Shown here: piece by piece, positions 1 to 64,000 of the stretch | Numbering within the stretch: position 1 is the stretch's first letter | How the letters are laid out: every line of letters starts with the position of its first letter | Position numbers and translations under genes: made by a program | Assembly: GCF_900167055.1 (NCBI RefSeq) | Contig: NZ_FUXP01000008.1 | Span: forward strand, 1-64,000 | Source of the DNA: Lysobacter spongiicola DSM 21749 | GTDB lineage: Bacteria > Pseudomonadota > Gammaproteobacteria > Xanthomonadales > Xanthomonadaceae | DNA: 64,000 nucleotides | Direction: 5' to 3' | The notes under the pieces: generated by a model | Databases searched by the model: none | The model's input: only the letters and a program-made list of their open reading frames with translations | Told to the model about the DNA's origin: nothing

Positions 1-342
1 GCCGGTGCGCTCACCACTTTTTTCGAAGGACGTCCTTGATGACCTCGTTCTCGAGAACCTGCTCGGCCAGCAGCTTCTTCAGCCGGCCGTTCTCGGTCTC
101 AAGCTCCTTCAGGCGCTTGGCATCGGGCACGCTCATGCCGCCGAACTTGCTCCGCCACAGGTAGTACGACGCCTCGCTGAAGCCGTGCTTGCGGCACAGC
201 TCCTTGACCGGCAGTCCGGCCTCGGCCTCGCGCAGGAAGCCGATGATCTGCTCTTCGGAAAAGCGCTTCTTCACGTCCAATCTCCTCGCTTTGGGGAATT
301 GGACTCCAGTTCGCCGTGCTACTCAAAACCGGGGGGACGTCG
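1..342 (-). mobile_element. IS3-family (IS407-like) insertion sequence, partial
   Basis: This is the upstream end of an IS3-family element that runs off the left edge of the window, so only orfA and its leader are visible and the transposase catalytic orfB is outside. The right boundary is placed at a C-rich terminal sequence (GACGTCCCCCC reading along the element), which resembles IS407-group ends. I cannot see the partner inverted repeat or a target duplication, so the boundary is approximate. The orfA protein is what identifies the family. Confidence 0.6.
11..280 (-). CDS. IS3-family transposase OrfA (IS407 group)
   Basis: OrfA of IS3-family elements is the DNA-binding half of the transposase; fused to OrfB by ribosomal frameshifting it makes the active enzyme. 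The 89-residue protein has the family's features: an N-terminal helix-turn-helix (KRFSEEQIIGFLREAEAG, then VKELCRKHGFSEASYYLW) followed by a leucine-zipper-like helix rich in Leu, Glu and Lys ending in LRKKW. Its length is normal for the family, so orfA looks intact. Near its 3' end, six A residues are followed by G on the coding strand, the classic slippery motif for -1 frameshifting into orfB. The orfB frame lies beyond the window. Assignment is by motif recognition and is secure at family level. Confidence 0.88.
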   Translation of the reverse strand: MDVKKRFSEEQIIGFLREAEAGLPVKELCRKHGFSEASYYLWRSKFGGMSVPDAKRLKELETENGRLKKLLAEQVLENEVIKDVLRKKW

Positions 343-524
343 CCCCACTCCCAGGGCGGAGATCGCGGAACTTGCCTGGGTGCCGTTGGGCGGGCCTCTT
401 CCGGTCAAGGTGGCTCCACTGAGTACCAAGCACATCCTCCCTGCAGCGGCCTCATCGCTCGCGATATCGCGTAGCTGACAATGAGTCCCGGACACGCCCG
501 GGCCCTGCCTGTCGAGGAGAGAAG

Positions 525-878
525 ATGTCCGACCTTAAGCCAGTGTTCGGGGCGCTACGCTCGGTCATGGCCCCGTATGGCTCTCGCCTCGCGGTGAAAC
601 GGGACACCGGGGACGAGTACTACGTCGAATCCGCCAATGCAGCCAGCAACGGTAAGCCGGAGTTCTTTGGCGCCGTCCAGATCAAGAAGGGCTACGTGAG
701 CTACCACCTCATGCCGGTGTACACCCACCCGGAGCTGCTGGACGGCCTGTCGTCCGGGCTGAAAGCACGGATGCAGGGCAAGTCGTGCTTCAACTTCAAG
801 GGCATCGACCCCGCCCTCTTCGACGAGCTCTCGACACTCACCAAGCGCGGCTACGCTGTCTTTGAAGCACAGCGCTAG
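525..878 (+). CDS. Small conserved protein, DUF1801-like
   Basis: A 117-residue soluble protein with no signal peptide or membrane segment. The central stretch (VQIKKGYVSYHLMPVYTHPELL) and the following basic KARMQGKSCFNF segment resemble DUF1801-type proteins, small domains of unknown biochemical role; that family placement is tentative. The start is well supported by a GAGGAGAGAAG ribosome-binding site just before the ATG. It sits between the IS end and a convergent symporter gene, only 7 bp from the latter's stop, so it is probably transcribed alone from the space next to the IS. I do not assign a function. Confidence 0.75.
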   Translation: MSDLKPVFGALRSVMAPYGSRLAVKRDTGDEYYVESANAASNGKPEFFGAVQIKKGYVSYHLMPVYTHPELLDGLSSGLKARMQGKSCFNFKGIDPALFDELSTLTKRGYAVFEAQR

Positions 879-885
879 CGGCAGT

Positions 886-2772
886 TCACCGATCATCGGG
901 CGCGGCGCCGGTGAGGCCACGCCACCACAGGGGCACGAGGGCAATGCCTGCGATGACCAGAACGATGGGCAACGCTGACGGGCCGCCCGGCAGCGGCAAC
1001 AGCAAGCGCCCCAGCCCGACCAGCAATGCGAACAGCGACGCAGCGCACGCTGCCACCAGGCCCAGCTGCCCCAGAAGCATTCGCCATGGCGCGCGCGGCT
1101 CATCCCCCGAGCGCCCCGCACTCCGCGGCCACCACCCCGACGGCAGCACCCGCTTATAGAAGGCGTCCAACACGGCAGGGTCGGTCGGCGGGGTGAGGAG
1201 GGTCACCAGCACGGCGGCAAGGGTTGGCACCAGCGCCATCAGCCCCAGCCGTATCCACTCCAGGTCCGGGTCGGTGCCAAACCGCCACAGCAGCACGGGC
1301 GCGGTCAGCAGCGAGACCACCATTGCGGTCAGTTCGGTGTACATGCTGGCGCGCTCCCACAGCCAGCGCAGCAGCAGGGCCGGCCCCAGCCCTGCCCCGA
1401 ACATGAGCGAGATGAACCACGCGGTCTGGATGGAGCCCAGCTGCGCCATCACCGCGATGGCGAGCACCAGGACCAGCACGTTGGACAGCCGGGCGACCAG
1501 GACCAGCTCGCGGTCGCGGGGTGCCCGCCGCAACCAGTGCCTGCAGACGAGGCGATCGTAGATGTCGTTGCTCCAGTACGACGCCCCCCAGTTGAGGTGG
1601 GTGTCGATGGTCGAGGCGAGCGCGGCGAGCAGGCCGACCAGCATCAGCCCACGCGCGCCGGGCGGCATCAGCTCATCGATGCCGAGCACGAAGGTCAGCT
1701 CGCGGGCGGCGACGAAGCCCTCCTGCCCTGCTTCGGCCGCGTCGAACGGATAGATCGCCAGCAAGCCGACGCAGATCACCAGCCACAACAGGCTCCTCAG
1801 CAGGATCTGCACCCAGGTGAACACTACGCCCGCCACCTGCGCATCCCGATCGCTGCGGCAGGCCATGGTGCGCTGGGCGAGGTAGCCAGTACCGTCGGCG
1901 TACATCTGAAACAGCCACTGCATGCCGACCACGACCAGGAACGGCAACAGCACCTCGGACGCATGGGCCGGTGGCGCGAAAGACAGCATCTCCCTCACCC
2001 TTTGCTCCCCGTAGAGCTCGACCAGCCGCTGGCCCAGTCCCGCGATGCCGCCGGTGGCATCCAGCACGAACCAGGCGTAGGCGGCGGTGCCGAGCAGCGC
2101 CAGGACCAGCTGCATGACATCCGTCTGCATGACGGCGCGCAGTCCACCGGTGATCGAATAGCTCGCGGCGAAGGCCACGATGACGAAGATCGAGATCAGG
2201 TTGTTGGCGTCGGCCACGGCAGCAGGCAGGCCGGTTACGCCGCCGCCGAGGGACAGGCCGCTGCCCTGGACCAGCGTCACGACCGACTGGTGCAGCTCCT
2301 CCGGCAGCCACGCGTGCCAGGGGAGGAAGACCTCGGCGATGCGCACCGCGGCGACCAGCACCATCGCCATCACCACGCAGTTGATCAGCGTGCCGTAGTA
2401 CAAGGCCTTCGCCACGCGCAGGGCCAGCACCCCGCGTCCGCTGTAACGCAGTTCGGTGAGTTCGGCATCGGTGAGTGCACCGGCACGGCGCCAGCGGATG
2501 GCCAGCACGAATGCGAGCAGCAGGAAGGCGAGCGCGTAGATCCACAACCGCCACAGTGCGAAGACGCCGGCGCTCGCCACCAGCCCGGCCACCAGCAGCG
2601 GCGTGTCGGCGGCGAATTGGGTAGCCGCCATCGAGAGCCCGGATTTCCAGCCCGGCATGCTGCGGCCGGCGAGGAAATACTCGCCGAGATTGCGGGACGC
2701 CGCCCTGCGTGCGCGCAGACCCGAAGTCAGCGCCCATGCCATGAATCCGAGAACGACCAGCAAGTCGAGCAA
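886..2772 (-). CDS. Sodium:solute symporter (SSS family)
   Basis: An inner-membrane secondary transporter of the SSS family (relatives carry proline, pantothenate, sugars or carboxylates with Na+). The 628-residue protein consists almost entirely of hydrophobic helices, probably 13-14. The N-terminal segment FLAGRSMPGWKSGLSMAATQFAADTPLL matches the conserved TM1 region of the family, and TDAELTELRYSG follows the first cytoplasmic loop. Translation probably starts at TTG, because a GGAGGA ribosome-binding site sits 8 nt upstream and no better in-frame ATG precedes the first helix. It diverges from the DNA ligase gene. The substrate cannot be read from the sequence. Confidence 0.85.
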   Translation of the reverse strand: MLDLLVVLGFMAWALTSGLRARRAASRNLGEYFLAGRSMPGWKSGLSMAATQFAADTPLLVAGLVASAGVFALWRLWIYALAFLLLAFVLAIRWRRAGALTDAELTELRYSGRGVLALRVAKALYYGTLINCVVMAMVLVAAVRIAEVFLPWHAWLPEELHQSVVTLVQGSGLSLGGGVTGLPAAVADANNLISIFVIVAFAASYSITGGLRAVMQTDVMQLVLALLGTAAYAWFVLDATGGIAGLGQRLVELYGEQRVREMLSFAPPAHASEVLLPFLVVVGMQWLFQMYADGTGYLAQRTMACRSDRDAQVAGVVFTWVQILLRSLLWLVICVGLLAIYPFDAAEAGQEGFVAARELTFVLGIDELMPPGARGLMLVGLLAALASTIDTHLNWGASYWSNDIYDRLVCRHWLRRAPRDRELVLVARLSNVLVLVLAIAVMAQLGSIQTAWFISLMFGAGLGPALLLRWLWERASMYTELTAMVVSLLTAPVLLWRFGTDPDLEWIRLGLMALVPTLAAVLVTLLTPPTDPAVLDAFYKRVLPSGWWPRSAGRSGDEPRAPWRMLLGQLGLVAACAASLFALLVGLGRLLLPLPGGPSALPIVLVIAGIALVPLWWRGLTGAAPDDR

Positions 2773-2946
2773 GGCCGGATCCTCCTGCCCCTGTCCCCAG
2801 AGACCGATATCGCCGGACCTTAGCAGCCGCGGGTGTGGGCGCCGTCACGGCGGCGGGTGCTTGGCGGGGCCGCGCCGGGAAGCTACCCTCCACCCGCGGC
2901 GGGCCAGGACGGCCGGCAGCACAACTCCAAACTCAAGGAAGAGACC

Positions 2947-3810
2947 ATGCACCTGCGCCTGTTCTGCGCCCTCCTGTTGTCGTGCCTGCTGGCCGCGCCA
3001 CTCGACGCGCGCGGACCCAATCCCCCTTCCCTCATGTTGGCCACCGACTACGCACCTGGCGTGGAGGTCGGCGACTACTGGGTGAGCGAGAAGCTCGATG
3101 GCGTCCGTGGCCACTGGGACGGACAGGTGCTGTGGACGCGTGGCGGCCATCGCGTCGATCCACCCGGCTGGTTCACTGCCGCCTGGCCGGCGACACCGAT
3201 GGATGGCGAACTTTGGCTCGGCCGTGGTCGCTTCGACGAGGTCAGTGGCATCGTCCGCTCGCAAAGCGCCGATGACGCAGCGTGGCGCGAGGTGCGCTTC
3301 ATGGTGTTCGACCTGCCGGGGGCGAAAGGTGGCTTCGGCCAGCGCCTCGCGCGCATGCGGGAGCTGGTCGATGCTGCCGGCGTCGGCTGGTTGAGGGTGG
3401 TCGACCAGCAGCGCGGCACGAGCGCAGCACGGCTGGACGAGCGGCTGGAGGCGGTGGTGGCCGCCGGTGGCGAAGGCCTGATGCTGCACCACCGCGACTC
3501 GCCGTACCGGGCCGGCCGCAGCGAGCGTCTGGTGAAGTACAAGCCCTACCGGGATGCCGAGGCGCGCGTGGTGGCGCATACCGCCGGCCGCGGCAAGTAC
3601 ACCGGAATGATGGGTGCGCTGGTGGTGGAGCGGACGGACGGAGTGCGCTTCCGGATCGGCAGCGGGTTCAGCGATGCACAGCGGTCCGACCCGCCGCGCA
3701 TCGGCAGCCATGTCACCTACCGCTACAACGGATTCACCTCGAAAGGGTTGCCGCGATTTGCGCGGTTCCTGCGGGTGCGCGAGGTGCTGCCGCCGCCGGA
3801 TCCGGATTGA
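2947..3810 (+). CDS. ligE: ATP-dependent DNA ligase, Lig E type, exported
   Basis: A minimal ATP-dependent DNA ligase that seals nicks through a lysyl-AMP intermediate. The 287-residue protein starts with a hydrophobic signal sequence (about residues 1-21), so it is predicted to act in the periplasm or outside the cell, as known for the Lig E class. Nucleotidyltransferase motif I is KLDGVRG with the adenylated lysine at residue 49. FMVFD (about 118), EGLML (about 176) and LVKYKP (about 195) match motifs III, IV and V, and the C-terminal OB-fold follows. The ATG inside the longer reading frame is preferred because of an AGGAAGAG ribosome-binding site and because the signal peptide begins there. 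Lig E proteins have been linked to extracellular DNA or transformation in other bacteria; that role is inference here. Confidence 0.9.
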   Translation: MHLRLFCALLLSCLLAAPLDARGPNPPSLMLATDYAPGVEVGDYWVSEKLDGVRGHWDGQVLWTRGGHRVDPPGWFTAAWPATPMDGELWLGRGRFDEVSGIVRSQSADDAAWREVRFMVFDLPGAKGGFGQRLARMRELVDAAGVGWLRVVDQQRGTSAARLDERLEAVVAAGGEGLMLHHRDSPYRAGRSERLVKYKPYRDAEARVVAHTAGRGKYTGMMGALVVERTDGVRFRIGSGFSDAQRSDPPRIGSHVTYRYNGFTSKGLPRFARFLRVREVLPPPDPD

Positions 3811-3839
3811 GCGGGACAGCCGGCAGCAAGTCCGGCGCG

Positions 3840-4769
3840 TCAGGCGCGGAGGAGTTGCTCCAGCACGGCCATGCGAATGGCCACGCCATTGCGCACCTGG
3901 GCCAGTACCAGCGAGCGCGGTCCGTCAGCCACCTCGTCGGTGATCTCCACGCCGCGGTTGATCGGGCCGGGGTGCATGACCACCGCATCGGGCGCGGCAT
4001 GGCGCAGCCGCCCCACCGTCAGGCCGAAATCACGGTGGTAATCATCCAGCGATGCCACCAGCCCCTCCTCCATGCGTTCGCGCTGGAGGCGCAGCATCAT
4101 CACCGCGTCGACGCCTTCCAGTGCCTGCTCGAAATCCTCCGTCACCACGCAGCCGGCCAGCGTTCCGTCGTCCGGCAGCAGCATGCGCGGGCCGCAGACG
4201 CGGATCTCACCGGTGCCCAGCGCGCGCAACGCGTGGAGATCGGACCGTGCGACACGCGAATGCATCACGTCACCGACGATCAGCACCTTCAGGCTGCTGA
4301 AGTCGGCGCCCTTGGCCTGGCGCAGGGTCAGCATGTCGAGCAGGCCTTGGGTGGGATGCGCGCTGCGGCCATCGCCAGCATTGACCAGTGCAGTGCCCGG
4401 CGCGGCGGCGTTGGCCAGTGCAGCGACGGCGCCATCGTCTTGGTGGCGCACGATGAAGCCGCGCACGCCCATCGCCTCGATGGTCTTCAGAGTGTCGCGC
4501 GCCGTCTCGCCCTTGCGTGCGGACGAGGTCGACACATCGAAGTTGAGTACGTCGGCGCCCAGCCGCTGCGCGGCCAGCTGGAAGCTGAGGCGGGTGCGGG
4601 TGGACGGTTCGAAGAACAGGGTGCACACCGCCGTGCCCGCCAGCGCGCCGCGGTCGTCGGCGCCGTCGGCAAAGTGCTGGGCGCGATCGAGCAATGCTTC
4701 GATCCGCTCCCGCGGGAGACCATCAAGGGTGAGCAGGTGATCCATCCGGGCAGGCGACGCGTGACTCAT
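3840..4769 (-). CDS. pyrB: Aspartate carbamoyltransferase catalytic chain
   Basis: Condenses carbamoyl phosphate with aspartate in the second step of de novo pyrimidine synthesis. The 309-residue protein has the carbamoyl-phosphate loop FFEPSTRTRLSF, the STSSARKGE segment, and the C-terminal aspartate-binding MHPGPINRG. Length and motifs are normal for the catalytic chain. The ATG overlaps the stop of ruvX by 4 bp (ATGA), so algH, ruvX and pyrB form a tightly coupled operon. In Pseudomonas a pyrR gene lies between ruvX and pyrB; it is absent here. Translational coupling probably sets expression; I see no separate promoter. Confidence 0.96.
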   Translation of the reverse strand: MSHASPARMDHLLTLDGLPRERIEALLDRAQHFADGADDRGALAGTAVCTLFFEPSTRTRLSFQLAAQRLGADVLNFDVSTSSARKGETARDTLKTIEAMGVRGFIVRHQDDGAVAALANAAAPGTALVNAGDGRSAHPTQGLLDMLTLRQAKGADFSSLKVLIVGDVMHSRVARSDLHALRALGTGEIRVCGPRMLLPDDGTLAGCVVTEDFEQALEGVDAVMMLRLQRERMEEGLVASLDDYHRDFGLTVGRLRHAAPDAVVMHPGPINRGVEITDEVADGPRSLVLAQVRNGVAIRMAVLEQLLRA

Positions 4770-5299
4770 GCAGGATTCCGGGGCGGGGTTTCGATAGTGG
4801 GGGTCAGTGAATCGATGTCGACCGCGTCGCCGGGCGCCGCGAGCCAGCGTTCGACGATCACCGCGGCAGCGACGGCATCGAGCGCTTCGGCATCGCGCCG
4901 CCGTTTGCGCCCACCGGCGCGGTCGGCGGCGAATCGCTGGGCGGCCTCGATCGAGCTGGAACGCTCGTCCACCAGCACCACCGGCAATCTCCAGCGCGCG
5001 CGCAATTTCCGCGCGAAGCAGTGGGCGCGGTCGCGCGCGGGCTGGTTGCCGTCCTCCAGGGTCAGCGGATCACCGACCACCAGCCCATCCGGGCGCCACT
5101 CCTTTTGCAGGCGGTCGAGCGCGGTCCAGTCGGGGCCATGGTCATGCACGTCGACCACTGCCAGCGCGCGTCCGCCATGGCCGAACGCGCTGCCGACCGC
5201 CACCCCGATGCGCCGGGACCCCACGTCGAAGCCAAGCACCGTCGCGTCGCTGCGTATCGGCGAGGGCGCGCGATCAGGGGCTGGCCCGGTGCCGGTCAT
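4766..5299 (-). CDS. ruvX: Holliday-junction resolvase-like protein RuvX (YqgF)
   Basis: A 177-residue RNase H-fold protein of the YqgF/RuvX family, implicated in processing of the 5' end of 16S rRNA precursors and proposed as a Holliday-junction resolvase. Visible motifs are [15 protein letters not shown] near residue 21, carrying the first catalytic Asp, DGLVVGDPL in the middle, and [10 protein letters not shown] followed by [11 protein letters not shown] at the C-terminus with the remaining acidic residues. The start is the ATG that overlaps the algH stop by 4 bp; an upstream in-frame extension lies inside algH and is rejected. The protein has about 20 extra N-terminal residues compared with the shortest homologues. 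Confidence 0.93.
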
Positions 5300-5877
5300 G
5301 CGTGGCCGGAATAGTCGGCCAGGTGGGCGAAGTCGACGCCGATGCGACCGGCCGCGGCTTCCCAGCGGGCTTCCAGGGGCAGGTCGAACAACAATTCGGT
5401 GTCGGCTGGCGCGGTCAGCCAGTCGTTGTCGGCCAGCTCCTGTTCGAGCTGACCGGCATCCCAGCCCGCGCAGCCGAGCGCAACCAGCGCGTTGGCTGGG
5501 CCTTCCCCGCGCCCCATTGCTTCCAGGATCTCGCGGGAAGTGGTGAGGAACAACCCTTCGGTGATGGCGAGGGTGGAATCCCACTGCATGCCACCGTCAT
5601 GCAGCACGAAGCCGCGCTCGGGATGCACCGGGCCTCCGGCCAGCACCACCTGGCCGCGCAATGCTTCGCTGGCGCCTTCCACGTTCATCTGCCCCAGCAC
5701 GTCGCCAAGGGTGTACTCGGAAGGCCGGTTGACGATGATGCCCATCGCACCGTCTTCGTCGTGCTGGCAGACCAGCGCGACACTGCGCGAGAAACCGGTC
5801 TCAGCCAGCGAGGGCAGCGCGATCAGCAGCTGGTTGGACAGGGGCGTTGCGACGACGGTCGTGGGGGTATTCGGCAT
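5296..5877 (-). CDS. algH: YqgE/AlgH family protein
   Basis: A 193-residue cytoplasmic protein of the conserved AlgH/YqgE family, first named for an effect on alginate regulation in Pseudomonas; its biochemical role is unsettled. Family landmarks are [10 protein letters not shown] near the start, [35 protein letters not shown], and the [16 protein letters not shown] segment. It is the first gene of the algH-ruvX-pyrB operon. A TAGAAT hexamer lies exactly 6 nt before the ATG with no Shine-Dalgarno sequence between, suggesting a leaderless transcript. It diverges from the zinc lipoprotein peptidase gene across 83 bp. Confidence 0.94.
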
Positions 5878-5883
5878 GCCGGC

Positions 5884-5889
5884 ATTCTA
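5884..5889 (-). promoter_or_regulatory. -10 box of algH-ruvX-pyrB, probable leaderless start
   Basis: TAGAAT on the coding strand ends 6 nt before the algH ATG, which would place the +1 at or next to the A of the start codon. No ribosome-binding site fits in between. The same spacing recurs at several genes in this window. Confidence 0.5.
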
Positions 5890-5960
5890 TCGTGCAGGCC
5901 CGGCATGCGGACCGTGAGGGCGGGGTAGGATTGAGGGCTGGTAACCACAGGAGCCCACCC

Positions 5961-7676
5961 ATGCCCGCCCTCCCCGACCCGATGCGCGCCCTGCGCCCGC
6001 TCGTCCTGGCCTGCCTGGCTCCGCTCGCGCTGGCCGCCTGCCAGCCCGAGCCCGTCCCGACAGGCGAGGCACCTGCCACGGATGCCTCCGCTTCCTTCGG
6101 GCAGAGCTATGCGCAGGCCCATGCGGGCGACTACGCGGTGGTCCCGCTGACGGCGGACCTGTCGGCCTTCGATGCGCGTGGCAAGCAGATGATCGGCAAA
6201 CTGGTAGAGGCGGCCGACGTGATGAACGACATCTTCTGGCAGCAGTCCTGGGATGGCGACCGCGAGGCGCTGATCGAGCGCGCGCCGGACGAGGCCACCG
6301 CCGAGCTCATCCGGATCAACTACGGCCCCTGGGACCGCCTCAACGAGGACACCCCCTTCATCGAAGGCATCCCGCCGCGGCCGCCGGGCGCGAACTTTTA
6401 TCCAGTGGACATGAGCAAGGCCTCGTTCGAGGCGGCCGACCTCCCGGCCAAGACCTCGCCCTACACCTTGCTGCGTCGCAAGGAGGGCGAGCTGGTGACG
6501 GTGCCCTACCACGAGGCCTATGCCGCCGATCTCGAGCGCGCCGCGACCCTGCTGCGGGAAGCGGCCGACCTGAGCGACAACGAAGCCTTCGCCAACTACC
6601 TGACCATGCGCGCGGACGCGCTGCTGGACGACGACTTTCGGCCCAGCGACATGGCCTGGATGGAGATGAAGGACAACCCGGTCGACATCGTCATCGGCCC
6701 GATCGAGACCTACCAGGACCAGCTGTTCGGCTACAAGGCGGCCTACGAGGGGCTGGTGCTGGTCAAGAACATCGAGTGGAGCGAGCGGCTGGCGCGCTTC
6801 GCCGAGTTCCTGCCGGAACTGCAGCGCGGGTTGCCGGTGGATGAAGACTACAAGGCGGAGATGCCCGGCTCGGATGCCGACCTCGGCGCCTACCAGGCGG
6901 TCTACTACGCGGGCGATGCCAACGTCGGCGCCAAGACCATCGCCATCAACCTGCCCAACGACGAGGCGGTGCAGTTGGCCAAGGGCACGCGCCGGTTGCA
7001 GCTGGAGAACGTCATGAAGGCGAAATTCGACGAGATCCTGATGCCAATCGCGCGGCAGCTGATCGCCGAGGACCAGCAGCAACACGTCACCTTCGATGCG
7101 TTCTTCGGCAACACCATGTTCCACGAGGTGGCGCATGGCCTGGGCATCAAGAACACGCTCGATGGCAGTGGCACCGTCGGGGATGCGCTGAAGGAGTACG
7201 CCTCCAGCTTCGAGGAGGGCAAGGCCGACGTGCTGGGCCTGTACATGGTCGACGCGCTCAGCCGGCAGGGCGAGCTCGGCGGCGACAAGCCGGCCGAGGA
7301 ACAACTGCGCGACAGCTACGTGACCTTCCTGGCCGGCATCCTGCGCTCGGTGCGCTTCGGCGCGGCCGACGCCCACGGCAAGGCCAACATGGTGCGCTTC
7401 AACTACTTCGCCGACGCCGGTGCCTTCAGCCGCGACCCGGACACCGGCCGTTACCGCGTGGACTTCGAGCGCATGCGCGAGGCCATGAATGAACTCGGCG
7501 GCACCCTGCTGACGATCCAGGGCGACGGCGACTACGCCGAGGCGAAGTCGATGACCGAGCGGCTCGGGGTGATCGAGCCGGAGCTGCAGGGCGACCTGGA
7601 AAAGCTGTCGGCGGCAGGTATCCCGATCGACATCCGCTTCGAGCAGGGGCTGGATGTGCTGGGGCTGGAGCGCTGA
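5961..7676 (+). CDS. M49-like (dipeptidyl-peptidase III family) zinc peptidase, lipoprotein
   Basis: A 571-residue predicted lipoprotein: the signal sequence ends in a lipobox (LALAAC), so the mature protein is probably anchored facing the periplasm. The zinc site appears as HEVAH at residues 388-392, followed by EEGKAD near 418, which matches the second conserved motif (EExxAD) of M49 peptidases. Classical M49 enzymes have a six-residue HExxxH motif; here it is the five-residue HExxH form. The ATG is chosen because CAGGAG precedes it at good spacing. Homologues are often labelled Zn-dependent hydrolase. Substrate is unknown; cleavage of oligopeptides is inferred from family. Confidence 0.8.
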   Translation: MPALPDPMRALRPLVLACLAPLALAACQPEPVPTGEAPATDASASFGQSYAQAHAGDYAVVPLTADLSAFDARGKQMIGKLVEAADVMNDIFWQQSWDGDREALIERAPDEATAELIRINYGPWDRLNEDTPFIEGIPPRPPGANFYPVDMSKASFEAADLPAKTSPYTLLRRKEGELVTVPYHEAYAADLERAATLLREAADLSDNEAFANYLTMRADALLDDDFRPSDMAWMEMKDNPVDIVIGPIETYQDQLFGYKAAYEGLVLVKNIEWSERLARFAEFLPELQRGLPVDEDYKAEMPGSDADLGAYQAVYYAGDANVGAKTIAINLPNDEAVQLAKGTRRLQLENVMKAKFDEILMPIARQLIAEDQQQHVTFDAFFGNTMFHEVAHGLGIKNTLDGSGTVGDALKEYASSFEEGKADVLGLYMVDALSRQGELGGDKPAEEQLRDSYVTFLAGILRSVRFGAADAHGKANMVRFNYFADAGAFSRDPDTGRYRVDFERMREAMNELGGTLLTIQGDGDYAEAKSMTERLGVIEPELQGDLEKLSAAGIPIDIRFEQGLDVLGLER

Positions 7677-7711
7677 GGTAGGCGGTTGCCCCACGCCTGC
7701 ATGCCGGCACT

Positions 7712-7790
7712 TGTAGGAGCGGCTTCAGCCGCGATGTGGAACCGGCGCGGGCGAACCGATTATCCGATCGCGGCTGAAGCCGCTCCTACA
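7712..7790. repeat. REP-type inverted pair (GTAGGAGCGGCTTCAGCC class), copy 1
   Basis: Two 24-nt arms, TGTAGGAGCGGCTTCAGCC and its reverse complement, face each other across a variable centre. Each arm has an internal small palindrome (GGCTTCAGCC / GGCTGAAGCC). It lies between the peptidase and DUF72 genes. Confidence 0.92.
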
Positions 7791-7842
7791 GGGGCTCCCC
7801 CTCTACACAACCGCTGCACGCGGCGGGCGCAAGGCTCGGCGC

Positions 7843-8760
7843 ATGACGATCCGCATCGGTATCTCCGGGTGGCGCTACGGGCCCTGGCGCGGGGTGTTCT
7901 ATCCGCCGGGGCTGGTGCAACGGCGTGAGCTTGAATACGCGGCCGGCTGTTTCCGCAGCGTCGAGCTCAACGGTTCTTTCTATTCGCTGCAGTCGCCCGA
8001 CAGCTACCAGGCCTGGCACGACGCCACCCCGGATGACTTCGTGTTCGCGGTAAAGGGGCCGCGCTTCATCACCCACATGCTGCGCCTGCGGGACGAGCGC
8101 AATGCGATGGCGAACTTCTTCGCGTCCGGGTTGCTCCGGTTGGGGCCGAAGCTCGGGCCGGTGCTGTGGCAACTGCCGCCGACCCTGCAGTTCGACGAAG
8201 CGTTGTTCGAGGAATTCCTGGCCTCGCAGCCGCGCGACACCGAAGCCGCGCTGTCGCTGGCACGCCGGCGCGACGTCGGCCTGATGAAGGGTCGCAGCGC
8301 GCTTTCGATTGATGAGAACCGGCCGCTGCGCCATGCGATCGAGGTGCGGCACCCCAGCTTCTGCTGCGAGCGTTTCGTCCGGCTGTTGCGGCAACACGGG
8401 GTCGCGCTGGTGATGGCCGACACCGTCGGGAAGTGGCCCTACATGGAAGACGTCACCGCCGATTTCCTGTACCTGCGACTGCATGGCGACGCCGAGCTGT
8501 ACGTCAGCGGCTATTCGGCGGAGGCGATGGACTGGTGGGCGGCGCGGGTGGCGACCTGGAGCGATGGCCGGGAGCCCGATGATGCAGTGCGGACTGGCGG
8601 GCCGGCGCCGAAGCGAAAGGCGCGCGACGTCTACTGCTATTTCGACAACGACGCGAAGGTGCACGCGCCGTTCGATGCGCAGGTGCTGTTGGGCAAGCTG
8701 GGGCTGCCGGTGCCGTGTCCGCCGCGTGGCGAGGTGCCGCTGGCTGGCAAGAACGTGTAG
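7843..8760 (+). CDS. yecE: DUF72 family protein (YecE-like)
   Basis: A 305-residue cytoplasmic protein of the DUF72/YecE family, a TIM-barrel fold of uncertain activity. Typical family segments are IRIGISGWRYGPWRGVFYPPG at the N-terminus, VELNGSFYSLQSPDSYQAWH, FVFAVKGPRFITH, and near the end YCYFDNDAKVHAPFDA. The length is a little above the usual 230-300. The stop codon TAG is formed by the first bases of a downstream REP repeat, so the last codons have been shaped by that repeat. It appears monocistronic, flanked by repeats on both sides. No promoter is obvious. Confidence 0.88.
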   Translation: MTIRIGISGWRYGPWRGVFYPPGLVQRRELEYAAGCFRSVELNGSFYSLQSPDSYQAWHDATPDDFVFAVKGPRFITHMLRLRDERNAMANFFASGLLRLGPKLGPVLWQLPPTLQFDEALFEEFLASQPRDTEAALSLARRRDVGLMKGRSALSIDENRPLRHAIEVRHPSFCCERFVRLLRQHGVALVMADTVGKWPYMEDVTADFLYLRLHGDAELYVSGYSAEAMDWWAARVATWSDGREPDDAVRTGGPAPKRKARDVYCYFDNDAKVHAPFDAQVLLGKLGLPVPCPPRGEVPLAGKNV

Positions 8761-8833
8761 GAGCGGCTTCAGCCGCGATCGGATAGCCGGTCGCCCGCGC
8801 CGGTTCCACATCGCGGCTGAAGCCGCTCCTACA
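8756..8833. repeat. REP-type inverted pair, copy 2 (supplies the DUF72 stop codon)
   Basis: Same arms as copy 1. The TAG of TGTAGGAGC is in frame with the DUF72 gene and is its stop codon. Confidence 0.92.
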
Positions 8834-8858
8834 AGGCCTCGCAGCGCCGGCGGACGGT

Positions 8859-8963
8859 TGTAGGAGCGACGTGAGTCGCGACCGGGTATGGGGAGCCCGG
8901 TAATTCGGTTGCCGACGGCGCAGGCTCCCGGGGTGCGTGGTCGCGACTCACGTCACTCCTACA
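8859..8963. repeat. Variant REP inverted pair (GTAGGAGCGACGTGAGTCGCGA class)
   Basis: Shares the TGTAGGAGCG leader with the main class but carries the internal palindrome GACGTGAGTC. The right arm has one mismatch (CACTCCTACA instead of CGCTCCTACA). The centre also contains GGGAGCC/GGCTCCC complementarity. Confidence 0.85.
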
Positions 8964-8987
8964 GGTTCTACGATGCCGCCGGACGGG

Positions 8988-9012
8988 TGTGGGAGCGACG
9001 TGGGTCGCGACC
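8988..9012. repeat. Single arm of the variant REP class
   Basis: TGTGGGAGCGACGTGGGTCG is a diverged, unpaired arm of the GACGTGAGTC class, just beyond the pilU stop. With the two preceding pairs it makes a compact cluster of five arms. Confidence 0.75.
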
Positions 9013-9027
9013 CCTCCGCCCCCGGCG

Positions 9028-10191
9028 TCAGCGCAGCTCGGCGACTTCGATGCCGTCCATGCCGGCGGACAGGCTCTTGGCGTCGCCGCCCTGGGCCAGT
9101 TTGATGCGCAGGCGCACTTCGTTCTGCGAGTCGGCGTAGCGCAGGGCGTCCTCGTAGCTGATCTCGCCGGCCTGATAGAGCTCGAACAGGGCCTGATCGA
9201 AGGTCTTCATGCCCAGCTGGGTGGACTCCTTCATCACTTCCTTGAGCTTGTGGATCTCGCCGTCGCGGATGTAGTCCTGCACCAGCGGCGTGCCCAGCAT
9301 GATTTCCATCGCCACGCGGCGGGCCTTGCCGTCGGGGGTCGGGATCAGCTGCTGCGCAACCACGCCCTTGAGGTTCAGCGACAGGTCCATCAGCAACTGG
9401 CTGCGGCGGTCCTCGGGGAAGAAGTTGATGATGCGGTCCATCGCCTGGTTGGCGTTGTTGGCGTGCAGCGTGCACAGCACCAGGTGGCCGGTTTCGGCGA
9501 AAGCGATGGCGTGGTCCATGCCCTCGCGGGTGCGCACCTCGCCGATCATGATCACGTCCGGCGCCTGGCGCAGGGTGTTCTTGAGCGCGTTCTCCCAGCT
9601 GTCGGTATCGATGCCGACTTCGCGCTGGGTGATGATGCAGCCCTCGTGCTTGTGCACGAACTCGATCGGGTCCTCGATGGTGATGATGTGCCCGGTGGAG
9701 TTCTGGTTGCGGTAGCCGATCATCGCCGCCAGCGAGGTCGACTTACCGGTGCCGGTGGCACCGACGAAGATGATGATGCCGCGCTTGGTCATCGCCAGCG
9801 TCTTGATCACCGGCGGCAGGTTGAGCTCCTCGATCGAGGGGATCTTGGTCTCGATCCGGCGCAGCACCATGCCGACCTGGTTGCGCTGGTAGAAGCAGCT
9901 GACGCGGAAGCGGCCGACGCCGGCCAGGCCGATGGCGAAGTTCGCCTCGTGCGTCTTCTCGAACTCCTCGCGCTGCATCGGGTTCATGACGTTGAGCACG
10001 AGGTCGCGGCTCTGTTGCGGCGTGAGCGGGTTCTGGGTGATCGGCGACAGCTTGCCGTTCACCTTCATCGACGGCGGCATGCCGGCGGTGATGAACAGGT
10101 CGGAGGCCTTCTGGTGCGCCATCAGCTTCAGGAACGAGGTGAAGTCGATCGGGCTGCTGCCGGTGGTCGCGCTGGTCGTGGTGGTGCTCAT
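9028..10191 (-). CDS. pilU: Type IV pilus retraction ATPase PilU
   Basis: A 387-residue hexameric secretion-type ATPase, the PilT paralogue that assists retraction of type IV pili at the inner membrane. Visible are Walker A GATGTGKS, the Asp box IEDPIEFVH, Walker B-region VIMIGEVRTREGM, and the His box ETGHLVLCTLHAN. The C-terminal extension after LGTPLVQDYIRDG, ending in a charged tail, distinguishes PilU from PilT. An AGGGGAA ribosome-binding site precedes the ATG. It lies 58 bp downstream of pilT in the same direction, so the two are probably co-transcribed, as in other gammaproteobacteria. Confidence 0.95.
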   Translation of the reverse strand: MSTTTTSATTGSSPIDFTSFLKLMAHQKASDLFITAGMPPSMKVNGKLSPITQNPLTPQQSRDLVLNVMNPMQREEFEKTHEANFAIGLAGVGRFRVSCFYQRNQVGMVLRRIETKIPSIEELNLPPVIKTLAMTKRGIIIFVGATGTGKSTSLAAMIGYRNQNSTGHIITIEDPIEFVHKHEGCIITQREVGIDTDSWENALKNTLRQAPDVIMIGEVRTREGMDHAIAFAETGHLVLCTLHANNANQAMDRIINFFPEDRRSQLLMDLSLNLKGVVAQQLIPTPDGKARRVAMEIMLGTPLVQDYIRDGEIHKLKEVMKESTQLGMKTFDQALFELYQAGEISYEDALRYADSQNEVRLRIKLAQGGDAKSLSAGMDGIEVAELR

Positions 10192-10249
10192 TGCGGTTTC
10201 CCCTTGCCGCGGGGCTGCACCCCGCCGGCCGAAAGTCGGTGGGCGTGCG

Positions 10250-11287
10250 TCAGTCGAACAGGCGCTTGTCCTTGGCGTACTCGCGGGCCTGCGGCTTGAG
10301 GATCAGGCCGCGCTTGACCAGGTCCTGCAGGTGCTGGTCGAGCGTCATCATTCCCGAGTTCTGGCCGGTCTGGATCGCCGAATACATCTGGGCGACCTTG
10401 TCTTCGCGGATCAGATTGCGGATGGCCGGGGTGCCGACCATGATTTCCCAGGCCGCGGTACGGCCGCCGCCGACCTTCTTGAGCAGCGCCTGCGAGATCA
10501 CCGCCCGCAGCGACTCCGACAGCATCGAGCGCACCATCGGCTTCTCGCCGGCGGGGAACACGTCGATGATGCGGTCGACGGTCTTGGCCGCCGACGAGGT
10601 ATGCAGGGTGCCGAACACCAGGTGGCCGGTTTCCGCGGCGGTCAGCGCCAGGCGGATGGTCTCGAGGTCGCGCAACTCGCCGACCAGGATGTAGTCGGGG
10701 TCTTCACGCAGGGCGGAGCGCAGCGCCTCGTTGAAGCCGTGGGTGTCGCGGTGCACTTCGCGCTGGTTGATCAGGCACTTCTGCGAGGTGTGCACGAACT
10801 CGATCGGATCCTCGACCGACAGGATGTGCGCGTATTCCTGCTTGTTGATGTGGTCGATCATCGCCGCCAGCGTGGTCGACTTGCCCGAGCCGGTCGGGCC
10901 GGTGACCAGGATCAGGCCCTGCGGCTGGTCGATCAGCTCCTTGAAGATTCGCGGCGTGCCGAGGTCTTCGAGCGTGAGCACTTCCGACGGAATGGTACGG
11001 AACACCGCGCCGGCGCCACGGTTCTGGTTGAACGCGTTGACGCGGAAGCGGGCCAGGCCGGGAATCTCGAATGAGAAGTCGACCTCGAGGAACTCTTCGT
11101 AGTCGCGCCGCTGCTTGTCCGACATGATGTCGTAGACCAGCGTGTGCACGGCCTTGTGGTCCAGCGCCGGGATGTTGATCCGGCGGACGTCGCCATCGAC
11201 GCGGATCATCGGCGGCATGCCGGCCGACAGATGGAGGTCGGATGCTTTGTTCTTGACCGAGAACGCCAGAAGTTCGGCGATATCCAT
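10250..11287 (-). CDS. pilT: Twitching motility ATPase PilT
   Basis: The main pilus retraction motor, a 345-residue cytoplasmic ATPase. Motifs are Walker A GPTGSGKST, Asp box VEDPIEFVH, Walker B region ILVGELRDLETI and His box ETGHLVFGTLHTS. The conserved N-terminal ELLAFSVKNKASDLHLSAG shows that the start is the ATG of MDIAELLAF; the frame is open 15 codons further but that extension has no homology. It is upstream of pilU and divergent from yggS, an order conserved in Pseudomonas and Xanthomonas. The roughly 145-bp divergent spacer must hold both promoters. Confidence 0.96.
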   Translation of the reverse strand: MDIAELLAFSVKNKASDLHLSAGMPPMIRVDGDVRRINIPALDHKAVHTLVYDIMSDKQRRDYEEFLEVDFSFEIPGLARFRVNAFNQNRGAGAVFRTIPSEVLTLEDLGTPRIFKELIDQPQGLILVTGPTGSGKSTTLAAMIDHINKQEYAHILSVEDPIEFVHTSQKCLINQREVHRDTHGFNEALRSALREDPDYILVGELRDLETIRLALTAAETGHLVFGTLHTSSAAKTVDRIIDVFPAGEKPMVRSMLSESLRAVISQALLKKVGGGRTAAWEIMVGTPAIRNLIREDKVAQMYSAIQTGQNSGMMTLDQHLQDLVKRGLILKPQAREYAKDKRLFD

Positions 11288-11431
11288 TGCGTGCTCCCCC
11301 GCACTGCGATGATGTGCAATCGGTCCCGGCATTGCCGAAACCGCCGTGGCTGGTATGCCATGGCCCCTGCGCGGCAGTATAGCCCCGGACCCGCGCCGTC
11401 GATCCAGCCCTGGATCACAGGATCAGAAGCC

Positions 11432-12115
11432 GTGCCGAGCCACAACCTGAACGAGACCATCGCCCAGTTGGAGAACGCCGCCAGCGCCGCCGGCCGGCCG
11501 CCGCCACGGCTGCTGGCGGTCAGCAAGACGCGCCCCGCGGCCGACCTTGCCGCCCTGGCCGAGCAGGGTCAACGCGCGTTCGGCGAGAACTACGTGCAGG
11601 AAGCCGCCGCCAAACAGGCGGAGATGGGGGCGCTGGCAGGCACCCTGGAGTGGCACCTGATCGGTCACCTGCAGTCCAACAAGGCCCGCGAGGCGGCAAC
11701 CCTGTTCGACTGGGTGCAGACCGTGGACCGGTTGAAGCTGGTCAGCGCCCTCGCCCGCCACCGGGATCCGGCCCGCGGGGCCCTGAACGTGCTGATCCAG
11801 GTGAACATCGATGACGAGGCCAGCAAGCACGGCTGCCAGCCGGAGGAGATCGATTCGCTGGCCGCCGCGATCGCGTTGGAAGAGCGGCTGTGCCTGCGCG
11901 GGCTGATGGTCATCCCGACGCCGCATGACGATCCGGAGCTGGGCCGGCCGGCGTTCCGACGCACCCGCGGGTTGTTCGAGCGCCTGCAGGCGGCCCATCC
12001 GCAGGTGGACACCCTGTCGATGGGCATGAGTGCGGATGCGGCGGTGGCGATATCGGAAGGCGCGACGATGGTGCGCATCGGGACCGCGCTGTTCGGGCCG
12101 CGGCCGCGGAAGTAG
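11432..12115 (+). CDS. yggS: PLP-binding homeostasis protein YggS
   Basis: A 227-residue cytoplasmic fold-III PLP-binding protein (PLPBP family) that controls vitamin B6 and amino-acid homeostasis without known catalytic activity. Conserved segments are LLAVSKTRPAADL with the PLP lysine, FGENYVQEA, WHLIGHLQSNKAR, VLIQVNIDDEASKHG and SMGMSADAAVAI with VRIGTALFG at the end. Translation is placed at a GTG just before the conserved N-terminal helix; the frame continues open upstream into pilT but that part is not homologous. Upstream, TATAGC near 11,379 could be a -10 box. It heads the yggS-proC-DUF4426 run, though a REP pair separates it from proC. Confidence 0.92.
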   Translation: MPSHNLNETIAQLENAASAAGRPPPRLLAVSKTRPAADLAALAEQGQRAFGENYVQEAAAKQAEMGALAGTLEWHLIGHLQSNKAREAATLFDWVQTVDRLKLVSALARHRDPARGALNVLIQVNIDDEASKHGCQPEEIDSLAAAIALEERLCLRGLMVIPTPHDDPELGRPAFRRTRGLFERLQAAHPQVDTLSMGMSADAAVAISEGATMVRIGTALFGPRPRK

Positions 12116-12139
12116 GCGGGATCGTGTGGCTTCTTTGTT

Positions 12140-12218
12140 TGTAGGAGCGGCTTCAGCCGCGATCCTGGAGTCGGCGCGGGCGAACCGATGTCCGATCGCG
12201 GCTGAAGCCGCTCCTACA
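12140..12218. repeat. REP-type inverted pair, copy 3
   Basis: Canonical arms of the GGCTTCAGCC class between yggS and proC. Confidence 0.92.
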
Positions 12219-12337
12219 TCCGGGGCCGGGTTACATCCGCTGCACGGGCCGCGGGACGCGCGAGTGCCAGGCCGCTTTTGCGGCAACGTCGCGGCGGGGC
12301 TCTTACACTGGGGGCTGATCCGCATCGAGGTATCCCC

Positions 12338-13186
12338 ATGAGCAATCCTTCCCCCAGCCCTTCCGCAGCCCCCGTGGTCGCCTTCATCGGCGGCGGCAAC
12401 ATGGCGCGGAGCCTGATCGGCGGGATGATCGCGCGCGGTGCGGAACCTTCCAGCGTGCGCGTGGCCGAGCCGGTGGATGCGCTGCGCGAATCCCTGCAGG
12501 CGGATTTCGGCGTGCGCTGCTTCGCCACCGCGGAGGAGGCCGTCGAAGGCGCTTCGGTCTGGCTGCTGGCGGTCAAGCCGCAGGTCATGCGCAGCGTCTG
12601 CAACACCCTGGCGCCGGTGGCGCAGGCCACCCGTCCGGTCGCCATCTCGGTGGCGGCCGGCATCACCGCGACCCAGCTGGCCGGCTGGCTGGGCGGCGAC
12701 GTGCCGGTGGTCCGGGCGATGCCGAACACCCCCGCCCTGCTGGGCGCGGGCATCACCGGGCTGTACCCCAACGAACACGTCGACAAGGACCAGCGCAAGC
12801 AGTCGGGCGAGCTGATCGAAGCGGTCGGACCGGTGGTCTGGATCGACGACGAGGCACAGATGGATGCGGTTACCGCGGTGTCGGGCAGCGGGCCGGCCTA
12901 TGTGTTCCTGTTGGCCGAGGCGATGCAGGCCGCGGGCGAGAAGCAGGGCCTCCCCGCCGAAACCGCGCGCAAGCTGGCCACCCAGACGCTGCTGGGCGCC
13001 TCGCGCATGCTGACCGAGCTCGGCGAGCCGGCCGCCGAACTGCGCCGCAAGGTCACTTCCCCCAACGGCACCACCCACGCCGCGATCGAGACCTTCGAGA
13101 AGGGCGGCCTGCGTGAGCTGGTGGACCGCGCCGTGACGGCCGCGGCCGATCGCGGTCGCGAGCTCTCGGCGGCCAACGGGGACTGA
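12338..13186 (+). CDS. proC: Pyrroline-5-carboxylate reductase
   Basis: Last enzyme of proline synthesis, reducing pyrroline-5-carboxylate with NAD(P)H. The 282-residue protein shows the Rossmann motif FIGGGNMARSLIGG at about residue 15, WLLAVKPQVM, VRAMPNTPALLGAG, the catalytic-domain SGSGPAYVFLLAEAM, and TSPNGTTHAAIE with its conserved Ser/Thr. The ATG at this position follows a GAGG sequence. The next gene starts 4 bp after the stop, so proC and the DUF4426 gene are one transcript. Context with yggS and pilT is conserved in the class. Confidence 0.96.
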   Translation: MSNPSPSPSAAPVVAFIGGGNMARSLIGGMIARGAEPSSVRVAEPVDALRESLQADFGVRCFATAEEAVEGASVWLLAVKPQVMRSVCNTLAPVAQATRPVAISVAAGITATQLAGWLGGDVPVVRAMPNTPALLGAGITGLYPNEHVDKDQRKQSGELIEAVGPVVWIDDEAQMDAVTAVSGSGPAYVFLLAEAMQAAGEKQGLPAETARKLATQTLLGASRMLTELGEPAAELRRKVTSPNGTTHAAIETFEKGGLRELVDRAVTAAADRGRELSAANGD

Positions 13187-13190
13187 CCGG

Positions 13191-13688
13191 ATGGGCAGCG
13201 CGACGACCCGGATGACTTTTATTGCACGGACGGCAGGGGCGCTGCTTGGCCTCGCCATGCTCGCGGGCTGCGACGGGGGCCTCCCCCCGGTATCCACCCC
13301 GGTGGACGCACCGACGGAAGCGGTGTCCACGGTCGGCGACGCCACCGTGCGCGCGAGCGTGGTGACTACCGGCTCCCTGGGCCAGGCGGTCGCTGATCGC
13401 TACGGCATCGAACGCGGGGATGACATCGTCATGCTGCTGGTCGGCCTGCGCCGCGGCGAGGGTGCCGACGAGGTATCGGTGCCGGCACGGATAACCGCAA
13501 CCGCCAGCGATCTGCGCGGGCAGCGCCACTCCATCGAGATGCGCGAGCTGCAGAGCGGCGAGCTGCTGGACTACGTCGGCACGTTGCAGGTCGACATGCC
13601 GGAGACCCTGCGTTTCGAGGTGCAGATCGTCCGCGAGGACGGCAGCAGCGAGCGCATGGAGTTCACCCGCGAGTTCAGCCGCCGGTAG
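13191..13688 (+). CDS. DUF4426 family lipoprotein
   Basis: A 165-residue predicted lipoprotein with a hydrophobic signal ending in a lipobox (LAMLAGC). The mature part resembles the DUF4426 family, small periplasmic proteins often encoded right after proC; it is beta-rich in appearance and the function is unknown. The start may be this ATG or the one seven codons later, since both precede the signal sequence. Expression should follow proC, 4 bp upstream. A REP pair follows before the convergent BtuF-like gene. Confidence 0.75.
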   Translation: MGSATTRMTFIARTAGALLGLAMLAGCDGGLPPVSTPVDAPTEAVSTVGDATVRASVVTTGSLGQAVADRYGIERGDDIVMLLVGLRRGEGADEVSVPARITATASDLRGQRHSIEMRELQSGELLDYVGTLQVDMPETLRFEVQIVREDGSSERMEFTREFSRR

Positions 13689-13701
13689 CTCCGCCTGCTC
13701 C

Positions 13702-13779
13702 TGTAGGAGCGGCTTCAGCCGCGATCGGATGGTACGACCTTGCGCCGACTCCCTGATCGCGGCTGAAGCCGCTCCTACA
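13702..13779. repeat. REP-type inverted pair, copy 4
   Basis: Canonical arms between two convergent genes, a common place for REP sequences and a possible bidirectional transcription stop, though there is no T tract. Confidence 0.92.
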
Positions 13780-13789
13780 TGTCGGCGGA

Positions 13790-14590
13790 TCAGGCGTGGC
13801 GTATGGCCCAGTCGCGGATGATCGCGGAGATGGCGCCGATGCCGTCGGTGAGGGCAGCCGGGCCCGGCTGCAGGATCATCGGCGACTTGATCTCGTGCAG
13901 CTCGCCGTCGCGGACCGCGGGGATCGCATCCCAGCCGGGGCGTGCCGCCACCTTCTCCGGCCGGAACTTCTTGCCGCACCACGAGCCCATGATGATGTCG
14001 GGTGCACGGCGCACCACTTCCATGGGGTCCTCGAGGATGCGCTGCTTTGCCAGCGACTCGGCGGCGCGTTCGGGAAAGATGTCGTCGCCGCCGGCGATGC
14101 GCACCAGCTCGGCCACCCAGCGGATACCGGTGATGGGCGGCTCGTCCCATTCCTCGAAGTAGACCTTCGGCCGGCGCGGCAGGCGCGCGGCGGCATCCTC
14201 GATGGCATCGAGCCCGGCCTCCAGCTGGCCGGCCCACTCGTCCGCGCGCGCAGACGCCCCCACCAGTGCACCCAGCCTGCGGATGTAATCGAGGATGCCA
14301 TCCACGCTGCGGTGGTTGCTGATCCAGACCTCGACGCCGTGGCGCACCAGCTCGGCGGCGATATCGGCCTGCATGTCCGAGAAGCCGACCACGAAGTCCG
14401 GCTCCAGCTTCAGGATTTCGCCGATCTTCGCGCTCGTGAAGGCGCTGACCTTCGGCTTTTCCTTGCGCGCGATCGGCGGGCGCACGGTGAAACCGCTGAT
14501 GCCGACAATCCGGTCCTGCTCGCCCAGCGCGTAGAGCACCTCGGTGGGCTCCTCGGTGAGGCAGACGATGCGTCGGGGGCCGCGGGTCAC
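13790..14590 (-). CDS. BtuF/FhuD-like periplasmic-binding-fold protein without signal peptide
   Basis: A 266-residue protein of the helical-backbone metal/cobalamin-binding fold (BtuF, FhuD type). Recognisable are [37 protein letters not shown], and GGDDIFPE. Unusually, no signal peptide is present, so it is either cytoplasmic or a non-transport member; no permease or ATPase genes are adjacent. I place the start at a GTG overlapping the pdxH stop in a GTGA arrangement; an in-frame ATG eight codons upstream would overlap pdxH by 28 bp. Co-transcription with pdxH is likely. Homologues tend to be labelled cobalamin-binding protein, but the ligand is unproven. Confidence 0.8.
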
Positions 14591-15192
14591 GGATAGAGCA
14601 TCCGCTTGGACCATTCGCCGGCCGCATCCGACTGGTACAGCACGCGCTCGTGCAGCCGGAAGCCGGCGCCGTACCAGAACTCGATCGCCTCCAACCTCAC
14701 GCGCAGGCCGGTCCAGCGGGCCGGGCGCGGGACGTCACGTCCGTCGAACTCCTGCTCGACCTGGGCGACGCGCTGCTCGAACCGCTCGCGCGATTCCAGC
14801 GTCTCCGATTGTTTCGATGCCCAAGCGCCGACCTGGCTGCCGCGCGGGCGGGAGGCGAAGTAGGCGTCGGCCTCCTCGTCGGCCACGATCTCGACGGGCC
14901 CTTCGATGCGCACCTGTACGCCCTCCTTCACCCGCGGCCAGTGGAACAGCAGCGCCGCGTGCGGGTTGGCCTGCAACTCGCGCCCCTTCCGCCCGTCCAG
15001 ATGGGTGTAGAACACGAAGCCGCGCTCGTCGTGGGCCTTCAACAGCACGGTACGCACGGACGGACGCGCGTCCAGGGTCGCAGTGGCCACGGCCATGGCA
15101 GTGGGGTCGGGCTCACCCGCGACCCGCGCCTGCTGGAAGAGTTCGGCGAAGGTGGCGAGTGCTTCGGTCAGCAAATCATCGGTCTGGTTCAT
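14587..15192 (-). CDS. pdxH: Pyridoxamine 5'-phosphate oxidase
   Basis: FMN-dependent oxidase that makes pyridoxal 5'-phosphate from pyridoxine or pyridoxamine phosphate. The 201-residue protein has the family signatures: [19 protein letters not shown] for FMN binding, [32 protein letters not shown], and the C-terminal PROSITE-like block [16 protein letters not shown] ending in MLYP. It is divergent from aroK. A CACAAT hexamer lies 6 nt before its ATG, a weak version of the leaderless arrangement seen elsewhere in the window. The downstream gene overlaps its stop. Confidence 0.96.
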
Positions 15193-15253
15193 GGCTGCAT
15201 TGTGGGGCGAACCACGGCGTCGCGCATCCCGCGACCGGTTGGACGCCCCGCCC

Positions 15254-15259
15254 TACAAT
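15254..15259 (+). promoter_or_regulatory. -10 box of aroK-aroB, probable leaderless start
   Basis: TACAAT ends 6 nt before the aroK ATG with no Shine-Dalgarno sequence between (TGCCCC). A convincing -35 box is not visible. Confidence 0.5.
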
Positions 15260-15265
15260 TGCCCC

Positions 15266-15820
15266 ATGAATCCTGCCGCCAACCTGATCCTGGTGGGCCC
15301 CACCGGCGCCGGAAAGTCCTGCATCGGCCGACGGCTCGCGGAGCACTACGGCCTGCGCCTGGTCGACCTGGACCGGGCGATCGAGCAATGCACCGGTGCT
15401 GCCATCCCCGTGATTTTCGATTGCGAGGGCGAGGCGGGGTTCCGCGTCCGCGAAAGCGCTGCACTGGCCGATGCGTTGTCGGAAAAAGGACCGGCGAAGA
15501 GCGGCATGGTGCTGGCCGTCGGCGCCGGCGCCGTACTGGACCAGGACAACCGGCGGATGATGCGCAAAGGCGGTTTCGTGGTGCACCTGCAGGCAACGCC
15601 CGACCAGCAACTGTCGCGCCTCGCACACGACACCACGCGCCCCTTGCTGCAGCGCGAGGATCGGGAGGCGGTACTGCAGGCGATGGCGGTGGAGCGTGGA
15701 CCGCTGTACGCGGAGATGGCCGACCTGGCCTTCGATACCGGCGGACTCGACAGCGGCGCTGCCACGAAGGCCCTGTTGAAACGCCTCGACGAGGAATGGA
15801 AAAGGATGGAACCGGCATGA
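15266..15820 (+). CDS. aroK: Shikimate kinase
   Basis: Phosphorylates shikimate with ATP in the chorismate pathway. The 184-residue cytoplasmic protein has Walker A GPTGAGKS at residues 10-17, the shikimate-binding DLDRAIE motif near 34, FRVRESAAL, and a VGAGAVL version of the glycine-rich GGG motif. The lid segment is TTRPLLQ. One peculiarity is GAGA where most shikimate kinases have GGG. Its stop overlaps the start of aroB by 4 bp (ATGA), giving the usual aroK-aroB operon. Expression probably starts at the leaderless-type promoter just upstream. Confidence 0.94.
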
Positions 15821-16911
15821 CGGTAAGACGGGTGGAAGTCTCCGGCACCGTGCCCTATGCGGTCGAGGCTGGACCCGGTCTGCTTGCAGACGGCGAACGC
15901 CTGGCCCGGCATGTACGCGGCCGGCATGTGCTGCTGGTGAGCGACGGCAACGTGGCGCCGCTGTATGCCGACGGTGTGGAGGCGGCGCTGCTGGCCGCCC
16001 GGCCGCAACTGCAGATGGCCCGGATCGTGCTGCCACCGGGGGAGCAGGAGAAGACGCTGTCGCGGTTCGGCGAAGTGATCGACGCACTGGCCGGACTCGG
16101 CGCCACGCGCGATGCCACCGTGCTGGCACTGGGCGGCGGCGTCGTCGGTGACCTGGCGGGCTTCGCGGCGGCGTGCTGGATGCGGGGTGTCGACATCGTG
16201 CAGTTGCCGACCACCCTGCTGGCGATGGTGGATTCCTCGGTCGGCGGCAAGACCGCGGTGGACCTGCCCGCCGGCAAGAACCTGGTCGGGGCTTTCCATC
16301 CGCCGCGTGCGGTGATCGCCGATACCGCCACCCTGCGCACCCTGCCCGATCGTGAGCTGCGGGCGGGACTGGCCGAGGTGGTCAAGTACGGCGCGATCAT
16401 GGATGCGGACTTCCTCGGCTGGCTGGAGGCCCACGCGGAGCGCCTGCTCGCGCGTGATAACGCCGCGCTGGCCGAAGCGATCGTGCATTCCTGCGCCTGC
16501 AAGGCTGCGGTGGTGGCGCGCGATCCACTGGAGCACGGCGAGCGGGCCCTGCTCAATTTCGGCCATACCTTCGGCCATGCCATCGAAACTGAGCAGGGAT
16601 ACGCGGGCGCCGGCGGCGGTCTGAACCACGGCGAAGCGGTGGCCGTCGGCATGGTGCTGGCCGCCCGGCTTTCCGCTCGGCTGGGGATGGCGCCCGATGC
16701 CGACGCCGACCGCTTGCAGCGACTGCTGGAGCGGCTGGGGCTGCCGGTGTCGTTGCCGCATGGCCTCGACGGTGGCGCCCTGCTGGCACGAATGCGCCTG
16801 GACAAGAAGGCGTCAGGCAGCGGGATCCGGTTGGTGCTGTGGGATCGCGCCGGCGCCGCGCGGCTGGTGGGCGATGTGTCGGACGAAGCCATCCTGACGG
16901 TGCTTTCGTAG
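15817..16911 (+). CDS. aroB: 3-dehydroquinate synthase
   Basis: Converts DAHP to 3-dehydroquinate, the second shikimate-pathway step, using NAD+ and a divalent metal. The 364-residue protein carries [13 protein letters not shown], the [12 protein letters not shown] and [10 protein letters not shown] motifs, [13 protein letters not shown] with metal and substrate ligands, and [10 protein letters not shown] with zinc-binding histidines. The start is the ATG overlapping the aroK stop. The stop codon TAG is the third to fifth base of a REP arm (CGTAGGAGC), so this repeat has fused to the gene end and set the C-terminus after TVLS. Confidence 0.96.
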
Positions 16912-16985
16912 GAGCGGCTTCAGCCGCGATCGTGGAACCGATGCGGGCGAGCAGGCATTCGATCGCGGCTGAAGCCGCTCCTACA
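16907..16985. repeat. REP-type inverted pair, copy 5 (supplies the aroB stop codon)
   Basis: Canonical arms; the TAG in the left arm is in frame and terminates aroB. Confidence 0.92.
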
Positions 16986-17004
16986 GGGGCCTGGCGGCAG
17001 GCCT

Positions 17005-17010
17005 TACAAT
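17005..17010 (+). promoter_or_regulatory. -10 box of the WGR gene, probable leaderless start
   Basis: TACAAT is followed by seven bases (CTGCGGC) and then the ATG; no Shine-Dalgarno sequence fits. Confidence 0.5.
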
Positions 17011-17017
17011 CTGCGGC

Positions 17018-17272
17018 ATGCGATTGCTCCTTCAACAACGCCCCGAAGGGCCCGAGGCGCCTCGCTTCGTCCAGCTGATGCTGCAGCCGGACCTGCTGGG
17101 CGGCTGGGCGCTGGTCAAGGAAAGCGGTCAGATCGGCGGGCGCAGCCAGGTGCGCCGCGAGCAGTTCCTCGACCAGGAGAGCGCCCTGGTGGCCCTGGAG
17201 AAGGCACGCGACCAGCAGATCAAGCGCGGCTTCCAATTGATGTTCAGCCAGGGTACCAACGCCCGGCGCTGA
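17018..17272 (+). CDS. WGR-domain small protein
   Basis: An 84-residue protein that consists of little more than a WGR domain, a small fold found in PARP enzymes and in stand-alone bacterial proteins where it is thought to bind nucleic acid. The diagnostic segment is DLLGGWALVKESGQIGGRSQ, with the W-x-L-x-x-x-G-R-x-G pattern partly relaxed, then a helix with EQFLDQESALVALEKARDQQIKRGF. There is no signal peptide. It lies between a REP pair and hemE and probably has its own promoter. Its role in this organism is unknown. Confidence 0.8.
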   Translation: MRLLLQQRPEGPEAPRFVQLMLQPDLLGGWALVKESGQIGGRSQVRREQFLDQESALVALEKARDQQIKRGFQLMFSQGTNARR

Positions 17273-17404
17273 CGTGGCACCGGGCATCCACGCCCCGCCG
17301 CGGACAGTCTGTCCCGCACGCTGCCCGGCCCGACGCGCCCGGAAGCTTTAACATGCGCGCCGGGCGCCCCGAGGCGCAGCCCCCACCGCATCGAGGAACC
17401 CGCT

Positions 17405-18478
17405 TTGTCCAGCCAGCCCCGCAACGACCGTTTCCTGCGCGCCCTGCGTCGCGAGCCCGTGGACTGCACGCCGGTCTGGCTGATGCGCCAGGCCGGGCGC
17501 TACCTGCCCGAGTACCGCGCCACCCGCAAGCAGGCCGGCAGCTTCCTGGCGATGGCGAAGAATCCGGAGCTGGCCTGCGAGGTCACGCTGCAGCCGCTGC
17601 GCCGGTTTCCGCTGGATGCGGCGATCCTGTTCTCCGACATCCTGACCATCCCCGATGCGATGGGGCTGGGCCTGTACTTCGTCGAAGGCGAAGGCCCCAA
17701 GTTCGAGCGCCCGGTCCGCAACGCCGGGGACATCGCCAAGCTGGCGGTCCCCGACATGGGTTCGGAACTGCGCTACGTCATGGACGCCGTGTCGACCATC
17801 CGCCGCGAGCTCGACAACTCGGTTCCGTTGATCGGCTTCTCCGGCAGCCCGTGGACGCTGGCGTGCTACATGGTCGAGGGCGGCGGCAGCAAGGATTTCG
17901 CCCGGGTCAAGGCACTGGCGCTCAACGATCCGGCGGCCATGCACCAGTTGCTGGGGGTGGTCACCGACGCGGTCATCGCCTATCTCTCCGCGCAACGCGC
18001 AGCCGGCGCGCAGGTGCTGCAGGTGTTCGATACCTGGGGCGGCGTGCTGTCGCCTGCGATGTACCGCGAATTCTCGCTGCGCTACCTGCAGCGCATTGCC
18101 AGGGAGCTGGAGCGCGGTGATGGTGTGGAGCGCGCACCGCTGATCCTGTTCGGCAAGGGCAACGGCGCCTACGTGGCGGAGCTTGCCGACACCGGGACCG
18201 ATGCGGTCGGCGTGGACTGGACCATCGAGCTGGGCGAGGCCGCGCGGCGCAGCGGTGGCAAGGTCGCGCTGCAGGGCAACCTCGACCCGGTGACACTGTA
18301 TGCGAGCCCGGATGCCATCCGCCGCGAAGTCGGCCGCGCACTGGACAGCTACCGCGACGGCAATGGCGGCTCACGCGAGGGCCACGTGTTCAACCTCGGC
18401 CACGGCATGTCCCCGGACATGGATCCCGAGCACGTTGCGGTGCTGGTGCAGGCTGTTCACGAGCTCAGCGCCCGCTGA
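17405..18478 (+). CDS. hemE: Uroporphyrinogen decarboxylase
   Basis: Decarboxylates the four acetate groups of uroporphyrinogen III to give coproporphyrinogen III in haem synthesis. The 357-residue cytoplasmic protein shows the substrate-binding signature [17 protein letters not shown] near residue 20, [17 protein letters not shown] with the catalytic Asp, [19 protein letters not shown], and near the end GNLDPVTLY and [16 protein letters not shown]. Translation appears to begin at TTG, since GAGG lies 8 nt upstream and the conserved N-terminus [11 protein letters not shown] follows at once. It is convergent with the sensor kinase gene, with 42 bp between the two stops. Confidence 0.96.
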
Positions 18479-18520
18479 CGACGGCCGTCGCCGCAGGTCC
18501 GCCCTGCAGCGACACGCAGG

Positions 18521-21500
18521 TTACGGAGCCTCGGCGACCACGGGAGTGGCCGCCTGCTCCGACAACCGCCGCATCAGGCTGCGCAGGGTGGCCCCGGTAA
18601 CGGGCTTGCGCAGGAAGTGGTCGAAGCCTGCTGCCATGGCCTCCGGCTCCGCGTCGGCGTCGGCCCGCGCGGTGATCGCGACAAGTGGGGCCATGAATCC
18701 CAGCGTCCGCAGTTGACGCGCCAGCGCCACGCCGTCCAGGCCGGGCAGGTCGAGGTCGAGCAGTGCGAGGTCGAAGGCCGCGGTAGACGCCTCCGCCAGT
18801 GCGGCCAGTCCATGACCGGCATGGACCACCCGATGCCCCTGGGCGCGCAGCAGCCCGGCAATGACCTCGGCGACGGTGCGGTCGTCCTCCACCAGCAGGA
18901 TCACGTGTGTCCGTGCCGAAGGTAGCGGTTCCGATTGCTCGGTGACCGTTTCGACGGGGCGCTCCGGCAGCGGCACATGGGCGAGTGGCAACCGCACCTC
19001 GAACCGCGTCCCCACCCCGGGGCTGCTCTCCACGCCGATCTCTCCACCCATTGCCGCGGCCAGCTCCTGGCAAATCGCCAGTCCCAGTCCGCTGCCCCCG
19101 TAGCGGGCTGCCGTGCGCGCGCCGTCCGCCTGCTCGAAGCGCTGGAACAGCCGGGTCAGTTGCTCCTCGTTGAGACCGGGGCCGGAATCGATCACCCGCA
19201 GGCGCAAGCCGTGCGGCACCGGGATACCTTCGCCGTCGACGGAAGGCCGGCAACCTGACACCTCGAGCCGCACGTGCCCGCGTTCCGTGAACTTGATGGC
19301 ATTGCCAAGCAGGTTGAGCAGGATCTGGCGCAGCCGCACCGGGTCGCCGCGCAGGCCGTGCGGGGCGTCGTCCAGGTCCACCTCGAACGCCAGCCCCTGC
19401 GCCCGGGCAAGCGGCGACATCAGCGCCACCACCTCATCCAGCAGCAAGCGCAGGTCGAACGCTTCATCGGCCAGGTCGAGCTTTCCGGATTCGATCCGTG
19501 CCAGATCCAGGGCGTCGTTCACCAGCCGGAGCAGGTGCTCTCCGGCACCACGGACGGCATCGGCGTAGCTGCGCTGCAGCGAGTCAAGCGGCGTGCCCAG
19601 CAGCAGTTCGGTCATGCCCAGCACGCCTGTCATCGGCGTGCGCACTTCGTGGCCAAGCGTCGCCAGGAATCGGGTCTTGGCCAACGAGGCTTCGCGCTCG
19701 ACCTCGCGCTCGTGCTCGATCCGTTGCCACGCCTGCCGCCTCGCAAGCCGCGCGCGATAGAGGTCCGCGGCCCACCACAGCAGCAGGGCCAGCGCGGCGA
19801 GGAATCCCATCAGCGCGGCCTGCGACCGCCACCAGGGTGGCTGCACTTCGAAGTGGAGCACCTGCTCGGCGGCCGCGTTGCCTGCCGCATCGACGCCGCG
19901 CGCATGCAGCGTGTAGCGACCGGGCGCCAGACCGGTGAACACCCGCTCCCCTTGCGCGCCATGGGCGACCCAGCCCGGGTCGTAGCCCTCCATGCGGGTG
20001 TAGTAGCGGATGCCGCCTGGATCCTCGAACGCCAGCAGGCGCAGGCCGACGCGCAACTCGCGATCCTCCGGCGAGAGGCTCGCCGCGAGCGGGTCGAGCG
20101 GCTCCCAGCGACCGCCCCGGCGGACCTCGATGCGATCCCAGTGCATTGCCGGCTGGCGCGCCGGCGGGTCGTCGGCCAGCGTGTCCAGCAGCAGGAGCCC
20201 GCCGTCGGCAAGCGCGGCCGCCAGCACCCCGTCGCTGCCGATCGCCAGCGCGTTGTGCACGAACTCCTGGCTGCCGAGGCCATCGGCGAGGCCGAAGCGC
20301 CGCAACCGTGTGGTCGCCGGATCCCATCGGTAAAGACCGCGAAGGCTGGCGAGCCAGACCCGATGGCGGGGGTCGACCACCAGTCCGGACCCTTCCACCG
20401 CCGGGATGCCCGCGCCGTGCCCGACGACCGCGTCGGACACCCAGCCGTCCCCGCTCCGCCGATAGCCGTGCAGGCCGGACAGCGTCTGGAGCCAGAGCGC
20501 GTCCGGCCCATCGAAGGCCAGGCCGAATACCCGGTCATCGATATCGATACCCGCCACCGGGACGAACCGGTCCAGCGAGGCGTGCCAGCGCGCGACGCCG
20601 TGGCCACCCGCGACCCACGGCCTGCCAGCTCCGTCGAACGCGATCGCTTCCAGGTCGCCCAGGCCGAGCCCTTGGCCCGCCCCGGCCAGGATGGTGCGAA
20701 GCACCCGGCCGTCCTCCGGATCACGCTGCTGGAGGCCGGCGCCGGCGCTCGACAGCCAGAGAGTGCCATCGGGCGCCAAGGCCATCAGGTCGACCTGCCC
20801 GCCGAGGGTGGCATCCCAGGGGCTGGTCGCGGTCCATTCGCGCACTTCGGTGGTGGCGGGATCCAGCCTCAGCAGCTCGCCGCGGCCGCCGGTGCCGATC
20901 CACAGTCGGCCTTGAGCGTCCTCCGCCGCGGAAAGGGTCGACCGCCCATCCATCCGCGCGGCCAACGCCTCGTCCATCGGCCGGATGTCGCCGGAGGCGT
21001 CCATGAAGTCCAGTTCGCCGCGGCCACCCAACAACCAGCGGCCACCCGCGCCGGCATTGGCGATGCCGCGGTAGAGGTCGCTGGTCAGGCCGCCCTGCCC
21101 GCGCTTGAACCGGGCCAGGCGGCGCCAGTCCGGCCGCAGGTAGCCCGCCCCGACCCCGCCCACCGGTACCCACAGCGCACCATTGTCCTGGCGCAGGATC
21201 TGCTGCAGGGCCAGCACCGGCCCATCCGCGCCGAGCGACACCGGGAAAGGAACCCGTCCCGGCTCCGCGCGCCAAAGGTGGCGCTGGCTGGCGAGCCAGT
21301 AGGCGTCGCCATCGGCCACCACCGAGAACACGGCGTTGCCCGCGGCGAACATGTCCGACCACGGCGGCTGGCTCCACGCCCCCCCGCCCGAGCGACGGAA
21401 CAGGCCGGTGCGCGATCCGACCCATACGCCGTCGCCTTCGACGCTGATCGAATAGACCATCGGCGCCGGCGCCTCGCCCGGCAGCGGCACCCGGTCGAAC

Positions 21501-22153
21501 GCCCTGCCGTTCCACATCGCCAGCCCCGCCGTGGTGCCGGCCCAGAGTCGGTCGCGGCTGTCGCAGGCCAGCGCGAGCACGGTGGTCGCGGGCAGGCTCG
21601 AAGCATCGCCCTCCACCGGCCCGAAGCGCTCGATCTCGTCGCCTTCGGGTCCCGGCCCGGGAAGCAGGCGGTGCAGGCCGCCGCCGAAGGTGCCGAACCA
21701 GAGCGCGCCGCCACAACTGGTGATCGCCCATACCTCGTCGCTGCCCATTCCGGGGTGGGAGTCGGTGCGGTAGTGCCGGAAGCCGTTGCGGCGGTCGTCC
21801 ATCACGCTCAGGCCGCGCGCTTCGGTGGCGACCCAGATCCGGTTCCGTGGGTCGACATGTACCGCGGTGACGACGTTTCCCGGCAGGGCGGAGGGGTCGG
21901 CCGGGTCGTGGCGCCACGACATGATCTCAGCGCCGTCATGCCGCGCCAGTCCGTCGGTCGTCGCCAGCCAGACGTAGCCATCGCGGTCTTCAACGATGCC
22001 GTTGACGGTGCTCGAAGGCAGCCCGTGGGCAACGCCGACATGGCGCACGCTCGGCAACTCGGGCACGCCGGCAAACGCCACGCCGATACCCAGCATCAAC
22101 GGCAACGCGCCCATGGCACACCACCTGGCGAACCTCGATCCTTCCCTGGTCAC
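18521..22153 (-). CDS. Hybrid sensor histidine kinase with periplasmic beta-propeller and receiver
   Basis: A 1210-residue one-protein two-component system. After a signal/anchor sequence come two-component-regulator propeller repeats covering about residues 40-720 (recurring DGYVWLATTDGLARHDG-type blocks), a Y_Y_Y domain, and a transmembrane helix (LMGFLAALALLLWWAADLY). A coiled coil, HisKA with FLATLGHEVRTPMTG (phospho-His near 838), HATPase_c with GNAIKFTERG and GGSGLGLAI, and a C-terminal receiver (VEDD acid cluster; phospho-Asp in LALLDLDLPG) follow. The start is set at a GTG behind a strong GGAGGGAGGAG ribosome-binding site. The ligand is unknown; related hybrids in Bacteroidetes sense oligosaccharides. 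No separate response regulator is adjacent. Confidence 0.92.
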   Translation of the reverse strand: MTREGSRFARWCAMGALPLMLGIGVAFAGVPELPSVRHVGVAHGLPSSTVNGIVEDRDGYVWLATTDGLARHDGAEIMSWRHDPADPSALPGNVVTAVHVDPRNRIWVATEARGLSVMDDRRNGFRHYRTDSHPGMGSDEVWAITSCGGALWFGTFGGGLHRLLPGPGPEGDEIERFGPVEGDASSLPATTVLALACDSRDRLWAGTTAGLAMWNGRAFDRVPLPGEAPAPMVYSISVEGDGVWVGSRTGLFRRSGGGAWSQPPWSDMFAAGNAVFSVVADGDAYWLASQRHLWRAEPGRVPFPVSLGADGPVLALQQILRQDNGALWVPVGGVGAGYLRPDWRRLARFKRGQGGLTSDLYRGIANAGAGGRWLLGGRGELDFMDASGDIRPMDEALAARMDGRSTLSAAEDAQGRLWIGTGGRGELLRLDPATTEVREWTATSPWDATLGGQVDLMALAPDGTLWLSSAGAGLQQRDPEDGRVLRTILAGAGQGLGLGDLEAIAFDGAGRPWVAGGHGVARWHASLDRFVPVAGIDIDDRVFGLAFDGPDALWLQTLSGLHGYRRSGDGWVSDAVVGHGAGIPAVEGSGLVVDPRHRVWLASLRGLYRWDPATTRLRRFGLADGLGSQEFVHNALAIGSDGVLAAALADGGLLLLDTLADDPPARQPAMHWDRIEVRRGGRWEPLDPLAASLSPEDRELRVGLRLLAFEDPGGIRYYTRMEGYDPGWVAHGAQGERVFTGLAPGRYTLHARGVDAAGNAAAEQVLHFEVQPPWWRSQAALMGFLAALALLLWWAADLYRARLARRQAWQRIEHEREVEREASLAKTRFLATLGHEVRTPMTGVLGMTELLLGTPLDSLQRSYADAVRGAGEHLLRLVNDALDLARIESGKLDLADEAFDLRLLLDEVVALMSPLARAQGLAFEVDLDDAPHGLRGDPVRLRQILLNLLGNAIKFTERGHVRLEVSGCRPSVDGEGIPVPHGLRLRVIDSGPGLNEEQLTRLFQRFEQADGARTAARYGGSGLGLAICQELAAAMGGEIGVESSPGVGTRFEVRLPLAHVPLPERPVETVTEQSEPLPSARTHVILLVEDDRTVAEVIAGLLRAQGHRVVHAGHGLAALAEASTAAFDLALLDLDLPGLDGVALARQLRTLGFMAPLVAITARADADAEPEAMAAGFDHFLRKPVTGATLRSLMRRLSEQAATPVVAEAP

Positions 22154-22292
22154 AACGCTCCTCCCTCCAGGCGCCGCGCGGGCGCTGGTGCGCGCAAGGC
22201 TCGGTGATCCGGCCGCGAGAGGCAAGTCGACCCACCCCACCCTTGCAACGCGGCGTTGCGGCCCATGCGGCCGTAACCGGCACGGATGGGCC

Positions 22293-22298
22293 TAGAAT
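22293..22298 (+). promoter_or_regulatory. -10 box of the yceI operon, probable leaderless start
   Basis: TAGAAT, then CGACCCG, then the ATG. No ribosome-binding site is present. Confidence 0.5.
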
Positions 22299-22305
22299 CG
22301 ACCCG

Positions 22306-23085
22306 ATGACCGCTGACCGTTCACGCTCCTTCGCCAGCCATCGGTTCGCCTGGCCCACCGTGCTGGCGGCCATGCTGCTGGCATCGCCCTGCGCGCCTGC
22401 CGTGGCCGGCGATCCGGTGGCGTGGCGGCTGGATCCGGTGCATACGCGGGTGATGTTCGCCGTCTCCCACGCAGGCTTCTCCAACGCCATCGGCACGATC
22501 TCGGGCAGCGAAGGCACTTTGCTGTTCGACCCGGAAGACCTCTCCTCGGCACGGCTCGAAGTGTCGGTGCCGCTGGACCGGCTGGACCTGGGAGACGATG
22601 CCTGGAACCGCGCGGCGCTCGGCAGCCGCCTGCTCGACGCCGTCGATCACCCGCGGGCTGAGTTCCGATCCAGCACCGTCCAGCCCCACGACGACTCGAG
22701 CGCGACCCTGTGTGGCGAACTCACGCTTCGCGGCATCTCGGCGCCGCTGTGCCTGGAGGTGAAGGTCAACGATGTGCGCCGCCATCCGATGCCGCCGTTC
22801 CGCCGCACTGCCGGCTTCTCCGCCGCCGGCGTGCTCAGCCGCAGCGACCACGGCGTGGACGGGTGGGGCTCGATGATCGGCGACGAGGTCGAGCTGCGCA
22901 TCGAGGCCGAAGCGGTGCGGAGCCGGGGCGCGGCAGCGGCTTTCGAACCTGATGCTTCCGAACCCGGTGCTCCCGAACCCGGCGCTCCCGAAGCCGATGT
23001 GCCGACTGCCGAACAGCCCACCGACGTGGAGTCCGGCATGCGGTCGGACGAACCCACACCACCAGAGGCGACGCCAGACCCATGA
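22306..23085 (+). CDS. YceI-family periplasmic protein with acidic/proline-rich tail
   Basis: A 259-residue exported protein with a clear signal peptide ending near AVAGD and a YceI lipocalin-like domain (WRLDPVHTRVMFAVSHAGFSN at the N-terminus, FRSSTV and CGELTLRGISAPLCLEV in the middle). YceI proteins bind isoprenoid lipids such as ubiquinone precursors. The C-terminal 45 residues are unusual: low-complexity Glu/Pro/Ala repeats (EPGAPEPGAPEADVP) not found in typical YceI. Its stop overlaps the cytochrome b561 start (ATGA). It is the first gene of a three-gene operon ending in a second YceI. Confidence 0.87.
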   Translation: MTADRSRSFASHRFAWPTVLAAMLLASPCAPAVAGDPVAWRLDPVHTRVMFAVSHAGFSNAIGTISGSEGTLLFDPEDLSSARLEVSVPLDRLDLGDDAWNRAALGSRLLDAVDHPRAEFRSSTVQPHDDSSATLCGELTLRGISAPLCLEVKVNDVRRHPMPPFRRTAGFSAAGVLSRSDHGVDGWGSMIGDEVELRIEAEAVRSRGAAAAFEPDASEPGAPEPGAPEADVPTAEQPTDVESGMRSDEPTPPEATPDP

Positions 23086-23654
23086 GCCTGAAGAACCCGG
23101 GCGACCGCTGGGGCCCTGTCAGCCAACTGCTGCACTGGTTGATCGTCCTGCTGCTCGTCGCCGTCGCCACCATCGGGCTATTGCTGGACAGCCTGCCGCG
23201 GTCGCCCTCTTCGTTCTGGGTGTATGACCTGCACAAATCACTGGGACTGACCCTGCTGCTGCTCGCGGCGCTGCGACTGGGCTGGCGCTGGTTCGCGGGG
23301 GCACCGCGGCCGCTGCCGGGCACGCCGCGCTGGCAGGCGAGGATCGCCTCGACCACGCACGCGCTGCTCTACGCGATGATCTTCGCCATGCCGCTGTCAG
23401 GCTGGCTGTACGATTCGGCGAACGGTCTGCGGCCCTTGCGCTGGTTCGGCGTGGTGCGAATGCCCAAGCTCACCTCGCCCGACCAGGACCTGGCGGAACT
23501 GGCGATCAGCGCCCACGAGTGGCTGTTCTGGGTCCTCGTTCTGCTGGTCACCGCGCACGTGGCCGCGGCGCTCTACCACCATGTGTTCCTGCAGGACGCG
23601 ACGCTGCGGCGCATGCTGCCCGGCCGCGGCCGCACTTCCGGAGATGTGCCATGA
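23082..23654 (+). CDS. Cytochrome b561 family di-haem membrane protein
   Basis: A 190-residue four-helix inner-membrane cytochrome of the bacterial b561 family, which moves electrons between quinol and periplasmic acceptors or superoxide. Histidines suitable for haem b are visible in each helix region: VSQLLHWLIV (helix 1), VYDLHKSLGLT (helix 2), STTHALLYAMI (helix 3) and LLVTAHVAAALYHHVFL (helix 4). The start and stop each overlap the neighbouring yceI genes by 4 bp, so stoichiometry is probably coupled. Cytochrome b561 next to YceI is a common pairing; both act on quinones or membrane redox by inference. Confidence 0.93.
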   Translation: MSLKNPGDRWGPVSQLLHWLIVLLLVAVATIGLLLDSLPRSPSSFWVYDLHKSLGLTLLLLAALRLGWRWFAGAPRPLPGTPRWQARIASTTHALLYAMIFAMPLSGWLYDSANGLRPLRWFGVVRMPKLTSPDQDLAELAISAHEWLFWVLVLLVTAHVAAALYHHVFLQDATLRRMLPGRGRTSGDVP

Positions 23655-24202
23655 AGCCTGTCCTGCCCCTGTCCGCGTGCCTGCTTGCGCTGGCGATGTC
23701 GCACGTCCATGCCGCCGATTACGTGCAGGCGCCGGGTTCCACCCTCGCGTTCGCCACCAGCTACGAGGGCGAAGTCTTCAGCGGCCACTTCGGCCGGTTC
23801 ACCACGACGGTCAGCTTCGACCCGGCTCGCCCTGCCGATGGAAAGCTGGACGTGGTCATCCCGCTTGCCAGCGCCAGCACCGCCAACCCGGACCGCGACG
23901 AGACCCTGCAGGGGCCGGACTTCTTCGACAGCGAAAGATTCCCGCAGGCGCGATACACCGCAAGTGGCTTCCGCGACCTGGGCGATGGCCGCTACGCCAC
24001 CGACGGCATGCTGACGCTGCGCGGGGTCAGCGAGCCGGTGACGCTCACCTTCAACTGGACGGACGGCGCGACCCCGGTGCTGGAGGGCAAGGCAACCGTG
24101 CAGCGGCTGCGCTTCAATGTTGGCGGTGGCGACTGGGCCGACGTGTCGCTCATTCCCGATCCGGTGGCCGTCAGCACCCGCGTCAACCTGCGCCCCAAGT
24201 AG
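23651..24202 (+). CDS. YceI-family periplasmic protein
   Basis: A 183-residue exported YceI protein, the length typical for the family, with signal peptide ending near HVHAAD. Domain landmarks are STLAFATSYEGEVFSGHFGRF, DGKLDVVIPLASAST, PDFFDSERFPQARYTA and MLTLRGVSEPVTLTFNW. It lacks the acidic tail of the first YceI of this operon and the two are quite diverged, so they are not a recent duplication. It is translationally coupled to the cytochrome gene and ends 30 bp from the convergent glutaredoxin-like gene. Confidence 0.92.
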   Translation: MKPVLPLSACLLALAMSHVHAADYVQAPGSTLAFATSYEGEVFSGHFGRFTTTVSFDPARPADGKLDVVIPLASASTANPDRDETLQGPDFFDSERFPQARYTASGFRDLGDGRYATDGMLTLRGVSEPVTLTFNWTDGATPVLEGKATVQRLRFNVGGGDWADVSLIPDPVAVSTRVNLRPK

Positions 24203-24232
24203 CGCCTGCTCCCGGGCGCGGCAGCGCGCGAC

Positions 24233-24499
24233 TCAGCTGCGCTTCGAGATGAATCCACGAACCGCCGCGGCATCGAAGGGCCAATCCAGCTCGAGGCCGA
24301 GCGTCGGGTCGCTCAGCACCGGCACCCGGATGCCATAGCGCTCCTCAAGCGCCTCGTCGCCGTCGATGAACACGCTCTCGAACTCCGGCGTGCGCACCTC
24401 GGCCAGCACCTCCAGGGCCAGGTCGCACAGGTGGCAATCGTCACGCTGGAACAGGACCAGGCGGCTGTCGCCGACGGCGTTGATGGCGGGTTCATCCAT
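24233..24499 (-). CDS. Glutaredoxin-like (DUF836) thiol protein
   Basis: An 88-residue thioredoxin-fold protein of the glutaredoxin-like DUF836 group. The redox centre is CHLC at residues 22-25 in the context VLFQRDDCHLCDLALEVL, and the cis-Pro region is YGIRVPVL. There is no signal peptide, so it acts in the cytoplasm. The same reading frame is open for more than 2 kb upstream, but that is antisense to sdaA and non-homologous; the start is the ATG immediately before the fold. It diverges from sdaA. The partner protein is unknown. Confidence 0.85.
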   Translation of the reverse strand: MDEPAINAVGDSRLVLFQRDDCHLCDLALEVLAEVRTPEFESVFIDGDEALEERYGIRVPVLSDPTLGLELDWPFDAAAVRGFISKRS

Positions 24500-24610
24500 G
24501 TGCTGCAAAAGCCCTGAAGGCGAACGCGTGGCCCCGTAGAATACGCCGCAGCCGCGCGGGCCCGCGCGCAGATCATCAATAGCCGACACGGTCGGTGGGA
24601 GTCGTGCCTG

Positions 24611-26002
24611 GTGGCCGTGAGTTGTTTCGACCTGTTCAAGATCGGCATCGGGCCGAGTTCCTCTCATACCGTGGGGCCGATGCGTGCGGCCGCGCGCTTC
24701 GTCGAGCGCTGGCTGGTGGAGGGCGGCGACGGCAATGGCAGCGACCTGGCCTGTACCACCCGTGTCCGCGCGGAGGTGTTCGGCTCGCTGGCCTTGACCG
24801 GCCGCGGGCACGGCACCGACAAGGCTGTGCTGATGGGGCTGGAAGGCCATTGGCCGGACCGGATCGACCCCGACATCATCCCGGCGTCGCTGGAGCGAAT
24901 CCGCTCGGAGAAACGCATCCGCCTGCTGGGACGCCACGAGATCGGCTTCGACGAGAAGCACGACCTCATCATGAACAAGCGCCAGAAACTGCCGTTCCAC
25001 ACCAACGGCATGCGCTTCACCGCTTTCGATGCCGCGGGCGAAGTGGTCGCTACGCGCGACTACTACTCCGTCGGCGGCGGCTTCGTGGTCAACCAGGACG
25101 AGGCCGCCGAGGACCGGATCGTCGCCGACACCACCGAGGTGCCCTACCCCTTCATGTCGGGCGATGAACTGCTGCGCCAGGTGGCCGACCACGGCATCAC
25201 CATCGCCGAGCTGATGTACGCCAACGAACAGGTCTGGCGCACCCGCGAACAGATCGACGCCGGACTGGATGAGATCTGGGTGGCGATGAAGCAGTGCGTC
25301 GAGCGTGGCATCCAGTCCGGCGGCACGCTGCCCGGGGGCCTGCACGTGACCCGCCGCGCGCCCTTGTTGCACGCCGAACTGGTGGAGCGCCCCGGCGCCG
25401 AGGACCCGCTGACCATGCTGGACTGGGTCAACCTGTTCGCACTGGCGGTGAACGAGGAAAACGCGGCCGGCGGACGCGTGGTGACGGCTCCGACCAATGG
25501 CGCGGCCGGCATCATCCCGGCGGTGCTGCACTACTACGACCGCTTCATCCCCGGCGCGAGCGCGCAGGGCGTGCGCGACTTCCTGCTGACAGCCGCCGCG
25601 GTCGGGATCCTCTACAAGGAGAACGCCAGCATCTCCGGCGCCGAGGTCGGCTGCCAGGGCGAGGTGGGCGTGGCCTGCTCGATGGCGGCCGCCGGGCTCA
25701 CCGCGGCACTGGGCGGCAGCCCTAGCCGGATCGAGAACGCCGCCGAGATCGGCATGGAGCACAACCTGGGGCTGACCTGCGACCCGATCGGCGGACTGGT
25801 GCAGATCCCGTGCATCGAGCGTAACGCCATGGGCTCGGTCAAGGCCATCAACGCCAGCCGGATGGCCATGCGGGGCGATGGCAAGCACAAGGTCAGCCTG
25901 GACAAGGTCATCAAGACCATGCGCGACACCGGCAACGACATGAAGGACAAGTACAAGGAGACCAGCCGGGGTGGGCTGGCGGTCAACGTCATTGAATGTT
26001 GA
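24611..26002 (+). CDS. sdaA: L-serine dehydratase
   Basis: Deaminates L-serine to pyruvate and ammonia with a [4Fe-4S] cluster; the single-chain form with both domains. The 463-residue protein begins with the diagnostic [21 protein letters not shown]. The C-terminal cluster-binding domain shows [33 protein letters not shown] and [19 protein letters not shown], with the cluster cysteines in the last two segments. Start is the GTG whose translation gives MAVSCFDLF, matching homologues, with GGGAG upstream; a second GTG two codons later is possible. A TAGAAT hexamer about 70 bp upstream may be the -10 box. Confidence 0.95.
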
Positions 26003-26062
26003 CGGTTTTGTGGCACGGTAGTTGCACGGGCAGGGGGGATCGAGCGAAACCCGGAGCCCCCA

Positions 26063-29000
26063 TTGCGAATCCTTGCCGCCCTGCTGGTCCTGTCCTGCGC
26101 CCTGTGGCCGTGGGCTGCCCACGCCCTGGAGCCTGACAAGGCATTCCACCACTACGTCCGCACCGACCGCTCCATCCAGCATGGCCTGCCGCAGATCAGC
26201 GTGCAGGCGATCACCCAGGGCGGCGATGGCTACCTGTGGGTGGGCACGCAGGCCGGGCTGGCCCGCTTCGACGGCGTCCGCTTCACCTCCTTCACCCCCG
26301 ACAACAACGACCAGTTGCCGGGCGCATGGATCCGGGCCCTGCACACCGCGCGCGACGGGCGGGTCTGGGTCGGCAGCTACAAGGGCGCGGCCGTACACGA
26401 CGGTACTGGCCTGAAGGCCGTTCTGGCAGCCGATCCCGCCGCCTGGCCGTCGCTCGACATCTACGACATCACCGACGATGCGGCCGGCAACCTGTGGGTG
26501 GCCACCACCTCGGGGCTGTTCCAGCTGCGCAACGAACGTTTGCACCTGGTCGAAGAATCTTCCGCTGCGACATTCTCGCTGCTGGCCCACGACTCCGACC
26601 TCTGGGTCGGCGTCCAGGGCGGGGTGCGCCGGTTGTCCGGCGGCCGCTGGACAGACCGGCCGCTGCCGGCCGGCGTGGATTCGGCGGTGCGGCGGCTGGT
26701 CTATGCGCAGGGACGCCTTTGGGCAGCCACTGGCGTGGGTCTGTTCACATTGGAAGACAGCGGCTGGGTGGCGTTCGATTCGCCGTCGCCGCTACGGGAC
26801 ACGCCGGTGGAGATGCTCTTCACCGACCGCGACGGCAACCTCTGGGCCGGCGGTGACAGCGGCCTCATCCGGATCCGCGAGCGGCAGCTGGTGGAGTCGA
26901 TCGCGCCCGGTGACCCGGGCGCCCTGGCGGGATTGCGCTCGGCCTACGAAGACCGCGAAGGAAACCTGTGGCTGGGCAGCCAGTGGGACGGCCTGGTCCG
27001 CTTTTCCGACAGCTGGACCCGCCGCTACAGCTCGGCCGAAGGGCTCAACGATCCGATCGTCTGGTCGGTCGCACCCGATCCCGACGGCCAGCGCGCCTGG
27101 GTTGGCGGCAACGACGGCGTCAGCATCCTGGAGGACGGGCGCTTCAACCTGTCGGTCCCCGGCAGCGCCCTGCCCCATCCCCAGGGTTACAACCTGCTGG
27201 CCGAGGAAGACCGTCTATGGATCGGCACCCGGCACGGGCTGGTGTTCGTCGACCACCGTGGTCCACGCGCCGGGCAGGTGCAGCAGCCGCCGCTGCTTGC
27301 GCCAATGGCGGATACGCAGATCAACGGCATCGTCCGCGACGACGACGGCCGGCTCTGGGTCGCCACCACCCGCGGGCTCTTCACCGAGATCGACGGCAGG
27401 TTCGTAGCCTACGGCGAGCCCGAAGGCCTGGCCGACCCGCGCGTGCGCTTTTTCCTGCGAGGCGCGGACGGCACCGTCCACGCCGGCACCCAGGGCGGGC
27501 TGTTCAGCCTGCGCGGCGGCAGGTTCGTGGAGCGGGGCCGGGATACCGGTTTGCCGCCGGGCCAGGACATCACCGCGATCCTCGAACGCGACGATGGCTC
27601 GCTGGTCGTCGGCACCCTGGCCGACCGCATCTATTTCCAGCATGACGGACGTTGGGTCCGGCTGGACGAATCGGTGGGCATGCCCGCCAACTCTCCGTTC
27701 TTCATGAGCGAGGACAGCGGCTACCTGTGGGTGGCGGGCATCCGCGGGATCAGCCGGGTTCCCGCGCAGGACCTCGCGGCGCTGGCCACGGGACGCATCG
27801 ACAAGGTGCGCGGCGAGATGTTGCTCAACGAGCGCGGCGATCCGATGAGTGGCCAGCAGGGCTATTGCTGCAACGGCGCGGGCAACTCCAAGGGATTCGT
27901 TCGCGATGGCACCCTGTGGCTGCCCACGCGCGACGGCGTGGTGGCGATGGAGGAGGCGTCCATCGAAACCAACACCGTGCCGCCGCAGATGGCGATCGAG
28001 CGCGTGCAGGTTGGCGAGCAATGGCACCCGGCCTCCACCCTGGAAGGCCACGAGTTCGAGGCCAATGAGCGCGACCTGGCCTTCGAATTCACCGTGCTCA
28101 GCTTCCGCGACCCCAAGAGCACGCAGCTGGAATACCGCCTGGTGGGGTACGACGACGCGTGGCGTGCGGTGGATCCGCTCAACCGGAGCACCCGCTTCAC
28201 CAATCTACCGCCCGGGGACTACGTGCTCGAGGTGCGTGGTCGCAACGATGCCGGCATCGCCGCGGCCGACGTTGCCAGCCTGTCCTTCGGCATCCTGCCC
28301 CGCTTCCACGAGACCCTGGTGTTCGCCCTGCTGCTGGTGCTGCTCGCACTCCTGCTCGCCTATGGTGCCTATCGCTACCTGCAGCGGCGATACCGTTTGC
28401 AGCGCGAGGCACTCGAGCAACTGGTGCAGCAGCGCACCCGTGCCCTGGCCGCGGCCAACGCGCGCCTGCAGGAGGCCAGCCAGACCGATCCGTTGACCGG
28501 CCTGCGCAACCGCCGCTACATGGCCAGCCAACTGCCGGTGGACCTGGCCTTCTACGACCGCGAGACCGCGCAGAACGGCGACCGCGGGGAGGTCATGGTG
28601 TTCGCCCTGGTCGACATCGACCATTTCAAGCCGGTCAACGACGAGCATGGCCACCACGTCGGCGATCGCGTCCTGCAACAGTTCGCGCAGGTGCTGACCG
28701 GGCTGGTGCGGACCGGCGACTACGTGGTGCGCTGGGGTGGCGAGGAGTTCCTGCTGGTGTTCCGGCCGATGCCACCCGAGCACCTGGCGACGCTCGGCGA
28801 ACGCATCCGCGCAGCCGCGGCCAACCACGTCTTCGAGATCGGCGGCGACCGCACGCTGCGGCTGACCTGCTCGGTGGGCCTGGCCGAATACCCGCTGTTC
28901 CGTGGCCAGGGCCAGGGACAAAGGCCGAGCTGGGAAATGATGGTGGACCTTGCGGACAAGGCGCTCTACTACGTCAAGACCCGCGGGCGCGATGGCTGGG

Positions 29001-29131
29001 CGGCGTTCCGCCCGACCGCGAAAACCAATGCGGACACGCTGCTGCGCGACCTGCAGGGCGGGCCGGAGCCGCTGTTGGCCGAGGGGCGGCTGCAGGTGCT
29101 GGGCAGCATGGATCCGCCGGATATCGGCTGA
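26063..29131 (+). CDS. Diguanylate cyclase with periplasmic beta-propeller sensor
   Basis: A 1022-residue membrane protein expected to make cyclic di-GMP in response to a periplasmic signal. A signal peptide (ending AHALE) is followed by two-component-regulator propeller repeats over roughly residues 45-640 (GDGYLWVGTQAGLARFDG and similar), a Y_Y_Y domain, a transmembrane helix (VFALLLVLLALLLAYGAY), a coiled coil and a GGDEF domain starting TDPLTGLRNRRYM. The active-site signature is GGEEF near residue 892. I see no RxxD inhibitory site directly before it. Translation starts at TTG after GGAG. Its architecture parallels the hybrid kinase four genes away. Confidence 0.93.
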   Translation: MRILAALLVLSCALWPWAAHALEPDKAFHHYVRTDRSIQHGLPQISVQAITQGGDGYLWVGTQAGLARFDGVRFTSFTPDNNDQLPGAWIRALHTARDGRVWVGSYKGAAVHDGTGLKAVLAADPAAWPSLDIYDITDDAAGNLWVATTSGLFQLRNERLHLVEESSAATFSLLAHDSDLWVGVQGGVRRLSGGRWTDRPLPAGVDSAVRRLVYAQGRLWAATGVGLFTLEDSGWVAFDSPSPLRDTPVEMLFTDRDGNLWAGGDSGLIRIRERQLVESIAPGDPGALAGLRSAYEDREGNLWLGSQWDGLVRFSDSWTRRYSSAEGLNDPIVWSVAPDPDGQRAWVGGNDGVSILEDGRFNLSVPGSALPHPQGYNLLAEEDRLWIGTRHGLVFVDHRGPRAGQVQQPPLLAPMADTQINGIVRDDDGRLWVATTRGLFTEIDGRFVAYGEPEGLADPRVRFFLRGADGTVHAGTQGGLFSLRGGRFVERGRDTGLPPGQDITAILERDDGSLVVGTLADRIYFQHDGRWVRLDESVGMPANSPFFMSEDSGYLWVAGIRGISRVPAQDLAALATGRIDKVRGEMLLNERGDPMSGQQGYCCNGAGNSKGFVRDGTLWLPTRDGVVAMEEASIETNTVPPQMAIERVQVGEQWHPASTLEGHEFEANERDLAFEFTVLSFRDPKSTQLEYRLVGYDDAWRAVDPLNRSTRFTNLPPGDYVLEVRGRNDAGIAAADVASLSFGILPRFHETLVFALLLVLLALLLAYGAYRYLQRRYRLQREALEQLVQQRTRALAAANARLQEASQTDPLTGLRNRRYMASQLPVDLAFYDRETAQNGDRGEVMVFALVDIDHFKPVNDEHGHHVGDRVLQQFAQVLTGLVRTGDYVVRWGGEEFLLVFRPMPPEHLATLGERIRAAAANHVFEIGGDRTLRLTCSVGLAEYPLFRGQGQGQRPSWEMMVDLADKALYYVKTRGRDGWAAFRPTAKTNADTLLRDLQGGPEPLLAEGRLQVLGSMDPPDIG

Positions 29132-29146
29132 CCCCCGCGGTTTTCT

Positions 29147-30253
29147 TCAATGGTGCGATGCCGGTCCGCGGATGATGCGGAGCATGTCGTCGACCAGGGC
29201 CGCCGCCGTGACCGCCGCGCCCGCGCCCGGACCCTGGATCACCAGGGGCTGCCCCCGGTAACGGTCGGCCTCGATGGCCAGCCGGTTGTCGGTGCCGGCT
29301 CCGGCAGCAAGCGGATCGTCCGCGGCCAGCGCCTCCAGTCCGACGCGGGCACAGCTTTGATCCAAGCGCGCCACGAAGCGCAGGCTGCAGCCGCTTTTGC
29401 GCGCATCGGCGAATCGCGCACGCATGTCCCCATCGAGCATCGCCAGCGATGCGTCGACCTCGCCCTGTGCAAGTCGCGCCAGCGCCTGCGGCACCAGCGA
29501 CTCCACCCGGACGTCGTGCTCCTCCAACTCGTGGCCGGCGCTGCGGGCGAGGATCAGGATTTTCCGCCTCACGTCCTCGCCGGAGAGGTCCTCCCGCGGG
29601 TCCGGCTCGGTGTAGCCGGCGTGCCGCGCCTGGCGGACGAATCCGGAAAAGGGGCGCAGCCCGTCGTAATGGTTGAACAGCCAGGCGAGGGAACCCGACA
29701 GCACGCCGGCGATGCCAAGGATGCGGTCGCCACCTGCGACGAGCTCCCGGATGCTGCGGATCAATGGCAAGCCCGCACCGACGGTCGCTGCGTCTCCATA
29801 GACCGCGCCGCCGCGATCGGCCGCCGCGCGGATCGACCGCCAGCGCTCCAGCGAGGTGCCCTGCCCCAGCTTGCACGCGGTGACCACGTGGATGCCCGCG
29901 GCAAGCCACTCCGCGTGCCGGGCCGCGATCGCGTCGCTGGCGGTTGCATCGATGATGATGCGCAACCCGTCGTGCCCGAGCGCTTCCGGTACCTCCGGCA
30001 GTGCGCCCGCCGCGATCGCCTGCCCCCGAACCCGTTCGCCTGCGTCGGTCGGCCGCAGTCCGGCGCGGTCGCTGATGCACGCCCGCGAATTGCGGACATG
30101 GACGAGCGACCACCCACCTCCGGGTACCCGCCCGAGTTGCTCCAGCCGGGCCAGCACTTCGCCGCCTACGTTGCCGGTACCCAACAGCGCCAGCCGCGCC
30201 GGGGGTGCAGCGGCGCTCGATGTCCGTGGCACGGCTTGGACGGCGACGTTCAA
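29147..30253 (-). CDS. hom: Homoserine dehydrogenase
   Basis: Reduces aspartate semialdehyde to homoserine, the branch point to methionine and threonine. The 368-residue protein has the NAD(P)-binding LALLGTGNVGGEVLARL and the catalytic-domain segments VTACKLGQG, VGAGLPLIRSIRELVAGGD, and the GVLSGSLAWLFNHYDG loop. There is no aspartokinase domain and no C-terminal ACT domain, so feedback control through ACT is absent. The start is a TTG overlapping the metB stop (TTGA). It is the last gene of the metX-metB-hom operon and so lies under the SAM riboswitch. Confidence 0.92.
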   Translation of the reverse strand: MNVAVQAVPRTSSAAAPPARLALLGTGNVGGEVLARLEQLGRVPGGGWSLVHVRNSRACISDRAGLRPTDAGERVRGQAIAAGALPEVPEALGHDGLRIIIDATASDAIAARHAEWLAAGIHVVTACKLGQGTSLERWRSIRAAADRGGAVYGDAATVGAGLPLIRSIRELVAGGDRILGIAGVLSGSLAWLFNHYDGLRPFSGFVRQARHAGYTEPDPREDLSGEDVRRKILILARSAGHELEEHDVRVESLVPQALARLAQGEVDASLAMLDGDMRARFADARKSGCSLRFVARLDQSCARVGLEALAADDPLAAGAGTDNRLAIEADRYRGQPLVIQGPGAGAAVTAAALVDDMLRIIRGPASHH

Positions 30254-31503
30254 CGTGGTGTCCCCGGCACGCGCGACCGGGCCATCGCGGCGCGCTGAAG
30301 CGCATCGGACAGGTCATCGAGCAGGTCCGATACATGCTCGATGCCAACCGACAACCGCAGCAGGCCATCGCCGATGCCGGCTGCGGCCCGCGCATCCGGT
30401 GACATCGCGGCATGGGTCATGGTCGCCGGGTGCGCCACCAGGCTTTCCACGCCTCCCAGCGACTCGGCCAGGGTGAAGCAGCGCAGGCCGTCCAGGAAGG
30501 CACGGACCGCCCGCTCGCCACCGTCGATCTCCACGCTCAGCATCGCGCCGAAGCCGCTCTGCTGGCGCGCCGCGATGACGTGTCCGGGGTGGTCGGGCAG
30601 CCCTGGATAATGCAGGGCACGCACCGCCGGATGCCCGTCGAGCAGCCCGGTGATCGCCAACGTGTTCTCCTGGTGCACGCGCAACCGGGCGTCGAGCGTA
30701 CGCAGCCCACGCAGGGTCATGAAGCTGTCGAACGGCGCGCCGGTGATACCCAGGCAGTTCGCCCACCAGCCCAACCGCTCTTGCAGTTCGGGCCGCCGCG
30801 CCACCACCGCTCCGCCCACCACGTCGCTGTGGCCGTTGATGTACTTGGTGGTGGAGTGCACCACCACGTCGGCACCGAACGTGATCGGCTGCTGCAAGGC
30901 CGGCGACAGGAACGTGTTGTCGACCACGGCAACGGCACCGGCCGCGTGCGTGGCCTGGATGACGGCGTGCAGGTCGGTGATGCGGAGCAGTGGATTGGAG
31001 GGCGTCTCGATCCACACCACCGCGGGGCGCCGCGCCAGCGCTCCAGCCAGCGCATCGGGATCGGTCAGGTCGACGGTGTCCAGCTCGAACGCACCCTTGG
31101 CGGCCAGCGCATTGAACAGGCGCCAGCTTCCGCCATAGCCATCGTGCGGGACGACCAGGCGGTCCCCCGGTTGCAGCAGTGCATGCAGCACGAGGGAGAT
31201 CGCCGCCATGCCGGTGGCGGTCACTACGCCGCCGCATCCGCCCTCCAGTTCGGCCAGCGCCTCCGCCAGCAGGTCTCGGGTGGGGTTGCCGCTGCGGGTG
31301 TAGTCGTAGGTCCGCTTCCGGTCGAAGCCGGCGAAGCTGAAGTTGGACGACAGCACCAGGGGCGGAGTGACCGCACCGAAAGCGGAGTCGCGGTCGATAC
31401 CGGCGCGCACCGCGACGGTGGATCGATGCCGATCGGCAGCGGGCGGGTGACCGGCACGGGGATCCCGGTCGGCGCGGCTCACGGGAGGGACGACAGCGCT
31501 CAT
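30250..31503 (-). CDS. metB: Cystathionine gamma-synthase / O-succinylhomoserine thiol-lyase
   Basis: PLP-dependent trans-sulfuration enzyme acting on the activated homoserine made by MetX, either with cysteine (MetB) or sulfide (MetZ); the sequence alone does not separate them. The 417-residue protein shows YDYTRSGNPTRDLLAEALA, GCGGVVTATGMAAIS, VVDNTFLSPALQQP, and the PLP-lysine motif VHSTTKYINGHSDVVGG. A serine/arginine-rich N-terminal 30 residues precede the conserved fold. Both ends overlap neighbours by 4 bp. I favour metB because of the adjacent MetX. Confidence 0.92.
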   Translation of the reverse strand: MSAVVPPVSRADRDPRAGHPPAADRHRSTVAVRAGIDRDSAFGAVTPPLVLSSNFSFAGFDRKRTYDYTRSGNPTRDLLAEALAELEGGCGGVVTATGMAAISLVLHALLQPGDRLVVPHDGYGGSWRLFNALAAKGAFELDTVDLTDPDALAGALARRPAVVWIETPSNPLLRITDLHAVIQATHAAGAVAVVDNTFLSPALQQPITFGADVVVHSTTKYINGHSDVVGGAVVARRPELQERLGWWANCLGITGAPFDSFMTLRGLRTLDARLRVHQENTLAITGLLDGHPAVRALHYPGLPDHPGHVIAARQQSGFGAMLSVEIDGGERAVRAFLDGLRCFTLAESLGGVESLVAHPATMTHAAMSPDARAAAGIGDGLLRLSVGIEHVSDLLDDLSDALQRAAMARSRVPGTPR

Positions 31504-32588
31504 GCCACCTCCTCCGCGCCCGGTGCGCCGGCCAGCGACTCCACGAGCACGTCGGCGACGGCGGCATGTTCCTTCAGGAACGCGTCGTGGCCGAAGCGCG
31601 AATGCAGGATCCGCAGGCGGGCGCCCGATGGCAGGTCCTCCACCAGCTCGCAGGCATCGGCGAGCGGCACGATCCGGTCATCCGCCACCGCCACCACCGT
31701 CACCGGAACGTCGATCTGTCGGGGATCCACGTCCTGCAGGTCGATGGACTCCGACAGGCGGGTGAAGGCGACCGGATGGACCTTGTCGGCATAGATGGCG
31801 CCGCAGTGGTCGAGGTAGTCCTCGGCGTCGACCCGCACCGCACCGTTGACCACGGTCGCGCCGCCGAACCGCAGCTGGAACTCCTCGGGGGTGCGGTAGC
31901 CGAGCATCGCCAGTTGCCGCGCGAGCGCCAGCCCGTGCGAACCGTCGCACTGCAGGGCACCCAGCGCCACCGCCCTTCGCTGCAAAGCGCGCGCCGCGCT
32001 CGCGTAGGGATGTGGCCGGTGGCAGCCGCTGATCGCGACCAGGCGCCGCAGCCGCGCCGGGTGCAGCGCTGCGAACTGAAGGCCTACCATCGCTCCATAC
32101 GAACACCCGACGAACGCGTCCAGCCGGTGCACGCCGAGGTGGTCAAGCAAGGCGGCGACCGCCTCGGCCTGGTCCGCCGGGTCGATCGGCAGGTCGAGTG
32201 ACCCATCGCTTCCGATCCAGTCGAAAGACAGCACGCAACGATGCCGTGGATCCAGCGCGCGCCCCGGGCCGCATTGGGCATCCCACCAGCCGGCCTGTGG
32301 GAACGCACGGGAACCGGCCACGTGGCGGTCTGCGGAGATGCCGCCGGCGACGAGGACGACCGGTGCGGACAAGGTCCCGATGAACTCGTAGTGCAGCGCC
32401 AGGGTGCGGCTGCCGCCATGGCGCAGGGTCAGCGTCAGGTCCATCACGCCGCGTCGTGCGTCCGCCTCCGCCGGCTCCGGATCGATGCTGACGCCGGTGG
32501 GGGAAGCGGGCACGTCGCTGTCGACAAAGCCGTCGAGCACGATGCCGGCGGGGGTGTGGCAGGTGGGGGAGGGAATCTGAAGGCTCAT
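31500..32588 (-). CDS. metX: Homoserine O-acyltransferase MetX
   Basis: Activates homoserine for methionine synthesis. The 362-residue alpha/beta-hydrolase-fold enzyme has the nucleophile elbow VGCSYGAMVGLQ, catalytic Asp in VAVADDRIVPLA and His in SRFGHDAFLKEH. MetX was classically an acetyltransferase, but in Xanthomonas-type bacteria members of this family use succinyl-CoA; which applies here is inferred, not shown. The start is the ATG giving MSLQIPSP; a longer frame runs into the riboswitch and is rejected. It is the first gene of the operon. No Shine-Dalgarno sequence is obvious before the ATG. Confidence 0.92.
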   Translation of the reverse strand: MSLQIPSPTCHTPAGIVLDGFVDSDVPASPTGVSIDPEPAEADARRGVMDLTLTLRHGGSRTLALHYEFIGTLSAPVVLVAGGISADRHVAGSRAFPQAGWWDAQCGPGRALDPRHRCVLSFDWIGSDGSLDLPIDPADQAEAVAALLDHLGVHRLDAFVGCSYGAMVGLQFAALHPARLRRLVAISGCHRPHPYASAARALQRRAVALGALQCDGSHGLALARQLAMLGYRTPEEFQLRFGGATVVNGAVRVDAEDYLDHCGAIYADKVHPVAFTRLSESIDLQDVDPRQIDVPVTVVAVADDRIVPLADACELVEDLPSGARLRILHSRFGHDAFLKEHAAVADVLVESLAGAPGAEEVA

Positions 32589-32659
32589 GTCGGGCGTCCG
32601 GTAGTGGCGGGAGCCATCGAGCCAACGGATGCGCACGCACGCCTGGAGCGCGCACGGAC

Positions 32660-32783
32660 ACCCATCTTCCGGAGACCGGCGCACCGGTCATCCGCAGGAA
32701 TTGGCACCTTCGCACCGCTTGCGCGGTGCTGGGTTGCCCCGGCTTCAAAGGGCCTGTCCCTCAGCCGGTCTCGATGGATGGCC
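32660..32783 (-). promoter_or_regulatory. SAM-I (S-box) riboswitch upstream of metX
   Basis: Read on the metX strand, this leader contains the S-box core in the right order: CATCGAGA, GGCTGAGGGA, GGCCCTTTGAAGCC, GGGGCAACC, a variable GC hairpin, then AAGGTGCCAATTCCTGC. A CCATC/GATGG pair closes helix P1. These are the conserved kink-turn and SAM-contacting elements of the SAM-I class. SAM binding would lower expression of metX-metB-hom. No T-run terminator lies between aptamer and ATG, so control of translation initiation or Rho-dependent termination is more likely than an intrinsic terminator. The promoter should lie between this element and the divergent lipoprotein gene. Confidence 0.93.
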
Positions 32784-32876
32784 GCAGTCTGCACGAGCCT
32801 TTCCGGTGGTGTCAATCGCTTGATGCGGATAAAGCGATTGATTGATCCCGGCAAGGCCGGATTGCCGGGGCCGCAC

Positions 32877-32882
32877 TAGACT
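32877..32882 (+). promoter_or_regulatory. -10 box of the lipoprotein gene, probable leaderless start
   Basis: TAGACT ends 6 nt before the ATG; no ribosome-binding site fits. Confidence 0.48.
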
Positions 32883-32888
32883 GCACGG

Positions 32889-34019
32889 ATGAATCCTCGC
32901 CTCCCGCTTGCCGCACTGGCCATCGCACTGCTTCCCGCGTGTGCCGGGCTCTCCGAAACCACCACAACCGTGCCTTCCCGCACCTCCCCGGCGGGCGGAT
33001 CCGGCGACAGCGGCGCCCTTGCGGTCGCCGAGCGCTACCTATCCGAAGCGGACGGCAGCGACGAACTCGACTCCCTTGCGACATGGCCCCGCCCCGAGGG
33101 CGGCACCTGGCTGATCGCCAGCGCGAAAGCGACCGATCGCCTGGTGGTGTTCGACGCGGACAGCGGCGAGAGACTGCGAGTGGTTGGCGGCCCAGGGTCC
33201 GGCCACGGCCGCTTCGACCGCCCCAACGGACTGGCGGTGCATGGCGACCTGCTGTTCGTGGTGGAGCGCGACAATGCCCGGGTGCAGGTCCTGTCGTTGC
33301 CGGGGTTCGAGCCGTTGGGGAGCTTCGGGGAAGCGCAGCTTCGCAGCCCGTACGGTCTCTGGGTGCACGAGACCGAGCCGGGCGAGATGGCGGTCTACGT
33401 CACCGACAGTTTCATGTACGGCGACCGCCATGAGCGGGTACCGCCGCTGGATGAGCTCGACCAGCGGGTACGACGTTTCCGGATCGCTTTCGACCAGGCG
33501 GGGCGCCTGCGCGCGCACCACGCCGGCCACTTCGGGGCCACCGGAACGGAGGATGCGCTGCACGTGGTCGAGTCCATCGCCGGCGACACCGCCCACGACC
33601 GGCTGCTGATCGCCGATGAGCGCGTGCCGCGTGCCGACGGCACCTCCTTCTCGACCCTCCGCGAATACACCCTGGCCGGAGTGCCCACCGGCACCAGCCT
33701 GCCGCCGGAGACCTTCGCCGCGGAGGCCGAGGGCGTGGTGCTGTGGCCGTGCGGCCCTTCCAGTGGCTATTGGGTCGCGGTGGACCAGCTGGCGCCGTTG
33801 ACGCGTTTCCACCTGTTCGACCGGGAGACCTTGCGCGCGGCCGGCAGTTTCCACGGCACGCTCACGGCCTTCACCGATGGCGTGGCACTGCACGCGGCGG
33901 CCACGCCGACTTTCCCCGCAGGTGCCCTGTTCGCGGTGCACGATGACCAGGCCGTGGTCGCCTTCGACCTGGGCGAGGTCGCCCGCGCGCTCGGGCTGTC
34001 GCCGGAGTGTGGCGGCTGA
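32889..34019 (+). CDS. Putative beta-propeller lipoprotein (NHL/phytase-like)
   Basis: A 376-residue predicted lipoprotein with signal and lipobox-like LLPACAG near residue 18. The mature part has repeated beta-blade patterns (RLVVFDADSGERLRVVGGPGSGHGRFDRPNGLAVHGDLLFVVERDNARVQVL) similar to NHL or phytase-like propellers, and ends with YWVAVDQLAPLTRFHLFDRETL and ALFAVHDDQAVVAFDLG. A phytase label is common for relatives, but I cannot confirm catalytic residues. It diverges from the methionine operon and ends 2 bp before the M23 peptidase gene, so both are likely co-transcribed. Confidence 0.75.
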   Translation: MNPRLPLAALAIALLPACAGLSETTTTVPSRTSPAGGSGDSGALAVAERYLSEADGSDELDSLATWPRPEGGTWLIASAKATDRLVVFDADSGERLRVVGGPGSGHGRFDRPNGLAVHGDLLFVVERDNARVQVLSLPGFEPLGSFGEAQLRSPYGLWVHETEPGEMAVYVTDSFMYGDRHERVPPLDELDQRVRRFRIAFDQAGRLRAHHAGHFGATGTEDALHVVESIAGDTAHDRLLIADERVPRADGTSFSTLREYTLAGVPTGTSLPPETFAAEAEGVVLWPCGPSSGYWVAVDQLAPLTRFHLFDRETLRAAGSFHGTLTAFTDGVALHAAATPTFPAGALFAVHDDQAVVAFDLGEVARALGLSPECGG

Positions 34020-34021
34020 GC

Positions 34022-34939
34022 ATGGCGGTCCGGGCTGTCCTGGTGGTGGCGCTGTGGCTACTGGCCTGCTGCATGCCGGTACAGGCGGGACAGGTCTATC
34101 GGTGGAAGGACGCGGAGGGCGTCACCCACTACGGCGACCAGCTGCCGCCCGGTACCTCCGCGGAGAGGCTCGTGATACCGGCCACGGAGGATCCGCCCCC
34201 GGTCGCCGCACTGCGGGTGGAGGACACCGGGCGCGGCTTGTTCGTCTGGGCCGACAACCGGCTGGCCGGGCCGATCGAGGTGATGCTCCATTTCGAGCAC
34301 CACGACAACGTCCACAGCGACCCCGCCCTGCCAGCGCGCGCAACCGTGGCGGCAAGCGCCAGCGGCCTGGTGGCGGTGCTGTCCGCGGCCGACCCCGGAC
34401 GACCTTTCAAGTTCCAGTTGCGCATCGACAGCCTGCCCGGCCATCCCAGTGCCTCCCCACGCGACGTGCAATATCGGATGCCGGTGGCGGGCGATGCGCG
34501 CGTTGAACAGGGTTTCGGCGGGGGTTTCAGCCACCAGGATCCGGAGAACCGCTATGCGGTGGATTTCGCCGTTCCCAGCGGTACGACGGTGCTGGCCGCG
34601 CGGGCCGGCGTCGTGATGCAGGCGGAAGCGGGCTTCGAACACGGCGGTCTGGATCGGGCCGCTCTGGCTGGCCGTGCCAACTTCGTCAGGGTGCTGCACG
34701 ATGACGGCACCATGGCGCTGTACGCCCACCTCCAGCCCGGTGGAGTACTGGTGCGGGTCGGCCAGCATGTCGAAGTGGGACAGCCGCTCGGCCTGTCCGG
34801 TGCAACGGGTTTCGCCAGCGGGCCCCACCTGCACTTCGCGGTGCAGGTCAACCGTGGGATGCGCCTGGTGTCGCTGCCCTTCCGGATGGAGCACCTGCCG
34901 GACGCGGGTGAAGCGACCGGCTTCGCGCCGAACCGGTGA
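34022..34939 (+). CDS. M23 family metallopeptidase with N-terminal DUF4124
   Basis: A 305-residue exported protein. After a signal peptide ending near PVQAG comes a DUF4124 segment (QVYRWKDAEGVTHYGDQLPPGT), then a beta-rich linker and a C-terminal peptidase M23/LytM domain. Zinc-ligand candidates are the His and Asp around SHQDPENRYAVDFA and the distal GPHLHFAVQVN motif, with YAHLQP between them. This fits a periplasmic peptidoglycan endopeptidase or a cell-division/pilus-associated hydrolase. The ATG follows the upstream stop by 2 bp, so it is translated from the same message as the lipoprotein gene. It is convergent with the HDOD gene. Confidence 0.9.
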   Translation: MAVRAVLVVALWLLACCMPVQAGQVYRWKDAEGVTHYGDQLPPGTSAERLVIPATEDPPPVAALRVEDTGRGLFVWADNRLAGPIEVMLHFEHHDNVHSDPALPARATVAASASGLVAVLSAADPGRPFKFQLRIDSLPGHPSASPRDVQYRMPVAGDARVEQGFGGGFSHQDPENRYAVDFAVPSGTTVLAARAGVVMQAEAGFEHGGLDRAALAGRANFVRVLHDDGTMALYAHLQPGGVLVRVGQHVEVGQPLGLSGATGFASGPHLHFAVQVNRGMRLVSLPFRMEHLPDAGEATGFAPNR

Positions 34940-34957
34940 TGCCCTCCCGGCGAACGC

Positions 34958-36058
34958 TCAGGCAGCGTCCAGCAACTGCTCGCTGAGCGAGCGCCACTTC
35001 GGCAGCTTGTCGAGTTGTCCCACTGCGCGCAGATAGTGTTCGTCCACGTCATCACCCGACAGCAGGGCGGAAGCGACATGCACCGCGCCCGCCACCCAGA
35101 AGCCCGTGGTCCGCATGCGTCCCGGCCGGTGGTGGTTCGCCACCGCTTCGACGATCGGCATCGGCAGCCCCCACAGTCCGAGCAGGTACGCTCCCGCTTC
35201 CGCGTAATGGGGCCCTTCCGGGTTCTGCACGGTGCCGTCGGGAAGTTTGAAGCGCACGCCCGGAAGCAGCTTGCCGACCTCGGCGAGCAGCCCGGCGGTG
35301 GCGGCCAGCTCGGCGCTGGGACCGCCCAGCAGCTGCGCGGCAAGGCGCGAAGTCTTCAGCGCGCGCTCCTGCATCGCCTCGCGGTCCACGCCTTCCACCT
35401 CGGTGTCGGCCGCGAACGCTTCCGTGGCCAGCACCAGCCGCTGGATGTTCTGGAGCCCCAGCCTGGTCACGGCGGCACGGATATCCGTCACCACCCGCCC
35501 GGCGGAAAAGTACGCCGAGTTGCACAGGCGCAGCACCTTCGCCGCCAGCACAGGGTCCTGCCCCAGCAGCTCCGCCACGTCATTGCTGGTGGTGTCGGCA
35601 TCCCTCATCAGCTGCGTCAGGTCGATGTACAGCTTGGGCGGCGGCGGCAGCGATCCGATCCGGCCGATCGCCTGGTTGAGCGCTTCGTTGTCGAGCAGTT
35701 CGCGCAGCTCGATCACGCTCTCCACCGCCTCGATCAGCTCGCCGGCGTCGAGCGGCTTGCGAAGCAGGCGGTGAGCGCAATCCAGGGCCTGCAACGCGTC
35801 GGCGTCCTGGCCCTCCTCCAGCAGCAGGATCCTGACGGCATCGGGGTGCTGGGCGCGAAGCTGGGACAGCAACAACGGCCCCGGCTGGGGTCCGCCCTCC
35901 AGTTCGCAGGCCAGCACGTCGAAGCCATCGGCGGCCGCCGCGGCGACCGCACCCGCCTGCTGCACCCAGCGCACCTGCCATGACAGATCGAAATCGGCCA
36001 GCGTCTGTTCCAGCTCGGCAGCATGGCTGCCCTCTTCTCCCACCACCAGGATGCGCAA
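34958..36058 (-). CDS. HDOD-domain signalling protein with degenerate receiver
   Basis: A 366-residue cytoplasmic protein. Residues 1-120 have a response-regulator receiver fold (MRILVVGEEGS, LLRKPLDAGELIEAVESV with the switch Lys), but the site where the phospho-acceptor Asp should be reads FDVLACELEGG, putting Glu there. HDOD follows from about 135 (PPPPKLYIDLTQLM, LLGQDPVLAAKVLRLCNSAYF, AVTRLGLQNIQRLVLA, LLAEVGKLL, EAVANHH). HDOD proteins act in signalling, often with c-di-GMP or motility systems. A TTG start is preceded by GGGAG. Convergent with the M23 gene. Confidence 0.88.
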   Translation of the reverse strand: MRILVVGEEGSHAAELEQTLADFDLSWQVRWVQQAGAVAAAAADGFDVLACELEGGPQPGPLLLSQLRAQHPDAVRILLLEEGQDADALQALDCAHRLLRKPLDAGELIEAVESVIELRELLDNEALNQAIGRIGSLPPPPKLYIDLTQLMRDADTTSNDVAELLGQDPVLAAKVLRLCNSAYFSAGRVVTDIRAAVTRLGLQNIQRLVLATEAFAADTEVEGVDREAMQERALKTSRLAAQLLGGPSAELAATAGLLAEVGKLLPGVRFKLPDGTVQNPEGPHYAEAGAYLLGLWGLPMPIVEAVANHHRPGRMRTTGFWVAGAVHVASALLSGDDVDEHYLRAVGQLDKLPKWRSLSEQLLDAA

Positions 36059-36188
36059 CTTCGATCTCCCTCAGGTTCCGCAGGCCCACTACCCGCCTCC
36101 ATGCACAGTATCGGCCGCTGCCCGGAGCCACTGAACCACTGCTTGTGTGACCCCGCCTCCAGTTTGGGAGGCCAAACCGCCTGACCGC

Positions 36189-36194
36189 TATAAT
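36189..36194 (+). promoter_or_regulatory. Consensus -10 box (TATAAT) for prfC
   Basis: A perfect TATAAT sits 46 bp before the prfC ATG. No good -35 box is at the usual distance, so the promoter call rests on the -10 alone. Confidence 0.4.
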
Positions 36195-36240
36195 TGCCGG
36201 CTTCCCCTGACCCCCGGGTGCGCTGCCGCGCGCCTACGCC

Positions 36241-37845
36241 ATGTCCGAAGTCGCAGAACAAGCCCTCCGCCGCCGTACGTTCGCGATCATTTCGCACCCC
36301 GACGCCGGCAAGACCACGTTGACCGAAAAGCTGCTGCTGTTCGGCGGCGCCATCCAGATGGCCGGATCGGTCAAGGGCCGCAAGGCCGCACGCCATGCGA
36401 CGTCCGACTGGATGGCCCTGGAGAAGGAGCGCGGCATCTCGGTGACGTCGTCGGTGATGCAGTTCCCCTACGAGAACCGCATCGTCAACCTGCTCGACAC
36501 CCCCGGCCACGCGGACTTCGGCGAGGACACCTACCGCGTGCTGACCGCGGTGGATTCCGCCTTGATGGTGATCGACGTCGCCAAGGGCGTGGAGGAGCGG
36601 ACCATCAAGCTGATGGAAGTCTGCCGGCTGCGCGACACGCCGATCATGACCTTCATCAACAAGCTCGACCGCGAGGGCAAGGACCCGATCGAGCTGCTCG
36701 ACGAAGTCGAGAGCGTGCTCGGCATCCAGTGCGCCCCCATCACCTGGCCGATCGGCATGGGCAAGCGCCTGAAGGGCGTGGTCCACCTGGTCAGCGGAGA
36801 GGTGCACCTGTACGAACAGGGACGCAACTTCACCCGCCAGGACTCCACCATCTTCGGGTCGATCGACGACCCCGGCCTGGAGGAGCGGCTGGGGGCGCAG
36901 GTGCTGGCCGAGCTCCGGGATGAACTGGAACTGGTCCAGGGCGCCAGCCACCCGTTCGATGTCGGGAGATACCTGGCGGGCGAGCAGACCCCGGTGTTCT
37001 TTGGCTCGGCGGTCAACAACTTCGGCGTGCAGCTGCTGCTGGATTTCTTCGTGCGCCACGCGCCATCGCCCCGGCCCCGCGAGACCACCAGCCGCCCGGT
37101 GGACCCCACCGAGGAAAAGCTCACCGGCTTCGTGTTCAAGATCCAGGCCAACATGGACCCTCAGCACCGGGATCGCGTTGCGTTCATGCGCGTGTGCTCC
37201 GGCAAGTTCACCGCCGGCATGAAGGCCTTCCACGTCCGCAGCGGCAAGGAGATGAAGCTGGCCAACGCACTCACCTTCATGGCCTCCGACCGCGAGATCG
37301 CCGAATCCGCCTTCTCCGGCGACGTCATCGGCATCCACAACCACGGCACCATCTCGATCGGCGACAGCTTCACAGAAGGCGAGGCATTGTCGTTCACGGG
37401 CATCCCCAACTTCGCCCCGGAACTATTCCGCCGCGCGCGCCTGCGCGATCCGCTGAAGCTCAAGCAGTTGCAGAAGGGCTTGGCCCAGCTCAGCGAGGAA
37501 GGCGCGACACAGTTCTTCAAGCCGCTGATGAGCAACGACCTGATCCTGGGTGCCGTGGGCGTGCTGCAGTTCGACGTGGTGGCCTACCGGCTGAAGGACG
37601 AATACGGCGTGGATGCGATCTTCGAACAAGTCAATGTATCGACCGCCCGCTGGGTGCGCTGCGACAACGAGAAGAAGCTCGAGGACTTCCGCGACAAGAA
37701 CGCCACCAATCTGGCGATCGACGCGGCAGGACACCTGGTGTACCTCGCGCCGACACGGGTGAACCTGCAACTGGCCCAGGAGCGGGCGCCGGACGTCGAG
37801 TTCCTGGCAACCCGGGAGCATGGACACGCCGCTCCGGTCGAGTAA
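36241..37845 (+). CDS. prfC: Peptide chain release factor 3
   Basis: Ribosomal GTPase that recycles RF1/RF2 after termination. The 534-residue protein has G1 [15 protein letters not shown], the [28 protein letters not shown] switch region typical of RF3, G3 [13 protein letters not shown]4 NKLDRE, and domains II-III such as [23 protein letters not shown]. Length is standard. No clear Shine-Dalgarno sequence precedes the ATG. It stands alone between the divergent HDOD gene and the AsmA gene, 80 bp downstream. Confidence 0.97.
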
Positions 37846-37925
37846 TCGAGGCTTGCCCCACCGCGACCTGAACCGGCCGCGGTGCATTCACCACCGCTTG
37901 ACCGGGGGGTGCCGATGGTTGCGCC

Positions 37926-39881
37926 ATGGATACCTCCAGGCCTACCAGGCGCCAGTGGTCGGGCTGGCCCGCACGCCACCCCTGGCTGACGACGCTTGCG
38001 CTGGCAGTGGTGGCGTTGCTGGTTCTCGTCCTGCTCTGGGACTGGAACTGGTTCAAGGGTCCGCTCGAGCGCCAGGTCGAAGCCGGGACCGGCCGCGAGT
38101 TCGACATCGGTGGTGACCTCGATGTGGACCTGGGCTGGACGCCGGTCGTACGCGGAGAGGACCTGAGCTTCGGCAACGCGGACTGGTCGGACGAGCCCAC
38201 CATGGCGGCCGCGCGCCACGCGGGGATCGCCATCGAACTGCTCCCCCTGCTACGGGGACAGGTCCGGATACCGCGCATCGACCTGGATCACCCGGTGCTT
38301 CGCCTGGAGACCCGGCCCGAGGGCGGAGGCAACTGGCAGTTCGGGGACAGCGATGGCGATAGCGACGTCGAGTTCCGGAGGCTTGTAGTCAACCGCGGGC
38401 AGCTGCGCTTCCTCGATGCGGCCAATGACACGGACATCAAGGTGGGCCTCCACAGCGCCCCCGCCACGGAAGGGCCATCGTCCTTGATCGCGGTCGACGG
38501 CGCCGGACGATGGGAAGGCAGCGACTTCACCGCGCAAGGCACGGCGGAATCACCGCTGGGACTGGCCGACCCTGACACCCCTTACCGCATCGACCTGCGC
38601 GCACAGGCAGGCCGTACCCGCGCCCACGCCACGGGCACGCTGCTCGACCCGCTCCGATTGGCGGATTTCGACCTGCAGTTGGAGCTGTCCGGACAGAACC
38701 TCGAGGACCTCTATCCCCTGCTTGGCCTGGCGCTGCCACCGACACCGCCGTACTCGGTGGAGGGTCGCCTCACGCGGGACATCGAAGGACCGTTGACCAC
38801 CTGGCACTACGACGGCTTCTCCGGGCAGGTGGGCGACAGCGACCTGGGCGGCGACGTGGCGATCACCACCGGCGGCGAGCGCCCGATGTTCCGTGGTGAC
38901 CTGCACTCCGACCATCTGGATTTCGACGACCTCGCAGGATTCGTCGGCGCCGCACCCGACGCAGGCAACGGCGACACCACCAATCCGGAGCTTGCAGCGC
39001 AGGCCCGCGAGGAAGCAGTCGAGGCGACGGTCCTGCCCGACACGCCCTACAAGCTGGAAAAGCTGCGTTCGATGGATGCCGATGTCCGGCTGAGGGCGGC
39101 GACGATCGAAGCGCCGTCCCTGCCCCTGAACGACATGGACGCCCACCTGAAGCTCGAGGGCGGTCTGCTGCGGCTGGATCCGCTGGACTTCGGTGTCGCG
39201 GGGGGCAACATCCGCTCCACCATCCGCATGGATGCCCGCCAGGACACTATCGCCACCACCGCCGACATCAACGCGCGCGGGCTCGACATCTCGAGCCTCC
39301 TGCCGGAAGTGGAGCTCGCGCAGAACGCGGTGGGCAAGGCCGCGGGGGATGCACGGCTATCCGGTACCGGAAACTCCATCGCAGCCATCCTCGGCAGCAG
39401 CGATGGTGAGGTCGTGATCGGCATGGGCCACGGCCGCATCAGCAACCTGCTGATGGAGATGGCCGGCATCGACCTGGCCGAGATCATCAAGTTCAAGCTG
39501 ACCGAGGACCGCATGATCCCGGTGCGCTGCGCCTTCGGCGACTTCGAGGTCACCCGGGGCGTGATGAATACCCGCTCCTTTGCCTTCGATACCACCGACA
39601 CCATCCTGATCGGCGAAGGCACGATCGATCTTGGCGAGGAGCGGCTCGACCTGGTCATCAAGCCACGACCCAAGGACCGCAGCCTGCTGTCGCTGCGCTC
39701 GCCCCTGTTGGTGGACGGCACCTTCAAGCAACCGGACCTGCGCCCGGATCTCGGGCGAGTGGGGCTGAGGGCCGCGATCGCGCTGACGCTGGGCAGCATC
39801 GCACCGCCGGCGGCCTTGCTTGGCACGCTGGAGCTGGGTCCCGGGGAGGACGCCGGATGCGGTGGGAAATACGCCGAATGA
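37926..39881 (+). CDS. AsmA-family membrane-anchored protein
   Basis: A 651-residue protein of the AsmA family, relatives of which build bridges for phospholipid movement or affect outer-membrane assembly. A cytoplasmic N-terminus is followed by one transmembrane helix (LTTLALAVVALLVLVLLW), then LKGPLER-type FKGPLERQVEAGTGREFDIGGDL, which matches the AsmA N-terminal motif. The rest is a long periplasmic beta-rich chain ending in a region with GTIDLGEERLDLVIKPRPKDRS, also typical (AsmA-like C-terminal domain). It is transcribed towards the CBS gene. Confidence 0.9.
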   Translation: MDTSRPTRRQWSGWPARHPWLTTLALAVVALLVLVLLWDWNWFKGPLERQVEAGTGREFDIGGDLDVDLGWTPVVRGEDLSFGNADWSDEPTMAAARHAGIAIELLPLLRGQVRIPRIDLDHPVLRLETRPEGGGNWQFGDSDGDSDVEFRRLVVNRGQLRFLDAANDTDIKVGLHSAPATEGPSSLIAVDGAGRWEGSDFTAQGTAESPLGLADPDTPYRIDLRAQAGRTRAHATGTLLDPLRLADFDLQLELSGQNLEDLYPLLGLALPPTPPYSVEGRLTRDIEGPLTTWHYDGFSGQVGDSDLGGDVAITTGGERPMFRGDLHSDHLDFDDLAGFVGAAPDAGNGDTTNPELAAQAREEAVEATVLPDTPYKLEKLRSMDADVRLRAATIEAPSLPLNDMDAHLKLEGGLLRLDPLDFGVAGGNIRSTIRMDARQDTIATTADINARGLDISSLLPEVELAQNAVGKAAGDARLSGTGNSIAAILGSSDGEVVIGMGHGRISNLLMEMAGIDLAEIIKFKLTEDRMIPVRCAFGDFEVTRGVMNTRSFAFDTTDTILIGEGTIDLGEERLDLVIKPRPKDRSLLSLRSPLLVDGTFKQPDLRPDLGRVGLRAAIALTLGSIAPPAALLGTLELGPGEDAGCGGKYAE

Positions 39882-39906
39882 GGCCGGGCAGCTCCAGTAA
39901 GACCGC

Positions 39907-40335
39907 TCAGCTGGTGATGTAGCGCTGCAGTTGCTCGAGCTCGACCTGCTGGTCCTCGATCACCGCCTTCACCAGGTCGCCGATCGACACCACGCCGAGC
40001 ACTTCCTGCCCCCTCACCACCGGCAGGTGGCGGATGCGGCGGTGGGTGACCAGTTGCATGCACTGGTCACAGGTGTCCTCGAGACCGACCGTGATCACTT
40101 CCGCGGTCATGATCTCGCGGACGGGCGTGGACGACGAGGCCCGTCCCTGCAGCACCACCTTCCGGGCGTAGTCGCGTTCGGACATGATGCCGACAAGCCG
40201 GTCCGACTCCATCACCAGTACCGCACCCACGTGCTTCTCGGCCATCAGCCGGATGGCGTCGACCACGGGCGCGTCGGGCCCTATCGAGAAGATCTCAGGC
40301 GCTTTCGCTTCTAGCAGGTGCTGCACGGTTCGCAT
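39907..40335 (-). CDS. CBS-domain pair protein
   Basis: A 142-residue stand-alone Bateman module: two CBS domains, AVRLMAEKHVGAVLVMESDRLVGIMSERDYARKV-like in the first and THRRIRHLPVVRGQEVLGVVSIGDLVKAV in the second. Such modules bind adenine nucleotides and act as energy sensors. The ATG is chosen for its strong AGGGAGG ribosome-binding site; the open frame upstream runs inside the glycosyltransferase gene. Its start overlaps the 3' end of that gene by 41 bp, so it is probably expressed from the same message. The partner protein is unknown. Confidence 0.9.
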   Translation of the reverse strand: MRTVQHLLEAKAPEIFSIGPDAPVVDAIRLMAEKHVGAVLVMESDRLVGIMSERDYARKVVLQGRASSSTPVREIMTAEVITVGLEDTCDQCMQLVTHRRIRHLPVVRGQEVLGVVSIGDLVKAVIEDQQVELEQLQRYITS

Positions 40336-41335
40336 GGCCGCCTCCCTGGACGAGCTGGACCTGCCCCGAGCATACCCCTGCTGCCGGTTGCCACGTGTCG
40401 ACGAGGTACAACGGCCGCTGCTTGGACTCCTCGTACAGCCGTCCGAGGTACTCGCCAATCAGGCCGAGGGCGATCAACTGCACGCCGCCGAGGAACAGGA
40501 TCACCGACATCATGGTCGGCCAGCCCTGCACCGGATCACCCCAGAACAGCGCCTTGGCGATCACCACGCAGCCGTAGCCGAAGGCCACCAGTGCGGTCAG
40601 CAGCCCCAGGTAGGTCGCCAGGCGCAGCGGCGCGGTCGAGAAACTGGTGACGCCTTCCAGCGCAAGGTTCCACAGCCGCCAGAAGCTGAACTTGCTGCGT
40701 CCGGCGGAGCGCGGCGCACGGTGGTACGGCACGGACACGCTGTTGAAGCCGACCCACCCGAACAGGCCCTTCATGAAGCGATGGCGCTCGCGCAACTGGC
40801 CGAGCGCGGCGAGTGCGCGCGGGGACAGCAGGCGGAAATCGCCGGTATCAGCGGGAATCGGGGTTTTCGACAGCCGTCCCATGACGCGATAGAAGGCGTG
40901 GGCGGTGGCGCGTTTGAACCAGCCCTCGCCCTCCCGTTCCAGGCGCGTGCCATAGACGTCGTCGTGACCCTGCCGCCACTTGTCGACGAACTGCGGGATC
41001 AGCTCCGGCGGATCCTGCCCGTCGGCGTCGAGGATCAGCGCGGCACCGGCTTCGACATGGTCGAGGCCGGCGGTCAGCGCCAGTTCCTTGCCGAAGTTGC
41101 GCGACAGCCGCAGCAGCCCCACCCGCGCATCGCCGGCCGCGATGCCCTGCAGCACCGCCCAAGTGTCGTCGCGGCTGCCGTCGTCGACATACAGCACCCG
41201 GCATTCGATGCCGTAGGCCGACCCCACTTCATCGAGCGCGACGCCGATGCGCGGATGCAACAGCGGCAGGCTCTCGGCCTCGTTGAAGGCGGCGATGACG
41301 ACAGTCAGGCGATCTTGCTGGGGGTTCGCGCTCAT
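40295..41335 (-). CDS. Family 2 glycosyltransferase (polyprenyl-phosphate glycosyltransferase type)
   Basis: A 346-residue membrane-bound GT-A enzyme like GtrB/ArnC/DPM1 that loads a sugar onto undecaprenyl phosphate on the cytoplasmic face. Motifs are VVIAAFNEAESLP, YVDDGSRDDT, and the DxD-like LILDADGQDPPELI. QxxRW-like AGRSKFSFWRLWNLALEGVTSFS precedes two C-terminal transmembrane helices (LGLLTALVAFGYGCVVIAKALF and MMSVILFLGGVQLIALGLIGEYLGRLYEE). The sugar is unknown. The last codons are overlapped by the CBS gene. A TACCAT hexamer 6 nt before the ATG may direct a leaderless transcript. Confidence 0.92.
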   Translation of the reverse strand: MSANPQQDRLTVVIAAFNEAESLPLLHPRIGVALDEVGSAYGIECRVLYVDDGSRDDTWAVLQGIAAGDARVGLLRLSRNFGKELALTAGLDHVEAGAALILDADGQDPPELIPQFVDKWRQGHDDVYGTRLEREGEGWFKRATAHAFYRVMGRLSKTPIPADTGDFRLLSPRALAALGQLRERHRFMKGLFGWVGFNSVSVPYHRAPRSAGRSKFSFWRLWNLALEGVTSFSTAPLRLATYLGLLTALVAFGYGCVVIAKALFWGDPVQGWPTMMSVILFLGGVQLIALGLIGEYLGRLYEESKQRPLYLVDTWQPAAGVCSGQVQLVQGGGHANRAAPARSESA

Positions 41336-41341
41336 GGGGCC

Positions 41342-41347
41342 ATGGTA
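41342..41347 (-). promoter_or_regulatory. Possible -10 box of the glycosyltransferase gene
   Basis: TACCAT on the coding strand, followed by GGCCCC and the ATG. The match to TATAAT is only 4 of 6, but the spacing equals that of the other leaderless candidates. Confidence 0.35.
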
Positions 41348-41364
41348 GCCGCCCGCCCCGCCCT

Positions 41365-41443
41365 TGTAGGAGCGGCTTCAGCCGCGATCGGATGATCGTG
41401 CGCCCGTGCCGCCTTGACGATCGCGGCTGAAGCCGCTCCTACA
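41365..41443. repeat. REP-type inverted pair, copy 6
   Basis: Canonical GGCTTCAGCC-class arms between the glycosyltransferase and mtgA genes. Confidence 0.92.
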
Positions 41444-41477
41444 AGTGCCCGGGTGTTGCAATGCCCGCGACGATCGC

Positions 41478-42272
41478 TCAGTCGAGCTGGTCGAGGTAGG
41501 AGGTTCCGCCGATCTGCCGCATCTGCCGCTGGATCGCCGCGGTACGGCGCTGCACGTAGGGGCCAGGTCGCTCCGCGCTGTAGCGTTTCGGGCTGGGCAG
41601 CACCGCCGCCAGCCTCGCCGCCTCCGCGGGCTGCAGTGCGCTTGCATCCTTGCCGAAATAGCGGGTCGCGGCTGCCTGCGCGCCGTATACGCCATCACCG
41701 AATTCGGCCACGTTGACGTAGACCTCGAGGATGCGGGACTTCGGCCACATCAGTTCGATCAGGGCCGTATACCAGGCCTCAAGCCCCTTGCGCACCCAGC
41801 TGCGGCCACTCCAGAGGAACAGGTTCTTCGCCGTCTGCTGGCTGATCGTGCTTGCGCCCCGCACCTTCCCGCCGCGTTCGTTGTTCCTGCGGGCCTTGCG
41901 TATGGCCTCGATGTCGAAGCCGTGGTGCCCGGCGAATTTCTGGTCTTCGGCGGCGACCACGGCCAGGGGGAGATGCGCTGAAACATCCTCGCGGTCGCGC
42001 CAGTCGTAGGCCAGGTTGAAGTCCTGCTCACCGGAGGTGATCGCCTGCAACTGCCGCGCCGCCATGAACGCGGAGAACGGCGGATCGATGAACCTCAGCG
42101 ACGCCACCTGCAGCACCGTGAACAACGCCAGGACGAGCGGCAGCGCCAGCAGGCGGCGCAGCCAGCGACGACGCGGTCGTGGTGACGCATCATGGACAGC
42201 GGGATCGTTAACTTGTTGCACCGGCGGACCAGCGCCCCCATCTGTGGCTGGATCCAATCGACCCGCCGCCAT
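41478..42272 (-). CDS. mtgA: Monofunctional biosynthetic peptidoglycan transglycosylase
   Basis: Polymerises lipid II into glycan strands (GT51 family) at the inner membrane. The 264-residue protein has a short cytoplasmic Arg-rich N-terminus, one transmembrane helix ([19 protein letters not shown]) and the GT51 motifs: [16 protein letters not shown] with the catalytic Glu, [47 protein letters not shown] and a terminal [10 protein letters not shown]. The ATG chosen gives a 50-residue cytoplasmic tail; I see no Shine-Dalgarno sequence, and the true start could be a little downstream. It is divergent from hslO. Confidence 0.93.
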
Positions 42273-42308
42273 TATCGCGGCACAGGCACCCCTCCGCACG
42301 AGCACCCC

Positions 42309-43250
42309 ATGACCTCTCCCCAGCCTTCCAGCCCGACCCCGTCCGAAGCCGCCGGCCCCGACACGCTCACGCGGTTCCTGATCGATGGCGCCGGTGTCCG
42401 TGGCGTGCGGGTCCACCTCCAGGACAGTTGGCAACACATCCGCAGCCTGATGCAGGACGTCGAAGCGCAGGCACCGGCAGCCCTGGAGCTGCTCGGTGAA
42501 GCGCTTGCCGCCTCCGCGCTCTTCACCGGCCACGCCAAGGTGGACGGGCGCCTGTCGGTCCAGCTGAAGGGCACCGGCACGCTGCGCACCCTTTTCGCCG
42601 AGTGCACGGCGGCCGGCGACCTCAGGGGCATCGTGCGTCTGGCGGAGGATGGCGGTGCGGTTCCGCGGGATCTCAGGCACATGGGCCCGGGCTCAATGCT
42701 GGCCATCACCATCGAAAACCCGGGACTGAGCGGCCGCGAGCCGAACCGCTACCAGGGTCTGGTGTCGCTGGAGTCGGAGTCGCTCGCCGGCGCCTTCGAG
42801 GACTACTTCCGCCAGTCGGAACAACTGCCGACCCGCCTGCTGCTGGCGGGCGACCACGAGAAGGTGGCGGGCCTGATGCTGCAGAAACTCCCCGGCGATG
42901 AAGGCGACGACGATGGCTGGGCGCGTGCAGGGGTGCTGTTCGATACGCTCACCAGCCAGGAGCTGCTCGAACTTTCCGCCGACACCCTGCTCACCCGGCT
43001 GTTCCACGAGGACGGGGTGCGGACCCTGGGCGACAAGGCCCTGCGTTTCGCCTGCTCCTGCTCGAAGGCGCGGGTGGAATCGATGCTGGTGTCGCTGGGG
43101 GAGGAAGAGGCGATGGGGGCGGTCATCGACGGCGAGGCGCGCATCCGCTGCGAGTTCTGCGGCCAGCGCTACAGCTTCTCCGCCGGGGACGTCCGGGCAC
43201 TGCTGGACGCGCCTGCGCCGGGCATGGAGGCCCCGGACACCCTGCAGTAA
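42309..43250 (+). CDS. hslO: Redox-regulated chaperone Hsp33
   Basis: Holdase chaperone activated by oxidative unfolding. The 313-residue protein has the full zinc/redox switch: CSC at residues 249-251 and CEFC at 281-284, spaced 27-30 residues apart as in the family. The N-terminal core shows [39 protein letters not shown] and [23 protein letters not shown] slightly extended N-terminus (Pro/Ser-rich) precedes the core. It diverges from mtgA and is followed by an exported protein gene with its own promoter. Confidence 0.95.
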
Positions 43251-43266
43251 CGACTTCACGCCGCGT

Positions 43267-43298
43267 TGATTGTTAAACAATCATAAACATCCTAGTAT
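43267..43298 (+). promoter_or_regulatory. Promoter with overlapping inverted repeat
   Basis: TTGTTA (43,270-43,275), a 17-bp spacer and TAGTAT (43,293-43,298) form a good sigma-70 promoter for the next gene. A perfect inverted repeat TGATTGT-TAA-ACAATCA (43,267-43,283) covers the -35 box and looks like an operator. The protein that would bind is unknown. Confidence 0.6.
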
Positions 43299-43352
43299 CG
43301 AGTCCCAGCCAGAGGGGAACTACGCCGGAGCTTTCCGGTCGTAAGGACAACC

Positions 43353-44201
43353 ATGCAATCGCGCCTTCTCAGACTGCCGCTCGCCCTGTTGCTCGCCCTT
43401 GGCGTGGCTACGGGCGCACACGCCCAGTCGAAGGCACGCGACGACTCCACCGTGCTCCCGGTCTGGAACCAGTCCAGTGGCAAGCTGGAGGCGGTCCTGC
43501 TTCTGGAGCCGACCGGAGCGTCCGCCAATGGCGCACGGTGGCGGGTCGGCAGCACCTCGCTGGATGCCGCTTTTGGCTTGGGCGCGGGCAATACGCTGGG
43601 CCTGGTCTGCGACCGCAAGTCCGGACTGTCCAGCACCATCGGCAACCTCGCCAACCACTGCCTGCTCGCTTCGCTCGACCAGGAGCGTGGCAACGGTCGC
43701 GGCAGCGTGGGTGCCAGCGTCGCCCGCTCCGGTAGCAGGATCGGCCTGTCGCTCGGCCGCGCCCGCGATGCACTGCCCGCATGGCTGAGCCCGAACAACC
43801 AGCCCGGCCGCCTGGACCAGAATGCGCTGACCGTCTATGGCGAGCAGAACATCGGCAGCGAAGCCACCGTGTCCATCGCCGGGACTTGGGCACGTGCGCG
43901 CCTGATCCCCGCAGGCGACGTCCCTGCCCTCGCCGATCGCTGGAACACCCACTCCATCACCCTCGGCGCGGACTACGGCGATTTTGGCGCCGACATCATC
44001 GGCCGCGTCGTGGAAACCCCCAGCGACCCCGGCCGCTGGGAAGGCCTGGGTGTCGGGTTGACGTGGCGCACCCCCTGGAGCGGCAAGCTCACCGTGGGTG
44101 CCGAGAACGTCGTGACCCGTGGCCGGAACCCCTTCGCCCCCGGCGATGCGGACGTCGACGAAGGCACCGTGCCCTACGTCCGGTACGAGCAGGATCTCTG
44201 A
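43353..44201 (+). CDS. Exported protein of unknown function
   Basis: A 282-residue protein with a standard signal peptide (LLRLPLALLLALGVATGAHAQ). The mature part has alternating polar and hydrophobic stretches, repeated Gly-rich beta hairpins (GARWRVGSTSLDAAFGLGAG, NTHSITLGADYGDFGADIIGRVV, WEGLGVGLTWRTPWSG) and ends YVRYEQDL, which resembles outer-membrane beta-barrel chains, though the C-terminal Leu instead of Phe is not ideal. I do not recognise a named family. It has AAGGA before the ATG and the promoter described upstream. The TAGTATCG promoter core is shared with the TonB receptor gene 3 kb away. Confidence 0.75.
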   Translation: MQSRLLRLPLALLLALGVATGAHAQSKARDDSTVLPVWNQSSGKLEAVLLLEPTGASANGARWRVGSTSLDAAFGLGAGNTLGLVCDRKSGLSSTIGNLANHCLLASLDQERGNGRGSVGASVARSGSRIGLSLGRARDALPAWLSPNNQPGRLDQNALTVYGEQNIGSEATVSIAGTWARARLIPAGDVPALADRWNTHSITLGADYGDFGADIIGRVVETPSDPGRWEGLGVGLTWRTPWSGKLTVGAENVVTRGRNPFAPGDADVDEGTVPYVRYEQDL

Positions 44202-44274
44202 TCATTCTCGGGGAATCGGATTTTCCGTTAGCCGGCAAGTAGGATTGGGCGCCCCATCCTTTTCCAGCCTGCCA

Positions 44275-46023
44275 ATGCAAAGATCCGACACGGTCGCGCA
44301 AGCCGAATCTATGTTCCGGCGTGGTGAAACCCTCCGCGCTGAACAAGTCCTCGAAAGCCATGTGATGCATCAACCGTCGGATGCGGATGCGCATCGGCTG
44401 CTCGGCGTAATTGCGCTGCAGGCACGGCGAATGGAGGCGGCAGTGGCCCACCTGCAGCGGGCCAGCGAACTCTTGCCCCGCAATCCCGTACTTCGATGCG
44501 AACTGGGCAAGGTGCTGGCGCAGACGGGTCGAATGGAGCTGGCGCTGCCTTGCTTCGAACAGGCCACCGAAGCCGCGCCCGACGACGTCGAGCCTTGGCT
44601 CCTGGTCGGGGTCACCGCGGGACGCATGGGGCGCACCGGTGACGCCATCCACGCTCTGCGGAAGGCGCATTCTCTTTCCCCGTCGCACCCCATGGTCCAG
44701 CGTGAGCTGGCGGAACTCCTCTTCGAGGCAGGCGATGCTCCTGGGTCGCTCCCGCTGTGGACACGCATTGCGAAGGCGGCCCCATCCGATGTACACGCAA
44801 GGCTGCGGCTGGGAGAAACACTGAGCCGGCTCGGGATGCACCGCGATGCGGTATCGAACTACCGGGACGCGGTGTCGACCTCTCCAGACGCTGCAAACCT
44901 CTGGCTTGCACTTGGACAGGCACTGGAGGACGACGGCGACCGTGATGGAGCCCGCCGGGCGTACCAGACCGCGCTCGACTTGAAACCGGACTGGGCGCTT
45001 CCACTGAGTGCGCTGCTGGGCCTCGGGCAAGGCGATGGCAGCAGCCAGTTGGTGGCGCAGGCCCAGCGCCTCCAAGCCGGCGCAGCACTTGGAGACACCG
45101 ACCGTGCCTTGATCGGTTACGAATTGGGCAAGGTGCTGGATTCGCTCGGCGATCACGCTGCTGCCTTTGCAAGCTGGGCCGATGCCAACCGGGCGCGTCG
45201 GCGGACGGCGGGACCGATGGACCGGGAAGCGCTCGAGCAGTGGGTCGCCGACGCGCTTGCCTCCTCCCCAGCGGAAGCCGAGGGACCGGATTTCGCGGCT
45301 GGAGAAGACGAATCGCTGGTGTTCATCGTGGGAATGCCCCGAAGCGGGACCACCCTCACCGAGCAGATCATCGCAGCCCATCCGCTAGCGATTGGCTGCG
45401 GCGAGTTACCCGACATGGCGCTGATAGCCCAGCGGGCAGACGCCGCGGGCAAACCGCCGTACCCCTCAGGGCTGTTACGCGAATGGGCGGACAGCTACAT
45501 GTCCTCAGTCCGCCGCCACGCTGAAGGTACCGCGAAGACGCGTTTCGTCGACAAGGCGCCGCTGAACTTCTTCCACCTGCCACTGATCGCCTCGATGTTT
45601 CCCCGGGCCCGGGTCATCTGGATGAGGCGCGACCCTCGCGACATCGGCCTTTCGATTTACAGCCAGAACTTCTCGCCCGACGCCCGGTTTGCCACCGACC
45701 TGCGTGACCTCGGCCACTACATCAACGCGCACGTCCGGTTGATGCGCCACTGGACGAAGACCCTCCCGATCAGCCTGCTCGAAATGGACTACCACTCACT
45801 GGCACAAGAACCGGAGACACAGGCCAGGAGGCTCCTGGAGTTCATCGGACTGGACTGGGATGAGCGCTGTCTGGACTTCCATCGCAGCAAGCGCGGCGTG
45901 CAGACGCCCAGTCGCTGGCAGGTAAAGGAGCCTGTTCATACCCGCTCGCTGGGACGCTGGCATCGCCATGAAGTATCACTGCAGCCCCTCATTGAAGTGC
46001 TTTCACCATCGGCTTACGTGTAA
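44275..46023 (+). CDS. TPR-repeat sulfotransferase family protein
   Basis: A 582-residue protein with about six or seven tetratricopeptide repeats in residues 1-300 and a PAPS-dependent sulfotransferase domain after that. The 5'-phosphosulfate loop is VGMPRSGTTLTEQII near residue 354, and the 3'-phosphate motif is RVIWMRRDPRDIGLSIYSQNF near 449. FVDKAPLNFFHLPL is also typical. There is no signal peptide. Proteins of this layout often sit beside TonB-dependent receptors in Xanthomonadaceae, as here. The acceptor (protein, peptide or glycan) is unknown. The ATG is chosen because TPR 1 begins soon after. Confidence 0.9.
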   Translation: MQRSDTVAQAESMFRRGETLRAEQVLESHVMHQPSDADAHRLLGVIALQARRMEAAVAHLQRASELLPRNPVLRCELGKVLAQTGRMELALPCFEQATEAAPDDVEPWLLVGVTAGRMGRTGDAIHALRKAHSLSPSHPMVQRELAELLFEAGDAPGSLPLWTRIAKAAPSDVHARLRLGETLSRLGMHRDAVSNYRDAVSTSPDAANLWLALGQALEDDGDRDGARRAYQTALDLKPDWALPLSALLGLGQGDGSSQLVAQAQRLQAGAALGDTDRALIGYELGKVLDSLGDHAAAFASWADANRARRRTAGPMDREALEQWVADALASSPAEAEGPDFAAGEDESLVFIVGMPRSGTTLTEQIIAAHPLAIGCGELPDMALIAQRADAAGKPPYPSGLLREWADSYMSSVRRHAEGTAKTRFVDKAPLNFFHLPLIASMFPRARVIWMRRDPRDIGLSIYSQNFSPDARFATDLRDLGHYINAHVRLMRHWTKTLPISLLEMDYHSLAQEPETQARRLLEFIGLDWDERCLDFHRSKRGVQTPSRWQVKEPVHTRSLGRWHRHEVSLQPLIEVLSPSAYV

Positions 46024-46110
46024 GTGATTGTCTCCAAAGGACAATTCAAACTTCCTTGGGATCTCGCACGCCAACAATTAACGACACTTTAATTTTGCCT
46101 GAGGAAGGGC

Positions 46111-46116
46111 TAGTAT
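46111..46116 (+). promoter_or_regulatory. Possible -10 box of the TonB receptor gene
   Basis: TAGTAT in the context CTAGTATCG, the same 9-mer as upstream of the exported protein gene. A TTTAAT hexamer lies 17 bp before it as a weak -35. This gives a leader of about 90 nt. Confidence 0.4.
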
Positions 46117-46205
46117 CGGCCGACCTTGCTGTTTTTGGCGCATCGGTTTCGACGCTTGCAACAAGGTCCCCATGGGCAAACAAGTCACACTTGGAGAGAG
46201 AGAGC

Positions 46206-48818
46206 ATGACCTTGAAGACCACCAAGCTCCGCGACGCGATTGGTTTCGCGATCGCCATGAGCGCAACCGGCTTCATCGGAATGGGCAGCGCACTTGCCCA
46301 GGACACTGGCGACAGCCAGTCCGAAGAAGCCACCACCCTTGATCGCGTCGAAGTCACCGGCTCGCGCCTGACCCGTGCCACCGTCGAGGGCGCGCTCCCG
46401 GTGGTCGTCATCGACCGCCAGGAAATCGAAGCCAGCGGTGAAGCATCCGTCGCCGACTACCTGCGCACCACCAACTTCAGCTCCACCGGCCAGTTCCGCC
46501 CGCAGTCGGGCAGCTCGGCACAGGCCGGCGCGTTCGCCGACCTGCGCGGCCTGGGTTCGAACCGCACCCTGGTGCTGATCGACGGCCACCGCGCACCGAA
46601 GGCTCCGTTCTCGGCGTCCTCGCAGGATCTCAACGTCATCCCGATGGCCGCCGTTGAGCGCATCGAAGTCCTGACCGACGGTGCATCGGCGATCTACGGC
46701 GCCGACGCCGTCGGCGGCGTGATCAACATCATCACCCGCAAGGACTACAACGGCGCGAGCATCATGGTCGGCAAGTCGATCCCCGAGTGGGGCGCGACCG
46801 ACGAAGCCGCCGCCATCGTGGGCATCAGCGGCGACCGCGGCAACACCGTGGCCGGCTTCTCGCACAACCGCCGCGAGATGATCTATACCCGCGACCGTCC
46901 CTGGGGCGCCCAGTTGGGTTCCAGCATCTACGGCAACAACTATGTAGCGGTTGATCCTGACACCGGTGCAGCCCTGCGCGACCCCTCCCGCGACGATGAC
47001 GTCTATTGGCCGGTGCCGGGTGGTTGCGAAAACACGAACTTCTATATCCAGGAAGGTACCGGTCGCTGCGTCTACGACTTCAACCGCGTTGCCGCGGACG
47101 AAGCCAGCTACAACAACAAGTCGTTCTTCTCGAACAGCACGTTCGACATCAACGACGACTGGTCGATGTACCTGCGCACCTGCGTGGCCAACACCAAGTC
47201 GTTCGGCCGCTACGCGCCGACCCCGGGCGTCGTCGTGCTGGATCCGGACTCGGCAAGCAACCCCGCGCCTGGGAACATCACGTACCTGTACCACCGCTTC
47301 GCGGCCGCGGGTAACCGTGACAACAACACCAACGCCAACGTCTACGACATCAACCTTGGTTTCGATGGCCGTCTGAGCGACAACGCCGACCTGCGCGCCG
47401 GCGTGCGCTACAACACGTACGACTACAATGAGTTCGGCCAGAACTACATCGTGCAGTCATTGGCGGAGCAGGCCATCAACGATGGTCTCTACGACATCTA
47501 CGATCCGGCGTCCACGCCCGAAGACGTGCTGAACTCCATCAAGGCGACGATCACCCGCCAGAGCGAGTTCACCACCAAGGAAGCGTACTTCAACCTGACG
47601 ATGTACGACCTGTTCCAGATGGGTGGCGGCGGCTCCGGTATCGCTGTCGGCGGTGAGTTCCGCAAGGAAGACTTCGCTGATATCTACGACTCGCTCTCGG
47701 CCGCCGGCGTGGTGCTGGGCAGCTCGGGTGCCTCGGCAGGCGATTCGCGCGAAGTGTCGGCGCTCTATGGTGAGTGGCAGCTGCCGATCACCTCGACCTT
47801 CGAGGTCAACCTGGCCGGCCGTTGGGAGGACTACTCCGACTACGGCAGCAACTTCGCCCCGAAGGCATCGTTCCGTTGGCAGCCGCTGGAGAACCTGACG
47901 CTGCGTGGCTCCGTGGGCCAGGGCTTCGTGGCTCCGACGCTCGACATCATCTCGCAGGCGACCGCGTTCTCCGCCGATACGGTTTACGACCCGGCAACCT
48001 GCCTGGCGTTCCAGGACTACACTGCTGCCCAGGTGGCGGAGTATGGCTCGGCTGAAGCGTACTGCAACGCGGAAGGCGGCAACCTCGGCGTCCAGCGTGA
48101 CGCGTTCCGTGAAAAGGCCGAAGGCCTGGGCGCGGAAGAGTCCGATCAGTACCAGTTCGGCGTGGTGTGGGATGCGACCGATTGGCTGAACGTGTCGGTG
48201 GATTACTGGAACATCGAGATCTCCGACCGTATCGCGTACTACAGCTCGCAGAAGCTGATCAACATCGACATCGGCGACGACCCGACCCCGATGCCGGGCG
48301 CACCGTGCTCGATCCAGCGCAATCCGGACCTGGGGAACGCCATCTCCGAGATCCACAACTGCTACTTCAACGAAGGTGAAGTGGAAACCGACGGTATCGA
48401 CCTGTCGCTCCGCACCAACTTCGACATGGGTGGCTGGGGTGAGCTGAACAACGAGCTCCGTGCTTCGTTCCAGAACAGCTACACGATCGATGGTGGCGAA
48501 GAGCAGGTCGGCCTGCAGGGCTTCCCGGAACTGCGTGCAACCATGAACAACCGCCTGGTCGCAGGCGATTTCACCTACGGCTACAACATCCGCTTCATCG
48601 GCGACAACGGTGAGGATGGCAGCGCCACCGGTTCGTACACGACCCACGATGTCTACGTTCAGGCGGCCCTGCCGTGGAACGCGAACGTCACCCTGGGCGT
48701 GAACAACGTCGGCGACAAGATGCCGCAGATGATTTCGTACGACGGCCGTCCGTTCAACTTCTACCTGTACGACGCTTACGGCTCCTCGCCGTACTTCCGC
48801 TACGAGCAGAATTTCTGA
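46206..48818 (+). CDS. TonB-dependent outer-membrane receptor
   Basis: A 870-residue outer-membrane importer energised by TonB-ExbBD. Signal peptide ends near SALAQD. A short segment with LDRVEVTGSRLTRA precedes the plug domain (VVVIDRQEIEASGEASVADYLRT, LRGLGSNRTLVLIDGHR, IPMAAVERIEVLTDGASAIYGADAVGGVINIITRK). A 22-strand barrel follows, ending in YFRYEQNF with the terminal Phe recognised by the Bam machinery. The ribosome-binding region is GGAGAGAGAGAGC. Substrate is not evident; a sugar, peptide or siderophore is possible. It is framed by a TPR-sulfotransferase and a strong terminator. Confidence 0.95.
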   Translation: MTLKTTKLRDAIGFAIAMSATGFIGMGSALAQDTGDSQSEEATTLDRVEVTGSRLTRATVEGALPVVVIDRQEIEASGEASVADYLRTTNFSSTGQFRPQSGSSAQAGAFADLRGLGSNRTLVLIDGHRAPKAPFSASSQDLNVIPMAAVERIEVLTDGASAIYGADAVGGVINIITRKDYNGASIMVGKSIPEWGATDEAAAIVGISGDRGNTVAGFSHNRREMIYTRDRPWGAQLGSSIYGNNYVAVDPDTGAALRDPSRDDDVYWPVPGGCENTNFYIQEGTGRCVYDFNRVAADEASYNNKSFFSNSTFDINDDWSMYLRTCVANTKSFGRYAPTPGVVVLDPDSASNPAPGNITYLYHRFAAAGNRDNNTNANVYDINLGFDGRLSDNADLRAGVRYNTYDYNEFGQNYIVQSLAEQAINDGLYDIYDPASTPEDVLNSIKATITRQSEFTTKEAYFNLTMYDLFQMGGGGSGIAVGGEFRKEDFADIYDSLSAAGVVLGSSGASAGDSREVSALYGEWQLPITSTFEVNLAGRWEDYSDYGSNFAPKASFRWQPLENLTLRGSVGQGFVAPTLDIISQATAFSADTVYDPATCLAFQDYTAAQVAEYGSAEAYCNAEGGNLGVQRDAFREKAEGLGAEESDQYQFGVVWDATDWLNVSVDYWNIEISDRIAYYSSQKLINIDIGDDPTPMPGAPCSIQRNPDLGNAISEIHNCYFNEGEVETDGIDLSLRTNFDMGGWGELNNELRASFQNSYTIDGGEEQVGLQGFPELRATMNNRLVAGDFTYGYNIRFIGDNGEDGSATGSYTTHDVYVQAALPWNANVTLGVNNVGDKMPQMISYDGRPFNFYLYDAYGSSPYFRYEQNF

Positions 48819-48842
48819 TTCCTGCCTCATAGTGTTTTTCGG

Positions 48843-48872
48843 GAGGGACCCTTCGGGGTCCCTCTTTTTTTT
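48843..48872 (+). terminator. Rho-independent terminator of the TonB receptor gene
   Basis: A perfect 9-bp stem (GAGGGACCC/GGGTCCCTC) closed by a TTCG tetraloop is followed by eight T residues. It is 25 bp past the stop codon. Confidence 0.97.
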
Positions 48873-48895
48873 GGTGGGAGCACGCGGCCACCCGA

Positions 48896-48901
48896 TACAC
48901 T
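48896..48901 (+). promoter_or_regulatory. -10 box of the methyltransferase gene, probable leaderless start
   Basis: TACACT then GTCGCC then the ATG; no Shine-Dalgarno sequence. Confidence 0.48.
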
Positions 48902-48907
48902 GTCGCC

Positions 48908-49894
48908 ATGGCCGATTACACCAACCGCCGCCGAGCGTGGAACCAGTACTGGGCGACGGGCGCGATGCACTCCCTGAAGGGCTCGCTACCTGATCACTAC
49001 CAGGGAGCCGTCCGCGCTTTCTGGCAAAGGGTCTTCGCGGGACTTGACCACGAAAAGCGCGTCCTCGAGGTTGGCACCGGGAACGGCGCACTGCCCGCCC
49101 TCATCTGCCAACTGTGCGCCCAGGATATGCCCCGGGTGGACGCCGTCGACTACGCGGATATCGACCCGACCTGGGTCCGGCAGGCGCCGGACGCGTGCCG
49201 CGATGCCATCGTCTTCCACCCGAACCAGCTGATCGAAGCGTTGCCCTTCGCGGACGAAACGTTCGACCTCGTCGTCGGGCAGTTCGCGTTCGAATACGCC
49301 GAACGCCCCGCAGCCATCAAGGAACTACTGCGGGTGCTGAAACCGGACGGTAACGTCGGACTCCTGCTCCATGCCAGCGATTCCCGATTGGCCGAGGTCG
49401 CCCGCGCGGAGGCGCCAATGGCGGAGTGGCTTCTGGAAATCGATGGTTTCATGGAGGCCACCGGAGACATCTACCGGCACGCAGCACTCGCGTCGACCGC
49501 AGAAGGCAGGCGGCGGTTGCAGGGAGATCCCGAAGCCACACACGCGAAGAAACGCTATAACGAGGCGATGCAGCGACTCTCGCAGGCCGCACGCGCGACG
49601 CCGGTCCCCGACCTCCTGCTTGAGGCCCGGGAGTTCGTCGCTACCCAGGTCGCCGCGGCGGCCAGCTCCGGTCGATGCGAGCAATCGCTCCACCTGCATG
49701 CCGAGTATGCTCGCTCGCTTGCCGACGCGGCGCTCAGGTCGAAGGAGCTGTTGGCCCACGCGCTCGACGGGGAAGCTGCTGGAATCCTGGTTGCGGACAT
49801 GCTTCATCAAGGGCTCGCTGATGCGCGGGTCGCGCCGTTCCACCATGAAAACGGCGCTCTGATTGGCTGGTCCCTCCTCGGCCGAAAGACCTAG
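48908..49894 (+). CDS. Class I SAM-dependent methyltransferase
   Basis: A 328-residue cytoplasmic protein with a Rossmann methyltransferase domain: motif I RVLEVGTGNGALPALI near residue 50, the acidic strand-2 end DAVDYADIDP, LPFADETFDLVVGQFAFEY, and ELLRVLKPDGNVGLLLHA. The C-terminal 120 residues are helical and have no clear counterpart in standard small methyltransferases. The substrate is unknown. It is separated from the TonB receptor by a strong terminator, so any link to that gene is by position only. Confidence 0.87.
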   Translation: MADYTNRRRAWNQYWATGAMHSLKGSLPDHYQGAVRAFWQRVFAGLDHEKRVLEVGTGNGALPALICQLCAQDMPRVDAVDYADIDPTWVRQAPDACRDAIVFHPNQLIEALPFADETFDLVVGQFAFEYAERPAAIKELLRVLKPDGNVGLLLHASDSRLAEVARAEAPMAEWLLEIDGFMEATGDIYRHAALASTAEGRRRLQGDPEATHAKKRYNEAMQRLSQAARATPVPDLLLEAREFVATQVAAAASSGRCEQSLHLHAEYARSLADAALRSKELLAHALDGEAAGILVADMLHQGLADARVAPFHHENGALIGWSLLGRKT

Positions 49895-49929
49895 GTGGCG
49901 CAGGCCCGACCATGCGTCGCAGATCGCCA

Positions 49930-50859
49930 TTAGAGATCCAGCCGTAGCCTGGCATCCCCCGAAAAGGTCTCGATCCGGATTTCCCCCTCTCCAGCACCAT
50001 AGCGGTGTTCGAAGCTCGAGCCGGGTCCGTGCCGCGGGCGCTCGATCTCCGCCCCGGGCGCGGACAGGTCGCCACTGAAGCTCTCGCCCGAGACGTCTGC
50101 AGACAGGTCAGGTGGCAGACGCAGCGAAATATCCCCGCTGACGCTCTCTGCGCTGATCGAACCACCGCTGGACAATCCGCTGGCAAAGGCCATGTCGCCG
50201 GAAACGCTCTCGCCCTCCAGCTCCCGTATGCGCGACTCGTGCGCCCGGACGTCCACGTCGCCGGACACGGTGGCGACCCTGACGCGACCGCCCAGGCGTC
50301 CGCGCAGGTCGATATCGCCGCTCACGCTCTCCAGATCCACATCCGTCGAATTGATGGTGAGGCGCATGTCGCCACTCACGCTGTCGATGCCGACCTCTCC
50401 CGGGGCACCGACCACGGCGACGTTGCCGCTGACGCTGTCGATGGACAGCGCGCGAGCTGCAGTTCCCTGGACGTCGATATCGGCCGAGACGCCGTCGATA
50501 TCGAGCTCCGCCCGCAGGGGCACCATCAACCGCAGCTCACTGGGTTCGCTGTTGTCGCCGGACAGGAACCCGAGCCGGCCCTGGTTGGGGTATTTGACCT
50601 TGATCGAGAGGCGCCGCGAGTCCCCGTCCACCTCAAGCTTTTCCACCCCCTCGCCGAGGTGGCCGCGGAGCTGCACCAGGGGACGATCCCAAACCTCGAC
50701 ATCAATGCGTCCCTTGATGTTCTCGATCTCCAACCTGCCCTCGGGGTCCAGGCGGTGCTCCTGGTTGATGGGAGTCCTTGCGGACGCGCCCAAGGCCATG
50801 AGCAACAGGCCGCTACCCAGGATCGCAGCTCGTGCGGCATTACGCGGTGTCGGTTTCAT
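49930..50859 (-). CDS. DUF4097-family beta-strand repeat protein
   Basis: A 309-residue exported protein: signal-like N-terminus (AAILGSGLLLMALGASA) and a mature part of regularly repeating beta units of about 18-20 residues with the phrase SVSGD recurring at least eight times (DSVSGNVAVV, DSVSGDMRL, ESVSGDIDLRG, TVSGDVDVR, ESVSGDMAF, ESVSGDISL, ESFSGDLSA, ETFSGDARL). This is the DUF4097 right-handed helix-like repeat. It is the last gene of a sigma-factor operon, so it is probably a periplasmic member of that regulatory set. GGAG precedes the ATG; 12 bp separate it from the anti-sigma-like gene. Confidence 0.9.
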   Translation of the reverse strand: MKPTPRNAARAAILGSGLLLMALGASARTPINQEHRLDPEGRLEIENIKGRIDVEVWDRPLVQLRGHLGEGVEKLEVDGDSRRLSIKVKYPNQGRLGFLSGDNSEPSELRLMVPLRAELDIDGVSADIDVQGTAARALSIDSVSGNVAVVGAPGEVGIDSVSGDMRLTINSTDVDLESVSGDIDLRGRLGGRVRVATVSGDVDVRAHESRIRELEGESVSGDMAFASGLSSGGSISAESVSGDISLRLPPDLSADVSGESFSGDLSAPGAEIERPRHGPGSSFEHRYGAGEGEIRIETFSGDARLRLDL

Positions 50860-50871
50860 GCAGGTCTCCGT

Positions 50872-51372
50872 TCAGCTGAATGCGGCGCGCCGGGCCAAGG
50901 CCAGGCGCTGTTTGTGGGTCCGATGGAGTTGCTCCAGCAACAGTCGGGATCCGGGATCGCGGGCTAGGGCCTGCTGGATGATTTCCAGGTTGCGGTCCAG
51001 CTCCTGGTAGGCCGGTTGCAGCGGTGCCGGGACACCGGCGGCCACTCGAGTCTCAAGCAGGGCTGCGTCGTATTGCCGCGACAGCCCTTCGGCCTCCACC
51101 TGCACTTGCGCCCGGGCCGGATCCGGCTGTGGGTGCGGCCCCTGCATGATGCTCCACCAACCTGCCGAGCCGACAACCAAAGCCAGTGCGGCAGCGACAG
51201 AGAACAGTGGACGCCAGTGCGGCCTCTTCGACCTTGCCGGCTGCTCCGCGGGTCGCGGGCCCAGTCGATCCTGAATGCCGGGCCACAGGTCCCGCCGGGG
51301 TATCGCCTCGCACCGGAGCGCCCGCAGGCGCAACCGCAGGTCCTGATCGTCCGGATGTTCCACTCTGTTCAT
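50872..51372 (-). CDS. Single-span membrane protein, probable anti-sigma factor
   Basis: A 166-residue protein with a cytoplasmic N-terminal domain of about 60 residues, one transmembrane helix (PLFSVAAALALVVGSAGWWSIM) and a helical periplasmic tail. No zinc-finger HxxxCxxC motif is visible, so it is not a standard ZAS-type anti-sigma. Its placement directly after an ECF sigma gene, with a 4-bp ATGA overlap, is the main reason for the functional guess. In this position homologues usually inhibit the sigma factor. The periplasmic part may sense an envelope signal. Confidence 0.7.
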   Translation of the reverse strand: MNRVEHPDDQDLRLRLRALRCEAIPRRDLWPGIQDRLGPRPAEQPARSKRPHWRPLFSVAAALALVVGSAGWWSIMQGPHPQPDPARAQVQVEAEGLSRQYDAALLETRVAAGVPAPLQPAYQELDRNLEIIQQALARDPGSRLLLEQLHRTHKQRLALARRAAFS

Positions 51373-51959
51373 GACGAGCCTCCCAAACGTTGTCGCAGCA
51401 GCCCTCGCGCCCGGTGCAGCTGCGCCTTGGAACTCCCGATCGCCATGCCGAGCTCGCTGGCGATCTCCTCGTGTGTCCAGCCTTCGATGTCGTAGAGCAC
51501 GAGTACGGCGCGCGCACGTGGCGGCAACGACGCCACTGTCCGCTCCAGATCCATGGTCAGGGCAGTGCCATCGCCGGCCGAATCGGGTACGCCGACCAGC
51601 CACAGCCCGTCGTCGCCGCCGCCGTCCTGCGGCCGGGCGCGGCCGCGGCGCATCTCCATCAGTGCGGTCGTGACAGCCAGCCGATGCAGCCAGGTGGACA
51701 GCGCCGCCTCGAACCGGAAGCCCGGCAGCGCCTGCCAAGCCCGGACGAACGCTTCCTGCGTCAGGTCGTCGGCCCGGCTACCATGGCCGCCGACCAGGCG
51801 GAGGATGACTCCGCGCACGCGCCCGACATGTTGGCGGTAGATAGCCTCGAACGCTGCCACGTCGCCTGACATCGCGGCACGCACCAAGGCGCGCTCCGAT
51901 ATCGGTTCCGATGTGTCGGCTTCGACGAGGCCAGGCGGCTCGATCACGGCAGTGAGCAT
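51369..51959 (-). CDS. ECF-type RNA polymerase sigma factor
   Basis: A 196-residue sigma-70 family factor of the extracytoplasmic function group. Region 2 is AAFEAIYRQHVGRVRGVILRLVGG through ADDLTQEAFVRAWQALPGFRFEAALSTWLHRLAV, and region 4 is LPPRARAVLVLYDIEGWTHEEIASELGMAIGSSKAQLHRARGLLR. A short Asp/Gly-rich linker joins them. It heads the operon with the anti-sigma-like and DUF4097 genes. Autoregulation is usual for the group, but I cannot identify its own -35/-10 in the short upstream region. No Shine-Dalgarno sequence is evident. Confidence 0.93.
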   Translation of the reverse strand: MLTAVIEPPGLVEADTSEPISERALVRAAMSGDVAAFEAIYRQHVGRVRGVILRLVGGHGSRADDLTQEAFVRAWQALPGFRFEAALSTWLHRLAVTTALMEMRRGRARPQDGGGDDGLWLVGVPDSAGDGTALTMDLERTVASLPPRARAVLVLYDIEGWTHEEIASELGMAIGSSKAQLHRARGLLRQRLGGSS

Positions 51960-52030
51960 GCCATTGGGATGCCAGGGCGGCCGAAAAGGTTTAAGGCGGC
52001 CCGGGGCGGCAATGCCGCACCGGGCTCCCG

Positions 52031-52054
52031 GTCGCGGCTGAAGCCGCTCCTACA
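52031..52054. repeat. Single REP arm (GGCTGAAGCC orientation)
   Basis: An unpaired arm downstream of pckG; no partner arm is within 150 bp. It may be the remnant of a pair. Confidence 0.85.
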
Positions 52055-52080
52055 GCGGGCCGGAAGCGGCCCCGCTGGCG

Positions 52081-53889
52081 CTACGCGCCCTGGTCCAGGC
52101 GGGCAGCGATGCGCTGTTGCTCGTCCTTCAGGGCCTGCGGCATGCGCGGGCCGAACCCGTCGAGATACTCGCCGATGCCTTCGAACTCGGCCTGCCAGCC
52201 CTCGCGGTCGAAACCGAAGAGCTTGGCGCGAGCCTCCTGGTCGAGCTCGACACCGTCGAGATCCAGGTCCGCCGGGTCGGGCAGCAGCCCGACCGGGGTC
52301 TCCTTGGCACCGACGGTGCCTTTCACGCGCTGGATCATCCATTCCAGCACCCGCAGGTTGTCGCCAAAGCCCGGCCAGAGGAACTTGCCGTCATCGCCCT
52401 TGCGGAACCAGTTGACGTGGAAGATCTTCGGCAGCTTATTGCCGCCGTTGTCGAACGACAGCCAGTGGTTGAAGTAGTCGGCGAAGTTGTAGCCGCAGAA
52501 CGGCTTCATCGCCATCGGGTCGCGGCGCATCACGCCCACCGCGCCGGTCGCGGCGGCCGTGGTTTCCGAACCCATCGCTGCCCCGACCAGCACGCCGTGG
52601 GTCCAGTCGCGGGCTTCGAACACCAGCGGGACGAGCGAGGCGCGGCGGCCGCCGAAGACGATCGCGCTGATCGGCACGCCCTCGGGATTTTCCGCCTCCG
52701 GTGACCAGCTGGGGCACTGCTTGGCCGATACCGTGAAGCGGGCATTGGGATGGGCCGCCGGCCGCTTGTCGGCATCGTAGGGCTCGCCGCGCCAGTCGAT
52801 TGCCGGCTCGCCCTCTCCCAGCCCCTCCCACCACGGCTGGTTGTCGCCGGTGACGCCGACATTGGTGAAGATGGTGTTGCGGCGGATCGACGCCAACGCA
52901 TTGGGGTTCGACTTCGCTGAAGTACCCGGCGCCACGCCGAAGAAACCCGCCTCCGGGTTGATCGCGTACAGGCGCCCGTCCTTGCCCGGGCGCATCCAGC
53001 AGATGTCGTCGCCGATGGTGGAGATCTTCCAGCCGTCCTTGAGGTAACCCTCCGGCGGGATCAGCATCGCCAGGTTGGTCTTGCCGCAGGCGGACGGGAA
53101 AGCGGCGGCGATGTAGTGGGTCTCGCCCTGCGGATCCTGCAGGCCGAGGATCAACATGTGCTCCGCCAGCCAACCCTCGCTGCGGGCCTGGTGGCTGGCA
53201 ATGCGGAGGGCGTGGCACTTCTTGCCCAGCAGCGCGTTGCCGCCGTAGCCAGAGCCGTAGGACTTGATCGCCAGCTCTTCCGGGAAGTGCATGATGAAAC
53301 GACGATCCGGGTCCAGCTCGCCAATGGAGTGCAGACCCTTCACGAAGGCACCGCCGCGCTCACCCTCGCGTTCGATACGCGCCAGTGCCGGCGCGCCCAT
53401 GCGGGTCATGATCCGCATGTTAGCGACCACGTACGGGCTGTCGGTGATCTCGACGCCGCAGCGCGAGAGCGGCGAGTCGATCGGTCCCATGCAGTAGGGC
53501 ACCACGTACAGGGTCCGGCCCTGCATGCAGCCGTCGAACAGCGCGTCCATTTTCGCGTGCGCTTCGGCGGGCGCCATCCAGTGGTTGTTCGGGCCGGCAT
53601 CTTCCCGCTCGCTGGTGCACACGAAGGTCAGGTGCTCCACGCGCGCGACGTCGTCGGGATCGGACCGGTGCAACCAGCTGCCCGGGTGGGTCTGCTCGTT
53701 GAGCTTCACCATGGTGCCGTCGGCTTCCATCTGCCGGACCAGTTCCGCATTCTCCGCGTCGCTGCCATCACACCAGTGCACCCGATCCGGGCGGGTCAAT
53801 GCGGCGACTTCGGCCACCCACTGGTTGAGCGACGCCAGGCGGCTGCCTGGATGGGTAGAAGCGGAAACATCCTGGGTGATTGCGTTCAC
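52081..53889 (-). CDS. pckG: Phosphoenolpyruvate carboxykinase (GTP)
   Basis: Converts oxaloacetate to PEP with GTP, the first gluconeogenic step. The 602-residue enzyme shows the substrate-binding MGPIDSPLSRCGVEITDSPYVV, the kinase P-loop FPSACGKTNLAM, the metal/guanine region TIGDDICWMRPGKDGRLYAINPEAGFFGVAPGTS, and FGGRRASLVPLVFEARDWTHGV. Length and motifs are those of the GTP class, not the ATP class. The start is GTG behind GGAGG. A single REP arm lies just past its stop. It reads away from the TetR gene with 63 bp between them on the same strand. Confidence 0.97.
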   Translation of the reverse strand: MNAITQDVSASTHPGSRLASLNQWVAEVAALTRPDRVHWCDGSDAENAELVRQMEADGTMVKLNEQTHPGSWLHRSDPDDVARVEHLTFVCTSEREDAGPNNHWMAPAEAHAKMDALFDGCMQGRTLYVVPYCMGPIDSPLSRCGVEITDSPYVVANMRIMTRMGAPALARIEREGERGGAFVKGLHSIGELDPDRRFIMHFPEELAIKSYGSGYGGNALLGKKCHALRIASHQARSEGWLAEHMLILGLQDPQGETHYIAAAFPSACGKTNLAMLIPPEGYLKDGWKISTIGDDICWMRPGKDGRLYAINPEAGFFGVAPGTSAKSNPNALASIRRNTIFTNVGVTGDNQPWWEGLGEGEPAIDWRGEPYDADKRPAAHPNARFTVSAKQCPSWSPEAENPEGVPISAIVFGGRRASLVPLVFEARDWTHGVLVGAAMGSETTAAATGAVGVMRRDPMAMKPFCGYNFADYFNHWLSFDNGGNKLPKIFHVNWFRKGDDGKFLWPGFGDNLRVLEWMIQRVKGTVGAKETPVGLLPDPADLDLDGVELDQEARAKLFGFDREGWQAEFEGIGEYLDGFGPRMPQALKDEQQRIAARLDQGA

Positions 53890-53952
53890 GACGGCGGCCT
53901 CCAGCCGAAAAGGTTCATGACGAGGACCCGCGGCGGCGGGCCGATGCGGAAA

Positions 53953-54546
53953 TCAGGCGCCCGGGATGAGCGTGGCCATCACGTGCTCGACGTAGGCCTC
54001 GAACTCTTCGTGCTGCAGCCGGGCGTGGTGCAACTGCAGGTTGAGCTGCAGGAAGCCGACATAGGCGGCGTACGCCAGGCGGGCGCGGTGCTGGGCTTCG
54101 GTGCGTGGCAGACCCGCCTGCCGGAACGATGCGGTGAGGTAATCGAATCGGCGCTGCGACACGCGCCCGATGACCGGCTGCACCACCGGGTGGTCCAGCG
54201 CCTTGAGCAGCTCGGAGTACACCACGTGCGACTTGTATTCGTGCGCGACCAGGTCGAACAGCGCGCGCAGCCGGGCCCGGGGATCGGCAATGACCTCCAG
54301 CTGCCCGAATACCTGCTCCTGCTCGACCTTCTCCCAGCGCTCGAGTGCGGCCACCAGCAACGCCTCGCGGGACGGAAAGTGCCAGTAGAAGCTGCCCTTG
54401 GTGACGCCCAGCCGACGTGCCAGCGGTTCAACCGCGACGGCGGCCACGCCCTGTTCGGCGATCAGGTCCAGCGCCGCCTGTGCCCAGTCCTCGGCGCTCA
54501 GGCGGGCGTTTCGATCGGACTTGGCAGGGGACTTGGTGACGGCCAT
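53953..54546 (-). CDS. TetR-family transcriptional regulator
   Basis: A 197-residue repressor. The N-terminal helix-turn-helix is VEPLARRLGVTKGSFYWHFPSREALLVAALERWE, a classical TetR signature, and the C-terminal domain is the usual variable ligand-binding helix bundle. The start is the ATG before AVTKSPAKSDRNARLSAEDWAQAALDLIAEQG; the frame remains open far upstream, antisense to fadE, and this is ignored. It is divergent from fadE, and an inverted repeat overlaps the fadE promoter, so control of acyl-CoA dehydrogenase expression, perhaps by a fatty acyl ligand, is likely. TACAAT 9 nt before the ATG may be its own -10 box. Confidence 0.92.
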   Translation of the reverse strand: MAVTKSPAKSDRNARLSAEDWAQAALDLIAEQGVAAVAVEPLARRLGVTKGSFYWHFPSREALLVAALERWEKVEQEQVFGQLEVIADPRARLRALFDLVAHEYKSHVVYSELLKALDHPVVQPVIGRVSQRRFDYLTASFRQAGLPRTEAQHRARLAYAAYVGFLQLNLQLHHARLQHEEFEAYVEHVMATLIPGA

Positions 54547-54599
54547 GAACCGGAGATTGTAGCAACCATACGGGCCCGGCAGGGAACGTACGTCGCCTG

Positions 54600-54638
54600 T
54601 TGACAGCAGGCACTCCCGTTTCCATACTCGAGCGTATG
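54600..54638 (+). promoter_or_regulatory. fadE promoter with TetR-type operator
   Basis: TTGACA (54,600-54,605), a 17-bp spacer and CATACT (54,623-54,628) form a convincing promoter for fadE. The inverted repeat CATAC-N6-GTATG (54,623-54,638) covers the -10 box and the start region. That is where a TetR-type repressor encoded next door would act. Confidence 0.65.
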
Positions 54639-54747
54639 TTGATGCGGGGTCGAGTGTGGGGAATCGTGCACCGGTTTCCCGCGACATCAACACGACCGCG
54701 CCTATCCTGTCCTTCCCAGCGCCACACCGTTTGCCGGAGTGCCTTGC

Positions 54748-57216
54748 ATGAGTATCGCCGCACCGTTCCTCGTCCTTCTCCTGGTGGGCGCCTTCGCTGC
54801 CTACCACCGGATGCGCCTGGCTACCTGGACGGCCTTGACCGCCGTCGCGCTGGTGGCTGCATGGCTGCTGGGGGCCCATCCGGTGGCCACCATCGTCGCC
54901 GCGGTCATCACCGCGCTCATCGCCGTGCCGCTGCTTGTGCCGGCGATCCGCCTGCCGACCATCACCGCGCCGCTGCTCGGCTTCTACACCAAGATCCTCC
55001 CGCCACTGTCGGAAACCGAGCGGGTCGCGCTGGAGGCCGGCACCGTCGGCTTCGAAGGCGAGCTGTTCTCGGGAAAACCGGACTGGCAGGTGCTGCTCGA
55101 CCAGCCGGCGCCGACACTGACTGCCGAGGAGCAGGCCTTCATCGACGGCCCGGTCGAAGAGCTGTGCCGGATGACCAACGACTGGGATATCACCCACGTG
55201 CGCGCCGACCTGCCGCCGGAAATGTGGGAGTTCATCAAGAAGAACAAGTTCTTCGGGATGATCGTGCCGAAGGAATACGGCGGCCTGGGCTTCAGCGCAC
55301 TGGGTAACCACAAGGTCATCCAGAAGCTGGCCTCGGTTTCCTCCGTGGTGAGTTCCACCGTCGGCGTGCCCAACTCCCTCGGGCCGGCCGAGTTGCTGAT
55401 GCATTACGGCACGCAGGAACAGAAGGACCACTACCTGCCCCGCCTGGCCGACGGCCGCGAAGTGCCCTGCTTCGCCCTCACCGGCCCTTGGGCGGGTTCG
55501 GATGCGACCTCGATCCCGGACTTCGGCATCGTCTGCATGGGCGACTGGAACGGCGCCAACGTGGTAGGCGTCAAGCTGACCTTCGACAAGCGCTACATCA
55601 CCCTGGCGCCGGTTGCCTCGCTGATCGGGATGGCGTTCCGCATGTACGACCCGGACGGCATCCTCGGCGACAAGCGCGACATCGGCATCAGCCTCGCGCT
55701 GCTGCCACGCGAGACGCCCGGGATCGACATCGGCCGCCGCCACTTCCCGCTCAACAGCCCGTTCCAGAACGGCCCGCTCAGCGGCCGTGAGGTCTTCATC
55801 CCGCTGAGCCAGCTGATCGGTGGCGAAGCGTATGCCGGCAAGGGCTGGCAGATGCTGGTGGAGTGCCTGTCGATTGGTCGTTCCATCACCCTGCCCTCCA
55901 CCGCGAGCGGCGGTGCCAAGCTGGCCGCCGTCGCGACCGGTTCCTATGCCCGGATCCGCAAGCAGTTCGGCCTGTCGATCGGCCGTTTCGAAGGCGTGCA
56001 GGAGGCGCTGGCGCGCATCGCCGGCAACGCCTACACGATCAGCGCGCTGTCGGAGGCTTCGGCCGCCGCCGTGGCGCGCGGTGAACTGCCCGCGGTGCCC
56101 TCGACGATCTCCAAGTACCACTGCACCGAGATGGGCCGGCAGGTCGCCCAGGACGCGATGGACATCCACGGCGGCAAGGGCATCATCCTGGGCCCGAAGA
56201 ATTATCTGGGCCGCGCGTGGCAGGCTTCGCCGATCGCGATCACCGTGGAAGGCGCAAACATCATGACGCGCTCGCTGATGATCTTCGGCCAGGGCGCGAT
56301 CCTCTGCCATCCGTGGGTGCTCAAGGAGATGAAGGCGGCCACGCTGGAGGACGAGGACGAGCGGCTGCGCGAGTTCGACCGCAACCTGTTCGGCCACATC
56401 GGCTTCGCGATTTCCAATGCGGTGCGTTCGCTGTGGTTCGGCTTGACCGGCGCCCGTTTCGGAAAGGCGCCGGGCGATGCCTACACCCGCCGCTTCTATC
56501 GCAAGCTCAACCGCTACTCGGCGGCGCTGGCGCTCTGCGCGGATACCTCGATGCTGCTGCTGGGCGGGAAGTTGAAGTTCAAGGAGTCGCTGTCGGGCCG
56601 CTTGGGCGACGTGCTCAGCCAGCTCTACATCACCAGCGCGCTGCTCAAGCGCTATGAGGATTGGGGCCGCCCGGAGGCCGACCAGCCGCTGTTGGCCTGG
56701 TCGTTCCACGACGCCGTCCACAAGATGGAGGTCTCGCTTTCGGCTGCCCTGCGCAACTTCCCGGTGCGTCCGGTCGGCTGGTTGCTGTGGGCACTGATCT
56801 TCCCGCTGGGTCGCCGGGCACAGGCACCGAGTGACCGCCTGGGCCGCCGCGCCGCATCGTTGCTGATGACCCCGAACGAGGCGCGGGACCGGCTGGCCGA
56901 AGGCGTGTTCACCACGCCCACCGCCACCAACCCGGCAGGCCGCATCGACAGCTACCTGCCGGCGGTGGTCCTGGCCGAGCCGGTCGAGCGCAAGTTCCTC
57001 AAGGCGCTCAAGAGCAGCGGCATCGAGTCACTCACTTTCGCCGAGCAACTCGAGGAAGGGGTGCGCGAGGGGTGGATCACGGCCGACGAGCGCCGCCAGC
57101 TCGAAGAGCTGCGGGAGATGACGGTGGACGCGATCAGCGTCGACGATTTCGACCCGGCGGAGTTGCGTTCGGCGGGCTACCGGGAAGATGACCAACCGCA
57201 GCGCGACGTCGCCTGA
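54748..57216 (+). CDS. fadE: Acyl-CoA dehydrogenase FadE
   Basis: FAD-dependent enzyme for the first step of fatty-acid beta-oxidation. The 822-residue protein has the FadE layout: three hydrophobic N-terminal segments (residues 1-75), then the dehydrogenase core (MIVPKEYGGLGFSALGNHKVIQKL, CFALTGPWAGSDATSIPD, ISALSEASAAAVARGELPAVPSTISKYHCTEMGRQVAQDAMDIHGGKGI, VEGANIMTRSLMIFGQGAI) and the C-terminal DUF1974-type domain with VRPVGWLLWALIFPLGRR. The ATG is favoured over an earlier GTG because CGGAG sits 9 nt before it. Its stop abuts that of the convergent transporter gene with no bases between. Confidence 0.96.
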   Translation: MSIAAPFLVLLLVGAFAAYHRMRLATWTALTAVALVAAWLLGAHPVATIVAAVITALIAVPLLVPAIRLPTITAPLLGFYTKILPPLSETERVALEAGTVGFEGELFSGKPDWQVLLDQPAPTLTAEEQAFIDGPVEELCRMTNDWDITHVRADLPPEMWEFIKKNKFFGMIVPKEYGGLGFSALGNHKVIQKLASVSSVVSSTVGVPNSLGPAELLMHYGTQEQKDHYLPRLADGREVPCFALTGPWAGSDATSIPDFGIVCMGDWNGANVVGVKLTFDKRYITLAPVASLIGMAFRMYDPDGILGDKRDIGISLALLPRETPGIDIGRRHFPLNSPFQNGPLSGREVFIPLSQLIGGEAYAGKGWQMLVECLSIGRSITLPSTASGGAKLAAVATGSYARIRKQFGLSIGRFEGVQEALARIAGNAYTISALSEASAAAVARGELPAVPSTISKYHCTEMGRQVAQDAMDIHGGKGIILGPKNYLGRAWQASPIAITVEGANIMTRSLMIFGQGAILCHPWVLKEMKAATLEDEDERLREFDRNLFGHIGFAISNAVRSLWFGLTGARFGKAPGDAYTRRFYRKLNRYSAALALCADTSMLLLGGKLKFKESLSGRLGDVLSQLYITSALLKRYEDWGRPEADQPLLAWSFHDAVHKMEVSLSAALRNFPVRPVGWLLWALIFPLGRRAQAPSDRLGRRAASLLMTPNEARDRLAEGVFTTPTATNPAGRIDSYLPAVVLAEPVERKFLKALKSSGIESLTFAEQLEEGVREGWITADERRQLEELREMTVDAISVDDFDPAELRSAGYREDDQPQRDVA

Positions 57217-58626
57217 TCAACGGCTGGCGGGTGACGGCTCTTTGCCCTCGCCCGCCGGCCGGTCGCTGTCCTGTGCATCGGGCAATGCCCGCTGCGCACG
57301 CACCACGCTCCATGCGCCAGCCGTCATCCCCAGGGCAATGAAGAATCCGGTGGCGAACACCACGCTCGACCCGAAGATGGCCAGGCCCTTGTGCAGCCAC
57401 ACGAAGGTAAGGTCGCTCCCGCGGTAGATCGCGGTGTCGATCGCCGCCTTCGCCTTGTAGCGGGCTTCGCGGTCGACGCGGGTATACAAGGTTTCGCGTC
57501 CGGGCTTGGCCAGCGAGAACTCCCCTGCGCGAGTGGCCACCTGGACCATCGCCACGAGGATGGGAAGCGGCGACGCCGCGAGCATGCAGTAGCCGACCAG
57601 GATGGCCGCCGCCGGCACCAGCAGTGCCGGCGCCACGCCATGTCGCCGCAGCAGCCAGCGGGTGACGAACAGCTGCACCAGCAGGGTCAGCCCGTTCACC
57701 GCCCAGTCCACGGTGGCGTAGTAGCGCGTCCCTGCCTCCGGACCCGGATAGAACTCCCGGACGATCTGGGCCTGCTCGTTGTAGAGCAGCGTCCCGACCC
57801 CTACCCCGAAGAAGCCGGTGATCGCCAGCGCACGCAGCAGCGGCTGTTCCCATACAAGCTTCAGGCCCGCCAGCACCGAACCACCCATCGCCTCTTCGCC
57901 GCCATGCGCGCCCGCCTTGCGCTCGCGCCGCAACGCCCACGGGCGCAGTTTGACGATGCACAACAGGCACACTGCGAGGCACCCGGCGGAGACGAGCAAC
58001 AGGTTGGCCAGCCCCAGCGGCCCTACCAGCACGCGGGTAATGCCCGGACCGACCAGTGCACCGATCGTGCCGCCCGCCCCGATATAGCCGTAGACCCGCT
58101 TGGCGTGCTCGTTGTCGAACACATCGGCCATGAAGCTCCAGAACACAGTCACGGCGAACAGGTTGAACACCGCGGTCCAGACGAAGAAGGCCGCGCCGCG
58201 ACCGGGCATCGTCGTGTGGAACAGCCAGTAGAAGCCGGCAAGGCAGGCGATGAAGAACAGGTACACCGCCGGCAGGAACACCCGGCGCGGAAAGCGCGCG
58301 ACCAGGGCGCCGTAGACGGGTTGCGCCAGCACCATGGCGACGAAGGTCATGCTGAAGAGCACCTGCAGGGTGTATTCGCCCAGGGCGAACCCCGCATCCC
58401 CGCTCCAGTCCACCAGCCAGCGCGGGAACACGGCCGCGGCGTCTCCCGACGCTCCCATCGCATCACGCACCGGGCGCAACACGTAGTAGCCGCACAGCAA
58501 ACTGAAGAAATACAGCAACGCCCACCACAGTGGTGGCGAGGCCGCCAGCTCGGTACGCAGACGACGGAACCGTCCGGCAATGGCGATAGGACTCACGCGG
58601 AGGTCGGCATCGGTGGCAACGGACAA
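57217..58626 (-). CDS. MFS-fold transporter, related to NTP/NDP exchangers
   Basis: A 469-residue inner-membrane protein with about 12 transmembrane helices. Segments such as YFFSLLCGYYVLRPVRDAMG, VFWSFMADVFDNEHAKRVYGYIGAGGTIGALVGPGIT and GRETLYTRVDREARYKAKAAIDTAIYRGSDL resemble the family of ATP:ADP antiporter-like proteins that also occur in free-living bacteria. The substrate is unknown and nucleotide exchange is not implied. The start overlaps the M48 peptidase stop by 34 bp, so both are probably co-transcribed, downstream of the LemA-M48 pair. The stop is directly next to that of fadE. Confidence 0.82.
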   Translation of the reverse strand: MSVATDADLRVSPIAIAGRFRRLRTELAASPPLWWALLYFFSLLCGYYVLRPVRDAMGASGDAAAVFPRWLVDWSGDAGFALGEYTLQVLFSMTFVAMVLAQPVYGALVARFPRRVFLPAVYLFFIACLAGFYWLFHTTMPGRGAAFFVWTAVFNLFAVTVFWSFMADVFDNEHAKRVYGYIGAGGTIGALVGPGITRVLVGPLGLANLLLVSAGCLAVCLLCIVKLRPWALRRERKAGAHGGEEAMGGSVLAGLKLVWEQPLLRALAITGFFGVGVGTLLYNEQAQIVREFYPGPEAGTRYYATVDWAVNGLTLLVQLFVTRWLLRRHGVAPALLVPAAAILVGYCMLAASPLPILVAMVQVATRAGEFSLAKPGRETLYTRVDREARYKAKAAIDTAIYRGSDLTFVWLHKGLAIFGSSVVFATGFFIALGMTAGAWSVVRAQRALPDAQDSDRPAGEGKEPSPASR

Positions 58627-60503
58627 TGCAACACGCCGCAGATGGTGCGCAGCAGCTCCGCCTCGGCGACATTGACCCGCCCGTCATGGCCGATCGAAGT
58701 CGTGACCGCTTCCACCAGCATCTGCTTGGCGATGGGATCCAGGCTGTCCAGCGGCATCCACGCGTCCTCCAGCGCAAGGACACCGCGCCGGGGTGGGTGG
58801 TAGCGCACGTGCTCATCGGGCAGCACGCTGCGCATTCCGGCGATGAACGCGTGTTGCGCCTGACGGGCATCGGCATGCCCGCTATGGGCGACAACGGCAA
58901 GCAGGGTCGCGATCGCGTCGCGCACCTGGGAAGGACGCTTCCGGCCGAACGACAAGTGCCGGGAAGGATCGAGCGACTCGCGCAACTGGACCGTCAACAG
59001 CCGGCCGAGGCAGTACTCGAACAGCGAAACGTCTCCATCCGCCAGCACGGCCGCGTTGACCGCATCCAGGAACGCCTCCAGTTGCGGCCGCGGGCGGCGA
59101 CGCAGCACCGGGAAGCACAGGTTCGCCAGCGGAAGGCGAAGCATTGGATGGAGCGCCGCGAGGTGCTGGCGCCTGAGGTGTGCCGCTTCGAACGCGACTT
59201 CCTTCCCCAGCCGCACGCCGATGGCTGCGACCTGCTGTTCGGCGACGTCCTCGCGGTGGTCGACCAGCAATCCCAACAGCAACGGCATCACGCGTTCGCG
59301 GTCGATCGCGATTGCGCGCAACTCGGCGGGCAGCGCCGCCATGATGGTATCGGCGCTGAGGTAGTCGCCCGCGTCCGGATGGCCCACGTGCTCGGCGACC
59401 ATCGGGCCGGTGAGGACGTGGTCGCCGGCAACGGCCGGCAAGGCGCCGACACTGTGCAGGCCGAGGTGCATGTCCTCTTCCAGGCCCCGGGGCGGGGCTT
59501 CCAGCCACCGCCGGGAGAGTGACTCCAGCCTGTCGCTCGAAAAGCCCGGCTCGAGCGCCTGGATGCGCTCCACCAAAGGCGGATGGGTGGCGAGCCAACG
59601 ACCGAAGACCCCGTTGAAGGCGAGCCCCTCGCCGAACAGCATGTGGCTGACCTCCTCGGCGTCGGCGCGCTGGCTGAGGTGCGAACCGTCGGCGAGGCCT
59701 CCGATCTTCTTCAGCGCCCCTGCAAGACCCGCGGTCTGGCGGGTGAACTGCACGGCGCTGGCGTCGGCCAGCCGCTCCCGGCTACGGCTGACGCCTGCAC
59801 GGATCATGCGTGCGAAGAACAGGCCGATGTAGCCGATCACCAGCGCGGCGATCGCCGCCACCAGGATCGGCGCGCCGGCGCCACCCCCGCGCCCCCGGCC
59901 GCGGCCACTGAACGCGCCGAACCGGAGCACCTTGCTGCCGATGAGCGAGATCATCGCGATCCCGAACAGCACCCCCACCAGCCGCAGGTTCAGTCGCATG
60001 TCGCCGTTGAGCACGTGGCTGAACTCGTGGGCGACGACGCCCTGGAGCTCGTCGCGGTTGAGGCGGTCCAGCGCCCCGCGCGTGACCGCGATGACAGCGT
60101 CGGAGGTGGAGTAGCCGGCGGCGAAGGCGTTGATGCCGGCATCGTGCTCGAGCACGAACAGCGCCGGCATCGGTACGCCCGACGCAATGGAGACTTCCTC
60201 CACGACGTTGCGCAGCCGCTTCAGGTCGAGGTCCTGCGGATCATCCGGTACCGGGGTACCGCCCAGTTGCAGCGCGACGGCCTCGCCTCCACCACCCAGC
60301 GTGGCCATCCGATAGAGCGAACCGAGCCCGACCACCGCTACCGTCGCCACGGCGGCGAAGATCAGCGCCTGCGGATCCGGCCCGACGACGAACCACACGG
60401 CAGCGTCCACCGCCAGCACCAGCCCAACCACGGCAAGGGCGAAGAGCAGGACCAGCCGGTTGGAAGCGCGGCGGGCGGCGGCCTGTTGTTCAAAGAAGTT
60501 CAT
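58593..60503 (-). CDS. M48-family membrane metallopeptidase with long C-terminal extension
   Basis: A 636-residue HtpX/Ste24-type membrane peptidase. Two N-terminal transmembrane helices (LVLLFALAVVGLVLAVDAAVWFVV and LIFAAVATVAVVGLGSLY) are followed by the peptidase domain with zinc motif HEFSH at residues 159-163 and SRSRERLADASAVQFT as the distal Glu ligand. Two more helices flank the LRFGAFSGRGRGRGGGAGAP loop. After about residue 340 comes an extension of some 290 residues not present in HtpX, ending in alpha-helical, DnaJ/TerB-like segments (LLTVQLRESLDPSRHLSF, LVEAVTTSIGHDGRVNVAEAELLRTICGVLHCPLP). It is preceded by lemA and overlaps the transporter gene. Confidence 0.92.
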   Translation of the reverse strand: MNFFEQQAAARRASNRLVLLFALAVVGLVLAVDAAVWFVVGPDPQALIFAAVATVAVVGLGSLYRMATLGGGGEAVALQLGGTPVPDDPQDLDLKRLRNVVEEVSIASGVPMPALFVLEHDAGINAFAAGYSTSDAVIAVTRGALDRLNRDELQGVVAHEFSHVLNGDMRLNLRLVGVLFGIAMISLIGSKVLRFGAFSGRGRGRGGGAGAPILVAAIAALVIGYIGLFFARMIRAGVSRSRERLADASAVQFTRQTAGLAGALKKIGGLADGSHLSQRADAEEVSHMLFGEGLAFNGVFGRWLATHPPLVERIQALEPGFSSDRLESLSRRWLEAPPRGLEEDMHLGLHSVGALPAVAGDHVLTGPMVAEHVGHPDAGDYLSADTIMAALPAELRAIAIDRERVMPLLLGLLVDHREDVAEQQVAAIGVRLGKEVAFEAAHLRRQHLAALHPMLRLPLANLCFPVLRRRPRPQLEAFLDAVNAAVLADGDVSLFEYCLGRLLTVQLRESLDPSRHLSFGRKRPSQVRDAIATLLAVVAHSGHADARQAQHAFIAGMRSVLPDEHVRYHPPRRGVLALEDAWMPLDSLDPIAKQMLVEAVTTSIGHDGRVNVAEAELLRTICGVLHCPLPPMPTSA

Positions 60504-60571
60504 CTACGCAGCACCTGCGGGATGCGCGAACACCGGAGCCGGCATCGACGCCGGCCCATGGGGTCGGTGGA

Positions 60572-61168
60572 TCAGAACTGGACCTGTGGCGCCTGGCGCA
60601 TCTCGGGCTGGTCGGCCGGAATCTCGAGCAGGGCCGCCGGTTCAAAGCCGAAGTTGCCCGCCACGAGGCTGGAGGGGAAGACCTCGCGCTTGTTGTTGTA
60701 GGCCATTACCGAGTCGTTGTACGCCTGCCGGGCGAACGCGACCTTGTTCTCGGTGCTAGTGAGCTCTTCGGTGAGCTGCATCATGTTCTGGTTGGCTTTC
60801 AGGTCCGGATAGGCTTCCGACACCATCAGCAACCGGCCGAGCGCCCCTTCGAGCATGCCCTCGCTCGCACCCAGCTGCTTCATCGCCGCCGGATCACCCG
60901 CGCGCCCCTTCGCCGCGGAGAGACCGGACATCGCCGCCGCGCGTGCGCTCATCACCGCCTCGAGCGTCTCCTTCTCGTGCGCCATGTAGCCCTTGGCTGT
61001 CTCCACCAGGTTGGGGATCAGCTCGAAGCGGCGCTGCAATTGCACGTCGATCTGGGCGAACGCATTCTTGTAGGCGTTTCGGGAAGTCACCAGGCCGTTG
61101 TAGATACCCACGCCCCAGAAGATGAACAGGGCCACTAAACCCAACAGAATCAGGAAGCTGAACGTCAT
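60572..61168 (-). CDS. lemA: LemA family protein
   Basis: A 198-residue membrane-anchored coiled protein. One N-terminal helix (FSFLILLGLVALFIFWGVGIYNGLV) is followed by the LemA signature ASRNAYKNAFAQIDVQLQRRFELIPNLVETAKGYMAHEKETLEAVMSARAAA-like region and YPDLKANQNMMQLTEELTSTENKVAFARQAYNDSVMAYNNKREVFPSSLVA. LemA proteins typically pair with M48 peptidases or TPM-domain proteins; here the M48 gene follows after 68 bp. GAGG lies before the ATG. Its exact role is unknown. Confidence 0.95.
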   Translation of the reverse strand: MTFSFLILLGLVALFIFWGVGIYNGLVTSRNAYKNAFAQIDVQLQRRFELIPNLVETAKGYMAHEKETLEAVMSARAAAMSGLSAAKGRAGDPAAMKQLGASEGMLEGALGRLLMVSEAYPDLKANQNMMQLTEELTSTENKVAFARQAYNDSVMAYNNKREVFPSSLVAGNFGFEPAALLEIPADQPEMRQAPQVQF

Positions 61169-61235
61169 TGTTCGCGAACCTCTGGATAACGGCGCTATGA
61201 TCGGATACACGCAGCATACGCAGGGGCAGCGACCT

Positions 61236-62636
61236 ATGAAAGACGACGTCAATCGGCGCTCGCGGGCCAAGGGGCGGCTGGCGGCACTCGCCCTCCTCCT
61301 TCCGCTCACGCTCGGATCCACCGCGCAGACGGTGCTGCACGTGGAGGAATCCGGGGTCGCTGCCGCAGGGCCGGAACAGATCGCTTCGCTGCCCGAGACC
61401 GTTGTCGACGGTGTTGCCGCGGACTTCGCACCGGCTCCCCTGCCGCCTGCCGGCCCACCGCTGCCGGCGGGCTTCGACGTTCGCATGTTCGAAGCCATGG
61501 CCCAGCAGGTGGTCGCCGACCAGCGCGTGCCTGGCCTGGCGATGGCCATCGTGCATGACGGCAAGGTGCTTAGCGCACGCGGTTATGGCATCACCGATGT
61601 AAGCGATGCCGAGCCGGTGGATTCCCATACCGTTTTCCGCCTCGCCTCCCTGTCAAAGGGCTTCGCCGGCACGATGGCCGGGCTGCTGGTCAACGAGGGG
61701 GCGCTGCGATGGGACAGCCGCCTCACCGACTACGTCCCCAACTTCCAATTGAGCCGCCCCGGCGCGGCACAGCAGGTGACCGTCGCCGACATCCTGAGCC
61801 ACCGTGTCGGCCTGTCCCGGAACTACTACGACCGCGACCTCGAGCGCTACGTTGATTACCGCACGCTCAGCCGCAAGTTGGCCGATGCCCCGCTCACCTG
61901 TGATCCGGGTACCTGCTATGCCTACCAGAACGTCGCCTTCAGCCTGATCGGCGACATCGTGTTCGCGGCCACGGGCGACTTCTACAGCCAGGAAGTCCAG
62001 CGTCGCCTGCTCAAGCCGCTGGGCATGAACGACGCCAGCCTCGGGCTGGAAGGTATTGAATCCAGTGCGCGCTGGGCCAAGCCCCACGTGCGCGGTCGTG
62101 GCGGTTGGGTGTCGGTAATGCCCAAGCCCACGTATTACGAAGTAGCCCCGGCAGCAGGCGTCAACGCCAGTGCCAGCGACATGGCCCAGTGGCTGATCGC
62201 CCAGAGTGGCCATCGTCCGGACGTGATCCCGGCACCGCTGCTGGCCACCCTGCACCAGCCGCTCGTGGACACGCCCTACCAGACGCGTTCCTCGGCGTGG
62301 CGCAGGGCACGGCTGGGCTCGGCCGGCTATGGGCTCGGCTGGCGGGTGTATGACTACTCGGGGCATCGCGTGGTCTACCACGCCGGTGCGGTGCAGGGTT
62401 ATCGCGGCATGATCGCCTTGCTGCCCGACAGCGACATCGGCATTGCGATGATGTGGAACGGCGAAAGCGCCCTGCCGGCCGGGCTGTTGCCGACGATGCT
62501 GGACCGCGCCCTCGACATCCCCTCGGACCTCACCGCCTGGATCGACATCGATTTCCAGCAGCCGACCTATTATGCCGAGCGTGATACACCCGCCGCCGGC
62601 AGCAACGCAGCCGCCGCGACGGCTGCGCCGCGGTAG
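61236..62636 (+). CDS. Serine hydrolase of the beta-lactamase/penicillin-binding fold
   Basis: A 466-residue exported class C-type serine hydrolase (Pfam Beta-lactamase family). A signal peptide (LAALALLLPLTLGSTAQT) and a Pro/Ala-rich linker to about residue 85 precede the catalytic domain. The active-site S-L-S-K is at residues 138-141, Tyr is in CYAYQNVAF, and the third motif is YHAGAVQGYRG near the C-terminus. Members include D-aminopeptidases and esterases as well as beta-lactamases; the substrate is unknown and drug resistance is not implied. It diverges from lemA. An ATG 13 codons upstream is also possible, but this one starts just before the signal peptide. Confidence 0.9.
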   Translation: MKDDVNRRSRAKGRLAALALLLPLTLGSTAQTVLHVEESGVAAAGPEQIASLPETVVDGVAADFAPAPLPPAGPPLPAGFDVRMFEAMAQQVVADQRVPGLAMAIVHDGKVLSARGYGITDVSDAEPVDSHTVFRLASLSKGFAGTMAGLLVNEGALRWDSRLTDYVPNFQLSRPGAAQQVTVADILSHRVGLSRNYYDRDLERYVDYRTLSRKLADAPLTCDPGTCYAYQNVAFSLIGDIVFAATGDFYSQEVQRRLLKPLGMNDASLGLEGIESSARWAKPHVRGRGGWVSVMPKPTYYEVAPAAGVNASASDMAQWLIAQSGHRPDVIPAPLLATLHQPLVDTPYQTRSSAWRRARLGSAGYGLGWRVYDYSGHRVVYHAGAVQGYRGMIALLPDSDIGIAMMWNGESALPAGLLPTMLDRALDIPSDLTAWIDIDFQQPTYYAERDTPAAGSNAAAATAAPR

Positions 62637-62655
62637 CAACAAGTCCAGCGCACAT

Positions 62656-62693
62656 AAAAAAGCTCCCTCCCGCCTGGGCTGCGGGAGGGAGCT
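62656..62693 (-). terminator. Rho-independent terminator of the histone-like gene
   Basis: On the minus strand a 12-bp stem (AGCTCCCTCCCG and complement) ends in TTTTTT, 32 bp past the histone-like stop. The plus-strand side has no T run, so it serves the minus-strand gene and ends 3 bp from nothing else coding. Confidence 0.93.
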
Positions 62694-62724
62694 GCTTGCG
62701 TGTTGCGGTATCGGGTAGCGCGGC

Positions 62725-63279
62725 CTAGATCATCGGCGCCGGGGTTGCCGGCATCGCAGTCGGAGCCGCCTGCTTCTTGGCCGAACGGCGCGATGCCTTC
62801 TTCGCGGCCGGCTTCTTGCTTGCGGCCTTCTTGGCTGCCGGCTTCTTCACCGCCGCCTTCTTGGCGGTCTTCTTGGCGGCAGGCTTGCGCGCCGTCGACT
62901 TCTTGGCAGCTGACTTGCGGGCGGTGGCCTTCTTGGCCGTCGCCTTCTTCGCAGTCTTCTTTGCGGCCTTCTTGGCTGCCGGCTTCTTGGCAGTTGCCTT
63001 CTTCGCGGTCTTCCGGGTCGCCGTCTTCTTGCTGGCGGACTTCTTGCTGGCGGACTTCTTGGCGGCCGACTTCTTGGCCGTCGCCTTCTTCGCGGTCTTC
63101 TTGGTCGCGGACTTCTTCACCGCCTTCTTGGCGGCCGGCTTCTTCACTGCCTTCTTGGCGGCGGGCTTCTTGGCCGCGGACTTCTTGGCGACCTTCTTGG
63201 CTGCCGGCTTCTTGGCGGCAACCTTCTTGGTCGCCTTCTTCGCGGCAGGCTTCTTTTTCGCAGCTTTCTTAGTGGCCAT
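62725..63279 (-). CDS. Lysine/alanine-rich histone H1-like DNA-binding protein
   Basis: A 184-residue protein that is almost entirely Lys-Ala-Lys repeats: AAKK and PAAKKA units recur throughout, with only a short non-repeat C-terminus ([14 protein letters not shown]). This is the eukaryotic H1-C-terminus-like type seen in AlgP/HctB-like proteins, which bind DNA non-specifically. The repeat makes the reverse strand a long open frame rich in Ala/Phe, which is not a gene. A GAGGAG ribosome-binding site precedes the ATG. A terminator follows directly. Variation in repeat number between strains is expected. Confidence 0.95.
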
Positions 63280-63430
63280 GTGATGGCTCCTCGTCAGTGG
63301 TCTATCGGGGTGTACAGCCCAGTACCAAGTGCGTCGCGGGGGGCGACCCCGCGACCAGCCGCCGGAGCAAGACGCTCCAGAACGGATGGGTGGAAACCCG
63401 ACGCGCCGTCATGTCGAACCGCTACCGCGG

Positions 63431-63469
63431 ACAAACAAAAACCCGATCCGCCGTTTGCGAACCGGGTTG
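63431..63469 (-). terminator. Terminator-like hairpin upstream of the histone-like gene
   Basis: Minus strand: AACCCG, a 17-nt loop and CGGGTT, continuing into TTTTG. The stem is only 6 bp and the loop is long, so the call is weaker than the other terminators here. It could be an attenuator in a long histone-gene leader. Confidence 0.42.
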
Positions 63470-63620
63470 CATGCATCGGGTTGTTCTGCGATCGCGTGGG
63501 GTACTCCGCCAGTGACGGGGAGGCCACCTCCACCTTGTCGACTGCAAGTGCGAAGGTTTGGCGTGTACGGCACGTTGTCGCGTTGGCTCTGCTCACTCGC
63601 TTCCGTTGGAAACGTCTGCT
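63437..63620 (-). ncRNA. Candidate small RNA, about 184 nt
   Basis: A transcript from the promoter just right of it to the hairpin just left would be roughly 184 nt. It contains local hairpins (GGAGG-TGG-CCTCC and GGTGG/CCACC-type pairings) and no plausible protein. I do not match it to 6S, tmRNA, RNase P or SRP RNA. The alternative is that it is the beginning of a 340-nt untranslated leader of the histone-like gene. Confidence 0.3.
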
Positions 63621-63626
63621 GGGCGA

Positions 63627-63655
63627 AACCTAATCACGGTTTTTACAGGTGTCAA
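63627..63655 (-). promoter_or_regulatory. Sigma-70 promoter, minus strand
   Basis: Consensus TTGACA (63,650-63,655), a 17-bp spacer and TAGGTT (63,627-63,632). Predicted +1 near 63,620. Confidence 0.6.
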
Positions 63656-63873
63656 CAATTACCGAAGCTGCATGCGATGCCTGATCACCGGTCGTCCCGA
63701 CATCGAGCAACGCATGTACTGCTGCCGATACGCGAACTCGCCTGCGATATGGACCCGATGGTTTTCTGAAGCCATCCCGCAAAGCCAAGCCGGGCGCGGG
63801 CTGCGGCATGCAGCGTCATGCCTGTGTTGGATCCAGCAACGAACGGCAGCGTTTCCGGCGACCCATACCGGAT

Positions 63874-63888
63874 GGCTAAAATTTAGCC
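63874..63888. repeat. 15-bp inverted repeat
   Basis: GGCTAAA-A-TTTAGCC, perfect 7-1-7, in AT-richer surroundings. It may be an operator or a small hairpin; nothing nearby decides. Confidence 0.4.
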
Positions 63889-63975
63889 ACGTCATCCTGG
63901 ATGGCAGGTGTTTGGCCTTTGCCGCTTTTCGCGTTGCACAAACTGGTTTTGCGCCGATATGCGCAGCCCCCGAAC

Positions 63976-64000
63976 AAAAAAAATCCGCGCCATGGGGCGC
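63976..64000 (-). terminator. Rho-independent terminator of a gene beyond the right edge
   Basis: On the minus strand GCGCC-N4-GGCGC (with more pairing possible outside the window) is followed by GGA and eight T residues. Confidence 0.7.

Follow-up and report, generated by a model that had tools for sequence, protein, structure and literature searches.

A Candidate Translation-Coupled Attenuator in the 5′ Leader of an HC2-Type Histone H1-Like Gene of Xanthomonadaceae

Near the end of the window, the whole stretch of 64,000 nucleotides of Lysobacter spongiicola DSM 21749 analysed here (contig NZ_FUXP01000008.1, positions 1 to 64,000), the minus strand carries a promoter-to-terminator unit that precedes an HC2-type histone H1-like gene. 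Judged from its sequence, this unit is probably the 5′ leader of the HC2 gene, working as a pyrBI-like translation-coupled attenuator, a reading that we hold with moderate confidence and that draws on (i) conservation across the family, (ii) synteny with HC2, (iii) avoidance of stop codons through the terminator in a single reading frame opened by GTG, (iv) covariation in the terminator stem, and (v) the lack of a detectable second promoter ahead of HC2.

Distribution and Genomic Context

Of 297 Xanthomonadaceae genomes searched by BLASTN, 251 contain the unit, whereas none of 24 genomes sampled from other families does. A covariance model recovers it in 10 of 20 genomes missed by BLASTN, one of the ten being marginal, and, when run across the order, returns one match per genome in Xanthomonadaceae only; an exact-pattern scan of named genomes places the unit in Xanthomonas, Stenotrophomonas, Lysobacter, Luteimonas, Pseudoxanthomonas, and Arenimonas, among others. 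Two records, L097 (titled Bacillus subtilis SK7B5) and L101 (Rhizobium sp. MAG), carry a Xanthomonadaceae leader together with HC2 and look mislabelled or contaminated. Elsewhere in the window, the Rfam scan detects a SAM riboswitch (RF00162; 32659−32780, minus strand, 78.7 bits).

The downstream gene (62725−63279, minus strand) encodes a protein of 184 residues that matches the Pfam family HC2 (PF07382) above the cut-off, with an E value of 8.8e-17. The head-to-tail position upstream of a histone-like gene, reported in the original prediction, recurs in all 149 extracted loci, the following gene being of the HC2 type in each (assigned in 143 loci by the TGACGAGGA...ATG pattern, which in one of these, L038, picked an ATG that is not in frame with the Lys/Ala-rich gene, and in six by inspection), and the distance from unit to HC2 is 0.3−0.5 kb in all loci examined. 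Upstream of the unit and on the same strand lie gcvT and gcvH, the latter in 135 of 142 loci. At 63657−64000 (minus strand) and beyond, in locus L055, the interval of about 0.4 kb that separates gcvH from the HC2 promoter holds no evident gene, and a terminator-like hairpin follows gcvH at the window end.

Promoter and Predicted Transcription Start

The promoter (63627−63655, minus strand) comprises TTGACA at 63655−63650, a 17-nt spacer, and TAGGTT at 63632−63627, as first described, and is kept across Xanthomonadaceae. It sits within the near-invariant block CGTGATTAGGTTTCGC, with a GC-rich stretch 3′ of the −10 box; in an alignment of 57 diverged species, no variation occurs in the −35 hexamer or in most of CGTGATTAGGTTTCGC. 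The block as a whole is conserved far beyond the level usual for promoters. Stringently controlled promoters display a GC-rich stretch after the −10 box, and control of the CGTGATTAGGTTTCGC promoter by ppGpp or by a dedicated regulator is possible. A scan of the genome for paralogues finds the 15-nt promoter core at this single place. Transcription is predicted to start at about 63620, as placed from the −10 box, giving a short 5′ UTR (63597−63620, minus strand) that reaches to the GTG and includes, in many species, an inverted repeat of the GCAG...CTGC type.

Between the terminator and the HC2 ATG, a position weight matrix finds no second promoter: the median score of the best site in that stretch is 3.7, the level of shuffled sequence, compared with 10.5 for the upstream promoter.

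Terminator-Like Hairpin

The intrinsic-terminator-like hairpin AACCCGGTTCG...CGGATCGGGTT (63440−63468, minus strand) forms 12 bp from 63468 to 63440 and is followed by TTTGTTTGTC, with a T-rich tail at 63439−63430, in agreement with the hairpin plus T run of the original prediction. Across the family, 77% of 141 loci possess a hairpin of −12 kcal/mol or better with a T run, compared with 13% of shuffles, the former figure taking in some matches outside the expected place; the U-tract is poor or absent in about a quarter of the loci. The alignment across Xanthomonadaceae, suggested at the outset as a way to look for covarying stems, reveals them at the terminator, where the covariation score in 38 diverse stems reaches 0.394, compared with 0.187 for shuffled stems and no more than 0.10 for slid ones. 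Pairing cells make up 94.7% of these 38 aligned stems; since the stems were picked by folding, which favours pairing, and three poorly matching arms out of a total of 41 were omitted from the alignment, the contrasts with shuffled and slid stems outweigh the pairing percentage. In the 5′ part of the unit, RNAalifold predicts only a weak 6-bp hairpin, and an informal look at this fold discloses no evident antiterminator.

Taken from the L. spongiicola genome alone, the evidence for the promoter and the terminator is modest to weak: TAGGTT matches TATAAT at 3 of 6 positions, a strict promoter scan reports no promoter at the unit, and terminator-like sites over 2.5 kb number 7 against 2.9 expected, about twofold above shuffles. 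Such weak single-genome counts are what consensus-like sites arising by chance, and devoid of function, would give; this explanation is nevertheless refuted by the family-wide conservation, the covariation, and the stop avoidance, leaving it a negligible probability, and it is the family-wide conservation that makes the promoter-terminator unit more than a chance arrangement.

The same two signals, both present and conserved, would also fit a standalone trans-acting sRNA of about 184 nt that merely adjoins HC2, as would the sequence conservation of the 5′ half of the unit and the many sRNAs, some of them derived from 5′ UTRs, of related bacteria (PMC7694677). On the other hand, the unit precedes HC2 in 149 of 149 loci and was never seen alone, HC2 would be left without a promoter signal of its own, stop avoidance in a single frame is unexpected for a non-coding RNA, and Rfam yields no match to the unit, either at the gathering score or at E values up to 10. 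The original prediction had offered a new sRNA or an attenuated leader. The second option is well supported, because HC2 always lies downstream, a second promoter signal is missing, and the HC2-proximal part of the leader is conserved and structured; the first is the weaker one, because HC2 accompanies the unit in every locus seen and a good U-tract is missing from about a quarter of the loci, and we consider it unlikely.

Among catalogued RNAs, sX13 of Xanthomonas is, like the unit, a conserved RNA of Xanthomonadaceae; it comprises 115 nt with three C-rich loops and is always located downstream of polA (PMC3771888), so that identity with the unit, whose neighbours are gcvH and HC2, is ruled out by location. 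The unit was also compared with sRNA-Xoo1 to sRNA-Xoo8, of which sRNA-Xoo6, cloned as 188 nt and detected by blot at about 250 nt, could be assigned no position with respect to HC2 and may or may not correspond to the unit (PMC3039613). Searching papers for sequence stretches of the unit gave no match, and no publication describing the leader was found in the literature covered; the transcript may already be catalogued as an sRNA or a 5′ UTR, possibly in a dRNA-seq study of X. campestris pv. vesicatoria (10.1093/nar/gkr904).

Leader Reading Frame

The unit had been described as lacking a credible protein frame, a statement that has to be revised, since a same-strand frame of 100 codons (63294−63596, minus strand; GTG at 63596−63594, TGA at 63296−63294) covers it, spans the terminator, and is almost stop-free across the family. 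The GTG lies about 25 nt after the predicted transcription start, and no other triplet of the transcribed part is invariant across 57 diverged species; ATG or TTG is never seen in its place among the loci, and a few genomes have lost it (GTA in L136, GCG in L161, and also L196 and L198). No Shine-Dalgarno sequence is detected at this GTG, where the signal is weaker than at random leader positions. The frame remains open for 73−134 codons in most loci; with few exceptions, 12−58 nt separate its end from the HC2 ATG. In L016 and L025 it continues in frame into HC2, an N-terminally extended HC2 being possible there, and in L092 (Pseudoxanthomonas sacheonensis) and L190 it stops at codon 8.

A conserved start followed by an open frame of this length in most loci would be expected of a genuine small-protein gene, in operon with HC2 and encoding a fast-evolving protein. 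The constraint that a protein would impose is, however, not detected: substitutions are spread flatly over the three codon positions (459/431/435), as is the codon-position entropy (1.12/1.11/1.17), the synonymous fraction in the GTG frame is no higher than in the other frames, the frame register drifts freely relative to the hairpins and other conserved RNA features, and Pfam gives no match to the leader frame. Moreover, 120 of 141 indels are not multiples of three. A small protein is accordingly very unlikely, and from the aligned loci selection seems to keep the leader frame open and to preserve little else.

Stop Avoidance in the GTG Frame

From GTG+105 to the CTGGGC element, 141 loci contain 11 stops in the GTG frame, none of them before +240, compared with 79 and 37 in the other two frames. 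Because conserved motifs could make the frames unequal, three controls were run. In the first, the loci were grouped by the position of the GTG modulo 3 from the promoter and the first 200 nt were scanned; a GTG-frame stop occurs in 2 of 26, 0 of 36, and 0 of 79 loci of the three groups, compared with 99 of 282 for the other frames, the stop-poor frame thus shifting with the GTG register. After thinning to less than 70% identity, 0.7 of 59 loci have a GTG-frame stop compared with 51.9 of 118 in the other frames, with a median Fisher p of 4e-11 that serves as a guide rather than an exact value, the loci being related by descent.

In the second control, frames were stratified by their register to the terminator (37, 39, and 25 loci in the three registers). 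Around the terminator, a GTG-frame stop is present in 0 of 101 loci compared with 36 of 202 for the other frames, and counted as codons from −80 to +20 the figures are 0 of 3372 and 39 of 6728. Near hairpins I and II, further downstream, the register-stratified bias is weak, which confines the strong claim to the stretch through the terminator. The third control, based on 52 disjoint close pairs, gives 3 stop differences in the GTG frame compared with 37 and 13 in the others. An independent set is provided by seven distant loci with a GTG and an identified HC2 ATG, which came later from the covariance model and were not used in forming the idea; all seven (7/7) are stop-free until 60 nt before the ATG, and their GTG frame ends 16−49 nt before it.

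The composition of the leader, measured in the first part of the frame as 32% C, 30% A, 26% G, and only 12% T, raises the question of Rho. Here the leader frame would shield a C-/A-rich leader from Rho and couple translation to HC2, the hairpin being incidental or a weak brake. Since the frame is mostly open downstream of the terminator as well, nearly to HC2, plain Rho protection also fits that property, and the poor U-tract of some genera points the same way, whereas a terminator stem that is kept with compensatory changes, and that is present in most loci, does not. We regard Rho shielding as a serious rival, albeit an improbable one, and it may operate together with attenuation.

HC2-Proximal Leader

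Between the terminator and HC2, the leader comprises two hairpins and two invariant elements, all on the minus strand. Hairpin I (ATCCG...CGGCGG; 63359−63387), just 5′ of HC2, has 11 predicted pairs, 6 of which show compensatory changes in 45 species. Hairpin II (GTCGCGGGG/CCCCGCGAC; 63333−63355), recognized by eye in the same 45-species alignment, is formed in many genera by CGGGTCCGACTCCCG, and its stems vary with compensation, again as judged by eye. The sequence of hairpin II in many genera is GCGGG-TCCGACT-CCCGC, a stem of 5 bp closing a loop of 7 nt, similar to the T-loop of a tRNA; a role as a binding site or an autoregulatory element is possible. The CTGGGC element (63317−63322) is invariant in the 45 aligned species, and TGACGAGGA is invariant in 45 of 45 aligned sequences.

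At TGACGAGGAG (63287−63296), the stop codon of the leader overlaps the HC2 Shine-Dalgarno region, whose duplex with the anti-Shine-Dalgarno sequence averages −8.3 kcal/mol; the TGA of this region is in the GTG frame in 76 of 125 loci. At 63287−63310 and in relatives, stops in two frames often stand just 5′ of the HC2 ribosome-binding site, for example GATAGACCACTGACG, so that a ribosome on the leader would tend to halt there in any frame.

Proposed Mechanism and Comparison with Known Leaders

From these features we infer that the leader is translated, that transcription terminates at the hairpin, and that ribosomes suppress this termination in response to a physiological signal, for which growth rate or translation capacity is our guess. 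RNA polymerase would start at about 63620, and a ribosome initiating at the GTG would trail it. Since the terminator hairpin opens about 128 nt into the frame, a closely trailing ribosome would cover it and the polymerase would proceed into HC2, the leader frame closing immediately ahead of the HC2 ribosome-binding site or with some overlap. Late, stalled, or failed translation would let the hairpin form, release an RNA of about 184 nt, and lower HC2; this terminated RNA may also act as an sRNA. The openness of the frame would count, and the peptide would not. Several observations speak against the attenuator, including the GTG that has no Shine-Dalgarno sequence and is never ATG or TTG, as a pure start codon might be, its loss in a few genomes, the codon-8 stops in L092 and L190, and the quarter or so of loci without a good U-tract.

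The closest precedent is pyrBI of Escherichia coli, whose terminator lies inside its leader gene, pyrL, and is suppressed by a ribosome close behind the polymerase (PMC4824070, PMC5021804); the terminators repressed in this way lie further than about 100 bp into a coding region (PMC4824070). With the hairpin 128 nt after the GTG, and given this precedent, HC2 probably requires prompt leader translation for its expression. In both systems an intrinsic terminator lies within the leader frame, which stops a short way ahead of the structural gene (PMC4824070, PMC5021804). They differ in that pyrBI controls pyrimidine synthesis, whereas the unit precedes a histone-like gene, and in the length of the leader frame, 135 bp in pyrBI and about 300 bp here; the HC2 leader is poor in U (12%) and has no UTP-sensing pause run before the terminator, so that pyrBI-style UTP sensing is unlikely. 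Neither peptide nor register is conserved family-wide in the HC2 leader, and no sequence relation between the two is known.

The trp, thr, and his leaders likewise combine a leader frame and a terminator upstream of a gene; there, however, the terminator follows the frame, whereas in the HC2 leader it lies inside, and the conserved regulatory codons of amino-acid attenuators are not found. In the tandem attenuators of the Salmonella mgtCBR leader, a long ORF-bearing leader is also present, and whether the coding region is transcribed is believed to depend on translation of the ORFs (PMC3641672); mgtCBR employs two short ORFs and specific stem-loops, as opposed to one long unconserved frame across the terminator. 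A bacterial H1-like histone under control at the RNA level is known from Chlamydia, where the sRNA IhtA acts on hctA translation (PMC3469542, PMC4355289), in trans, whereas the HC2 leader would act in cis on an HC2-type gene.

Significance

To our knowledge, little is known of how the level of H1-like histones is controlled outside Chlamydia. If the proposed attenuator is correct, the leader would provide the whole family with a compact control whose input is translation itself. Its ~150 diverged loci also constitute a clean natural data set in which a frame is kept open without sequence conservation. The open-frame signature could reveal other translation-coupled attenuators, which escape searches based on peptide conservation or on RNA families. 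We tentatively suggest that an open but unconserved frame lets ribosome−polymerase coupling set the amount of H1-like protein, which would perhaps tie translation capacity to nucleoid composition throughout the Xanthomonadaceae.
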